From positions 1-36,749 of IMG/VR virus record IMGVR_UViG_3300017755_003289: DNA of 36,749 nucleotides. One strand, written 5' to 3'. Shown here piece after piece: positions 1-36,749 of the stretch (position 1 is the first letter of the stretch; every line of letters begins with the position of its first letter). The stretch is from a virus. Both the position numbers and the translations under genes were made by a program. Below the pieces are notes generated by a model, which was given only the letters and a program-made list of their open reading frames with translations, did not search any database and had not been told where the DNA came from.

Positions 1-678
1 ATTGTGTCTGGACCGCCCGGTATTGGTAAATCCTACGGAGTGGAGACCACACTGGAGAAGCACTCCACCTTCGATGATATTGCTGGAAACAAGCGAAAGT
101 TCGAAGTGGTCAAGGGTGCCATGAGCCCGGTAGGACTCTACAAGAAGCTCTACGAACACGCGGATCGAGGACACGTGGTCTGCTTTGATGACTGTGATGC
201 CATACTGTATGATGACCTTGCACTGAACCTGCTGAAGGCCGCACTGGACACAGGTCGTAAAAGAATGCTTCACTGGAACACAGAGAGCAGAATACTACAC
301 TCAGAAGGTGTGCCCAATTCATTTGAATTCAACGGTGGTGTCATCTTCATTACCAATGTGAAGTTCGATCATGTGAGATCCAAGAAGCTACAGGATCATC
401 TAGAAGCTCTACAGAGCAGATGTCATTACCTGGATCTAACCATAGACTCCATGCGAGATCGTATGCTTCGTATCAAGCAGATATGTGGTGCGGGTATGCT
501 GGACAAATACCACATGGATCAGAACACACAGACAGAGCTGGTGCAGTTCATCGCAGACAACAAGAGTTCTCTTCGTGAGATATCACTGAGAATGGTGCTG
601 AAGATTGCGGATCTATGGAAGATGGCTCCGGATCGATATCAGGACCTGGCTCGATCCACCTGCATGAAAGGTCAGTAA
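1..678 (+). CDS. AAA+ family ATPase, C-terminal part (5' end outside window)
   Basis: The reading frame is open from the first base, so the gene begins upstream of the window. The first visible residues form a Walker A motif (GPPGIGKS), followed by a Walker B (VVCFDDCD, about residues 57-64 of the visible part) and a sensor-1-like FITN near residue 115. This is the P-loop ATPase core of an AAA+ protein. Standalone AAA+ ATPases of this kind are common in T4-like marine phages, but the specific job is not known to me. It is encoded co-directionally with the following genes and is followed by a hairpin-rich intergenic stretch. AAA+ assignment is sure; function is open. Confidence 0.85.
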   Translation: MVSGPPGIGKSYGVETTLEKHSTFDDIAGNKRKFEVVKGAMSPVGLYKKLYEHADRGHVVCFDDCDAILYDDLALNLLKAALDTGRKRMLHWNTESRILHSEGVPNSFEFNGGVIFITNVKFDHVRSKKLQDHLEALQSRCHYLDLTIDSMRDRMLRIKQICGAGMLDKYHMDQNTQTELVQFIADNKSSLREISLRMVLKIADLWKMAPDRYQDLARSTCMKGQ

Positions 679-688
679 ACACACAGAA

Positions 689-756
689 TTCCGACTCCCT
701 TCGGAACACTTGGCGAGTCATTGCTTCCTTAACAGCAATATCAACAGCAATGATTC
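689..756 (+). other. Two nested hairpins in the intergenic region after the AAA+ gene
   Basis: A 6-bp perfect hairpin (TTCCGA at 689-694 with TCGGAA at 701-706) is followed by an 11-bp stem with one G-U pair (715-725 with 746-756, loop of 20). GACTC (693-697) can instead pair with GAGTC (715-719), so the two folds compete. No U-run follows either stem, so a classical terminator is not supported. It could protect the 3' end of the upstream mRNA or be a processing site. Confidence 0.45.
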
Positions 757-779
757 GTCACTTTTCACACACAAACCGG

Positions 780-807
780 TTGACCATTTGGTAATAGATG
801 CTATTAT
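780..807 (+). promoter_or_regulatory. sigma70-like promoter
   Basis: TTGACC (780-785), 16-bp spacer, TATTAT (802-807). The predicted start is near 814, about 20 nt ahead of the ATG at 834, leaving room for the AGGGAG ribosome-binding site. Confidence 0.6.
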
Positions 808-833
808 TAAACTATAAACAAAGGGAGATGACC

Positions 834-1196
834 ATGTATAAACTATATCAAATCAGAGTTACCAAAGCAGACAGAGATGCCATCAATGCAGGCACAGCCA
901 CAGCGGCACAGCAGGCTCTGTTTGATTCAATGTTTCGTATCAGACTGTCAGATGATGATGCACCCACAGTGACTGACCCAAGCATATACTCGCACGTGGC
1001 CAACCTCGCAGTGACAGATCTAGATGCTTGTTTTGAGGTAGGCAATGTAGGACCAGAGTCTGCTATTGAAAGACTGAACCCAATGCACTCAGTATCAGTG
1101 GGTGATGTGCTAGTAGCAGAGGATGACACAGCTCACATCGTGTGTGGCGTAGGCTTTGCAGAGTTGAAAGACTTTACAAATCGCCTGGTCGCATAA
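834..1196 (+). CDS. Hypothetical protein, about 120 aa
   Basis: I do not recognise the family. The protein starts MYKLYQIRVTKADRDAINAG and is acidic in its second half. The ATG at 834 is preferred over ATGs at 798 and 828 because the AGGGAG Shine-Dalgarno sequence (821-826) sits about 7 nt before 834 but touches 828. It has its own sigma70-like promoter (780-807), so it is probably expressed with host polymerase, early in infection. No signal peptide or membrane segment is seen. Confidence 0.7.
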   Translation: MYKLYQIRVTKADRDAINAGTATAAQQALFDSMFRIRLSDDDAPTVTDPSIYSHVANLAVTDLDACFEVGNVGPESAIERLNPMHSVSVGDVLVAEDDTAHIVCGVGFAELKDFTNRLVA

Positions 1197-1400
1197 TCAT
1201 TTTCAGAAAAGAAATTACCACCCCGGTCGCATAGTAATTTGATTTAAAAGTGTTTTTTTGGAAAAGGCAACGGCCCATGGTGGCAAAAGGACCTGGTGGC
1301 CGATAAAATACCCCCATATTAAAAAAAATGCACAGCAGTTTTTTACACTGTGCCATACCGAATCTGTGTATGCACTGTGTGAACCGCTATAAGTATTCGT
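1197..1400. other. Non-coding stretch with a short direct repeat and hairpins
   Basis: No convincing gene is seen here. The last bases of the previous gene, GGTCGCATAATCATTT (1187-1202), recur nearly unchanged at 1225-1240 (GGTCGCATAGTAATTT), as if a gene end had been duplicated and decayed. CGGCC near 1270 can pair with GGCCG near 1300. GCACAG and CTGTGC near 1330-1353 form a 6-bp hairpin with T-richness in the loop rather than after the stem, so it is not a standard terminator. A related CACAGCA-T6 motif recurs near 2340. Confidence 0.35.
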
Positions 1401-1469
1401 ATGTTCAATCTAGCATTTTGGCTCACAGTAATAGCAGTAAGCATCTATCTGGGCATATACGTATGGTGA
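1401..1469 (+). CDS. Possible 22-aa single-span membrane peptide
   Basis: A tiny frame, MFNLAFWLTVIAVSIYLGIY and two more residues, is a single hydrophobic helix. Its TGA stop (1467-1469) overlaps the ATG of the next membrane protein (1463), a typical translational-coupling layout. The start lacks a clear Shine-Dalgarno sequence; TATAAG lies about 7 nt upstream. Coding status is inferred only from hydrophobicity and the overlap. Confidence 0.35.
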   Translation: MFNLAFWLTVIAVSIYLGIYVW

Positions 1470-1681
1470 TACGAGTTGTTCAAGCTCTAGCAGGTGTACT
1501 AGCCTGTATCATGTGCATATTCATACTAGGACCACTGGCCATGCTGGTTGTGTGTGTCAGAGTGTGCAAACAGTGGATTATGTGCAGGAATGTGGACTAC
1601 ACAGATCTCAAAGCAGTGTATCCTATGTTCTGTGTGTTTGTGTTGCTGATACTGACCATCATGGGAGTTGCTCAGCTATGA
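1463..1681 (+). CDS. Small membrane protein, about 72 aa
   Basis: Two hydrophobic segments (about residues 5-30 and 53-70) flank a short cysteine-containing loop (VRVCKQWIMCRN). I do not recognise it. The frame is open back to 1328, but the part before 1463 is not protein-like and overlaps the hairpin at 1330-1353, so the ATG at 1463 is preferred. It overlaps both neighbours: the 22-aa peptide upstream and, by an ATGA junction at 1678-1681, the kinase-like gene downstream. This suggests the three are made together at the membrane. Confidence 0.55.
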   Translation: MVIRVVQALAGVLACIMCIFILGPLAMLVVCVRVCKQWIMCRNVDYTDLKAVYPMFCVFVLLILTIMGVAQL

Positions 1682-2304
1682 AACTCATAAAAGACACTCA
1701 TCAAGCCACAGTGACTCAAGACGGTGATAGAATCATCAAACAGTTCAAACCTGGCTACAAGTTTCTCCTGCAGGATCATGCACAGTGGCAACACACTCTC
1801 AATCAGTTTTCAGCTCGTCACAGGCATTTTCCCCGAGTGATAGAGTGCAGTGAGGACAGTCTGATCATGGCACGAGCACCGGGTCATGCTGTGTGGTCTG
1901 AGAGTCTTTGGCATGGGAAGAGCATCCAGGAAAAGATTGCACAGACCCAACAACTGCAACTGATGTATTTCACATTTGTGACTCATGTGCTACAACACAA
2001 CATAGAGCATCACACTCACATTGCTCATCATGATCTGAATGCCAACAATATGTTCGTGCATCAGGATCAATTGATCTGCATTGATCTGAATGCTGTGACC
2101 ACAGACAACCCTGGTGAGTACTACTGGATTGAGTTTGGAGCCAAAGAAATAGCCAAACGAACCAATCTGCTACAACGCCAACAGCAACAGCATCAGCACC
2201 GACTCACTGTGGCAGAGCTACAACGTCAAGCTCTTCAATCCAAAGAACGACTGACTCGACAGATAGACAAACTGCAAAAACAACTGAGACAGAGCAAAAA
2301 GTGA
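1678..2304 (+). CDS. Protein-kinase-fold protein (RIO/aminoglycoside/LPS-kinase-like)
   Basis: The 208-aa protein carries the catalytic signature of the kinase fold: HHDLNANN (HxDxxxxN catalytic loop, near residue 120) and, 13 residues later, CIDLNA, where the aspartate takes the place of the DFG metal ligand. A lysine in RIIKQF near residue 20 could be the ATP-binding lysine. The last ~45 residues are Gln/Lys-rich and likely coiled coil. The set resembles RIO, APH and lipopolysaccharide kinases rather than eukaryotic Ser/Thr kinases. The start at 1678 forms ATGA with the upstream membrane gene. Substrate is unknown; small, LPS or protein targets are all possible. Confidence 0.65.
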   Translation: MKLIKDTHQATVTQDGDRIIKQFKPGYKFLLQDHAQWQHTLNQFSARHRHFPRVIECSEDSLIMARAPGHAVWSESLWHGKSIQEKIAQTQQLQLMYFTFVTHVLQHNIEHHTHIAHHDLNANNMFVHQDQLICIDLNAVTTDNPGEYYWIEFGAKEIAKRTNLLQRQQQQHQHRLTVAELQRQALQSKERLTRQIDKLQKQLRQSKK

Positions 2305-2397
2305 CCTGCTCTGGGTGTTTCTCAGATCTAAAATTTTTACACAGCAATTTTTTTAACACAAACTAATACTCGGTTCACATCTGCATTAAATATTGCT

Positions 2398-3060
2398 ATG
2401 GAACAGCTTCTCACACACATATATCATCGTCAATCCAATCCTCTGCACTCAATAGTGAATTCAGATGGCAAGATAAACAAATGGTCTCTGCCGATAGAAC
2501 AGGATCTAGCATCAGCTGTGATTGTGGAAGTGTTGGAATACACCTACAACAATGTGAATCAATGGAAGTCTGAACCTGGAGATCACGGCACAGATCATCT
2601 GCGTTACAAACTGCCTCTGCCTGATTCTGCTCGTGGACCTGCACTCAAAGAACTGTACACAGTGTATTCAGAGAATGCTCGACCACACACAGAGGCACGC
2701 AATGCTCACTATGAGTTTGTCAGCATTGTGAGACCAGGTGGCACAGTGGGTCGTCACAACGATGTGCAACACATGAAAACGCCGCCTAAAGGATCGTCGC
2801 TGAGAAAGTCACGTTTCTCTGTGCAGTGGCCAGTGGACTGTGATTTTCGAGTGGACGGTGTGGGTCGATTGGATACTCGTCCAGGTCGTGTGTATCTGTT
2901 TGATCACTGTCGCAATCACTGGGTGGAGAATCGAAGCACCGACACAGACAAGATAGACCTCAGCATCATGATAAACTCTGCTCCTCAGTCAGCACGATTG
3001 AATCGAGCAGTGCTACACAGCATCGAAGAATGGTTTGAAGCCAACACTCTCACACTGTAA
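2398..3060 (+). CDS. 2OG-Fe(II) oxygenase-like protein (Asp/Asn-hydroxylase-like)
   Basis: The 220-aa protein shows the double-stranded beta-helix iron signature: H120-N-D122 (GRHNDVQ) and a distal H174 within RVYLFDHCRNHWVENRS, with K185 about 11 residues on as a possible 2-oxoglutarate ligand. It would couple 2-oxoglutarate decarboxylation to hydroxylation of an unknown substrate. It is distantly like the three tandem oxygenases at 10387-12466. It starts 93 bp after the kinase-like gene; TTAAATA lies 5 nt ahead of the ATG. Fold call is good, substrate unknown. Confidence 0.6.
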   Translation: MEQLLTHIYHRQSNPLHSIVNSDGKINKWSLPIEQDLASAVIVEVLEYTYNNVNQWKSEPGDHGTDHLRYKLPLPDSARGPALKELYTVYSENARPHTEARNAHYEFVSIVRPGGTVGRHNDVQHMKTPPKGSSLRKSRFSVQWPVDCDFRVDGVGRLDTRPGRVYLFDHCRNHWVENRSTDTDKIDLSIMINSAPQSARLNRAVLHSIEEWFEANTLTL

Positions 3061-3069
3061 CACTGTCGC

Positions 3070-3077
3070 ACTAAATA
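3070..3077 (+). promoter_or_regulatory. Late-promoter-like box ACTAAATA
   Basis: ACTAAATA lies 32 nt ahead of the ATG at 3110. The same octamer lies 31 nt ahead of the next gene (3416-3423). T4 late promoters use TATAAATA, and marine T4-like phages use relatives of it, so these are candidate late promoters. Confidence 0.45.
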
Positions 3078-3109
3078 AAAGCACAACAAGTTAGCAGAGG
3101 AACTCACTC

Positions 3110-3412
3110 ATGATTAAAACGTTTCTAATGGTCATATTCCTTATGACAGAACCTGGCATTGAAGGCCGAGAAGCCTTTGTGATAGGTGAACCCAAATTTA
3201 CCGACATACCCAACTGTCAGATGTATGTGCAGGCCAACATTGCAGACTTTCATGAAATCCTAGCAGACAAGTATGGCAGACCCAAAGAGATTGCTCAGAT
3301 ATTCTGTGTGCAAACAGATAGACTCGACGAGTTCATGAGTTCACAAGGTCTAGCACCACTGGAACAACCACGACAGCCCTCAGCACCAACCACCCCGGGA
3401 CTCAGCACATAA
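3110..3412 (+). CDS. Small exported protein with a cysteine pair
   Basis: The 100-aa protein starts with a hydrophobic segment (MIKTFLMVIFLMTEPG) that looks like a signal peptide or anchor. It then has two cysteines about 38 residues apart (IPNCQMY and IFCVQTD) and a Pro-rich tail. The same plan (hydrophobic start, G/T turn, one cysteine in a helix, second cysteine near the end) occurs in the genes at 5772, 9509 and 15815. Function unknown. It precedes the FTR1 permease and has its own late-type box and an AGAGGA-like ribosome-binding site. Confidence 0.6.
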   Translation: MIKTFLMVIFLMTEPGIEGREAFVIGEPKFTDIPNCQMYVQANIADFHEILADKYGRPKEIAQIFCVQTDRLDEFMSSQGLAPLEQPRQPSAPTTPGLST

Positions 3413-3415
3413 ACA

Positions 3416-3423
3416 ACTAAATA
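3416..3423 (+). promoter_or_regulatory. Late-promoter-like box ACTAAATA
   Basis: Second exact copy of ACTAAATA, followed by CTGTT, 31 nt before the FTR1 start. The longer string TAAATACTGTT recurs on the minus strand at 24527-24537, ahead of the virion-like gene at 24515. Confidence 0.45.
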
Positions 3424-3454
3424 CTGTTCTTGTTAAACGTAACAAAGGAACACA

Positions 3455-4057
3455 ATGATAACATCACTCGCGGCCACCTCTTTCATATGGTTTAGAGAAG
3501 GTCTAGAAGCATTCCTCATAATTCAAGCCACGTGGATGCTCACAACCAACACAAGACAACGACTCGCACTGACACTCAGCACACTACTTGCAATAGCATC
3601 ATCAATCACACTCGGCTACTTTGCCATTGAATACATACAAAAAGATTTTGATCGTGTGGAAGCCTACACATCTCTAGTGGCATCAGCTCTGCTATTCTGG
3701 ACTGCCTGGTTCTGTCATGGAGCATCACAGCATCTGCACAACATCAAACACACCCTGACCAACAACCAAGTCAAAGGCACAGTGCTGGCTCTAGCAGTGA
3801 TAGTGTACCTCACAGTGTTCAGAGAAGGTGCAGAGATAGTAGCATTCTTGTTGGCTCTGTATGTTGCAGGCGCATCTCTGACCAGCATTGGATTAGGTGC
3901 AGTGATTGGATTAGGTGCGTTAGGTTTGGTTGGTTACACAGTTTCCAAACGAATACAGAAGATACCTGTTGCAAAAATATTTAAAACATCCAGATGGTTG
4001 TTTGCACTGATGGCAGTGTACTTCTTATACTATGGCATACACGAACTGTTAGAATAG
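3455..4057 (+). CDS. FTR1-family iron permease
   Basis: The 200-aa, strongly hydrophobic protein has both REXXE motifs that bind iron in the Ftr1/EfeU family: R14-E-G-L-E18 in the first helix and R123-E-G-A-E127 in the fourth or fifth. About six membrane helices are visible. It is short compared with many bacterial members (roughly 270-280 aa) but keeps both motifs, so it may be functional. It would import Fe3+ through the host inner membrane. No EfeO/EfeB partners are visible; the preceding gene encodes a small exported protein. An iron permease is very unusual cargo for a phage. Confidence 0.8.
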   Translation: MITSLAATSFIWFREGLEAFLIIQATWMLTTNTRQRLALTLSTLLAIASSITLGYFAIEYIQKDFDRVEAYTSLVASALLFWTAWFCHGASQHLHNIKHTLTNNQVKGTVLALAVIVYLTVFREGAEIVAFLLALYVAGASLTSIGLGAVIGLGALGLVGYTVSKRIQKIPVAKIFKTSRWLFALMAVYFLYYGIHELLE

Positions 4058-4123
4058 AAACAACTATTGGTTGACTTCACTTTCTCCTAGGAAAAATTAT
4101 TTAACAAAAATAGCATTTTCTTG

Positions 4124-4151
4124 TTGACACACTTTGTAGTTGTGTTATACT
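4124..4151 (+). promoter_or_regulatory. Strong sigma70-like promoter
   Basis: TTGACA (4124-4129), 16-bp spacer, TATACT (4146-4151) preceded by TTGTGT. The minus-strand promoter at 30505-30532 has the same boxes, the same spacer length and the same TTGTGTTATACT end, suggesting a shared early phage promoter. The predicted start is near 4158. Confidence 0.75.
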
Positions 4152-4157
4152 ACATAT

Positions 4158-4370
4158 AATAAGAAATTGAATAGGCGACTCGACAATCAACACAGAGAAG
4201 CCTAAGGGTGGTTCCTTAATAGACCCGCAGTGATCCACGGTCAATCACTTACAGGTTGAGTGACACTGCCTGCAATTAAAAGTGTTGCACCACAAGGGGT
4301 TCTGGTCCAATTACTCGGGTAAGTGCAATAATTAGCCACCAGGACCTCTTCCACGTATGAGGATTTAGTT
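4158..4370 (+). ncRNA. Structured RNA leader of unknown class, possible pseudoknot
   Basis: This 213-nt stretch has no gene but many complementary segments. The strongest is a 13-bp stem with two G-U pairs, 4294-4306 with 4338-4350. TTGCAC (4285-4290), upstream of that stem, can pair with GTGCAA (4323-4328) inside its loop, which would make a pseudoknot. Weaker stems include AGGC/GCCT near 4172-4203, TAAGG/CCTTA near 4204-4219 and GTGAT/ATCAC near 4230-4248. It starts right after a strong promoter and leads into the gene at 4371 and the tRNA genes. I could not match it to tmRNA, a known riboswitch or RNase P RNA. Confidence 0.55.
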
Positions 4371-4376
4371 ATGTGG
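4351..4376 (+). promoter_or_regulatory. Hairpin covering the start codon of the 4371 gene
   Basis: CCACGTA (4351-4357) pairs with TATGTGG (4370-4376), 7 bp with one G-U. The ATG (4371-4373) lies inside the 3' arm and the GAGGA ribosome-binding site (4359-4363) lies in the loop. This would hold back translation until opened. The hairpin abuts the 13-bp stem of the leader, so the two could switch. Confidence 0.5.
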
Positions 4377-4586
4377 CCGTTTAGTAGTAACAACAACAAA
4401 AATAAATTAATCTATTCAGAAGAAGACTACACTAACATGGTTAACAAATTTGCCTCCAATGTACTACCCTATCTAGATGAGACACGCCTACGAGAAGCAA
4501 CCAAAGATCCAACTATACAGAAAGATTTAAGAGTAGCCTTGCGTAAACTGTTAAAACTCAAAAGACAAAGCAAGATTATTCAGTAA
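4371..4586 (+). CDS. Hypothetical protein, 71 aa
   Basis: I do not recognise this small protein (starts MWPFSSNNNKNK). It has an Asn-rich start, an acidic middle and a basic Leu/Lys-rich end (ALRKLLKLKRQSK), with predicted helices and no signal peptide. It is the first gene after the strong promoter and structured leader, and its stop is directly adjacent to tRNA-Arg, so it shares a transcript with the tRNAs. Its start codon is masked by the 4351-4376 hairpin. Confidence 0.65.
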   Translation: MWPFSSNNNKNKLIYSEEDYTNMVNKFASNVLPYLDETRLREATKDPTIQKDLRVALRKLLKLKRQSKIIQ

Positions 4587-4663
4587 CTGCCCTTAGCTCA
4601 GCTGGACAGAGCAACGGCCTTCTAAGCCGTGGGTCGGGAGTTCGAATCTCTCAGGGCAGGCCA
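4587..4663 (+). tRNA. tRNA-Arg (UCU)
   Basis: Acceptor CTGCCCT (4587-4593) pairs with AGGGCAG (4653-4659). The D-arm is GCTC/GAGC, the anticodon arm ACGGC-CTTCTAA-GCCGT gives UCU, and the T-arm contains TTCGAAT. Discriminator G is followed by encoded CCA. It reads AGA, a favoured codon in the AT-rich genes here. Confidence 0.95.
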
Positions 4664-4683
4664 ATTAACAACGGAGAAGATGT

Positions 4684-4881
4684 ATGAAAGTAGAAGACAT
4701 AAGGATTGGACATAGGTTTATATGCCACCCCGAATCAAAGCAAGACCCCGGCAAGTACTATCATGAAGTTGTGGTAGACGAAGATGCAACAATTCCGCAG
4801 ATGCTAAAAGCATTTGAAATGTATCTCAATACTGCCGGTTACAACCTAGATGGAAGACATCTAGTACTAGAAGACCGTTAA
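4684..4881 (+). CDS. Hypothetical protein, 65 aa
   Basis: A small soluble acidic protein (starts MKVEDIRIGHRFICHPES) with no motif I recognise. GGAG lies 8 nt before the ATG. It sits between tRNA-Arg and tRNA-Leu and must be co-transcribed with them. The IRIGHRF...HEVVVDED pattern suggests a small beta-rich fold, but that is a guess. Confidence 0.7.
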   Translation: MKVEDIRIGHRFICHPESKQDPGKYYHEVVVDEDATIPQMLKAFEMYLNTAGYNLDGRHLVLEDR

Positions 4882-4887
4882 TGAATT

Positions 4888-4972
4888 GCCCCTGTGATGG
4901 AATGGTAGACATAACGGACTTAAAATCCGTGGGCCATAGGCCGTGCGAGTTCGAATCTCGCTGGGGGCACCA
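4888..4972 (+). tRNA. tRNA-Leu (UAA)
   Basis: Acceptor GCCCCTG pairs with TGGGGGC with G-U pairs. The anticodon arm ACGGA-CTTAAAA-TCCGT gives UAA. A long variable arm (GGGCC-ATA-GGCC region) is as expected for class II tRNA. The T-arm is GCGAG-TTCGAAT-CTCGC, discriminator A, CCA encoded at 4970-4972. It reads TTA. Confidence 0.95.
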
Positions 4973-4999
4973 CCAATTTTAACTTAGGAGAAAGATAAT

Positions 5000-5380
5000 A
5001 TGTACGCATCAAATTTTGAATTAGTAGAAAACTTTATGAGAAGCATGAAGCAAGAAGTCAAAGATAGGCCCAGTTGGCCCAAAGGAGAGACTCAAGACCT
5101 CCGGGTAGATTTGATTAGAGAAGAACTAAATGAGCTAGAAGAAGCAATGTCAACAGGAACACTAGTAGATGTTGCAGACGCACTTACTGATATTTTGTAT
5201 GTTACTTACGGTGCCGGCCACGCATTTGGTATTAATCTAGACAAATGCTTTGAAGAAGTGCAAAATTCCAATATGACTAAACTTGACGAATCAGGAAAGC
5301 CAGTGTATAATGATAAAGGTAAAGTTATAAAAGGTGCAAGATATACAGCACCAGATTTGGATAAAATATTATATGATTGA
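5000..5380 (+). CDS. mazG: MazG-like nucleotide pyrophosphohydrolase
   Basis: The 126-aa protein is all-helical with the MazG/HisE-type metal-binding signature: RREELNELEEAM-like EExxE (REELNELEE) around residues 39-47, and DVADALTDILYV around residues 58-69, where the E/D pairs coordinate Mg2+. It would hydrolyse NTPs or dNTPs to NMPs plus PPi. Phage MazG proteins are proposed to adjust nucleotide pools or alarmone levels; this is common in marine T4-like phages. AGGAG lies 9 nt before the ATG. It overlaps the following MIP18-like gene by 8 nt. Confidence 0.85.
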   Translation: MYASNFELVENFMRSMKQEVKDRPSWPKGETQDLRVDLIREELNELEEAMSTGTLVDVADALTDILYVTYGAGHAFGINLDKCFEEVQNSNMTKLDESGKPVYNDKGKVIKGARYTAPDLDKILYD

Positions 5381-5777
5381 AACAACTGATGATATGATGA
5401 ACTCTCCGGGTAGCCCGGCTGTAGACCCTCATCTATCTTGCGACTTAAAAGACATTGAAGACAACACCGAAGCAAAAATAAAATATATTGAAAAAGTTAA
5501 AGAAGCTCTACAACGAGTATACGACCCGGAGATATCAGTAGACATATACAACTTAGGTTTAGTTTACGATGTAAAAATTACAAAAGACAATGCGGTATGG
5601 GTGCTGATGAGTTTAACATCAGCATTCTGCCCAGCCGCAGACATAATACCTCAAGACATAATCCAAGAGGTATCTACTGTAGAAGGTATTACTAAATGTG
5701 AAGTTAGAATAACAATGACTCCACAATGGGGCAGAGAAATGATAGAGCCTAATATTAGAGATATGATGGGACTATAA
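5373..5777 (+). CDS. MIP18/SufT (DUF59)-family Fe-S assembly protein
   Basis: The core VYDPEISVDIYNLGLVYDV is the classic DUF59 signature, and the motif around the conserved cysteine (SAFCPAAD, about residue 88) and the ending MTPQWGREMI match the family's TxxGCPxxE and PPWxxxxM. DUF59 proteins (SufT, PaaD, human CIAO2) help put Fe-S clusters into target proteins. The ATG at 5373 overlaps the end of mazG and is preferred over the frame's upstream ATG at 5334; ATGs at 5394/5397 are alternatives. The N-terminal ~30 residues are variable and acidic. It converges on the 5772-6023 gene with a 6-nt overlap. Confidence 0.8.
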   Translation: MIETTDDMMNSPGSPAVDPHLSCDLKDIEDNTEAKIKYIEKVKEALQRVYDPEISVDIYNLGLVYDVKITKDNAVWVLMSLTSAFCPAADIIPQDIIQEVSTVEGITKCEVRITMTPQWGREMIEPNIRDMMGL

Positions 5778-6023
5778 ACTAGTACCCGGTGGAGTAATTT
5801 TAACTTTGTCTTCTGGACCGCAATCAATAGTTGATACTTTGATACCGTGATTTGCTCCGTACATTAATTCTAAGTAGTAATATAAACCGGATGCAAAATC
5901 TGTAGGTCTGGTTTGCAAATCTTGTATACACTGTTGTCTAGAATCGTATAATTGATCAGTCGCGTAGAACGTTTGTTCTGTTCCGTTTGGAAACATTAAG
6001 AGAGCAAAAACTAACCATTTCAT
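5772..6023 (-). CDS. Small exported protein with a cysteine pair
   Basis: The 83-aa protein begins MKWLVFALLMFPNGTEQTFY, a short signal-like segment ending in a G-T turn. It has two cysteines, in a helix (SRQQCIQDLQ) and near the end (STIDCGPED), 32 residues apart. The plan matches the genes at 3110, 9509 and 15815. It is divergent from clpP, with a 21-bp palindrome-like inverted repeat between them. Confidence 0.6.
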   Translation of the reverse strand: MKWLVFALLMFPNGTEQTFYATDQLYDSRQQCIQDLQTRPTDFASGLYYYLELMYGANHGIKVSTIDCGPEDKVKITPPGTSL

Positions 6024-6037
6024 ATAATATTATTTAA

Positions 6038-6058
6038 TAATTGATTACCGATCAATTA
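6038..6058. repeat. 8-bp inverted repeat between divergent genes
   Basis: TAATTGAT (6038-6045), spacer TACCG, ATCAATTA (6051-6058): a perfect 8-bp inverted repeat, 11 bp ahead of the clpP start and 14 bp ahead of the divergent gene. Its position and symmetry fit an operator for a dimeric regulator, although AT-richness makes chance possible. Confidence 0.4.
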
Positions 6059-6069
6059 ATCCATACATA

Positions 6070-6693
6070 ATGGTTGACTTTTCTTTGTATAAAACGTACA
6101 ATAAGAATATGAAAAATTTAGTCCCTATTGTTATAGAACAAACAAGTAAAGGCGAGAGAAGTTATGATATCTTTTCTCGTTTAATGAAAGATAGAATTAT
6201 TGTAATGGATGGTGTAGTCGAAGACCATATGTCGTCTGTTATGTGTGCTCAATTATTATTCTTAGAGTCACAAAAACCAGAACAAGATATTACAGTGTAC
6301 ATTAATTCGCCAGGCGGATTAGTTACAGCAGGTATGGCAATATACGATACCATGCAGTATATCAAATGTGATATTAGAACCATAGTTATAGGACAAGCCT
6401 GCTCAATGGGATCTGTGTTAGCATCGTCTGGGACCAAAGGCAAACGATTTGTGTTGCCAAACTCAAGACACATGATACACCAACCGCTAGGTGGTGCCAG
6501 AGGACAAGCAACTGATGTACAGATTCAAGCAGACGAATTGTTGCGTTGGAAGAAAGTCCTAACAGAAATTTATCACAAGCACACTGGACAAACACTAGAA
6601 AAATTAAAAGACGACATGGAACGAGATAAGTTTATGACTGCAAAAGAATCTGTTGAGTACGGATTAGCAGACGAAATTGTGGAGAAAAGATAA
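6070..6693 (+). CDS. clpP: ATP-dependent Clp protease proteolytic subunit
   Basis: The 207-aa serine protease has the complete ClpP triad: S112 ([10 protein letters not shown]), H137 ([10 protein letters not shown]) and D186 (MERDKFM). The triad spacings (25 and 49 residues) equal those of E. coli ClpP. It forms the tetradecameric barrel that degrades proteins fed by a Clp ATPase; no ClpX or ClpA is visible, so host unfoldases are likely used. In phages ClpP may process capsid proteins or degrade host proteins. The first ~18 residues extend beyond the usual mature start. Stop and next start overlap as TAATG. Confidence 0.93.
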
Positions 6694-6881
6694 TGCCAAT
6701 TCCAGAAAGAGTATTAATTCCGGCCGCAAAAGATCCAAGCAGGTTTCATTTTTATACAAGTCTTATCAAAAGTGTTGTGCGTTTAGCAGGATGTTTAGTA
6801 GCCGCGGTTACTGGATCAGTAGTAATGCTGGCAATTTTTCTTGCTGTTGCAGAGTTTATAGGAATTATAGAAGAGTTATAG
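6693..6881 (+). CDS. Small single-span membrane protein, 62 aa
   Basis: Not recognised. A basic/aromatic N-terminus (PSRFHFYTSLIKSVVR) is followed by one long hydrophobic segment of ~30 residues and a short acidic end. The start overlaps the clpP stop (TAATG), so it is translationally coupled to clpP. It might anchor or regulate a membrane function, but there is no direct evidence. Confidence 0.6.
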   Translation: MPIPERVLIPAAKDPSRFHFYTSLIKSVVRLAGCLVAAVTGSVVMLAIFLAVAEFIGIIEEL

Positions 6882-6889
6882 AGCTAAAG

Positions 6890-7612
6890 ATGGTTAAACC
6901 AATTAGGTTAGTTAAATCTAAAGCACGTTTAAAAGTCCAACTACCTAATCAACTAAAAAAATATACCCAGCCAGACAAAGACGAACTTGCACTGTTAGAT
7001 GCATTTGCTGAGGTTGATCCTATATTTGAAGGTAACCCTGACAAGTTTGATGTGATAGGCACTCGAATAAAATGGCAGAAACACGTAGTCAGTTATGTAG
7101 ACCAACCAGGATACTGGATGGAGTTTGGAGTAAGAGGTGGAACCTCAATAGGTTGGTTGCTAGAACAAAAGCCCGGACAGGAGATACACGGATTTGATAG
7201 CTGGGAAGGTCTTCCGGAGCAATGGAGTGTAATAGCAGAAACATTTGATAAAGGTGCTATGGCAGTACCAATGCCTAAATTTGATTCTAACGTTAAACTG
7301 TGGAAAGGTTGGTTCAATGATACAGTAGAGCCATGGTGTGCAAATCATCCTGGCAATATTGCATATCTACATATTGATTCTGATTTGTATTCAAGTGCAA
7401 TATATGTTTTAAACACACTCAACAAAAGAATAGTACCCGGCACTATTATAGTGTTCGATGAACTGGCAAACTTTAGACTATCAACTAAAATGTCTAACTG
7501 GCCCATGCATGAATGGAAAGCTCTCAACGAATGGCTCAAAGAATATAATAGAAAAGTAGAACCTATTACAAGATCCTGTATGTATCAAGCCGCAGTTCGT
7601 GTAGTTCAATAA
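6890..7612 (+). CDS. TylF/MycF-like SAM-dependent O-methyltransferase
   Basis: The 240-aa protein matches the macrocin-O-methyltransferase (TylF) family: YWMEFGVRGGTSIGWL (SAM-binding motif I, about residues 73-88), HGFDSWEGLPEQW (motif II) and YLHIDSDLYSSA followed by GTIIVFDEL (metal/catalytic region). Such enzymes methylate sugar hydroxyls using SAM and Mg2+. The frame extends to 6677 but overlaps clpP and the small membrane gene; the ATG at 6890, 9 nt past the previous stop, is preferred. It probably belongs with the glycan-related genes that follow. Confidence 0.82.
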   Translation: MVKPIRLVKSKARLKVQLPNQLKKYTQPDKDELALLDAFAEVDPIFEGNPDKFDVIGTRIKWQKHVVSYVDQPGYWMEFGVRGGTSIGWLLEQKPGQEIHGFDSWEGLPEQWSVIAETFDKGAMAVPMPKFDSNVKLWKGWFNDTVEPWCANHPGNIAYLHIDSDLYSSAIYVLNTLNKRIVPGTIIVFDELANFRLSTKMSNWPMHEWKALNEWLKEYNRKVEPITRSCMYQAAVRVVQ

Positions 7613-7615
7613 TTT

Positions 7616-8539
7616 TTATATTATCTGAAGTGATCGCTTAATGTGTTTCCAGCATTCACCGTTTTCTAATTCTTCAACGTTCCATTGACAGTGAGATATT
7701 TTTTGCATCCATTCTTTTCTATCGCTAATATATCTTTCATATTCAATATTATCTAAAGAGTGTTTACTAACCAACCAAGCCATGTTGCCTGAATCTAAAG
7801 CAATGTTAGGCACACCGGCCAACACAGCATCAACAGCCGATCCGGATGAAAAAGAAACAACACAATAAGCATCTTTAAAATCTTCTTCTAGTGGTCTTAA
7901 GTTATCTGGAAGTTCGTTTTCTACAATCGTTAAGTTCTCAAACTCTAGTAACCTAGATGTTAATGCATCCATACCTTTACGTGGTAGTGGATGTGGTCTT
8001 ACTATTATAGGTCTTGTTGTACGTATTCTAATTTCTTTAACAGTATTGTAACACCATTCAAAAATATCTGTTCCTCGTAGACTTGCATCTCCAGGATTCT
8101 GCATCATGATAACAATGTTTTCTCCGTCTACTTTCCATTCAGTATTAATGTCGTACCCTGTGTCTTTAAATACTTGAAGATAACGGTTAGGATCCATGTG
8201 TTCAAATCCCCATTCTGTTGTGTCCCAAAGAAATCCGTTTACTCCTACTCTTAAGTATTGATGGTTTATGCCTCGAACTCCTCTACCAATAACAGGAGTT
8301 TCTAACTGTACATACTTTTTAAAATTTTGAGCTATTTGTTTTTTAATAGTGTGATGAGGAGCACCTCGCCATTCTTTCCAACTGCCATACATTACAGCAG
8401 TATCAAAGTCTTCAGCATCCGGAACACCTTTTACAACAACAGCTTGATCTCCTACTACCTCTACACCTTTAGCAAATTCTAATAGTTTGTTTGAATAAAC
8501 ATCTCGATGTGCGGAATCTATAGCAATAGCAACTTTCAT
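7616..8539 (-). CDS. GT-B-like glycosyltransferase (capsule/CDP-glycerol-transferase-like), paralogue 1
   Basis: The 307-aa protein has RPIIVRPHPLPRKG near the middle and AYCVVSFSSGSAVDAVLAGV-type sequence about 60 residues later. This RPHP plus SSGS/E-A-x-x-AGxP pattern is typical of GT-B capsule-synthesis and CDP-glycerol glycerophosphotransferase-like enzymes. It ends with a W-x-E-x-x-x-G-x-x-W motif. Relatives with the same landmarks lie at 31718, 33551, 35586 and 36392. It likely transfers a sugar or polyol phosphate to a surface glycan. It is the last gene of the operon starting at 9226, 4 nt after the lipoprotein gene. Confidence 0.65.
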   Translation of the reverse strand: MKVAIAIDSAHRDVYSNKLLEFAKGVEVVGDQAVVVKGVPDAEDFDTAVMYGSWKEWRGAPHHTIKKQIAQNFKKYVQLETPVIGRGVRGINHQYLRVGVNGFLWDTTEWGFEHMDPNRYLQVFKDTGYDINTEWKVDGENIVIMMQNPGDASLRGTDIFEWCYNTVKEIRIRTTRPIIVRPHPLPRKGMDALTSRLLEFENLTIVENELPDNLRPLEEDFKDAYCVVSFSSGSAVDAVLAGVPNIALDSGNMAWLVSKHSLDNIEYERYISDRKEWMQKISHCQWNVEELENGECWKHIKRSLQII

Positions 8540-8543
8540 ATCA

Positions 8544-8882
8544 CTATTTACATTGCAAACAGGTCACCCCAAATTCTTTTTCTAAATATAACATCAATTC
8601 AGTTTTAAATTTAATCTCGTCTTCAACTTGTTTTTTACGAATTTTTCTTTCCACCAACTCTTCTTGTACAAGGTTTCTTCTTTTTTTAATAGTGATGTAC
8701 GATAGTTGATGTATTAGTTCTTCAATGTGTAGCTTAATATCAATTAACTCTCGGTTCTGCATAAAGACCTGGAAATGTAATTGACTGTGTTCGTTTACGA
8801 AGTATTCATTAGGGTCAGATGATTTCACATGACCACAGCTAGCCAACAGCATGAGTATAACAATAATAAACATTTTACCCAT
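8544..8882 (-). CDS. Coiled-coil lipoprotein
   Basis: The 112-aa protein has a type II signal peptide with lipobox LLASC (Cys16). Most of the rest is charged helix likely to form a coiled coil (about residues 45-100). It ends with a C-x-x-C pair (CLQCK). Lipid-anchored coiled-coil proteins in phages are sometimes outer-membrane spanins, but no inner-membrane spanin partner or lysozyme is seen nearby, so this is only an idea. No strong ribosome-binding site is visible. Confidence 0.6.
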   Translation of the reverse strand: MGKMFIIVILMLLASCGHVKSSDPNEYFVNEHSQLHFQVFMQNRELIDIKLHIEELIHQLSYITIKKRRNLVQEELVERKIRKKQVEDEIKFKTELMLYLEKEFGVTCLQCK

Positions 8883-8895
8883 GTGTTGGTTGCTT

Positions 8896-9099
8896 CTATT
8901 TTCTTTTGGTAGGTGCTTTAATCTTCATTTTTTTCTTTTGTCCTTGCCCCGACAAATACTTAGGAGTCTTAGCTTTAATCTTAGCTTTTGGTTTTACCAG
9001 CATCTCTTCTGTTAGTACTAATACCTTTTCCTTCTCCGGAAGATATGAATTTACAACAGAGTTGACGATAATATTCCATACGTTCTTTAAAGACTTCAT
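8896..9099 (-). CDS. Small very basic protein, 67 aa
   Basis: Not recognised. The N-terminal 30 residues look amphipathic (MKSLKNVWNIIVNSVVNSYL) and the C-terminal half is Lys-rich and Pro-containing (KPKAKIKAKTPK, KKKMKIKAPTKRK). The tail resembles nucleic-acid- or LPS-binding tails. It lies between the 39-aa membrane protein and the coiled-coil lipoprotein in one tight minus-strand operon. Confidence 0.55.
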   Translation of the reverse strand: MKSLKNVWNIIVNSVVNSYLPEKEKVLVLTEEMLVKPKAKIKAKTPKYLSGQGQKKKMKIKAPTKRK

Positions 9100-9106
9100 G
9101 TTACAC

Positions 9107-9226
9107 CTATTTCTTTTTCTTATTAAACCAATTTAACGGATTTACTCTATCTGCTAAATTTTCTACTTTTTCGTTGATCCACCATCCTGCGATAAAACCA
9201 ACAACAAATCCTATTGTTATAAACAT
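9107..9226 (-). CDS. 39-aa membrane protein
   Basis: The frame encodes MFITIGFVVGFIAGWWINEK followed by a polar part ending NWFNKKKK. One glycine-rich helix and a basic tail give an N-out/C-in single-span protein. AAGGAG lies 9 nt before the ATG, which is better than most starts here. It is the first gene of the operon running to 7616. A holin-like role is conceivable from the shape but has no other support. Confidence 0.6.
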   Translation of the reverse strand: MFITIGFVVGFIAGWWINEKVENLADRVNPLNWFNKKKK

Positions 9227-9260
9227 AGTATCTCCTTTTCTTATACTTATCTGATTTTAG

Positions 9261-9289
9261 TTGACGAAAATTGGAAATAGTACTATATT
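9261..9289 (+). promoter_or_regulatory. sigma70-like promoter giving a leaderless start
   Basis: TTGACG (9261-9266), 17-bp spacer, TATATT (9284-9289). The predicted +1 is 9296, the A of the first ATG. A T4-late-like TATAAATA (9289-9296) overlaps it. Confidence 0.55.
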
Positions 9290-9295
9290 ATAAAT

Positions 9296-9508
9296 ATGAT
9301 TATGAAAACAGTTATAACTTTATTAACAGCAACATTCTTATTAGTAGGTTGCAGTGGACACTTGAATACACCAGCAGTTAGCTTTGGTAAGAAGTGTGCT
9401 GAAACAAACGATGGGCAAATTGCTTACAGCTATGTTTGGTTGTATAGTAAGAACGAAGGCCTAAAAGCTAACAAAGAAAACTGTAACTTAATAGCCAATA
9501 AAAAGTAA
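9296..9508 (+). CDS. Small lipoprotein
   Basis: The protein (68-70 aa) has a signal peptide with lipobox LLVGC. The mature part has two further cysteines (GKKCAET and KENCNLI) about 28 residues apart. Starts at 9296 or 9302 are both possible; no Shine-Dalgarno sequence precedes them and the promoter places +1 at the first ATG. It stands alone on the plus strand within a minus-strand region and converges on the gene at 9509 with no gap. Function unknown; likely inserted in the host outer membrane, perhaps for surface exclusion. Confidence 0.65.
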   Translation: MIMKTVITLLTATFLLVGCSGHLNTPAVSFGKKCAETNDGQIAYSYVWLYSKNEGLKANKENCNLIANKK

Positions 9509-9766
9509 TTAGGTATCAGTTCCTGGTTCTATCTTATAGGATACATCGCGATTGTCATTCGTGCATTCTGCATGAACCCAGTCGTATAGATATTTTTGTT
9601 GAATTATAAAATCTTGCACAACAACATATCCGTTGTCGTTATTTTTCTTAGTTAACACAGCCTTGCAATCGTTAAGTGTGTTAAAAGTTAATGCAGAAGT
9701 AAATTCGTGATGACCATATAAAGTACCGTTTCCTATTAGGTATGCAACTATTATTATTTTAAACAT
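9509..9766 (-). CDS. Small exported protein with a cysteine pair
   Basis: The 85-aa protein begins MFKIIIVAYLIGNGTLYGHH, a signal-like segment ending in the same GNGT turn seen at 5772 (NGT). Two cysteines (LNDCKAVL and HAECTND) are about 36 residues apart. The frame is open upstream to 9844, but that part overlaps the FkbM gene, so the ATG at 9766, one base after the FkbM stop, is preferred. Last gene of the 15256-9509 operon. Confidence 0.6.
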   Translation of the reverse strand: MFKIIIVAYLIGNGTLYGHHEFTSALTFNTLNDCKAVLTKKNNDNGYVVVQDFIIQQKYLYDWVHAECTNDNRDVSYKIEPGTDT

Positions 9767-9767
9767 T

Positions 9768-10385
9768 TTATTTGTAATACAATACGTCGTATTGTCTGTT
9801 AGGTTCTGGATGTTCTGCAATAATTTCGTATTTAGAAAAACCAATATTGCTCATGTATGCATTCATCTCATCAAAGCTAGGCAATAATTTATTAACTTTA
9901 TCAATGTTTACTTCATTGATAACATAGTTTGCTCTTTGAAATATATCAATTGATCCTTGTATAATTTTTATTTCAGCACCTTGCACATCTTGTTTAATAA
10001 GATCGTATCTAGCATCAGTACCAACAACAGACGCAAGTGTTTTCATTTCTCGTTGTTCGCTATGCTCATACCCGCCAAAAATGTTAGCACCTTTTGAGTA
10101 TATAGGTTTTACTTTGCCATTGGGTTTAATTCTATGGTTAAGGTACATTGTTGTTGTTTTGTTTGTGTCACCAAGTACTTCAATGTAATGTTCGTTTGCA
10201 ACAAGTTCTAAATTTTTAGAATGCTTTTGTCCTGCTTCAATACAAGTATAATGTGCGTCAGGCCAGATATTTTTACAGTTAATTGTCCAAAAGCCATTCC
10301 ATGCACCGATATCTAAAATCTTTTTAGGAGTAAAGCCTTTATCTTTTTTTAAAACAGCATCTAAGTATTGATACATAGGTTCCAT
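9768..10385 (-). CDS. FkbM-family methyltransferase
   Basis: The 205-aa protein has the SAM-binding motif ILDIGAWNGFWT (about residues 23-34), the acidic motif CIEAGQ and the FkbM signature DLIKQDVQGAEIKIIQGS (about residues 128-145). FkbM enzymes O-methylate sugars or polyketides. It follows the third oxygenase gene by one base, so it belongs to the same operon. A second FkbM is encoded at 14403. Confidence 0.8.
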   Translation of the reverse strand: MEPMYQYLDAVLKKDKGFTPKKILDIGAWNGFWTINCKNIWPDAHYTCIEAGQKHSKNLELVANEHYIEVLGDTNKTTTMYLNHRIKPNGKVKPIYSKGANIFGGYEHSEQREMKTLASVVGTDARYDLIKQDVQGAEIKIIQGSIDIFQRANYVINEVNIDKVNKLLPSFDEMNAYMSNIGFSKYEIIAEHPEPNRQYDVLYYK

Positions 10386-10386
10386 A

Positions 10387-11169
10387 TTAAAACAGTTCTA
10401 CTCCACCTTGGTGTTCATCAGGATTATATAATCTGTGTGATTGGTTTGGTTTACAATATTTTTCAGTGTCTTCTAAATATCGAATACCGTTATACATTGT
10501 TTCTTGATCAATCCATTTCATTTCTATAAGTTCATCAACAAACTTATCGTAATCTATATCATCTATAGAAACATCCAACGAAACAATAGCACGAAGCTCT
10601 GCTGTGTTATTTCTTACCCAGTGCCATGCGTGTGTGTTCAACACAATTGGTTTTGCCATATTATACTCATGGCATTTGTGTTCGTGTTCCCATGGTGGGA
10701 ATTGATTTTTTCCATCGTCAACTCCTGCAGGTATTCTTGTTGTTCTATCAATATCGTTATTCCATTCCCAATACGATGAACCAACCCAAGCCTTGTCAAT
10801 GTCTTTTGGCATAGCAATAGGAACATTTACAGCGGCCGCTCTGTCTCGGTCTCTATGACATCTAATATGTCTGTTCTGTTTTTGTTCAAGTATACAAATC
10901 TTGTTGATGTATTTGGCCCATGGTGTGTCGTCCATGAGTTTTAAGAATCGTTCATTGTGTTCTGGATTATCTAGATCCGGATAATGTTTACCAGTTTTTG
11001 GATCAGCATCGTAATGATGAAACGGAATCCTCCATATAGATCCTTCGTCTTTTTGTTTTTGTTTCCCGGCGACTCTAGCATTAATAATATCCATACCAAG
11101 TTTAGCCCAAGCTTCAGTCCAACCTTCTGGTGGAGTTATAATTGTAATGTTTGATTTCATTTTATCCAT
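10387..11169 (-). CDS. 2OG-Fe(II) oxygenase-like protein, tandem paralogue C
   Basis: The 260-aa protein has H105-R-D107 in RHIRCHRDRDRAAAVNVPI, the distal H183 in NTHAWHWVRNN and R193 ten residues on, the expected 2-oxoglutarate-binding basic residue. The HxDRxRxxAxNxP block and the NTxxWHxV block are shared with the two upstream genes, so the three arose by duplication. An aspartyl/asparaginyl-hydroxylase-like fold is likely; substrates could be sugars, small molecules or peptides. It overlaps its upstream neighbour by 13 nt. Confidence 0.65.
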   Translation of the reverse strand: MDKMKSNITIITPPEGWTEAWAKLGMDIINARVAGKQKQKDEGSIWRIPFHHYDADPKTGKHYPDLDNPEHNERFLKLMDDTPWAKYINKICILEQKQNRHIRCHRDRDRAAAVNVPIAMPKDIDKAWVGSSYWEWNNDIDRTTRIPAGVDDGKNQFPPWEHEHKCHEYNMAKPIVLNTHAWHWVRNNTAELRAIVSLDVSIDDIDYDKFVDELIEMKWIDQETMYNGIRYLEDTEKYCKPNQSHRLYNPDEHQGGVELF

Positions 11170-11828
11170 CCGTAGTATTTAAGTTTGTCACACATAGCGT
11201 CGTAAGAAATATTAGAGCAATCAATTGAAAGCTGGCTCCTTGATTCCTGCGATAGGTTTAAAACTGTATGCCACGATCGTGTGTTAATCATATGACAACC
11301 GTTTATTTTAAATTCTGTTAACTCTTTAATAACCCTGTCTTCTATAGCATTTCTTTTTTCATCCCAACTACCGTCTGCTTTACAAGTTTCATACAGTTGA
11401 TATTCCGCATCAGATGTTTTTATATTGTGCATTAATAGTTGCGATTGTTTGGTAATGTGAATAGGAAAGTTTATAGCATAAGATCTATTCCTGTCCATGT
11501 GCAAAGGCAAAGAAGAATAAGGTCCAAACGTGAATAGTTTTATTTCAGTCACCTCAGAACGAAAAAAATCTCCAAACTCATCATCTATAGAAGTGTTCAG
11601 CCCACTGGTAATAATATTTTCATCCCACCCTTTGTTGTTACTGTACAACACGTGTCTTTCAAACTGACCAGTTTGACTTCGTTCTCCAGTGATAGGATTG
11701 TGACCTCTAATAGTTTCTTTCTCAACTTTTTGTACAACAACTTGTTTGTGTAGTACTGATTGACCAAGATTAGTTAATGCATCAACTAACTTGTTTGAAA
11801 ATGTTATGTGTGTTGCATTTACAGCCAT
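11157..11828 (-). CDS. 2OG-Fe(II) oxygenase-like protein, tandem paralogue B
   Basis: The 223-aa middle copy has H110-M-D112 (LPLHMDRNRSYAINFPI), H187 (NTRSWHTVLN) and R197 ten residues on. The complete iron and 2OG ligand set is present, so it should be active. It differs from its neighbours in the N-terminal 90 residues, which may set substrate choice. The start overlaps the previous gene by 10 nt. Confidence 0.65.
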   Translation of the reverse strand: MAVNATHITFSNKLVDALTNLGQSVLHKQVVVQKVEKETIRGHNPITGERSQTGQFERHVLYSNNKGWDENIITSGLNTSIDDEFGDFFRSEVTEIKLFTFGPYSSLPLHMDRNRSYAINFPIHITKQSQLLMHNIKTSDAEYQLYETCKADGSWDEKRNAIEDRVIKELTEFKINGCHMINTRSWHTVLNLSQESRSQLSIDCSNISYDAMCDKLKYYGWIK

Positions 11829-12466
11829 CCGGCGTCTCTAAAAATTTCAATAGTTTCTTCGTATGGAGTATAGTTAATGTCATAGGACAATATACTTCTT
11901 ACATTTTCAAATATACCGTTGGATAGTTTACGTATAGGTTTAGTAGCATCGTAGTTGTGATCAACCCAGTGCCAAGATCGTGTATTGAGTATCACAGGTT
12001 TCCCTAATTCGTATTTCTCACCTTCGTCGTCTAGATCAAATGTTGGATTCTGATCGTTTGGGTGCATCGTTAACCACTTTGGATCAATTGTGTTGTTTAA
12101 CTCGTGTCTGTAAACTCCTAGGTGTGTACCTGCAGGTATAACAACAGGAATGTTCAATGCACACTCTCTATCTCTGTCAATGTGTACTTTTTGAAATCTG
12201 CCATGCTTTAGATTCAACATCATTGCACCAGTTGTTATTTTAAGGATAGATTCTGGTATCCTAGATTGTATACTGTCATACAATTTGTTATGCTCAGGAT
12301 TATCACATATGGCCTTCCCACCTTTGTGTATACGTATTCTAAAGATAGAACCTTGATTAACAATTTCTTGTTTACCAGATTCAGCATCAGCTAACAGTGT
12401 CTTACACAAGGTTGTAATATCGTTCAACAAATCTGTTGGTATGTTTAATGCAGTATAGTTTTTCAT
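11819..12466 (-). CDS. 2OG-Fe(II) oxygenase-like protein, tandem paralogue A
   Basis: The 215-aa copy has H95-I-D97 (QKVHIDRDRECALNIPV), H166 (NTRSWHWVDH) and R190, later than usual because of a short insertion. It is closest in motif wording to paralogue C (10387). The ATG forms an ATGA overlap with the stop of the PLP-enzyme gene, indicating coupled translation. Confidence 0.65.
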   Translation of the reverse strand: MKNYTALNIPTDLLNDITTLCKTLLADAESGKQEIVNQGSIFRIRIHKGGKAICDNPEHNKLYDSIQSRIPESILKITTGAMMLNLKHGRFQKVHIDRDRECALNIPVVIPAGTHLGVYRHELNNTIDPKWLTMHPNDQNPTFDLDDEGEKYELGKPVILNTRSWHWVDHNYDATKPIRKLSNGIFENVRSILSYDINYTPYEETIEIFRDAGWL

Positions 12467-13383
12467 TTTTTAAACTCTTTGCTTTCATATTTATTGAGAG
12501 ATTTATCTAGTCCACGCACATCTACCTTACCGTCAATTAAAAATCTTAATGGTGTCCTAATTCCTACTAATTTATTATCCTGTGTTTTTGCAACATGAAA
12601 TGCATTGGATTCTTTTAAGTTCCAATCCTTACAAACTTTGCTGTATATGTCTTTATATGTGTTCCACAAATAGTCTGCACCGTATTCTTTTATTCTATGC
12701 AATCCTAATACACAATCTGATCTGTTAACGTAGTCGTGCTCGTTCATTATAGTTACAGGTCCGTTTTGTCGTTTTCGAGTCCATCGTACTCCAATTCTGT
12801 TTCCTCCCATACCAAATCCTTTTGACATAGAAACAAAAACAGATTTAATAACAGGATTGCTAACATCTAACTCAAAATTTCTACAGCAACCAAACCATGC
12901 TCCGTCTATGTGTATACTAATATTTTTTTGTTCTGCAACTTTTAATAACTGCGGAAAGTCTGAATGAAAATCTGTTGTTATGCAAGACGGATAAGAAATG
13001 ATAACGTGTTCGCCTTCTATCAATTCGTCGGCACTTTTAATTTTTTTTATATCGCCGTTAGTCAATCTATCGTGATATTTGTATTCTCCCTCATACACTG
13101 CAATATTGTTTTTGTATTTCCAATGTAGATCATCCATTGCATGAGTTGTTCCTAGTATAACATCTTTAATTGGAAATGTATTCAAGCCATGGTATTTTAT
13201 ATGCTGATGAGAATTAATCCACTGCTCAAACTCATTAATAAAATCCTGCACCAATGTTGTGCTAGTAACAGCAGTCATATCAACTGTTCCAGTATTACGT
13301 ATGAATGTAGATAGCTGTATTGGACGTTGCTTGGTAAAGTTTAGCCAATCTTTATTGTTAATGTCATATGCGTTCATAGTCAT
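12463..13383 (-). CDS. PLP-dependent fold-type I enzyme (aminotransferase-like)
   Basis: The 306-aa protein has the cofactor-binding signature of fold-type I PLP enzymes: D160 in SIHIDGAWFG (binds the pyridine nitrogen) and the Schiff-base lysine K188 in SMSKGFGMGGNRIGVRW. It is shorter than most aminotransferases (380-420 aa), mainly at the C-terminus. It could aminate a sugar or amino-acid-like precursor. ATGs at 13383 and 13377 are both possible. It lies 46 bp after the radical SAM gene and overlaps the first oxygenase gene. Confidence 0.72.
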   Translation of the reverse strand: MTMNAYDINNKDWLNFTKQRPIQLSTFIRNTGTVDMTAVTSTTLVQDFINEFEQWINSHQHIKYHGLNTFPIKDVILGTTHAMDDLHWKYKNNIAVYEGEYKYHDRLTNGDIKKIKSADELIEGEHVIISYPSCITTDFHSDFPQLLKVAEQKNISIHIDGAWFGCCRNFELDVSNPVIKSVFVSMSKGFGMGGNRIGVRWTRKRQNGPVTIMNEHDYVNRSDCVLGLHRIKEYGADYLWNTYKDIYSKVCKDWNLKESNAFHVAKTQDNKLVGIRTPLRFLIDGKVDVRGLDKSLNKYESKEFKK

Positions 13384-13429
13384 TACACATACTTATTATT
13401 AAAAATACTGATTACTTAACTTTTGAATA

Positions 13430-14410
13430 TTAAACAAACTGCTGGTTGGCTTTGCGTATGTCTGCTGTGTTGGAGTCGTTCCATTTGAACTTGGCTCTGC
13501 TACAGGTATTGCACATCATGTTTTTCTTCTTGTCGTTGTAGGTAGTATCGTAAATCAATTTGTGGTACCGGGAAACATTTTCCCAAACACCACTAACACC
13601 AATATCAAACACATTACCAAAGTCTGTCTGTCCTGTAGCATCATCACAGCATAAAACTACCTGCCCGTCTACTAGCACTTCAAGTGTACGCAGTATCTTT
13701 CCATGCACCATGTCACAGCCTTTTATAAATTGTTTTTCAGATATCTTAAAATCTAGCCCATCTTCATCAAACTTGTTGTACACCAATCTGTTCTCTAACC
13801 AGTTAGTTTTCTTTTTTACTTTGCCGAGTGTTAGACTTTGTATTTCCTGGATCACAGGAGTGTAGTGTTTTTTTTCAGGATCTTGTATCTTGTGCTTAAC
13901 ACCAATATTCATCTTCTCACTAATGGAAGGATACTTGTCCTGTATCATCATCAGTCTTGCTTTTGTAACGTCCCAGTCCAGATCCATCCACTCTCTAATT
14001 TCTTCTTTGTTGTATCCTATAATGGATATGTTGATCCTGTCTATGGTCTCTATGTATTTTTCTATTAGGTCACATTTCTTCTCACCGAAGCTCACAGCGT
14101 TTGTGGTCAGGCTTATCTTGAGACCGTGACTCTGGCATATTTCAAAAATAAGTTCAAGGCTAGGGCACACCAACGGATCTGAATACCTCCATGGTTTTAT
14201 TATTGTTTTGCCAGGATCTATGTTGTGCTTCTTTATACCGTCTGCAAAATCTTCAAGCAATAATTCAACTTGTTCGTCTGACATCCTCTTGCCTCGGTAT
14301 TCCTTGTCTTTTTCTAGATAGGTGTATGGGCAACAGAAACATTTTGCATTGCAAAGATTGATAGGTTCAAACGCAAGTTCAATTGGTGTGGGCAGTGTAA
14401 GATCAAACAT
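13430..14410 (-). CDS. Radical SAM enzyme with SPASM-type C-terminus
   Basis: The 326-aa protein has the radical-SAM cluster motif CX3CX2C at C20, C24 and C27 (LCNAKCFCCPY), then LTTNA around residue 98 for SAM binding. The C-terminal region has further cysteines (KGCDMVHG, VVLCCDDA, MMCNTC) in a SPASM-like arrangement for auxiliary Fe-S clusters. SPASM enzymes modify peptides, sugars or amino-glycosides. It overlaps the upstream FkbM gene by 8 nt. Fe-S demand may connect it to the MIP18-like protein at 5373. Confidence 0.85.
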   Translation of the reverse strand: MFDLTLPTPIELAFEPINLCNAKCFCCPYTYLEKDKEYRGKRMSDEQVELLLEDFADGIKKHNIDPGKTIIKPWRYSDPLVCPSLELIFEICQSHGLKISLTTNAVSFGEKKCDLIEKYIETIDRINISIIGYNKEEIREWMDLDWDVTKARLMMIQDKYPSISEKMNIGVKHKIQDPEKKHYTPVIQEIQSLTLGKVKKKTNWLENRLVYNKFDEDGLDFKISEKQFIKGCDMVHGKILRTLEVLVDGQVVLCCDDATGQTDFGNVFDIGVSGVWENVSRYHKLIYDTTYNDKKKNMMCNTCSRAKFKWNDSNTADIRKANQQFV

Positions 14411-15005
14411 GAGTCAATACCCAATCATCCATTCCGTCATAGTCCACAATCTTATAATTATTTTTAGTAAGCCACTCGAGTGCTTGGAATTCCAACCCCT
14501 TGTTAGTTTGCTCTACCACTTTGTTCTGTTCTATCACAATAAGAGGTTTACATCTTGATAACGTTTCTGTTGATCCTTGTAGGACTGCCAGCTCGTCTCC
14601 CTCAACATCGATCTTGATGTAATCCACATCAGTAAAATTAAAACTGTCTAGCGTCCTAAGATCAACTGTTGTTTTTTCTTTATTGGTCATCACCACTCCT
14701 GTGGATGCTCCCCAGTAATCTGTTTGTCCGTTTTCTTCCCCCAATGCCACTTGATGGAAGTTGACTCGCTCCTTATCAAGCAGTCTCCACCTTAACCAAT
14801 TCCTCATATCAAACGCCTCAACTTGCTCAAAGTCTCGCAACAGCTCGTGTGTGAAATTACCTACTTTACATCCAACATCAATAGCTCTCCTGAACTGAAG
14901 GAGATGTTTTCGTGATATGCTGTAGGTATGAGCACACTGACCATTGCAATGGTATATCCTGTCACGTGCGGCTGTATCTAGGCTGTTCTGTCGATAGTCT
15001 GTCAT
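14403..15005 (-). CDS. FkbM-family methyltransferase
   Basis: The 200-aa protein has SAM motif RAIDVGCKVGNFT (about residues 40-52) and the FkbM signature VDYIKIDVEGDELAVLQGS (about residues 127-145). It differs strongly from the FkbM at 9768, so the two may act on different hydroxyls. The start makes an ATGA overlap with the upstream lipoprotein gene. GC content and codon use look somewhat higher here and in the radical SAM gene than in the three oxygenase genes. Confidence 0.82.
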   Translation of the reverse strand: MTDYRQNSLDTAARDRIYHCNGQCAHTYSISRKHLLQFRRAIDVGCKVGNFTHELLRDFEQVEAFDMRNWLRWRLLDKERVNFHQVALGEENGQTDYWGASTGVVMTNKEKTTVDLRTLDSFNFTDVDYIKIDVEGDELAVLQGSTETLSRCKPLIVIEQNKVVEQTNKGLEFQALEWLTKNNYKIVDYDGMDDWVLTHV

Positions 15006-15256
15006 TCACTATCCATTTCTTCAAACTCTTTAGTAATATCTTCTTCTTGGTGTTTATTTTTTATTTTTGGACAACTGTCTGGAGCAAACATACAACCAAG
15101 TACTCTGCCAATTGATCCGTCATAGATATTTTGGTTTGGTTGTTGTTTAGTAATAACTTCTTTTTTACCAGCACACCCAATTACAGAAAACAAAACTATT
15201 AAAAGAAATAATACAATAGTAAGTCGAGTCATCAGATTTTCAAAGCTGTTTTTCAT
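15002..15256 (-). CDS. Small lipoprotein heading the modification operon
   Basis: The 84-aa protein has a hydrophobic signal and lipobox VIGCAG (start at 15256 or 15232). The mature part carries GRVLGCMFAPDSCP, with a C-x7-C pair, and an acidic tail. I do not recognise a characterised family. It is the first gene of the minus-strand operon 15256-9509 and overlaps the FkbM gene at ATGA. Confidence 0.6.
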   Translation of the reverse strand: MKNSFENLMTRLTIVLFLLIVLFSVIGCAGKKEVITKQQPNQNIYDGSIGRVLGCMFAPDSCPKIKNKHQEEDITKEFEEMDSE

Positions 15257-15288
15257 AATTGATATATATTTACTACAAATTTAACCGA

Positions 15289-15317
15289 TTGACAAATCTA
15301 CAGAGAAAGTATAATAT
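15289..15317 (+). promoter_or_regulatory. sigma70-like promoter giving a leaderless start
   Basis: TTGACA (15289-15294) with either TAATAT (15312-15317, 17-bp spacer) or TATAAT (15310-15315, 15-bp spacer). Predicted +1 is 15322-15324; the ATG is at 15324. No Shine-Dalgarno sequence is possible on such a transcript. Confidence 0.7.
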
Positions 15318-15323
15318 TAAGTT

Positions 15324-15599
15324 ATGATAACAGAATTCACACATGGAATACAAGGAGCCGTAAAAGGTCTTATTAAAAGATCAAGTTTGCTCCTTGCATT
15401 GATATACACTTTAGGTCATATATGTATTGCTATGATGGTAGTAAGCTCTATGACAGGAGCAAGTCTATGGGAAGCAGGAGCAGTAGCATTAGTAGAACCT
15501 TCTATTAATGGTGTATGGTTTTATGTGTTACATAGATGGTGGGCATCAAAAACCGTGCATAATGCTAAAATTAAGCAGAGTAAAAAGAGAACAAAGTAG
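15324..15599 (+). CDS. DUF2061-family membrane protein
   Basis: The 91-aa protein fits DUF2061: a basic N-terminus, two membrane helices (about residues 21-40 and 47-70) with EAGAVALVEPSINGVWFY, then the conserved LHRWW near the end. DUF2061 proteins are small inner-membrane proteins without a settled function. It stands alone with its own promoter and a likely terminator, inside a minus-strand region, which marks it as a single-gene cargo unit. Confidence 0.75.
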   Translation: MITEFTHGIQGAVKGLIKRSSLLLALIYTLGHICIAMMVVSSMTGASLWEAGAVALVEPSINGVWFYVLHRWWASKTVHNAKIKQSKKRTK

Positions 15600-15630
15600 A
15601 TTACTTGATTAAGGTTTACCAGCACTGTAC

Positions 15631-15660
15631 GCCGCTTAAAACACGTTTAAACCGGCTTTT
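15631..15660 (+). terminator. Likely rho-independent terminator
   Basis: GCCG (15631-15634) pairs with CGGC (15653-15656), with TTAAA/TTTAA inside, a 5-nt loop region and a TTTT run at 15657-15660. It lies 31 nt after the DUF2061 stop and before tRNA-Thr. Confidence 0.5.
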
Positions 15661-15689
15661 ATATGCACATATAATTGCTAATATACAAG

Positions 15690-15765
15690 GCCCCTTTAGC
15701 TCAGTTGGTAGAGCAACTGATTTGTAATCAGTAGGTCGTCTGTTCGAATCGGACAAGGGGCACCA
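15690..15765 (+). tRNA. tRNA-Thr (UGU)
   Basis: Acceptor GCCCCTT pairs with AAGGGGC. D-arm GCTC/GAGC, anticodon arm ACTGA-TTTGTAA-TCAGT gives UGU, T-loop TTCGAAT, discriminator A and encoded CCA (15763-15765). TATAAT at 15670-15675 may be its -10 box. It reads ACA. Confidence 0.95.
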
Positions 15766-15814
15766 GACCAAATAATACCAAAATAACCATATTCACCAAA
15801 AATACCAAACAAGA

Positions 15815-16003
15815 TTATGTGCCTACTGATCCAACAGGCTTACATTGATATTCTACCGTATCCCATTTTCCGTCTATAGGTATATTAGAATACACAGGCA
15901 ACATTTGGTCACATTCTATTTCAGTATCAAACCATTGAACGTCTTGCTCAATGCAGGTTGATCCTAAACACACAGTTAACAGAATATGCCAAACTATTTC
16001 CAT
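15815..16003 (-). CDS. Small exported protein with a cysteine pair
   Basis: The 62-aa protein begins MEIVWHILLTVCLGSTCIEQ, signal-like with a G-S/T turn, and has two later cysteines (EIECDQML and YQCKPVG) about 22 residues apart. It is the shortest member of the group at 3110, 5772 and 9509. A strong GGGGAGG ribosome-binding site precedes it and its ATG overlaps the stop of a 24-codon frame upstream (TAATG). Confidence 0.6.
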   Translation of the reverse strand: MEIVWHILLTVCLGSTCIEQDVQWFDTEIECDQMLPVYSNIPIDGKWDTVEYQCKPVGSVGT

Positions 16004-16077
16004 TAATTCCTCCCCATGTGTTTAGGACCGTGATCACGACTAATCCAATCTAATAATCTATACCAATTCTTACGCAC
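16003..16077 (-). CDS. Possible 24-aa peptide after the Rieske gene
   Basis: A GTG-started frame overlaps the end of the Rieske-type gene by 8 nt and ends in TAATG with the next gene. The sequence VRKNWYRLLDWISRDHGPKH is protein-like (Trp, Arg and amphipathic) rather than random AT-rich translation. It may be a coupling peptide or the remnant of a longer protein. No clear ribosome-binding site is seen. Confidence 0.35.
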   Translation of the reverse strand: MRKNWYRLLDWISRDHGPKHMGRN

Positions 16078-17128
16078 GGTATGGATCTAGATTTAGATAC
16101 TTCCCCCATTCGGTATAATAGTGTCGCATACCGACTTCGTCGTGTATAGTTCCGTTCTCGTGTCTACCATGCAGTATACGTCTGTTCTCTGTGCCTTCAC
16201 GCATTGTTGTTCCTTGCCCAGCCACTCCTATTAGGTCTTCGTGTAGGTTACGTCCAAACGGTCCCCATATTGAGTTGTGATGGTTAACACGAGTTAATCT
16301 TTCTTCTGGTGTGTCTTTGCGTAGTCCATATCCTCTAAACTCTATTAGTACTTTGTTTGGTCCTAGTGGAGTTACTGAGTCTGAACGATATGCACTTCCT
16401 CGTAGGTTAAAATTGAATCCTGGAAATAGGTCAACCATGTACCACTGGTTGGGCGGCAGGTTAGGAAAAGATAATTCTCCGCGGTCTTCAAAACCGTCAT
16501 ACTCAGTATAGTTAACAGTAAAGCTAGACACGTTGACATGACCATTATCAAAAGGAACATTTTTTCTAGCGAAGTACTCATCATTGAATCCCGACACACG
16601 ATTGAAGTAGTGCATGAAGTCATGATAAAATTCTGAGTTGGTATCATGCCACAACTTGTAATTGGTATTGATGACTGCTTTGTGATAATGAAATACTTCT
16701 AGTTCTTCTGTGTCAATAGCATCAGCAATACAATCAAATGCACCTGCTGTCCATTCATCTACAGACTGCGTAGGATTAGGATCAAGTGTTACCCATACCA
16801 TTCCTCCGTGCTTTACTTCACAGTGTAGTTTAGGTTCAACTGTTACAACAGGTGCTTTAAATGTACCGCTTGGTTGACTAACTCCATAGTTTCGCCATGC
16901 ATGAACACGTTTGCCAGTGTTGTATGCAAGTACGTTTACACCTGCTATCTGTGAAGTTCTAAAGTCTCCTTGTTTATACATTTCACTAATGTGACATATA
17001 GGAACCCAAACCTTACTAAAGATCTGTTCTTGTTCTTGTGCAAATATTTCGTAGTTGTTGTAGCATCTGCTACTGATAGACTCTACCTGTGGGGCTTTTA
17101 GCCATTGAGTGTGATTACGAGGTGGCAT
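16070..17128 (-). CDS. Rieske-type oxygenase alpha-subunit-like protein lacking Rieske cluster ligands
   Basis: The 352-aa protein keeps the catalytic domain of Rieske non-heme iron oxygenases: YKLWHDTNSEFYHDFMH supplies H169 and H173, and RNLHEDLIGV supplies D298, the 2-His-1-carboxylate iron site. The N-terminal half follows the Rieske-domain layout (SKVWVPICHISEM, RVHAWRNYG, GGMVWVTLDP), but where C-x-H and C-x2-H should bind the [2Fe-2S] cluster it reads HAWRNYGVSQPSGTF and is shortened. Its only cysteines (22, 45, 103, 133) do not form the motif. The normal electron route is therefore missing. AAGGAG precedes the ATG. fpr lies upstream in the same orientation. I infer an altered or regulatory enzyme. 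Confidence 0.78.
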   Translation of the reverse strand: MPPRNHTQWLKAPQVESISSRCYNNYEIFAQEQEQIFSKVWVPICHISEMYKQGDFRTSQIAGVNVLAYNTGKRVHAWRNYGVSQPSGTFKAPVVTVEPKLHCEVKHGGMVWVTLDPNPTQSVDEWTAGAFDCIADAIDTEELEVFHYHKAVINTNYKLWHDTNSEFYHDFMHYFNRVSGFNDEYFARKNVPFDNGHVNVSSFTVNYTEYDGFEDRGELSFPNLPPNQWYMVDLFPGFNFNLRGSAYRSDSVTPLGPNKVLIEFRGYGLRKDTPEERLTRVNHHNSIWGPFGRNLHEDLIGVAGQGTTMREGTENRRILHGRHENGTIHDEVGMRHYYTEWGKYLNLDPYRA

Positions 17129-17211
17129 GAATTGCTCTCCTTACTTTGCAATATATTTAATTCAATATAACACATAAACAAAGCACAGTCTAATAGTGTG
17201 CATCTATTAGG

Positions 17212-17604
17212 TTATAGATTTGTTTCAGACATCTGTACTTTGGTACGACGCCTGCGTTTCTTTTTCTTCCTAACACCGGTCCTACGTTCCTCTGCCATCT
17301 CTGCTTCAACCTGGATACGAGCTATTCGAGCCTCTTCCCAAACTCGAGCTCTTCTTTCGTTGAACACTCTTTGATCTTCTGCTGTGTCATATCTTTCTTT
17401 GACACCAATGTTGTCCCAATCCTTCATACGCATATTGATTTTGGTTTGCATAATACCTGTGCTCAACGAAACTCGCTTGTAGCCTTTTACCACCCAACAC
17501 AGTCTGTATCCACACACAGGCCATCGTTTGTCCCACAGTTTTAAATACCACAGTTCTGCTTTCAGCCACTTCTTTCCTGAGGGTCGATCTTTGATTGAGT
17601 TCAT
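17212..17604 (-). CDS. Hypothetical basic protein, 130 aa
   Basis: I do not recognise it. The N-terminal half is Trp/Lys-rich (KKWLKAELWYLKLWDKRWP) with two cysteines; the C-terminal half is a charged helix (RRARVWEEARIARIQVEAEM) ending in a run of Lys/Arg (RKKKKRRRR). It may bind nucleic acid. AGGA lies about 9 nt before the ATG. It lies between fpr and the Rieske-type gene. A competing frame (17387-17689) overlaps fpr and looks less protein-like. Confidence 0.5.
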   Translation of the reverse strand: MNSIKDRPSGKKWLKAELWYLKLWDKRWPVCGYRLCWVVKGYKRVSLSTGIMQTKINMRMKDWDNIGVKERYDTAEDQRVFNERRARVWEEARIARIQVEAEMAEERRTGVRKKKKRRRRTKVQMSETNL

Positions 17605-17625
17605 GATGTAGTTCCTTGTTGCTGT

Positions 17626-18366
17626 TTAGGCCGCGAATGCTTTTTCGTACACAAAGTTGCCAATGGCAGAGTGTGATCCCACAGTCCATCCACCCTGTTT
17701 CATAGTGTCGATCATCTGTCTGTTGAAGTCAGGTCCGCCACATATCATAACAGAATCTGTTTCAGGTTTCCATGGATCTGTCTGCAATGCTTCAAACACT
17801 TTGCCTGAATCAATGAGATCTGTTATTCTTCCTGTGTTTGGAAATGCACTGTCTCTAGTAGTGGTAGGAAAATATTGCAGTCGCGGTGTTTCTGTGCCTG
17901 CTGTGAGATACATAAAGAAATCTCTGTATGCAAGGTCTTCTTGTTGTCTTACTGTGTGACATACAAATATTTTGTTGAATCTAGTATACGTTGCTGGATC
18001 TCGACAGATACTAACAAAAGGTGCAATACCTGTGCCTGTAGCAATCATCCACAGGTTTGTTTTAGGTGTTAGTATGTCAGCCAACAGTGTGCCAGTTGCT
18101 TTAGGAGCCACTGTTACAGAGTCTCCCACTTTGATATCTTTTAACTTTGACGTTAGCGGACCATCCGGCACAATAACTGATAAGAATTCCAAATAGTCTT
18201 CACCTGGGCCACTCACCATTGAATAGGCTCGAAACAACTTGGTTCCGGGCAATCCAATCATTGTGAATTCTCCAGCTTCAAATCTAAAACTTGCCGATCG
18301 AGTAGTTTTGAACGAAAACAATCCGGAATTGATATGATTTACTTCTGTTACAGTTTCTGTTAGCAT
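17626..18366 (-). CDS. fpr: Ferredoxin/flavodoxin-NADP+ reductase
   Basis: The ~246-aa protein is a bacterial FNR: FAD-binding RAYSMVS (about residues 47-53), NADP-binding MIATGTGIAPF and VMICGGPDF, and the C-terminal VYEKAFAA, as in the alphaproteobacterial FPR subclass (ending in EKAF). It passes electrons between NADPH and ferredoxin or flavodoxin. The frame is open to 18429, but the ATG at 18366 begins the conserved region and coincides with the predicted +1 of the promoter at 18373-18401. It leads the unit fpr-17212-Rieske-type gene. It could feed the non-heme oxygenase directly or via a host ferredoxin. Confidence 0.88.
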   Translation of the reverse strand: MLTETVTEVNHINSGLFSFKTTRSASFRFEAGEFTMIGLPGTKLFRAYSMVSGPGEDYLEFLSVIVPDGPLTSKLKDIKVGDSVTVAPKATGTLLADILTPKTNLWMIATGTGIAPFVSICRDPATYTRFNKIFVCHTVRQQEDLAYRDFFMYLTAGTETPRLQYFPTTTRDSAFPNTGRITDLIDSGKVFEALQTDPWKPETDSVMICGGPDFNRQMIDTMKQGGWTVGSHSAIGNFVYEKAFAA

Positions 18367-18372
18367 TATTAT

Positions 18373-18401
18373 AATATACAGCCTTTCTTCGAGTGTGTCA
18401 A
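18373..18401 (-). promoter_or_regulatory. sigma70-like promoter giving a leaderless fpr transcript
   Basis: On the minus strand, TTGACA (18401-18396), 17-bp spacer, TATATT (18378-18373). The predicted +1 falls on 18366, the A of the fpr ATG. The GCGTAAA repeats lie 44-106 bp further upstream. Confidence 0.7.
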
Positions 18402-18444
18402 CATTAAATTTATTATTATAGAAACTCAACGAGGCGGAAATCGT

Positions 18445-18507
18445 TTTACGCTTATTTACGCTTACGCATTTCTAAAATTTACGCTTTACGCAAAATTATT
18501 TTTACGC
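18445..18507. repeat. Cluster of six TTTACGC repeats
   Basis: Five exact copies of TTTACGC start at 18445, 18455, 18478, 18485 and 18501, with a sixth near-copy, CTTACGC, at 18461. All are in one orientation, within 63 bp. The region lies upstream of the fpr promoter and overlaps the end of the 18486 gene. Iteron-like direct repeats suggest a protein-binding array: operator, enhancer or origin element. Confidence 0.7.
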
Positions 18508-18695
18508 GATTGCATCGCTTTGTTCCCCCATGCCTCTGGACATATACTTTTCATTGCATTAATAATTTCTTCTGCTGTCCACGTTCCGTACATCTTTTTG
18601 TGCATGAATGCTTTTTGCTTATCCAATTCAATTTCGTTATGTAATTCTTTAACAAATGTTTCTAAGTACTCTTGCTCGGTTAATGTTTCTTTCAT
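18486..18695 (-). CDS. Hypothetical helical protein, 69 aa
   Basis: Not recognised. Charged and helical (MKETLTEQEYLETFVKELHN), with WTAEEIINAMKS and one cysteine. It starts 17 bp after the btuB-like stop and is probably the third gene of the riboswitch-controlled transcript. Its stop codon lies inside the TTTACGC repeat cluster. Confidence 0.55.
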   Translation of the reverse strand: MKETLTEQEYLETFVKELHNEIELDKQKAFMHKKMYGTWTAEEIINAMKSICPEAWGNKAMQSRKNNFA

Positions 18696-18712
18696 TTTAT
18701 ATACAAATTATA

Positions 18713-20551
18713 CTAGAACTTCAGTTTGTATGTCAACAGCATATTCCTTCCATGTTGTGCATAACCATCTGGTCTTTCGTACGTTTCGTCTAGTGCATTG
18801 TTCAATGAGAACACTATATTAGACTTATCGTTTATTTGATAGTTTGTATGGAAATTTGCAACACCAACTGATGGTTTCATTATTGTTGCATAAGTGGTAG
18901 AGTCTATGTCCAGGTGTTCTCCTGTGTACAGATACTCTGCAGTGTTAGTCCACTTGTCCATGTTCCAATCAACAGCAGTTAGTCCTAACCATTTTGGTCT
19001 TCTAGTTACTGAAGTGTTAGTACTGTCCTCTGCTACTGTCCATGTTGCATTGTTTCTCCAATAAACATTTTCAGCAATCAGACTGTTGAACTTCACTTCT
19101 GCACCATGTCTGTTTGATGTGCCCGAAGCATTGGAGTATGTGCTGTTACCATACGTTATTAGATTTTGTAAATCAGTTGTGAAGTAAACAACGTCCAACA
19201 CACTGTTGTTGAAACTGTATTCAAATCCAATGTCCATTGTCTCTGCCTCTTCTGGCTGTCGGTTTGGGTTTCCGTTGTAACCGTAGTTGTCGGAACCGTG
19301 CATTTCATACAGGGTAGGAGTCTTCACAGATGTTGCATAGTTGCTCTTTAATTTCAATGCGCCTGTTAGGTCGTAAGTTCCGCCCAGTCTGTATGTGGTG
19401 TAGTCACTAAACAGACTTGGATCATCTTGTCTGATACCTGCTGACACTAACAACTTGTCTGATGCTATAAAGTTACCGTTAACAAAGTATCCTATGTTCT
19501 CGCCATTAGTGTCTACTTTGGCAGTGTAACTTCCAGTGTTGTTGAATGAACCATCAAAATATTCATACTCTATGCCTGGTGTGATGTCATACTTGTTTTT
19601 CAGTATAGTATTTGTTAACAACACAGTGTTACTAGTAGAATCATATGTGTCTACCTCTGTGCCATTAACATACTCTCTGTCGTACTCTGTACGAGAAAAT
19701 GTAATGTTGTAAAACCCAAGACTATTGTCTACCTTGCTTGACAGTTGATAAAGATTCATATCACTCTCAGCAGTGTAGTCAAGGTCGTCACTGCCACTAG
19801 CGTCTAGATCTGAATCACTTGTTCTTCTGATCAATGTTGATCTTATTTCAAGACCATCATACTTACTTTTTGTGTTAACTGTAATATTGTTTGCATCAAA
19901 TCCATCTTTCTCTGTTCCAGCCGGTGCAATAGATATACCATCAGATTTTGTTCCGTCCGCTATCATGCTGATAGAATGATTGTTGATATCTCTGTGTATC
20001 TTGAGTGTTATACCTTTGGTGTTGTTGGATCCTATTGTTGTAGATATGCTGTTGGCATAACTGTCTGTTGTTATAAAGTTTATTACTCCACCAACTGCGT
20101 TAGCACCATACAGTGTACCTTGCGATCCTTTGACTACTTGTATTCCTGTAACGTGTTTTATAAAGTCAGAACCTATATCGTGCAGTCCGCCTGTTGTAGA
20201 ATGGTCTTTGATTGCAACACCGTTAATAGCAACCATTGTATGATTAGAGTTCATGCCTCTCATGAACACTGATGTTTGCTGTCCTGTGGGACCAGACTGT
20301 ACAACATTCAATCCAGTTATTCTGGCTATTGCTTGTACTGTATCTATAGTGTTTGTGTTCTCAATAGTGTACTGATCAATATAGTCTACACTCATTGATT
20401 CTGTTGTAAGGACACTTGGATCTCTCAGTACGAATTTTGTTATTTTTATGCATGGAGTATTATCCTCCCATACACATTCTTTAGATTGCTCTGCCTGTGA
20501 CCCTGTGTGGAAAAACAATAATGTTAAGACTGCTAGTAATGTTTTCTTCAT
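18713..20551 (-). CDS. btuB: TonB-dependent outer-membrane receptor, BtuB-like (cobalamin)
   Basis: The ~612-aa protein has a signal peptide (MKKTLLAVLTLLFFHTGSQA), a plug domain (IDTVQAIARITGLNV; VFMRGMNSNHTMVAINGVAI; QVVKGSQGTLYGANAVGGVI) and an alternating beta-barrel ending in LTYKLKF with terminal Phe, as outer-membrane barrels need. The plug motifs are canonical for TonB-dependent receptors. Substrate B12 is inferred from the cobalamin riboswitch upstream. AAGGAG before the ATG at 20551 fixes the start. Size is close to E. coli BtuB (594 mature aa). The gene overlaps the previous one by 71 nt. A complete receptor on a phage genome is exceptional. Confidence 0.85.
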   Translation of the reverse strand: MKKTLLAVLTLLFFHTGSQAEQSKECVWEDNTPCIKITKFVLRDPSVLTTESMSVDYIDQYTIENTNTIDTVQAIARITGLNVVQSGPTGQQTSVFMRGMNSNHTMVAINGVAIKDHSTTGGLHDIGSDFIKHVTGIQVVKGSQGTLYGANAVGGVINFITTDSYANSISTTIGSNNTKGITLKIHRDINNHSISMIADGTKSDGISIAPAGTEKDGFDANNITVNTKSKYDGLEIRSTLIRRTSDSDLDASGSDDLDYTAESDMNLYQLSSKVDNSLGFYNITFSRTEYDREYVNGTEVDTYDSTSNTVLLTNTILKNKYDITPGIEYEYFDGSFNNTGSYTAKVDTNGENIGYFVNGNFIASDKLLVSAGIRQDDPSLFSDYTTYRLGGTYDLTGALKLKSNYATSVKTPTLYEMHGSDNYGYNGNPNRQPEEAETMDIGFEYSFNNSVLDVVYFTTDLQNLITYGNSTYSNASGTSNRHGAEVKFNSLIAENVYWRNNATWTVAEDSTNTSVTRRPKWLGLTAVDWNMDKWTNTAEYLYTGEHLDIDSTTYATIMKPSVGVANFHTNYQINDKSNIVFSLNNALDETYERPDGYAQHGRNMLLTYKLKF

Positions 20552-21068
20552 CGTCCGTATATCTCCTTGATATGTTTGTTGCCGAGTAGGACACAAGACT
20601 CAAAAGAGAAACGTAAAATAAAGTACCTGCCAGTGTGTTGCCAAAGAACGGAATTGCCATTGTGTAGCAAAGTATTAGTCCGTCCAGTGTAGGTGGGTAC
20701 ATTGTACCAGACATCCATACCGCAAAGTTTGTTATCACAAAAAATATTGTTGCTGACAACAGTGCGTTGGATCCCAGATGAACATACGTTTTCTTCATAG
20801 ACATTGTGTAATGACTCAATGTAGTGCCTAACAAGATACTGGCGTAAACCCAAAACATACTTGAATGTAAACCCAAGTAAAGATCCGAAACAAACATAGC
20901 CAACAATGGTACTAGCATAGCCGAATATAGATCACGTGTCAGATATGGCATGAACACTGCCATTGCAAGTACAGGTGTGAAGTTTGGTGGATGAGGTATT
21001 ATCCTACTCAAGGCAATCAAGCCTACGAGATAGAAGAATAACACAATCTTTTGTTTTGTTTTTTTCAT
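20481..21068 (-). CDS. DUF6580/ECF-S-like membrane protein, candidate B12 transporter component
   Basis: The ~195-aa hydrophobic protein has about five or six helices and the landmark RIIPHPPNFTPVLAMAVF near the start, with SDLYLGLHSSMFWVY after the third helix. I associate this with the DUF6580 family, which resembles ECF transporter substrate-binding subunits. Its place directly behind a cobalamin riboswitch and ahead of btuB suggests B12 or precursor uptake across the inner membrane. The ATG at 21068 is chosen because GAGAA precedes it; ATG 21080 and GTG 21104 are alternatives. The last ~23 codons overlap btuB. Confidence 0.68.
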   Translation of the reverse strand: MKKTKQKIVLFFYLVGLIALSRIIPHPPNFTPVLAMAVFMPYLTRDLYSAMLVPLLAMFVSDLYLGLHSSMFWVYASILLGTTLSHYTMSMKKTYVHLGSNALLSATIFFVITNFAVWMSGTMYPPTLDGLILCYTMAIPFFGNTLAGTLFYVSLLSLVSYSATNISRRYTDDEENITSSLNIIVFPHRVTGRAI

Positions 21069-21127
21069 AACAGTTCTCATTAAACGTGTTAACGTTAATG
21101 CCACTGTTAACTTTACATTGTAGAACT

Positions 21128-21240
21128 AGACTTTCCCAGGCCCTCGCTCGACAGCGGACTTATACTGGTTGGCACTCCGACTTTACGGTTCCTGGAAGAG
21201 CCATGGAATTACACCTTGATTCCCCAACATGATTCAGTAT
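21128..21240 (-). ncRNA. Cobalamin (AdoCbl-type) riboswitch
   Basis: Read on the minus strand, the region contains the riboswitch core in order: GGGGAATC, GGTGTAATTCC, ACCGTAAAGTCGGAGTGCCA (the core ending in the B12 box), then GTCCGCTGTCGAGCGAGG and GCCTGGGAAAG. These match the conserved GGGAA, GGUGnAA-UCC and the ACnGUnA...GGAGUGCCA blocks. B12 binding normally turns such operons off. It lies between a promoter (21248-21276) and the DUF6580-like/btuB genes. Confidence 0.9.
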
Positions 21241-21247
21241 TACTAGT

Positions 21248-21276
21248 AATTTATATTAAAATTGTAGTGATGTCAA
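21248..21276 (-). promoter_or_regulatory. sigma70-like promoter of the riboswitch cassette
   Basis: On the minus strand, TTGACA (21276-21271) with TATAAA (15-bp spacer) or TAAATT (17-bp spacer). It starts 10 bp after the helicase stop, so the cassette has its own promoter inside the replication block. Confidence 0.6.
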
Positions 21277-21285
21277 CCGTTGTGG

Positions 21286-22704
21286 CTAAAGCTCTTCATC
21301 AGAGTGTAGTTCGTTTAGTAGTTGACGTAATTTTCCACCTTCTACTTCTGCTTTTACTTTGCCTACACTTTCACCTTTTCTAGGATCAGGCTCTACAGGT
21401 GTCCCAGGAGTAACTTTAGATTTTTGTTTTAATGAATCATATATGCTACTTTTATTTTCTTTAAAGCTCTGTGCTTCTTCTTCACTTAAATCAGATATTC
21501 TTAAACTATCAATATTAAATTCCAAATCAACTTTTTGTCCTACTCCAGAACTGGATCTAGTTTTCATAAATTGTACTTGATATCTTCCACGCTCTTTCAT
21601 TGCTCTACTAGTAAAAATACCAATTACATTATCTGCTGTTTGGATTTTTGAAAGTCCTCCTGCAATATGCGAATGATCAAACTCAATCTCTTCTACTGAT
21701 GCTCTGTTCAACTGAGATGCTGTTGCCATTAGTAGCTGACTTTCTACTGCATAGTTTCTAAGTTCTTCTGAAACATATTTGTCTTTAATAAACAAATCTG
21801 CTGGCGATATCTTTTTACTCTTAGGCATCATTAGATCTAAGTAATCTATTAAAATACATTCTATTTTTTTCTTTGTTTTTAATTCTAATTCTTTAATGTA
21901 AGATTTAATATCAAGCACAGTACTCCCACTAGATAGATATTTGATATGTAATGCACCAGCTTTTTTGGCTAACATCTTAACTTTCATTTCAACAGTATCC
22001 ATTTCTGGAAAAACTTTTCTTGTTGGCATATTAGTCATCATTGCATCAAGTCTCATTGCAGTAAGTCCTTCGCTTAATTCAAAACTAATGTAAACGGTGT
22101 TAAGGCCAGCCAGTGACCAATTTACTGCAAGATTCTGTAGAAATAAACTTTTACCTGCACCTGATCCGCCTGCAAAAATGTTTAGTTCTCCTCGGTTAAA
22201 TCCACCGAACAGTTTCTTATCTAAATTGTTCCAGCCTGTACTGACCTGACCGTTGGAGTTTTTTAATAACTCCAATCTACTTTTTGGATCTGCAAAGTAG
22301 TCTGTTCCAAGATCTCTTGTTAAGCCAATGTTAACAGCATCTTTAACCATATCCTCAACTGGTGCATAATCTCCTTTTTCTAAAAGGTCTGCAGATTGAA
22401 GAATTGCTCTTTCTAAAGATTTATGTCTTGAAAATGTTTCAAACTCGTCTAATAGCCAATTAAAGTGATTTGGATCTAGATCTTTTGCTGATTTAAAGCC
22501 TACTGTAAATTTAGAATTTACTTGTTCAACCTCTGGCATAACTTTATATTCTTCAGCATAATCTTTAATAAATTTTGCTACTGGTTGTAGCTTACGATCA
22601 AAGTTCAAAGGTTCAAAAATGTTTTGTGCTCTTGCAAACGATTCTGCATCTGCCAGCATCATTTCCATATACAACTTTTGTACATCATGTGTATAATCAG
22701 GCAT
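21286..22704 (-). CDS. 41: DnaB-type replicative DNA helicase (T4 gp41-like)
   Basis: The 472-aa protein has Walker A GGSGAGKS (about residues 178-185), Walker B ILIDYLDLMMP and the later SQLNRASVEE (DnaB motif H3/H4 region). The N-terminal 170 residues form the helical interaction domain. It would be the hexameric 5'-3' helicase at the phage fork, working with the primase encoded immediately upstream (8-nt overlap). An acidic C-terminal tail (LHSDEEL) is typical of this group. Length matches T4 gp41 (475 aa). Confidence 0.92.
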   Translation of the reverse strand: MPDYTHDVQKLYMEMMLADAESFARAQNIFEPLNFDRKLQPVAKFIKDYAEEYKVMPEVEQVNSKFTVGFKSAKDLDPNHFNWLLDEFETFSRHKSLERAILQSADLLEKGDYAPVEDMVKDAVNIGLTRDLGTDYFADPKSRLELLKNSNGQVSTGWNNLDKKLFGGFNRGELNIFAGGSGAGKSLFLQNLAVNWSLAGLNTVYISFELSEGLTAMRLDAMMTNMPTRKVFPEMDTVEMKVKMLAKKAGALHIKYLSSGSTVLDIKSYIKELELKTKKKIECILIDYLDLMMPKSKKISPADLFIKDKYVSEELRNYAVESQLLMATASQLNRASVEEIEFDHSHIAGGLSKIQTADNVIGIFTSRAMKERGRYQVQFMKTRSSSGVGQKVDLEFNIDSLRISDLSEEEAQSFKENKSSIYDSLKQKSKVTPGTPVEPDPRKGESVGKVKAEVEGGKLRQLLNELHSDEEL

Positions 22705-23713
22705 TCATTTTCCTTTTTAAATTAATTTTCAATTTATTAGACTCTGTTGTTTTTAATATTGATTGCATAGTATATAATCTTCCATATTTTAACACAGCAT
22801 CGGCCACATCTGCAACCTCTTCTTGCCATGTTGGAAAAGCAACACTCCATCTGTTTTCGATTGCTTGATCTATCAATTTTTGCCCAGGAGCATCTCTATC
22901 TGGTACAACAATTACTCTTCTGTTGAGTCCTTGTATTAGTTCTTTCTGTACATCACTGATCTCTGATCCTAGTATAGATACACCACCAATTGCAATAGCA
23001 TCAAATGGACCTTCTGTTACAATAACAAATTTCCTAGACCAATCCTGTGCATCCATATTAAAAACATACCCAGGTTGTACTTCAGTATAATATTTTACCT
23101 TTTTTGCTTCTGTGAATATTCTACCAGTGTAACCAACAACATCACCTTTCCAATAGAACGGAATAATAATTCTGTGGTTAAAATCAAACTGTAAAGCAGA
23201 TGAGTACATAAAATCATACCAAGTTGGATCTACTCCTCGTTGTTTTAAATAATTTAATAAACTATCTATCTTGTTAAATTGAGGATCTGTTAAATCTTTT
23301 GCAATATATTTTTCTAACCAAATATCTAACTTATGTGAATTTTTTGGTAACGGTCGTTTTTCAAATGATACAAATTTTTTCTTTTCTTGCCATTGGGCTT
23401 CAACACCTTCTAGTTTTAATGCTTCGATTGATAATTTTTTAATTTCAGTATCCGACACTCCTAAAAATCCTAATAGTCTTCTTAAATTTGCTGAAAGTTT
23501 TCTACCGGGAGCAAACGAACTTTTCCAACCACAGTTAAAACAATGATATGATATTGTGCCATCAGCTGAAGTCATAACTCCGCCTCTTTTTCTTTTGTCA
23601 GCACTTTCTCCATTATGTATACAGCAAGGAGCATTAAATGAAATCCAACCCGAAGGAGTCTTCTTTTTGTTCGCAGGTAAGGAATTCAGAATTGTCGACT
23701 GGATCAGGTTCAT
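22697..23713 (-). CDS. 61: DNA primase (T4 gp61-like)
   Basis: The 338-aa protein has an N-terminal zinc-binding region (CCIHNG...YHCFNCGW, about residues 30-63) and a TOPRIM segment (FVIVTEGPFDAIAIGG, then VVPDRDAPG), with catalytic E and D residues in the expected places. It makes RNA primers for lagging-strand synthesis and pairs with the gp41-like helicase. Length equals that of T4 gp61 (342 aa). It overlaps the helicase start by 8 nt. Confidence 0.92.
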   Translation of the reverse strand: MNLIQSTILNSLPANKKKTPSGWISFNAPCCIHNGESADKRKRGGVMTSADGTISYHCFNCGWKSSFAPGRKLSANLRRLLGFLGVSDTEIKKLSIEALKLEGVEAQWQEKKKFVSFEKRPLPKNSHKLDIWLEKYIAKDLTDPQFNKIDSLLNYLKQRGVDPTWYDFMYSSALQFDFNHRIIIPFYWKGDVVGYTGRIFTEAKKVKYYTEVQPGYVFNMDAQDWSRKFVIVTEGPFDAIAIGGVSILGSEISDVQKELIQGLNRRVIVVPDRDAPGQKLIDQAIENRWSVAFPTWQEEVADVADAVLKYGRLYTMQSILKTTESNKLKINLKRKMNA

Positions 23714-23723
23714 AGTTTATATT

Positions 23724-24515
23724 TTAATGTCTATAAAGGATTTTGTCAACCGATCCTGTGTTACCAGAATCTTTATCTGTGATAAATCTAACGTATTGGT
23801 AAACGCCAGTAAAGTTATAAGAGGTAATACCAGACAGTGAACTAATTTGGTTTCTACTGATTCTAAACCAATCATCATTCGTAGATGGAGACTCTTTAAG
23901 TGTTCCTTCAATTTCAAACGAACCACTATATCCTGTGCCATATACTGCAACTGTATGAAGTGCAATATTATTGTTTTCTCCTGGATATGCATATATAGAA
24001 CCAGATGCTTTTGCAGTTGCTGATCCTGTTAATGCAGTAAATCCTTCTTGTACTGTTACACTATCTACAACTTCTGGATATGCTCCAACAAGTAATTCAA
24101 TTGTACCTGCGGCATTGTATCCAGTATCTGCATATGTTACTTCACGTGAGTTATCTGATTTAACTTCACGTATTGCATAAGAATAAAATTTAGCATCAAG
24201 TGATAATAAATCTCCAGCAGTTACACTTACTGATGCTTGTCCTTTTGTTGAGAGCGAACTTCCGTCATCAATTACTGTTAAATTTTTTGTTAACACAGAT
24301 GCTTTACTTTCTGTATCAATCATGTTAAATTCATACGTTTTTGAAGTTATTGTCTGAGCTTTTTGATCTTCGTTTTTAAACGTAAAAGTCAGCGGATTTG
24401 TAACTCCTTTATATATTTTGAGCCTACGATCGTACACCTTTGAGTTCCTTCCATGATAACCACTTATTGTAGCTGTTACCAAATTGTTTATTAAATACCT
24501 TGACACTGTTTGCAT
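23724..24515 (-). CDS. Predicted virion/baseplate-type beta-rich protein
   Basis: The 263-aa protein has little charge, few cysteines and many Ser/Thr/Gly-rich beta stretches. The N-terminal 60 residues (RRLKIYKGVTNPLTFTFKN) resemble the BppU-like N-terminal domain of baseplate or fibre proteins in marine T4-like phages. The C-terminal half contains YGTGYSGSFEIEGTL, lectin- or jelly-roll-like. It is the only structural-looking gene in the replication block. TAAATA boxes at 24522-24527 and 24531-24537 (minus) suggest late expression. Confidence 0.55.
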   Translation of the reverse strand: MQTVSRYLINNLVTATISGYHGRNSKVYDRRLKIYKGVTNPLTFTFKNEDQKAQTITSKTYEFNMIDTESKASVLTKNLTVIDDGSSLSTKGQASVSVTAGDLLSLDAKFYSYAIREVKSDNSREVTYADTGYNAAGTIELLVGAYPEVVDSVTVQEGFTALTGSATAKASGSIYAYPGENNNIALHTVAVYGTGYSGSFEIEGTLKESPSTNDDWFRISRNQISSLSGITSYNFTGVYQYVRFITDKDSGNTGSVDKILYRH

Positions 24516-24547
24516 AATACATATTTAACAGTATTTATTGGAATTGA

Positions 24548-24922
24548 ATGAACGAAATTTTTAAAAAACTAGGAACAAAATTTCCTTTCTTATCGCTTGT
24601 TAAAAAGGGTGATTTAGAATATGTTGGAATTGTACAGAACCAAGATACCAATGTTATAAGCTTCTATGACTATGGTAGATTAATCACAATTGAAGACAAA
24701 GAGCTGTATTTGAGCTTAGGTGAATCATGGTGGTGGGAATCTAATAGAAAAATACCTATTAATATATTCCTTAAGAAAGACTTTAAATATTTTAAAACTA
24801 CACTAATAACATTAAGTGGAAAAGACACTCAAGTAGTACACGGACCTACAGTACGTTTGGATGATATAGCAAAGAAAAGAATAAAACGAAGAACTATCCA
24901 GTTAATGCGTAAGCCTACTTAA
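24548..24922 (+). CDS. Conserved T4-like-phage hypothetical protein, 124 aa
   Basis: The protein (MNEIFKKLGTKFPFLSLVKK, then YVGIVQNQDTNVISFYDYGRL) looks like a small beta-barrel protein that I remember as common in marine T4-like phages without known function. SWWWESNRKIPINIFL is a notable aromatic patch, and the C-terminus is basic (KKRIKRRTIQLMRK), suggesting RNA or DNA contact. It is the only plus-strand gene between 15600 and 30536. It converges with the 24915 frame by 8 nt. Confidence 0.65.
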   Translation: MNEIFKKLGTKFPFLSLVKKGDLEYVGIVQNQDTNVISFYDYGRLITIEDKELYLSLGESWWWESNRKIPINIFLKKDFKYFKTTLITLSGKDTQVVHGPTVRLDDIAKKRIKRRTIQLMRKPT

Positions 24923-25070
24923 TTTTAGCTGTACTATTAATCCCACAAACCTTCTCAAAATATTTCGTTAAAGGACTATTAGCCTGATACGAATCAAGTT
25001 CAGATTGTAAAGATAATTTGGATTTCTTATGTTTTTTAAGGATTCTTTTTTTCGTTTTCTGATGGTGCAT
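24915..25070 (-). CDS. Small Lys-rich protein, 51 aa
   Basis: A frame starting MHHQKTKKRILKKHKKSKLS and continuing through an acidic/aromatic middle ending TAKIK fills the gap after the DnaE-like gene. It overlaps that gene by 35 nt in another frame. Its composition, with a strongly basic start followed by a typical helix, looks coding. There is no clear ribosome-binding site, so coupled translation is likely. Confidence 0.45.
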   Translation of the reverse strand: MHHQKTKKRILKKHKKSKLSLQSELDSYQANSPLTKYFEKVCGINSTAKIK

Positions 25071-25641
25071 CAAAACTATATTTAGCACGTGCTATTAAAT
25101 TCATCTGTACTACGATTGCATGAGCATAAGCAATGGCGTGTGACTTCTTAAAGAAATAACTACCGTCTTTGGGTTTTACCCAAACATCGTTCATTATATC
25201 CTGCCAATCTTTATACATTAATCCTCTTTTAGCAGGACGTATAATAGCTAGTACAGCCGCAAGTTGTTCTACGTTTTTAGGCTCTAGCTTTTTAACAATA
25301 TCATAATGACCATTTAAATGAAACAGTTTATCCACAATAGTTGGATCATTTAACATTTCCCAGTCTGGTTCTTTAACCATAAGTTCAACAAGGTCTTGTT
25401 CAGATTTTACATTTTCATACACAGAAACATTTAATAGATCAATCTTAAAATATCCTCTACCTTCTGCCTGCTTGTAATCAAAACTTGAGTTTTTAGTTTG
25501 CGGATTTATAGGAATAGCATGAAAGTATATTCCTGTTTTGTGCTTTTCATGAATTTCTTTTTTTATCATAGTTGCTGATGTGTGTTTGAATAATGACAAC
25601 ACTCCATCTCTATCAAAAAAATCAATATCTACATCAGGCAT
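25036..25641 (-). CDS. Miniature DnaE (C-family DNA polymerase core)-like protein
   Basis: The 201-aa protein carries in order the landmark motifs of the bacterial Pol III alpha palm: MPDVDIDFFDRD (residues 1-12, as in PDFDVDF), FKIDLLNVSVYENV (D68, as in FDFLGL), LFHLNGHYDIVKKLEP plus LAAVLAIIRPAKRGLMYKDW (residues 107-146, as in QLES...LFRPGP) and FFKKSHAIAYAHAIVVQM (residues 163-180, as in FNKSHAAAY). All three catalytic aspartate positions are thus represented, but the ~150 residues normally between the first two are cut to ~60, and PHP, finger and beta-binding parts are absent. Active polymerase is doubtful; a nucleotidyl-transfer or decoy role is possible. Confidence 0.72.
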   Translation of the reverse strand: MPDVDIDFFDRDGVLSLFKHTSATMIKKEIHEKHKTGIYFHAIPINPQTKNSSFDYKQAEGRGYFKIDLLNVSVYENVKSEQDLVELMVKEPDWEMLNDPTIVDKLFHLNGHYDIVKKLEPKNVEQLAAVLAIIRPAKRGLMYKDWQDIMNDVWVKPKDGSYFFKKSHAIAYAHAIVVQMNLIARAKYSFDAPSENEKKNP

Positions 25642-25865
25642 TAGTTTAACTTTCTTTTATTATAATCTTTAAATTCTTTTTTTGCACCAGGTTGTAGTAT
25701 ATCTAACACATCTAATAACTTTTTATAAGCAACTGAATTTGTCATATGTGCAGTCATTTCTGGCATTACAACCTTGCCAACACTGCCATCTTTCTTAATA
25801 ACAATAATACAGTCACCTGGTTCAATTGACATTCCGTCTGCTATTTCACTTTCTATTCTACTCAA
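25641..25865 (-). CDS. Hypothetical protein, 74 aa
   Basis: Not recognised. The N-terminal part has IEPGDCIIVIKKDGSVGKVVM, which looks like a small SH3/Hfq-like beta unit, and the C-terminal part is a helix rich in Leu/Lys. It lies between the zinc-finger and DnaE-like genes and overlaps both neighbours by 1-8 nt, so it is part of the replication operon. Confidence 0.65.
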   Translation of the reverse strand: MSRIESEIADGMSIEPGDCIIVIKKDGSVGKVVMPEMTAHMTNSVAYKKLLDVLDILQPGAKKEFKDYNKRKLN

Positions 25866-26544
25866 TTTTTGCTCCTCTTACAGTTTCTTGCACAAACATA
25901 TGATCTGCTGGATACTGTTTAAATTTACTAGTCCAAAATTCTGGCTCTAAAAACCTTTCAACAATTTCTAATTGTTCATCAGTAAATGAGTTTAACATTT
26001 TTTTACCTGGATCACAACCTAAAACTAACCATGGAGTTATTTTTCCACGAGTAATATCATGTACAGCTCTTGGTGTAGAAACCAATCTAAAATAATCTGA
26101 CCATTGTGCATTTTGTTCTTCAGCCCATTCCATCATTGTTTGTATAGCTCTTTGTAGTGCCGCTTCTAGTGGTTCTAGTTTAAGAGTATCAATTAAATAT
26201 GTTTCATATAAATCATCTCTTGCCCAGTGATCAAGTTTTACTTTTGACATTATAATATAATCAATATATTTTTCAGGATACAATGGGTGGATGTGCATCA
26301 TGTATCGACCAAATTTTACAAATGCATTGTAGTATGGTGACTTACAAAAGTCTTCATATGATTTAGGTTTAGTTGCATTTTGGTGTATTTGATAAAATCT
26401 TTGAAATACCATGAAGCCATTTATTACCCATTTTTCATCTTTTTGCAGGTGCCTTCGCTTTGGTTCACATAGATGTACCTGAAGTGTTCTTGCTTTTGAA
26501 AAGCCTTTGCCACAATATGGACAAACGTTAATCGGAGTATCCAT
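25858..26544 (-). CDS. C2H2-type zinc-finger protein
   Basis: The 228-aa protein begins with a zinc finger, CPYCGKGFSKARTLQVHLC and the following PKRRH (C8, C11, H25 and C27/H32). The rest is helical with many aromatic residues and no enzyme motif. I recall similar zinc-finger proteins in cyanophage and pelagiphage replication blocks. It probably binds nucleic acid. It overlaps the gp62-like gene by 17 nt. Confidence 0.7.
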   Translation of the reverse strand: MDTPINVCPYCGKGFSKARTLQVHLCEPKRRHLQKDEKWVINGFMVFQRFYQIHQNATKPKSYEDFCKSPYYNAFVKFGRYMMHIHPLYPEKYIDYIIMSKVKLDHWARDDLYETYLIDTLKLEPLEAALQRAIQTMMEWAEEQNAQWSDYFRLVSTPRAVHDITRGKITPWLVLGCDPGKKMLNSFTDEQLEIVERFLEPEFWTSKFKQYPADHMFVQETVRGAKIE

Positions 26545-26983
26545 GGTCCCTCTCTAGATCTTCAAGCTCTCGGTCAGTAATAATTTTATCTAGTGTTTCA
26601 AGATCGCTATCTTTAGCAGTGGGGAATATTTTTTGCAATTTAACTAAACTTTTATTAGGAACTTTTTTCATAGGTTTTATCCATGGGTGAAACTGTTTTG
26701 ATAACGCTCCACACATTGCAGTTAACATCCAACACAGTTTTTTATGTTTGCCTGATAATGTAAACAAATGTTTATTAACAACTTCGTTTGTCATTTCTAC
26801 ATAGTGTTCTTTGTAAAATTTTTCATTAGATGCAATATTTGAAACATATCGCATAAGCATATAAGGAGAGTATAGAGTCTTTTCATGATCATCAATTCGA
26901 TCATAATAATCTTTATTACGATAATCAACAGCCTCAAGTCCTGGCTTTAATTCAAAAAATTTTCTTTTGTGTTCTTTTTTCAT
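26528..26983 (-). CDS. Possible gp62-like clamp-loader small subunit
   Basis: The 151-aa helical protein has YSPYMLMRYVSNIAS (about residues 38-52), like the Y-x-P-F-x-V-N-R start of gp62, followed by helices and an ending LQKIFPTAKDSDLETLDKI. Its position downstream of UvsW-region genes in the T4-like replication block also fits. Sequence conservation of gp62 is low, so this is tentative; it may instead be an unrelated conserved phage protein. Confidence 0.42.
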   Translation of the reverse strand: MKKEHKRKFFELKPGLEAVDYRNKDYYDRIDDHEKTLYSPYMLMRYVSNIASNEKFYKEHYVEMTNEVVNKHLFTLSGKHKKLCWMLTAMCGALSKQFHPWIKPMKKVPNKSLVKLQKIFPTAKDSDLETLDKIITDRELEDLERDHGYSD

Positions 26984-27206
26984 ACTGTAACCTAAATATC
27001 ATTGCTTCGTTTGGGTTGTTAAATTCTAATTTTATTTGATTGTCTTTTAAATAATGCATACTCTTTGGTTTAGTTTTCATATTGTTTATCTGATCAAAAA
27101 AATCAGGCAACCATTCTTTGTCCATCCAAACCGGATCTTTCTTTTTGCCAACATATAACATTAATACAGGTGCCTGCACAGTTACATATTTGCTCTTTCT
27201 TACCAT
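26952..27206 (-). CDS. Hypothetical protein, 84 aa
   Basis: Not recognised. It is a small mixed alpha/beta protein (VTVQAPVLMLYVGKKKDPVW near the start, LEFNNPNEAMIFRLQYEKRT near the end) without cysteines. It overlaps both neighbours (7 nt and 32 nt). Such long overlaps are typical of this operon. Confidence 0.65.
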   Translation of the reverse strand: MVRKSKYVTVQAPVLMLYVGKKKDPVWMDKEWLPDFFDQINNMKTKPKSMHYLKDNQIKLEFNNPNEAMIFRLQYEKRTQKKIF

Positions 27207-27703
27207 ACAGATCCATAGTCAATATTTTCACACTGTCTAGAGATATCTTTTACAAAATAAGCACATTGAGGTTTTCTTTTATTTTCTAAAGGCACAGCTA
27301 AAATTTGACCCGTTTTAACTTTTGGAAAATACCATTTAACTTCTTGATAGATGTCAACAATATCTATCTCTGCAAAATCTGGCTTTGAGCTTGTTAGTGG
27401 ATTAAAAAGAAAAGCATCAAACCCTCGATCATTTAAACTTGTAATTGGCAGTACGTTTAATTCTCCTTGTTCAGGTTCTCCAACAATCATCTTCCAATCC
27501 AATGGCATTTTAATTTTGTATTTTCCAATCTGTAATACAGCCGCTGGTGCATTGAACGATTCTAAGAATATTAACGGAATCCAAAAATAATCTGGATCAG
27601 CAGGATTACTATTATCAAGTACTGCAAATCTTAAGTCGTCATTAACATACTCAGGTATTCGTTCAAGTGTGTATGGTACATTTTCTAATGTTAGTATTTT
27701 CAT
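27200..27703 (-). CDS. Conserved marine T4-like-phage protein, 167 aa
   Basis: It contains FWIPLIFLESFNAPAAVLQI, PLDWKMIVGEPEQGE and ITSLNDRGFDAFLFNPLTS, a pattern I remember as conserved among cyanophages and pelagiphages, where it is uncharacterised. It appears beta-rich with a cysteine-containing end (KPQCAYFVKD, SRQCENI). It sits 4 nt after uvsW, suggesting a recombination- or replication-linked role. Confidence 0.65.
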   Translation of the reverse strand: MKILTLENVPYTLERIPEYVNDDLRFAVLDNSNPADPDYFWIPLIFLESFNAPAAVLQIGKYKIKMPLDWKMIVGEPEQGELNVLPITSLNDRGFDAFLFNPLTSSKPDFAEIDIVDIYQEVKWYFPKVKTGQILAVPLENKRKPQCAYFVKDISRQCENIDYGSVW

Positions 27704-27707
27704 ATTT

Positions 27708-29162
27708 TTATTTGTCCCAATCTATTTTTTCTATATTATACGGGTAATTGGCCTCTTTGTAAAACTTTTTTCTTTGTGTAAGATGTCTTTTTGCAAATTT
27801 ACAACTACTGGTAATATCCCAAATTTGTACATTATCTTTATCTTCGGCTTTCCTAATGCCTCTTCCTATAGACTGTATAACCCTAACAAAAGATTTACCA
27901 GGCTCAATAAGCACAAGATTAAAAATACGTGGAATATTAATTCCAACAGAGGCCACGCCATATGTTGCAATGATAACTTTATTTTTTGCAGTTGAGACTT
28001 CATCGTAATGTTCTTTCCTTTCAGGATTTTTTGTTGAGCCAGATATAAAAACTGAATCGGGTATTGATTGATTTAGCAATTCTCCTGCTGAAATCCTATC
28101 AACTAATATAAGTGTATTTCCTGATGTTGCAATATCTTGAATTGTTTTTGCTACCCACCCCATGCGTTTTGTATCTGTTGTAAGCCATTTAAGTTCTTCT
28201 TGATAGTTTTTAAAACCAGGCAAGTCTATTGTTTGTAAAATATTTACGTGACAATTAGCTAATACTCCCTTGTCTTGCAACTCTTTTGCGGCAAGTTTAT
28301 TTGTTACGTCACCAATTGAACATTTCAATCCCATAAATTCAAAGTCTGCTTTAGGTACTGTACCTGTTAGCCCCCAACGTATGCCACAATGTGCAAACGG
28401 TCCTGTTAACAGTCTTTTAAGTACATCTGCTTTAGCCATGTGTACTTCGTCAATTATAATTGTGTTAATACCTTGTATTGCTTCTAAAAAGTCTGCAGTA
28501 TGCTCGTCCTTACTTTTCTTTTCTAATATGTTTAATGATTGCCAAGTTGCAATAGTGTTAAATCTTCCAAGTTCTTTTCTATCGCCATAGTATACACCTG
28601 TGTCTAAATTACAAGTAAGAAAATCTTCTTCAGTCTGTGTTACTAAACTTTTGTTTGGTACTATTGTTAATGTACGACCATATGGTTCAACTAATTTACA
28701 TAATGCCGCTGTAATAATAGTTTTTCCGGCACCGGTTGCAATTTCTTGTATGCTCTGAGGAGATTCTAAAAACTTGTTTATAGTTTCTACTTGATAATCA
28801 CGTAGCTCAATAGATTGTCCAGCCATTGGGTGCGAAGCAGGCCATTTAATATCTGACAAATATTTTTTATCAATTGCATTAAACTCAAAGTTGTGTTGTT
28901 TTCTTCTGTCTTCTAAATTAACATAAACTCCTGCATTTTCTAGTTCTGGAAGTATTTGATCTAGCAAATTTAGATACGATGTTCCTCCTAAGCCAAAAAA
29001 TGATACCTTACCGTCCCATCTACCTAACTTAACAGCCGGCAAATGTCTGGCGTACGGAATTTCATATTTAAATTTATTTGACAATTTCTTTCTCCAGTCG
29101 AGAGAAAGATCCTCAAATTTTATGTTTACTTCGTCTTTAATAATTAATTTACATGAACTCAT
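27708..29162 (-). CDS. uvsW: UvsW-like superfamily 2 DNA/RNA helicase
   Basis: The 484-aa protein has SF2 motifs in order: I EIATGAGKTIITA (about residue 140), II IIIDEVHMAK (DEVH), III GLTGTVPK, V/VI KVIIATYGVASVGINIPR and VIQSIGRGIRKAEDKD. The first ~120 residues match the UvsW N-terminal DNA-contact domain. UvsW unwinds R-loops and branched DNA and moves T4 from origin- to recombination-dependent replication. Length is close to T4 UvsW (503 aa). It overlaps its upstream neighbour by an ATGA junction. Confidence 0.93.
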   Translation of the reverse strand: MSSCKLIIKDEVNIKFEDLSLDWRKKLSNKFKYEIPYARHLPAVKLGRWDGKVSFFGLGGTSYLNLLDQILPELENAGVYVNLEDRRKQHNFEFNAIDKKYLSDIKWPASHPMAGQSIELRDYQVETINKFLESPQSIQEIATGAGKTIITAALCKLVEPYGRTLTIVPNKSLVTQTEEDFLTCNLDTGVYYGDRKELGRFNTIATWQSLNILEKKSKDEHTADFLEAIQGINTIIIDEVHMAKADVLKRLLTGPFAHCGIRWGLTGTVPKADFEFMGLKCSIGDVTNKLAAKELQDKGVLANCHVNILQTIDLPGFKNYQEELKWLTTDTKRMGWVAKTIQDIATSGNTLILVDRISAGELLNQSIPDSVFISGSTKNPERKEHYDEVSTAKNKVIIATYGVASVGINIPRIFNLVLIEPGKSFVRVIQSIGRGIRKAEDKDNVQIWDITSSCKFAKRHLTQRKKFYKEANYPYNIEKIDWDK

Positions 29163-30472
29163 AATGCGGTTACGTTTTCTCCAATTGGGCTACTTGTACT
29201 ATAATACACTCTTTTATTTGTATTATCAACCATTGTCTTGATAATTTCAGAGTGTGGTGCCCATTGTCCGCCGCCGATTGTCATAAGACTTGCTTTACAT
29301 TTAATTTCAGATACAGTAAGTGTTTTTGGTATTCTATTTCTAATAAAGATACATTTAGTTTCATTACCAATCCATTTGTGTGATTTAACATGGAGATACA
29401 AATCATATAAAGGTTTATACTTTTCCATTTCTTCTTCAAACCATTTTTCACTCTTTCCACGTGCAAAAAATGGTTCTTCGTCATTATTACCTTTTTGAGG
29501 AAGTTGAGGTTGTGGGATATCAAAGCCAAATGCAAAACTATTTTCCCCATATCTGCTTGTTAAAAACCCAACCCAATTAAGCCACTCTTGTACGTCTGTT
29601 TGATGTTCCGGAGTTCCACTAACTGGTACTAACAGTGGAAACATATCTAAGTTATCAAACATTTCAAACATCTCGTCTCTGGCATATTTTGTAGAGTTAA
29701 TAAAATAGTTAGTAGAGCTACTGAAAGCAACTTTATTTGTTAATGTTTCGTTTTTAGTATTAAGGTCAACATTGAACCCAAAATCTTTTAACATATCAAT
29801 TTTTATAATATCAGGTTTATTCTTTGTAGTATTATTCCAATGTTCTTCTAGTCCTTCTGTAATATTTTTAAACGATATAGTTCCTGTTTCAAAAGATACA
29901 GTTGGTATATTAAATTCCTTTTTTTCTTTTTTAATTTCATCATACTCGTCAAGCAATTCTTCAGTTATAAATTTAAAGTCATAACGTATTGCAATTAGTG
30001 TAAGCCAGTACACGACAACGTCAACGTGTTTACATACCCATTTCTTTTCTTCTCCGTTGTACAATAGATATCCATCTGGTAAACCTTTATCATTTTTAAG
30101 GCAACGCATTAATGCAATTAATTTTACATCATATGGAAATCTCATTTCAACCCATGTACCAAACTCGTCTTCATATTTTTGGATACTTAGACTGTAATCA
30201 ATAACTCTAAAAGGATCACGATATATTGGCTTATCACACAGTTTAGTAATATCTAGATCAAATTTTGAAAACAATGTTTTATATCGTTTAACAACTCGCA
30301 GAGCAAGTCCACCTTGCTTTTCAGTCCATGGATACGTAGACTCTGCTAAAGAGCTAATAGTTTGACGATCTTTATTGTGAGGAGTAAAGCCTTCCCACAT
30401 ATATTCATTATATGCTAATATATCTATGCAATCGTTAACTGTTTTAGGTGATATCTGATGTGATAATGACAT
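29159..30472 (-). CDS. Large uncharacterised protein upstream of and overlapping uvsW
   Basis: I do not recognise this 437-aa protein. It starts MSLSHQISPKTVNDCIDILA. Visible blocks are PYDVKLIALMRCLKNDKGLP and DGYLLYNGEEKKWVCKHVDV (residues ~115-150), a Lys/Glu helix near 185, and a C-terminal KCIFIRNRIPKTLTVSEIK. No P-loop, nuclease or zinc motif is obvious. It ends in ATGA with uvsW, so the two are translated together and may act in one complex. A strong early-type promoter lies 33-60 bp upstream of it. It may be a helicase loader or a degenerate helicase partner. Confidence 0.7.
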   Translation of the reverse strand: MSLSHQISPKTVNDCIDILAYNEYMWEGFTPHNKDRQTISSLAESTYPWTEKQGGLALRVVKRYKTLFSKFDLDITKLCDKPIYRDPFRVIDYSLSIQKYEDEFGTWVEMRFPYDVKLIALMRCLKNDKGLPDGYLLYNGEEKKWVCKHVDVVVYWLTLIAIRYDFKFITEELLDEYDEIKKEKKEFNIPTVSFETGTISFKNITEGLEEHWNNTTKNKPDIIKIDMLKDFGFNVDLNTKNETLTNKVAFSSSTNYFINSTKYARDEMFEMFDNLDMFPLLVPVSGTPEHQTDVQEWLNWVGFLTSRYGENSFAFGFDIPQPQLPQKGNNDEEPFFARGKSEKWFEEEMEKYKPLYDLYLHVKSHKWIGNETKCIFIRNRIPKTLTVSEIKCKASLMTIGGGQWAPHSEIIKTMVDNTNKRVYYSTSSPIGENVTAL

Positions 30473-30504
30473 AGTCTTTTCTGATAATTAAGTATATAGT
30501 AAAC

Positions 30505-30532
30505 AGTATAACACAAATGGTAAACTTGTCAA
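30505..30532 (-). promoter_or_regulatory. Strong sigma70-like promoter of the uvsW operon
   Basis: Minus strand: TTGACA (30532-30527), 16-bp spacer ending TTGTGT, TATACT (30510-30505). It is nearly the same element as at 4124-4151. The predicted start is near 30498, leaving a leader of about 26 nt. Confidence 0.75.
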
Positions 30533-30535
30533 CCT

Positions 30536-31003
30536 ATGAAAAAACAGTTTAAAAGTCATGCAAAAGCACTAAAAGTTAAGTTATTCAATGCTCAACTTAG
30601 ACGTAAAAACATTAAAGGATTTAAACCTACAGTTGCTCTAGCAAATAATTGGTTCCACATATTAAACAGAGGTATGTTTAATAGCAAGTTATCTATGTGC
30701 CCAATTTCTGTAAAAAAACTTCATCATGATTGGGGCAGATGTATTGCTGACTGGGATAATAGACAGTGTAGAAAAGGTACATTTGATCAAAGAGTTATAC
30801 CGTACGAAAAAGCAGATGTATTTTTTAGATTGGAATTGCATTGTAAGTTTCCAACATGGAAAGATTTCATTGAAACATTGGCTCATGAAATGGTCCATCT
30901 ATATCAAATGACTGTTATGAAAGATCCTTATTCAAACCATAATGCTAACTTCTATTCGTTTAGAAAAACGTTTAAGCAGACTGGTTTAAAACTGTATCGT
31001 TAA
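30536..31003 (+). CDS. SprT-like zinc metalloprotease
   Basis: The 155-aa protein has the zinc signature LAHEMVHLYQ (H117-E118-x-x-H121) and a likely third ligand H135 (SNHNANFY), as in SprT/Spartan peptidases. Bacterial and eukaryotic SprT proteins act on DNA-protein crosslinks; similar genes occur in T4-like phages. It diverges from the 29159 gene and its end overlaps the MptE-like gene by 32 bp. Confidence 0.82.
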   Translation: MKKQFKSHAKALKVKLFNAQLRRKNIKGFKPTVALANNWFHILNRGMFNSKLSMCPISVKKLHHDWGRCIADWDNRQCRKGTFDQRVIPYEKADVFFRLELHCKFPTWKDFIETLAHEMVHLYQMTVMKDPYSNHNANFYSFRKTFKQTGLKLYR

Positions 31004-31718
31004 ATTCTTTATAACTTATTATTTTGTGATTTTCAAAAGGTATTGCATGGATATAATCCGGTGCATTGTCATGAACTACTGTAAAGTTAACATATGGTCT
31101 CATTTTACAAATACTTCTATACTGATATAGCCATGGTTCAAAAATAGTATCACCGTGTCTATCACCATAATTCTCTGTGCTTTGATAGATGTTGTTTAGT
31201 TGTCCCTTGCCATATTCTCTAAAATCAAATCCTATTAGAAAAACATTTTTATGACCATGAACACACGCTGTCCAAAATGCGGCTGAGCCTGATATCCAGT
31301 GAGGGTTGTTAGGTATAAGATGTAAGTGTTCTTTTGATCTTGTTACTTCAATGTTAGGTGCATAACAAATTGTTTTTTCCCAAACTTTATCTTTGTCAAT
31401 AGTGATAGACATAAACCTATCAACACTGAATAAAAAGTCTGGCATAAAATCTCTGTACAATGCATTACAACCATATGTTTGACCTGTGTCTTTTAAAGTT
31501 GTTAAATCAAAATCTTTTCTAGACGGACCGTTACCAATACAATAAGCATTACCAGACGTTACTGCTTTTACTCTATCAGGCTTAAATGCAATCTCTTGTA
31601 TCTTTTTACCCTGTCGTATAATCAAACGATCAATTACGTGTTCGCCTTCGTAAGGTGTCCACTCTATTTGAGCATCTGGGTCTATTCTACCCGGTTTTAT
31701 TTCTTTAACTTCTTCCAT
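30972..31718 (-). CDS. MptE/DUF115-like glycan enzyme
   Basis: The 248-aa protein has CIGNGPSRKDFDL near residue 60, the nucleotide-binding GNGPS signature of the DUF115/MptE-like family, then YGCNALYRDFMPDFLFSVD and ISGSAAFWTACVHG with VFLIGFDFREYG. Members are related to sialyltransferases and motility-linked glycosylation factors. It overlaps the GT-B-like gene start at TAATG and likely helps build or transfer a surface sugar. Confidence 0.68.
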   Translation of the reverse strand: MEEVKEIKPGRIDPDAQIEWTPYEGEHVIDRLIIRQGKKIQEIAFKPDRVKAVTSGNAYCIGNGPSRKDFDLTTLKDTGQTYGCNALYRDFMPDFLFSVDRFMSITIDKDKVWEKTICYAPNIEVTRSKEHLHLIPNNPHWISGSAAFWTACVHGHKNVFLIGFDFREYGKGQLNNIYQSTENYGDRHGDTIFEPWLYQYRSICKMRPYVNFTVVHDNAPDYIHAIPFENHKIISYKEFNDTVLNQSA

Positions 31719-32596
31719 TATTTTTTTATGTACCTATCGACTAATCTTTCTCTAATTCTTCTCCATGGTTCGCCTTCTTTAAATTCATCTTCAAACCATT
31801 CTGTATAAGATAATTTATGTGCCCAGTTTTGACGAGCCGGCATTGCTGGGTGCAGTATGTCTGATAGATCCGAATTGCCAACATCATAGCATAAACTTTT
31901 TTCTGAAACAAATACAGGAATACCTGCAAACACAGCCTCCATAGCTGGATTACTAGAATGATTTACCACAGCCCATGTTGATTTTAAGATACCTTTAAAG
32001 TCGGTGTCATCATATGTTGAGTAATCTCGTTTTGGTGATTGTAGTCTTACGTGTTTGTATCTGTCAACTGGAAAATTATGTACAATATTTCTAGGATGCG
32101 GTCTAAGTACAATTGGTTTATCTGTATATCTTCTTATCTGTTCAATACATTGTTTGAAGTAAGCCTTTATACCAGGATTTTCTCTCCATTGATGACTGTT
32201 GTGATGTTGTCCGCATACAACAATAACGTTTCCAGATTGTTTCCATGGTTGTAAATCAATACCAAATTTTGCCCAACGTTTATCATCAAAATTTTGATTT
32301 GCAAAGTCTGCCTCTCGATTAATTCCATTGATTCCCATTTTAAAAGATTTATTTCGATTTATACCACCAACTTCTAATACAACAACTGGACGACCAGAAC
32401 TATGAAATGAATCCCACACATCCTTGTTTCCAATCATTCTACCTTGCCATAATACAGACCAAATTACAGCAACGTCACAATTTTTATCTTCGTTAATAAA
32501 AACTTCTTCACCCTTTGACCTAAGATGATCAACTAATGCTTTGAAAATTGGTCGGCCATTTAAACTAGAAAATTCCGGATAGATTGCAATTCTCAT
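31718..32596 (-). CDS. GT-B-like glycosyltransferase, paralogue 2
   Basis: The 292-aa protein has KPIVLRPHPRNIVHN (about residue 175) and TWAVVNHSSNPAMEAVFAGI about 50 residues later, then FVSEKSLCYDVG, the donor-site pattern shared by this family. Its ending (SYTEWFEDEFKEGEPWRRI) matches paralogue 1 at 7616. Both junctions are TAATG overlaps. It likely acts in the glycan cluster with the MptE-like and GT-A genes. Confidence 0.68.
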   Translation of the reverse strand: MRIAIYPEFSSLNGRPIFKALVDHLRSKGEEVFINEDKNCDVAVIWSVLWQGRMIGNKDVWDSFHSSGRPVVVLEVGGINRNKSFKMGINGINREADFANQNFDDKRWAKFGIDLQPWKQSGNVIVVCGQHHNSHQWRENPGIKAYFKQCIEQIRRYTDKPIVLRPHPRNIVHNFPVDRYKHVRLQSPKRDYSTYDDTDFKGILKSTWAVVNHSSNPAMEAVFAGIPVFVSEKSLCYDVGNSDLSDILHPAMPARQNWAHKLSYTEWFEDEFKEGEPWRRIRERLVDRYIKK

Positions 32597-33516
32597 TAAT
32601 TTCCTTGTTTTCCTTTTGCTACTTTAGATACTATATCATCAGTTTGTTTTGGATCAAATTTGATGCCTTGTAGCGGATTATAAGATTCAACATTTTGCCA
32701 ATATTCTTGAGACCTTTGTGTTCTTAGATCTGATTTGGAACTTTTGCCTTTTACTTTTCTTTTGCCTTTCATATGATCAATATAGTCACCTAACACACTA
32801 TTAATAAAAACATGATGCCCTTCAACTCCGGCACCTGCTCCAATGTCTACTCCTTGATCAGGTGCAACACGTTTTAGTACTTCCCAGAATAGATAGCTGT
32901 CGTGCCACTCAAGTTCTTTAAAAATATTATCAGTATTGTATAAGTTAATCCATGCATCTACAAAGACTTTAGTATACTGATGCTTTAAATTATATGTTAC
33001 CCAACCACATTCTGGATAGTTTTTATTACGACCTAAATAATTTACCATCTTATCCTCTGGTAGTAGATCTAATACAAATTGTTTTGGAATGGGTCTAAAT
33101 GTATATGTGTCAGCATCAAGCCAAAGTAAACAATCTGTTTTTACATGATTTATAGCATGATATACAGCAAATGTTTTATGCGAAAATCTTACAGCGTCCC
33201 AAAGAAATGATCCTTTGCCTTTATCATTTTTTCCAGCTTCTGGAAGTCTTCTGACACCGTTTGGTATTTCTTGTAGCTCGCCATTTGCAACAGGATCGTC
33301 TTTATGTTTTTGTTTAAATTTAACAAGTCCTGGATTAACAGCTTCAATATCAAAATATTTTATTCTTTCGTGTTGTATTGGAGGCAATACTTTTTCGTAA
33401 TATACGTGCAACTCAACATCGTCTGGCCAATATTCAATAAAACTTTCTAACATTCTTTTTGCATAAATGTCCCATCTGTTTGGCGGAAAAGTTGTTATAA
33501 CCGTTAATGATCTCAT
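32596..33516 (-). CDS. GT-A-type glycosyltransferase
   Basis: The ~306-aa protein starts MRSLTVITTFPPNRWDIYAK and has the DxD-like metal site LLWLDADTYTF (about residue 130), typical of GT-A glycosyltransferases. A basic tail (KGKRKVKGKSSKSD) follows. The frame extends to 33564, but the ATG at 33516 starts the conserved region and has GAGAA upstream. First gene of a three-gene minus-strand operon. Confidence 0.72.
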   Translation of the reverse strand: MRSLTVITTFPPNRWDIYAKRMLESFIEYWPDDVELHVYYEKVLPPIQHERIKYFDIEAVNPGLVKFKQKHKDDPVANGELQEIPNGVRRLPEAGKNDKGKGSFLWDAVRFSHKTFAVYHAINHVKTDCLLWLDADTYTFRPIPKQFVLDLLPEDKMVNYLGRNKNYPECGWVTYNLKHQYTKVFVDAWINLYNTDNIFKELEWHDSYLFWEVLKRVAPDQGVDIGAGAGVEGHHVFINSVLGDYIDHMKGKRKVKGKSSKSDLRTQRSQEYWQNVESYNPLQGIKFDPKQTDDIVSKVAKGKQGN

Positions 33517-33550
33517 CTGTTTTCTCTTTTGATAATTATAAGTGTATTTA

Positions 33551-34564
33551 ATGAAAAAGATCAAGTGTCAAATATTCCGTAGAACAGTTAAAGATCGTAG
33601 AAGAGGCGATTCTTATCAGCTTTTATATGATTTTGCTGAAGGTGTAAAAGCAGTAGGAGATGAAGTTGAAATAGTTAATGAAACTATGACTGGCCCAACA
33701 CAAGACGGCGAAATGAACATTACAGCACCAATTGGTGTTATGTTTGGATACGGTGGATCAAACCAACTGCATCATACTAAAGGCAGAAGACATACACTAG
33801 TTGAGAATGCAAAGAAAAGCGGAAGTGTTGTAATAACATTTGACGGAGGTTTATGTTCAAGTTTTGGTAATACTTCAGGAGTTCCAGAACACAGATATAG
33901 AGTTTCGTTATGGACACCTATGAGAAACGGTGAATTTTTTGAAAAAGATTCTCCCAACGATCGTTGGAACGACATGAAAAATATATTCAATATTAAAGAC
34001 TTTGAATGGCAAAAAAAATCTAGTGACGATGCTCCAATAATTTTTGTGTTGCAACCAAGCGACAATTGGTCAATGAACGGGTTAGAGCCAATTGAATGGT
34101 TTAACGATGTTTATAAAAAACTAAGACCGTTAACTAAAAGAAAATTTATAGCAAGACCTCATCCAAACCATGCTCAGGCAATGTATGATAAACGAGATAA
34201 GTTTCCTGCAGATGTAGAATTAATGATTCCACAAAAACAATTTAGCGGAGACGAAAAAAAGAATTATAGATTTCATTTTCAAACAGCATTAAACGATTGT
34301 CATGCAGTAGTTACACACAATTCAACTGCAAGTGTTGATAGTTGTATTAGAGGAATACCTACTTTTGTGACAAGCGATCTTGCAATATGTTATCCAGTAG
34401 CTAACACAGATCTTAGTAAAATTGAATCTCCAGAGTTTCCAGACAGAACACAATGGCTTAATAACTTAGGTTATATGATGTGGACTATTGATGAAATTAG
34501 ATCTGGCAAAGTTTATAAAAGATTCCGTAATAAAGTTGAAGAATCTAATTTAATATCATTATAA
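33551..34564 (+). CDS. GT-B-like glycosyltransferase, paralogue 3
   Basis: The ~337-aa protein has FIARPHPNHAQAMYD (about residue 195) and AVVTHNSTASVDSCIRGIPT with VTSDLAICYPVAN about 60 residues later. It ends with the family's W-x-x-x-E-I-x-x-G motif (MMWTIDEIRSGKVYKRF). The ATG at 33551 is used; the GTG at 33542 is less likely. It diverges from the GT-A gene, only 34 bp apart, and overlaps the GT61 gene's end by 52 bp. Confidence 0.68.
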   Translation: MKKIKCQIFRRTVKDRRRGDSYQLLYDFAEGVKAVGDEVEIVNETMTGPTQDGEMNITAPIGVMFGYGGSNQLHHTKGRRHTLVENAKKSGSVVITFDGGLCSSFGNTSGVPEHRYRVSLWTPMRNGEFFEKDSPNDRWNDMKNIFNIKDFEWQKKSSDDAPIIFVLQPSDNWSMNGLEPIEWFNDVYKKLRPLTKRKFIARPHPNHAQAMYDKRDKFPADVELMIPQKQFSGDEKKNYRFHFQTALNDCHAVVTHNSTASVDSCIRGIPTFVTSDLAICYPVANTDLSKIESPEFPDRTQWLNNLGYMMWTIDEIRSGKVYKRFRNKVEESNLISL

Positions 34565-35556
34565 TCATTCATTCGTTTAAATTTCTTTTGTCTAGTATCT
34601 TTTAATATTGGCACAGGTTCTCCGTGCAATACAGTATGATCTAGTCCACAAAGGTGAGATAGATTTGGATAAACATATTTGGCTGTATGTTTGTGTACAA
34701 TTTCAGTTACTTTAGTTCCAGGTCTGCACCATAGTAAGTTTACTAGACCAGCACCGTGTGTTCCTGCAACATGACTAGCATTCGCAAATGCAGACACTTG
34801 TTCGTCAACAGACATATCTTCAAGCACCAGCACTTCCCAACCTTTGAGATTAGCAAACACTTCTTCTTTATTAGTTAACTGTCTTGATCCACCAGCTCTA
34901 TCAATAAAAATTTTTCTAGACTGTCCTTGGTCAGCAGTAGTAGATTTAAATCTAGATCTAAGCCACCCAACAGTTTTTGGATGTATAACTCCGTCTTTCC
35001 AGTTAACCATGCTTGGAACATATATTTGGTTAAAACGCCATGCTTCGTTCTTTGGCATAATAATATATCTAATATCTAAATTTAAATCTTTAATTGCTCT
35101 TGCAAGATACTTACTTTCATTAGGAATAATGTAAACAAAGTCTTTGTAAGATTTTGAAAGTCTAGTTTCAACTAGTCTTATTTTTCCAATTATATCAATC
35201 CAAATATGCCATGGGTTGTTTGCACTTGATTCATCAATTGGCAACCAAACATATTTTTCAGCTTCATTAAAATTTTTAGACACTGGATTAAAAGTGATGT
35301 CAACCGTATCTGACCAGTTAGTAAAGATGCCATGATTTTTTGGTTTGTTTTTTTGTTTCCACATTAAAGGCCATACGTGTTCGGTTACCAGTCTTCCGTT
35401 GTTAGTCATTAAGAAAGGTAACGTATGAACTGTTGCTTGATCAAACGATGCTAGGAAAGTCTGTTGGGTAGTGTGAGTTAGATAGGTAGTTGGCTCATCA
35501 ATAACTCCCCAATTATCCAAAAAATAGTTTAATGAATCTGTGTTTTTTACTTGCAT
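34513..35556 (-). CDS. GT61-family (DUF563) glycosyltransferase
   Basis: The 347-aa protein has RKIFIDRAGGSRQLTN (about residue 213), VLVLEDMSVDEQVSAFANAS and VAGTHGAGLVNLLWCRPGTK, which together are the GT61/DUF563 signature. GT61 enzymes transfer xylose, GlcNAc or related sugars. It is encoded against its neighbours and its end overlaps the paralogue 3 gene. Confidence 0.82.
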   Translation of the reverse strand: MQVKNTDSLNYFLDNWGVIDEPTTYLTHTTQQTFLASFDQATVHTLPFLMTNNGRLVTEHVWPLMWKQKNKPKNHGIFTNWSDTVDITFNPVSKNFNEAEKYVWLPIDESSANNPWHIWIDIIGKIRLVETRLSKSYKDFVYIIPNESKYLARAIKDLNLDIRYIIMPKNEAWRFNQIYVPSMVNWKDGVIHPKTVGWLRSRFKSTTADQGQSRKIFIDRAGGSRQLTNKEEVFANLKGWEVLVLEDMSVDEQVSAFANASHVAGTHGAGLVNLLWCRPGTKVTEIVHKHTAKYVYPNLSHLCGLDHTVLHGEPVPILKDTRQKKFKRMNDYNDIKLDSSTLLRNLL

Positions 35557-35579
35557 ATTATACTTTATTTAAATATAAT
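35551..35579 (+). promoter_or_regulatory. sigma70-like promoter giving a leaderless start
   Basis: TTGCAT (35551-35556), 17-bp spacer, TATAAT (35574-35579). The predicted +1 is 35586, the A of the ATG. The -35 box lies inside the start of the divergent GT61 gene. Confidence 0.6.
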
Positions 35580-35585
35580 TAAACT

Positions 35586-36395
35586 ATGCTTACAATTTAT
35601 GCTCCAACTACAAATCTACAAAGTAAAGCCTGGGAAGTATTCTCTGGTGTATTAAAGTCGTGGCCCGAAGAAACAAACTGTTTAGATAATTCAAAAGCAA
35701 AAACGGCTCTTGCAAACTCTATGTTTTGGGGGTTTGTTGGTAATAATTTAGAAATGATACACAAACTTGAAGCAAATAAACAACAGTATTGGTTTGCAGA
35801 TACTCCGTATTTTGGTAGGTTTGACAATGCTAATTTAAAACCTGATAATCATTTTTGGAGAATGTGCAAGAGTAATATTCATGCTAGGTTCATTAAGAAT
35901 TGTCCAGACGACAGAGCAAACAAGTTTGATGTAAACATTTCAAATTTGAGAAAAGATGGTAAACATATTCTTGTTTGTCCAAGTTCTGTTGGTATTCACA
36001 AATACATTAAAGACACCATGTGGACTAACAGTACTGTAGAAAAACTAAAACAGTTAACAGATAGACCAATAAAAATTCGTAGCAAGCCTCGAGGCAAAGG
36101 AACATCGGGACCAAGTGTTGCAGATGTTCATATTAAAGATGATTTAAAAGATGCATGGTGTACAGTAACATCATGTAGTATAAGTGCATTAGAATCGTTA
36201 TGTGAAGGTATACCAGTAATATGCCATTCAAAAAGTTTTGCGGCTCCGGTGTGTTCAACTACACTTAACGATATTAATAATCCTTTTTATACAGAGCCTA
36301 ACGAATGGATCAATTCTTTATGCTACCAACAGTTTACTCCAGAGGAAATAACTAACGGAACAATGATAAAAATTATAGAAAAATTCTATTCATGA
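35586..36395 (+). CDS. GT-B-like glycosyltransferase, paralogue 4
   Basis: The 269-aa protein follows the same layout: YWFADTPYFGR near residue 70, RPIKIRSKPRGKG replacing RPHP near residue 160, then AWCTVTSCSISALESLCEGI and VICHSKSFAAPV. The RPHP motif is altered, so the donor may differ or activity be lost. It has its own leaderless-type promoter and ends in ATGA with the last gene. Confidence 0.62.
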   Translation: MLTIYAPTTNLQSKAWEVFSGVLKSWPEETNCLDNSKAKTALANSMFWGFVGNNLEMIHKLEANKQQYWFADTPYFGRFDNANLKPDNHFWRMCKSNIHARFIKNCPDDRANKFDVNISNLRKDGKHILVCPSSVGIHKYIKDTMWTNSTVEKLKQLTDRPIKIRSKPRGKGTSGPSVADVHIKDDLKDAWCTVTSCSISALESLCEGIPVICHSKSFAAPVCSTTLNDINNPFYTEPNEWINSLCYQQFTPEEITNGTMIKIIEKFYS

Positions 36396-36749
36396 TAGCA
36401 GGTATTCACACAACAAAACCTAGGACACAAAGATACGTTGATGCTTTTGTTAACGGAACACCAGGTCCATATAAGGTTTATCAATTTAGAGATTTAAATG
36501 AACTGCCGCCAGAAACTTTAACAATGTACGGAATCCTTGCAGGGTCAGGAGAAATATACAAATGGTGTAAACAAGAAAATAGAGATTTTTATTTTATGGA
36601 TCATGGATACTTTACAAATGCTCATGACAGTCCTCACTGGTTAAGAATAACAAAAAACGAACATTGTATTAAAAAACTATTAAAAGTTTCAGATGACAGG
36701 TTTAGAAAATATTTTAATATTGAACTAAAACCATGGAATAAAAACGGTA
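36392..36749 (+). CDS. GT-B-like protein, N-terminal part of paralogue 5 (3' end outside window)
   Basis: The frame starts MIAGIHTTKPRTQRYVDAFV and contains FYFMDHGYFTNAHDSPHWLR, which corresponds to WFADTPYFGR in paralogue 4. It is the N-terminal acceptor-side domain of the same family and is cut by the window end. The ATG overlaps the previous stop (ATGA). The RPHP region, if present, lies beyond the window. Confidence 0.6.
   Translation, partial: MIAGIHTTKPRTQRYVDAFVNGTPGPYKVYQFRDLNELPPETLTMYGILAGSGEIYKWCKQENRDFYFMDHGYFTNAHDSPHWLRITKNEHCIKKLLKVSDDRFRKYFNIELKPWNKNG

Follow-up and report, generated by a model that had tools for sequence, protein, structure and literature searches.

The window, that is, the whole stretch of DNA analysed here (an IMG/VR record of 36,749 bp), carries on its minus strand a compact cassette in which a sigma70-like promoter is followed by a cobalamin riboswitch, the gene for a DUF6580 inner-membrane protein and the gene for a BtuB-like TonB-dependent outer-membrane receptor, located directly after the gene for a gp41/DnaB-like replicative helicase (Table 1). 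All the parts that the sequence-only reading had listed in this order were found. The promoter starts nine bases past the end of the helicase gene, and promoters consisting of TTGACN and a TATAAT-like element are present at a like upstream distance in eight related records (L003, L012, L004, L007, L039, L130, L150 and L151); the two protein-coding genes overlap by 71 nt. The limits initially assigned to the cassette, 18486-21276, enclose its main parts but at the 18486 end also take in a separate ORF of 69 aa, which probably lies outside the cassette unit because it has a promoter of its own.

Table 1. Positions of the cassette elements and of other features of the window
Feature	Position	Strand	Remarks
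gp41/DnaB-like replicative helicase	21286-22704	-	context, outside the cassette; phrog_19, E 4e-66
Sigma70-like promoter	21276-21248	-	-35 TTGACA / 17 nt / -10 TAAATT; 10/12 matches
AdoCbl-II cobalamin riboswitch aptamer (RF01689)	21240-21162	-	cmscan, E 5.6e-20
Expression platform, 93 nt	21161-21069	-	three short pairing motifs before the ATG
Platform motif 5'-GTCCGCTGT	21159-21151	-	upstream pairing partner
Platform motif AACAGTGGC	21108-21100	-	middle pairing partner
Platform motif ACTGTT	21074-21069	-	immediately ahead of the ATG
DUF6580 inner-membrane protein, 195 aa	ATG 21068, stop 20481	-	PF20221
BtuB-like TonB-dependent outer-membrane receptor, 612 aa	ATG 20551, end 18713	-	Plug + barrel
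Promoter of the 69-aa ORF	18736-18707		12/12 matches
FAD/NAD ferredoxin-type reductase	17626-18429	-	beside the Rieske-type oxygenase
Rieske-type oxygenase	16070-17128	-	PF00848
DNA polymerase III alpha piece, 201 aa	25036-25641	-
Short FTR1-family iron permease	3455-4057	+	PF03239
MIP18/PaaD-like iron-sulfur cluster assembly protein	5346-5777	+	PF01883

The riboswitch is indeed of the cobalamin kind, as had been read from the sequence, but not of the family that had been named: the canonical cobalamin riboswitch model, RF00174, reaches only 18.7 bits in the window, below its cut-off of 31.5, so that the leader RNA is assigned to the AdoCbl-II class, whose covariance model RF01689 matches over its full length (positions 1-81 of 81) with 84.2 bits against a gathering cut-off of 36.5. 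This short riboswitch class was first named 'AdoCbl-variant', from marine sequences (PMC2864571). P1 and other aptamer stems covary across nine phage leaders, and, judging from the class of the RNA, the aptamer would bind adenosylcobalamin and alter the expression of the genes behind it. The possibility that L5 of the aptamer forms a loop-loop pairing with GAAT, a motif further downstream, was weighed as well and dropped, given that the window itself has GAGC at this site.

The surroundings of the cassette are those of a phage genome and include, apart from the helicase, a primase, a UvsW-like helicase, a piece of a DNA polymerase, a ClpP resembling head proteases and several families known only from phages. 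PA5oct-type jumbo phages have a helicase with 52% identity to the one found here. The stretch from the helicase to the reductase is repeated at 100% in another record (L002), and L003, from another sample, has the series from the helicase through the riboswitch and DUF6580 to the receptor with proteins 77-85% identical, followed past the cassette by a gene for DNA polymerase III alpha similar to those in other phage records. The left (helicase) junction is found again, as far as the cassette start, in two more records, L009 and L012. Because the junctions recur in these four records, chimerism at the cassette borders is very unlikely, and the core of the sequence-only reading, a riboswitch-controlled B12 uptake cassette carried by a phage within its replication block, is supported by the covariance model, the Pfam and NCBIfam families, the predicted structure compared with BtuB and the recurrence of the helicase-riboswitch junction in other IMG/VR records.

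Scans with both proteins yielded eleven further viral records in which DUF6580 is followed by the receptor at 64-100% identity, one of which (L014) ends inside DUF6580; the riboswitch is present in every one of the eleven that includes the site, and the identity of the cassette proteins among these records goes down to about 60%. One of the eleven is G001, a jumbo-phage contig of 242,646 bp, whose cassette has in its vicinity, as read from the sequence, genes resembling those for UvsX, UvsW, a primase, ThyX and a helicase; its UvsW is 63% identical to that of the window. More distant viral loci have the pair of DUF6580 and receptor in either gene order, with receptors 32-51% identical; L150 and L151 (as well as L172, a near copy) still carry the riboswitch, and none was detected above the cut-off in the loci with the order receptor-DUF6580 (L153-L156, L163 and others). 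In a further set of viral records (L133-L147, among them L138, in a record of 170,818 bp), DUF6580 mostly lacks a neighbouring receptor match, and L144 alone has an AdoCbl-II riboswitch.

The same parts occur in operons of SAR11 and other marine bacteria, so one might imagine that the contig is a fragment of a bacterial chromosome, a prophage border or an assembly chimera, and the cassette a host operon. Yet phage replication genes adjoin it on the left, phage genes flank it on both sides in the relatives, several records share it at 60-100% identity, the viral receptors form one clade, and the order DUF6580-receptor in the group of the window is the reverse of that in most bacterial operons; we regard a host operon as next to inconceivable.

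The receptor contains the Plug (PF07715, 61 bits) and barrel (PF00593, 103 bits) domains of TonB-dependent receptors, and PF20221 matches DUF6580 with 139 bits against a gathering cut-off of 27, in agreement with the family assignments made from the sequence. The top NCBIfam model for the receptor is TIGR01779 (TonB-B12), with 215 bits, far below the curated BtuB equivalog cut-off of 599.7, compared to 97 bits for the best non-B12 family. BtuB is also the best match among PDB sequences (E 5e-26, nearly full length) and, in the structure comparison proposed in the sequence-only reading, the best fold match for the AlphaFold2 model (pLDDT 84.5; 1nqg, E 7e-38, TM 0.90). Thus, BtuB of E. coli, with which the window receptor shares the whole plug and barrel, is its nearest solved relative in both sequence and fold, whereas the identity is only about 20% and the phage-encoded protein falls short of the equivalog score.

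For DUF6580, previously described as ECF-S-like, the affinity can be narrowed to BtuM. The AlphaFold2 model (residues 1-168 of 195, pLDDT 93.6) has as its best structural match the cobalamin-bound BtuM 8ovv (Z 15.4, 2.6 A, 159 residues), with other ECF S-components trailing by 1-2 Z units; the top 23 VIA-align rows are all S-components or their close kin (Z 10.7-15.4) and cover nearly the whole model. BtuM ranks first in Foldseek too, though the best E is only 0.03. Comparison with PDB sequences gave no match for DUF6580, and a profile search of the PDB gave a weak one, to 6fnp (E 0.02). BtuM of Thiobacillus denitrificans acts as a solitary S-component, taking up B12 with no need of an ECF module, and has an invariant cobalt-ligating Cys80 in loop L3 (PMC6072759). 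Both proteins are of about 20 kDa, and BtuM, as the phage DUF6580 presumably would, serves Gram-negative cells alongside BtuB; they are, however, only 16% identical, and between helices 3 and 4 of its model DUF6580 has a mostly conserved His68 (53 of 65 sequences) and no conserved Cys. Cys134, found in 62 of the 65, lies outside the helix 3-4 loop, and no residue alignment with BtuM was obtainable in which an equivalent of Cys80 could be placed. By position, and likewise outside any alignment, H26, D62 and Y75 of DUF6580 resemble H28, D67 and Y85 of the BtuM pocket, which we do not count as evidence. The pN/pS values of DUF6580 (0.14-0.39) and the receptor (0.18-0.29; helicase for comparison, 0.17-0.50) indicate purifying selection on both proteins.

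The match between DUF6580 and BtuM is one of predicted folds, and a shared fold by itself does not demonstrate function; the association of DUF6580 with cobalamin riboswitches in bacterial operons is additional support for B12 as the probable substrate, as the BtuB-like sequence and predicted fold are for the receptor, so that the B12 specificity originally ascribed to both proteins from the riboswitch now has independent support. Could the two importers work on another cobamide, cobinamide, some other compound resembling B12 or a chelated metal, with the riboswitch persisting as a bacterial leftover? The low identity of the receptor to BtuB and its score below the equivalog cut-off leave room for such a substrate. 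But B12 models outscore siderophore and haem models on the receptor by more than 100 bits, and bacterial DUF6580 genes are repeatedly linked to cobalamin riboswitches; a substrate other than B12 therefore seems unlikely to us.

The bacterial side of this argument comes from scanning genomes with an alignment of DUF6580 and then running cmscan on 38 of the loci. In SAR11, some SAR116 and Ignavibacteria, RF00174 or RF01689 is found about 2 kb before DUF6580, with a btuB-like gene between them. An alphaproteobacterial genome (L052) has the order riboswitch, DUF6580, receptor and B12-binding radical SAM gene, and in three other SAR116 genomes the receptor and DUF6580 genes are convergent; B12-binding radical-SAM genes are also close by in three SAR11 loci (L083, L090 and L097). 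In the receptor tree, the viral sequences form a single clade (SH-aLRT 95) with the SAR11 pair L059/L073 as its sister, and the leaders of this pair have the viral aptamer class and platform motif. The AdoCbl-II-btuB-DUF6580 operons of SAR11 (Pelagibacteraceae; L059, L073 and others) thus share with the phage cassette the riboswitch class, the platform motif and homologous receptor and DUF6580 proteins, but are chromosomal, have the order receptor-DUF6580 and encode receptors only about 24-26% identical to that of the phage. In the DUF6580 tree, most viral copies group together, and SAR116 and other alphaproteobacterial copies are nested among them. The source of the cassette is likely to be alphaproteobacterial. 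As for the host, the window helicase had no match at E 1e-60 among 385 genomes from the class to which a SAR11 genome belongs, and 136 SAR116-order genomes contained no close receptor, the best match (E 2e-51) being of the bacterial type.

How would the leader respond to the coenzyme? The middle platform motif AACAGTGGC, with its AACAGT, can pair either with the upstream GTCCGCTGT or with ACTGTT, but not with both at once. All three motifs are near-invariant in the nine phage leaders, and hence covariation hardly tests the two exclusive pairings. The SAR11 leaders L059/L073 have the motif altered to GACAACGGC together with GCTGTT; when the phage register is applied, both partners of one pair have changed and another pair no longer forms, and in a shifted register, read by eye, AACGGC-GCTGTT pairs fully. 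Folded to its energy minimum, the window's leader contains the start-codon hairpin, and it is likely built as a translational OFF switch, off at high adenosylcobalamin; the form favoured by the ligand is assigned by analogy with known cobalamin riboswitches. In known cases, such as btuB of E. coli, a cobalamin riboswitch ahead of a gene for B12 uptake acts as an OFF switch. The upstream GTCCGCTGT-ACAGTGGC stem is the one preferred when a consensus fold is computed for the nine aligned phage leaders, and if the ligand favoured it too, the element would be an ON switch or would sense B12 for another purpose, such as timing. We consider this quite improbable, given the uniform behaviour of the known riboswitches in front of uptake genes and the little gain to be expected from making uptake proteins when B12 is plentiful.

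The scheme that best accommodates these observations is one in which host RNA polymerase would transcribe the cassette from the sigma70-like promoter. With plentiful adenosylcobalamin bound to the aptamer, AACAGT-ACTGTT pairing at the start codon would keep translation off; with scarce adenosylcobalamin, AACAGTGGC would pair with the upstream GTCCGCTGT, free the start codon and allow translation of DUF6580 and the overlapping receptor gene. The receptor would then move cobalamin across the outer membrane with the help of host TonB, and DUF6580, as a BtuM-like S-component, would carry it through the inner membrane, so that the infected cell would stay supplied with B12 for its B12-dependent enzymes and, in some related phages, for those of the phage as well. 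The analysis establishes which elements are present, how they are conserved, what they are homologous to and how the proteins are predicted to fold; binding of the ligand, the sense in which the RNA switches, transport and any advantage from it are inferred. It appears quite probable that the cassette serves a large marine phage of the T4-like kind as its own operon for vitamin B12 import, expressed conditionally.

BtuB is a receptor for phages and colicins, and TonB-dependent receptors in general are known to serve phages in this way. The receptor of the window keeps the entire barrel and plug, and might replace or mask the host BtuB, in which case the cassette would mainly block or alter superinfection and B12 transport would be incidental. 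This role, which we deem improbable, leaves the conserved B12 riboswitch and the co-conserved inner-membrane S-component unexplained; moreover, a newly made receptor adds binding sites instead of removing them.

If B12 import is indeed the function, who benefits? The recurrence of the cassette across related ocean phages suggests a B12 top-up of the starving host during infection. The idea that B12 is supplied for a phage class II ribonucleotide reductase does not hold up so far: the reductase encoded in both G001 and G003 is the B12-independent class I NrdAB, NrdJ is not found above the cut-off in 22 records, some of them incomplete, and the B12-binding domain PF02310 is absent from the window and its nearest large relatives, of which G001 is incomplete, the incomplete records weakening this conclusion. 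NrdJ is carried by SAR116 genomes, and some phages with DUF6580 (L199, L141, G032, G037, G038, G046 and G051) encode radical-SAM proteins, most of them with a B12-binding domain; in view of these, host or phage B12 enzymes, methionine synthase included, could be the beneficiaries. In L199 and L141 the radical-SAM genes (1288-3048 and 10458-12239, respectively) are within a few kb of DUF6580.

The cassette may be described as a riboswitch-controlled auxiliary metabolic operon, and, on balance, we favour the view that, in one lineage of T4-like jumbo phages from the sea, the phage gauges how much coenzyme B12 the infected cell contains by a riboswitch of its own and, when B12 is low, installs a complete import route across both membranes. 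The vitamin is in short supply in the ocean, where the majority of bacteria are unable to make it. If this view is correct, vitamin supply becomes a regulated viral function in the ocean and viral replication is tied to vitamin limitation, with B12 uptake joining the known release of B12 by phage lysis (PMC12456174). It would also point to DUF6580 as a B12 transporter of many marine bacteria, and thus as a testable answer to the question of the inner-membrane partner in the many species that have BtuB but lack BtuCDF.

Neither a phage cobalamin riboswitch nor a phage B12 import operon was found in the literature, of which subscription papers and preprints were thinly covered, so that priority is unproven. 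Metabolite-linked RNA control is familiar from marine T4-like phages, namely the glutamine riboswitch of the methylophage Melnitz and the pelagiphage Mosig and the manA/wcaG motifs of cyanophages, but these have other ligands and target genes, and none controls vitamin import (PMC9004378, PMC2864571). Similarly, the marine megaphage Mar_Mega_1 encodes a TonB-dependent receptor, which is, however, of the SusC type, with no riboswitch or inner-membrane partner reported (PMC9723777).

Several other genes of the window deserve mention. The Rieske-type oxygenase, which weakly resembles oxygenases of glycine betaine and anthranilate, and the neighbouring reductase possibly form a two-component oxygenase, a further pair of auxiliary metabolic genes beside the cassette; an iron permease and an iron-sulfur cluster assembly protein are also encoded in the phage contig. 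DNA polymerase III alpha occurs in separate short pieces, as a split replicative polymerase, with pieces of 546-564 aa in relatives (L003, 4586-6280; L166, 964-2604). The first 4500 bp of the window have a G+C content of about 45%, compared to 32-41% elsewhere, and still contain phage-like genes (phrog_1250).

Follow-up and report, generated by a model that had tools for sequence, protein, structure and literature searches.

The window analysed here is the whole 36,749-nucleotide stretch of an uncultured virus (IMG/VR record IMGVR_UViG_3300017755_003289, positions 1 to 36,749). At positions 25036-25641 its minus strand carries an open reading frame (ORF) of 201 aa plus stop, hereafter the C-half, whose protein contains in order the pieces MPDVDIDFFDRDGV, YFKIDLLN, LFHLNGHYDIVKKLEPKNVEQLAAVLAIIRPAKRG and FKKSHAIAYAHAIVVQMN. 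The ATG of this ORF is overlapped by one base by the stop of a small upstream ORF (25641..25865, minus strand, 74 aa), and an identical overlap is found 5′ of the C-half in the relative L015, which supports the assigned start. Further upstream, on the same strand, are two conserved neighbours, a C2H2-type zinc finger protein (25858..26544, phrog_11058) and a UvsW-like helicase (27708..29162). On the other side lie a convergent gene (24548..24922, plus strand, phrog_11637) that keeps its place and orientation in the named phages, a conserved gp61-like DNA primase recognised by profile match (22697..23713, minus strand), and a gp41-like, DnaB-like replicative helicase, also with profile matches (21286..22704, minus strand). 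With variations, the order UvsW, C-half (with other genes between the two), convergent small gene, structural gene, primase and DnaB-like helicase is recurrent among the phages that carry a homologue. The window also encodes a glycosyltransferase family 61 protein (34513-35556, minus strand; Pfam E 9e-21).

The C-half matches the family phrog_11778 ('DNA polymerase') over nearly its full length (E 8.9e-64, residues 3-187 of 201 on positions 8-195 of the 197-position profile) and weakly matches phrog_405, the DnaE family (E 1.4e-5). Both values are far beyond chance, in agreement with the first-pass annotation, which had read DnaE homology from four landmarks (PDVDIDF, KIDLL, LFHL..IIRP and FKKSHAIAYAH); all four are present in the ORF in that order. 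Pfam DNA_pol3_finger matches at E 0.011, below its cut-off, and Pol III alpha chains in the PDB match weakly by sequence (E 0.03-0.1), too weakly to dispense with structure. A tblastn search retrieved homologues from 66 phage records (35-53% identity, best E 7e-60), among them RaK2/PBECO4/121Q/GAP32/CBB-like phages, Atu_ph07, PA5oct/Paride, Phosso, SCTP-2, XacN1, Vibrio 2.275.O and Slicko01 (141 kb), and IMG/VR holds at least 593 relatives. The C-terminal tails of these proteins vary by clade, with KYSFDA.. in the clade of the window (25036-25070), PDPFKLFS in Paride and none in others. The Paride tail (L084 8540-8582) resembles, and may be, a hydrophobic clamp-binding peptide.

The DxDxD motif (D3, D5 and D7; 25621..25635) keeps all three aspartates in 132 of 132 distinct homologues. 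In a structural alignment that starts at residue 461 of the Taq enzyme and 400 of the E. coli enzyme, D3 and D5 are the counterparts of the two metal-binding aspartates of the DnaE palm, and the T. aquaticus register places them at 463 and 465, the positions of the known catalytic DxD. Also invariant in the 132 sequences are H34 and G37 of HKTG (25531..25542), the counterpart of HAGG/HCGG in the DnaE palm; K66 and D68, the third catalytic aspartate, in the K-x-D motif (25438..25446); R135 and P136 of the fingers (IIRPAK, 25234..25239), where the weak Pfam match falls; and F164, K165 and H168 of the FKKSH fingers helix (25138..25152), all of these motifs being on the minus strand. Counted residue by residue, D3, D5, D7, H34, G37, K66, D68, R135, P136, K138, K165 and H168 are unchanged throughout, and the window ORF has every active-site residue of its half intact. 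The patterns with which IMG/VR was scanned for C-halves held no aspartates, so the invariance of these residues is no product of the search. The first-pass annotation had named beforehand a lack of conserved aspartates as one of two observations that would speak against it, the other being a failure to match the Pol-beta-like palm; the acidic triad is instead intact in the ORF and in every homologue. When the C-half profile is compared by hhalign with a single unsplit DnaE core of the kind described below, the probability is 3%, yet HxxG, KxD and the fingers fall in register, HKTG on KHCGG and the D68 motif on LKVDIL.

The first-pass annotation had considered a relic; decay from a captured host dnaE would be consistent with the small size and missing domains of the protein, and with these alone. 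Pairwise dN/dS among C-halves of the window clade has a median of about 0.11, hundreds of intact homologues share the same boundaries, and the start overlapping the upstream stop is common to the window and a relative. Selection and conservation thus refute decay, to which we attach next to no probability, and the ORF is a C-family fragment of the DnaE type rather than a relic.

The AlphaFold model of the C-half (pLDDT 89.7) identifies which part of DnaE has been kept. Its only structural matches above Z 4 are 13 Pol III alpha/PolC entries (C-family chains at Z 5.9-9.6, first unrelated row at Z 3.8), which bears out the Pol-beta-like palm proposed earlier. Against E. coli 2hnh the match has Z 8.9 and an rmsd of 3.8 over 185 residues in the chain range 400-781. 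The 201 aa therefore span a 382-residue E. coli range with 185 residues aligned; about 200 residues are absent inside that range, which in the published domain naming are the thumb and part of the fingers, and the E. coli chain outside it is missing altogether, with no match before residue 400 or after about 781-817. The C-half has what characterises family C, a Pol beta-type palm with three metal-binding aspartates, the GRGS element not being in the same chain. The earlier claims that all recognisable palm landmarks occur in the ORF, and that a whole palm is compressed into 201 aa, do not hold: both the GRGS nucleotide-binding part and the thumb are absent, only the C-terminal half of the palm is present, and the N-terminal half is another gene. 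A complete miniature palm in a single chain was accordingly rejected. The extent of the alignment also bears on the suggestion of a decoy or inhibitor directed at the clamp loader or replisome of the host. Beyond its resemblance to host DnaE nothing favours such a role: the clamp- and tau-contacting parts are those lost where the alignment ends near E. coli 781-817, a decoy would have no need of catalytic residues or of a GRGS half encoded by another gene, and phages that infect very different hosts retain the family. We consider it very improbable.

In related phages the missing half of the palm is encoded elsewhere in the genome. All eight named phages carry a second gene of about 172 aa, the N-half (phrog_11127, retrieved in a search with the Pol III alpha nucleotidyltransferase domain), that holds the GRGS half of the palm and ends in the part preceding the DxDxD strand; this closing part, for example RaK2 GLGRGSSVSSYCLFLIGLHLVDSLKYDLDVNEFLKY, aligns with E. 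coli Pol III alpha 320-392. It lies tens to hundreds of kb from the C-half (148.9 kb versus 115.2 kb in RaK2), in most cases at 1-4 kb from the clamp-loader gene gp44. In its AlphaFold model (pLDDT 90.3), Pol III alpha/PolC chains are again the only rows that stand out, with Z scores of 7.5-12.2 for an aligned stretch of about 95 residues (E. coli ~279-395) compared to 2.4 for the first unrelated row. The end of the N-half (E. coli ~395) and the start of the C-half (~400) are separated by only a few residues. Residues 1 to about 80 of the N-half (for example L149 5977-6216) are matched by no part of DnaE in this structural comparison and may form a new docking domain. GxGRGS and a serine four residues on are invariant in 136 distinct N-halves, a figure to be read with the scan patterns that partly include GRGS and with a set that excludes minus-strand loci, Atu_ph07 and Slicko01 varying one serine after GRGS.

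The two halves are inherited together. The N-half is present in all six C-half contigs of at least 200 kb and the C-half in 12 of the 15 N-half contigs of that size; the three exceptions are explained by contigs that do not cover the C-half neighbourhood, since G051 and G075 have no gp41 and no convincing gp61, while the sequence of G108 only starts 2.8 kb before gp61. Among the C-half phage records listed, 57 of 60 recur in the N-half list, and the N-half of Slicko01, a complete 141-kb genome with both halves, was detected by profile. Each of the 30 genomes with both genes has a complete composite active site, and the N-half and C-half distance matrices of these genomes are correlated (Mantel r 0.67; the highest value in 2000 permutations was 0.44), although co-inheritance and correlated trees are partly expected from shared genome ancestry, which alone would also give a correlation. 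A family-B polymerase (PolB) accompanies the split pair in all eight named phages, as well as in G051, G075 and G108, and in six of seven further contigs, the one without it being a fragment of 134 kb. The first-pass annotation was thus right to find a C-family piece odd in such a phage group. In RaK2 and PBECO4 a DnaQ/epsilon-like exonuclease gene is located a few kb upstream of the C-half (L083 6721-7542, L089 2802-3620), and its product could be a proofreading partner.

With a replicase of family B at hand, and with the halves adjoining primase and helicase genes on one side and the clamp loader on the other, the pair might form a non-catalytic replisome subunit that bridges helicase/primase, clamp loader and PolB and needs no chemistry. 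This would leave unexplained why no metal-binding aspartate has been lost in 132 C-halves and no GRGS in 136 N-halves, and we regard it as improbable. The absence of any loss of a catalytic residue from either set makes catalysis the foremost hypothesis.

The N-half was found neither on the 36.7-kb window, where PF07733 has no match, nor on 18 and 47 related contigs of up to 121 kb, and two IMG/VR scans returned no N-half contig that also bears a C-half of the window type. Likewise, gp44 and PolB were not found on the window or on related clade contigs up to 121 kb. In the group at large the N-half adjoins gp44, and the fragments of this clade stop short of gp44; by analogy we infer that the window virus carries an N-half as well. 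Putative N-half matches in the related contigs (3 in the set of 18, 8 in the set of 47) turned out to be an unsplit DnaE of about 563 aa or a truncated copy of it. Two further weak DnaE matches were taken as chance, one in a tail-fibre-like repeat protein of Vibrio phage 2.275.O (123058) and one in a cysteinyl-tRNA-synthetase-like ORF of Phosso (170115).

This unsplit, PHP-less core of about 563 aa, or its truncated form, is found in 8 of 47 contigs of the window clade, for example at L224 1495-3183, L225 1579-3273 and L226 1396-3126 (the contigs of L015, L040 and L077). It carries PF07733 and PF17657 domains, matches phrog_405 at E 4e-69 and lies close downstream of the gp41 helicase, at a distance of about 5 kb from the C-half. 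A full-length copy, 38% identical, is also present along with PolB in the 484-kb uncultured phage LR756508.1 (47361-49064). Both this protein and the C-half are C-family cores, encoded a few kb apart in contigs of the window clade; unlike the C-half, the unsplit core is a single chain with a thumb and longer fingers, and is close to ordinary phage DnaE. Where relatives hold it, the window has a metabolic or transport island on the minus strand (16070-21104), made of a ring-hydroxylating-oxygenase-like alpha subunit (16070-17128), an FAD/NAD oxidoreductase (17626-18429), a TonB-dependent receptor (18713-20596) and a DUF6580 membrane protein (20481-21104). TonB receptor genes are unusual in phages; as an auxiliary gene, this one may have to do with nutrient uptake or with receptors.

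Taken together, sequence and models suggest that the C-half most likely forms one of the two chains of an accessory polymerase or nucleotidyltransferase. More specifically, it probably provides the C-terminal part of a minimal C-family nucleotidyltransferase core that is encoded by two genes and whose halves dock into one palm and act as an accessory polymerase beside PolB. From the features above we infer how such an enzyme would assemble, what it would catalyse and how the cell would employ it. The C-half would supply the Mg-binding DxD, the third aspartate and the template-side fingers helices, and the N-half, whose distant gene is a neighbour of gp44, would supply the GRGS motif, which in DnaE binds the incoming nucleotide by its triphosphate. 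The chains would dock into one Pol beta-type palm, broken a few residues before the DxDxD strand, so that DxD and D of the C-half hold two metals in a composite site, with the short fingers part (R135, K165 and H168) facing the template or the incoming nucleotide.

Without a thumb and with reduced fingers, the pair is as compatible with a small nucleotidyltransferase as with a polymerase. The same pair could therefore be a composite enzyme that is not DNA-templated and that synthesises a short oligonucleotide, nucleotidylates a protein or extends an end without a template; the active-site evidence serves both proposals equally, and the first 80 or so residues of the N-half, which no DnaE match covers, also speak for it. 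However, the halves lie among replication genes (primase, helicase, UvsW, clamp loader), and R135, K165 and H168, which belong to the fingers part of templated polymerases, are invariant, both of which argue for templated synthesis. We thus hold non-templated transfer to be rather unlikely. For the accessory polymerase, processive synthesis looks unlikely because it has no thumb, no clamp-binding or tau-binding region and little of the fingers. The split enzyme would probably be distributive and suited to short tasks beside PolB, such as gap filling, primer extension or repair. A more far-reaching reading, which we consider unlikely, is that the working two-chain enzyme divides replication with PolB, for example by strand or by stage, and that the unsplit core of the window clade brings the replicative-type polymerases of one phage to three. 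If active, the pair would be a C-family catalytic core of only about 370 residues, assembled from two distantly encoded chains beside a family-B replicase, and would inform both the number of polymerases per jumbo phage and the ancestry of the bacterial replicase. PBECO4 and Paride, among other isolated phages, provide material for study.

A split minimal Pol III alpha in group 2.2 jumbo phages has already been predicted (Iyer et al. 2021, PMC7824862); a truncated 172-aa alpha was noted in the CBB paper (PMC5259590) and gp316 in the Atu_ph07 paper (PMC6102473). In the literature searched we found no experimental test of the split enzyme. Since the arrangement was described by Iyer et al., the window gene is a new marine, uncultured member of a known system; new here are the residue-level conservation, the co-occurrence counts, the structural tiling of the two halves, the Slicko01 pair and the extra unsplit DnaE core. 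RaK2 F403_gp411 (YP_007007279.1) and Atu_ph07 FDI40_gp074 (phrog_11778) resemble the window C-half in their full-length family match, their neighbourhood and their active-site residues. Compared to these jumbo-phage proteins, the window C-half represents a marine uncultured lineage and begins at the DxDxD strand with no N-terminal extension; its partner lies outside the fragment, and some members of its clade add an unsplit DnaE core. In common with the DnaE of E. coli and T. aquaticus it has the DxDxD strand of the palm, HxxG, KxD and some of the fingers, and it differs from bacterial DnaE in being without PHP, the GRGS half of the palm, the thumb, most of the fingers and the clamp-binding, OB and tau-binding parts.
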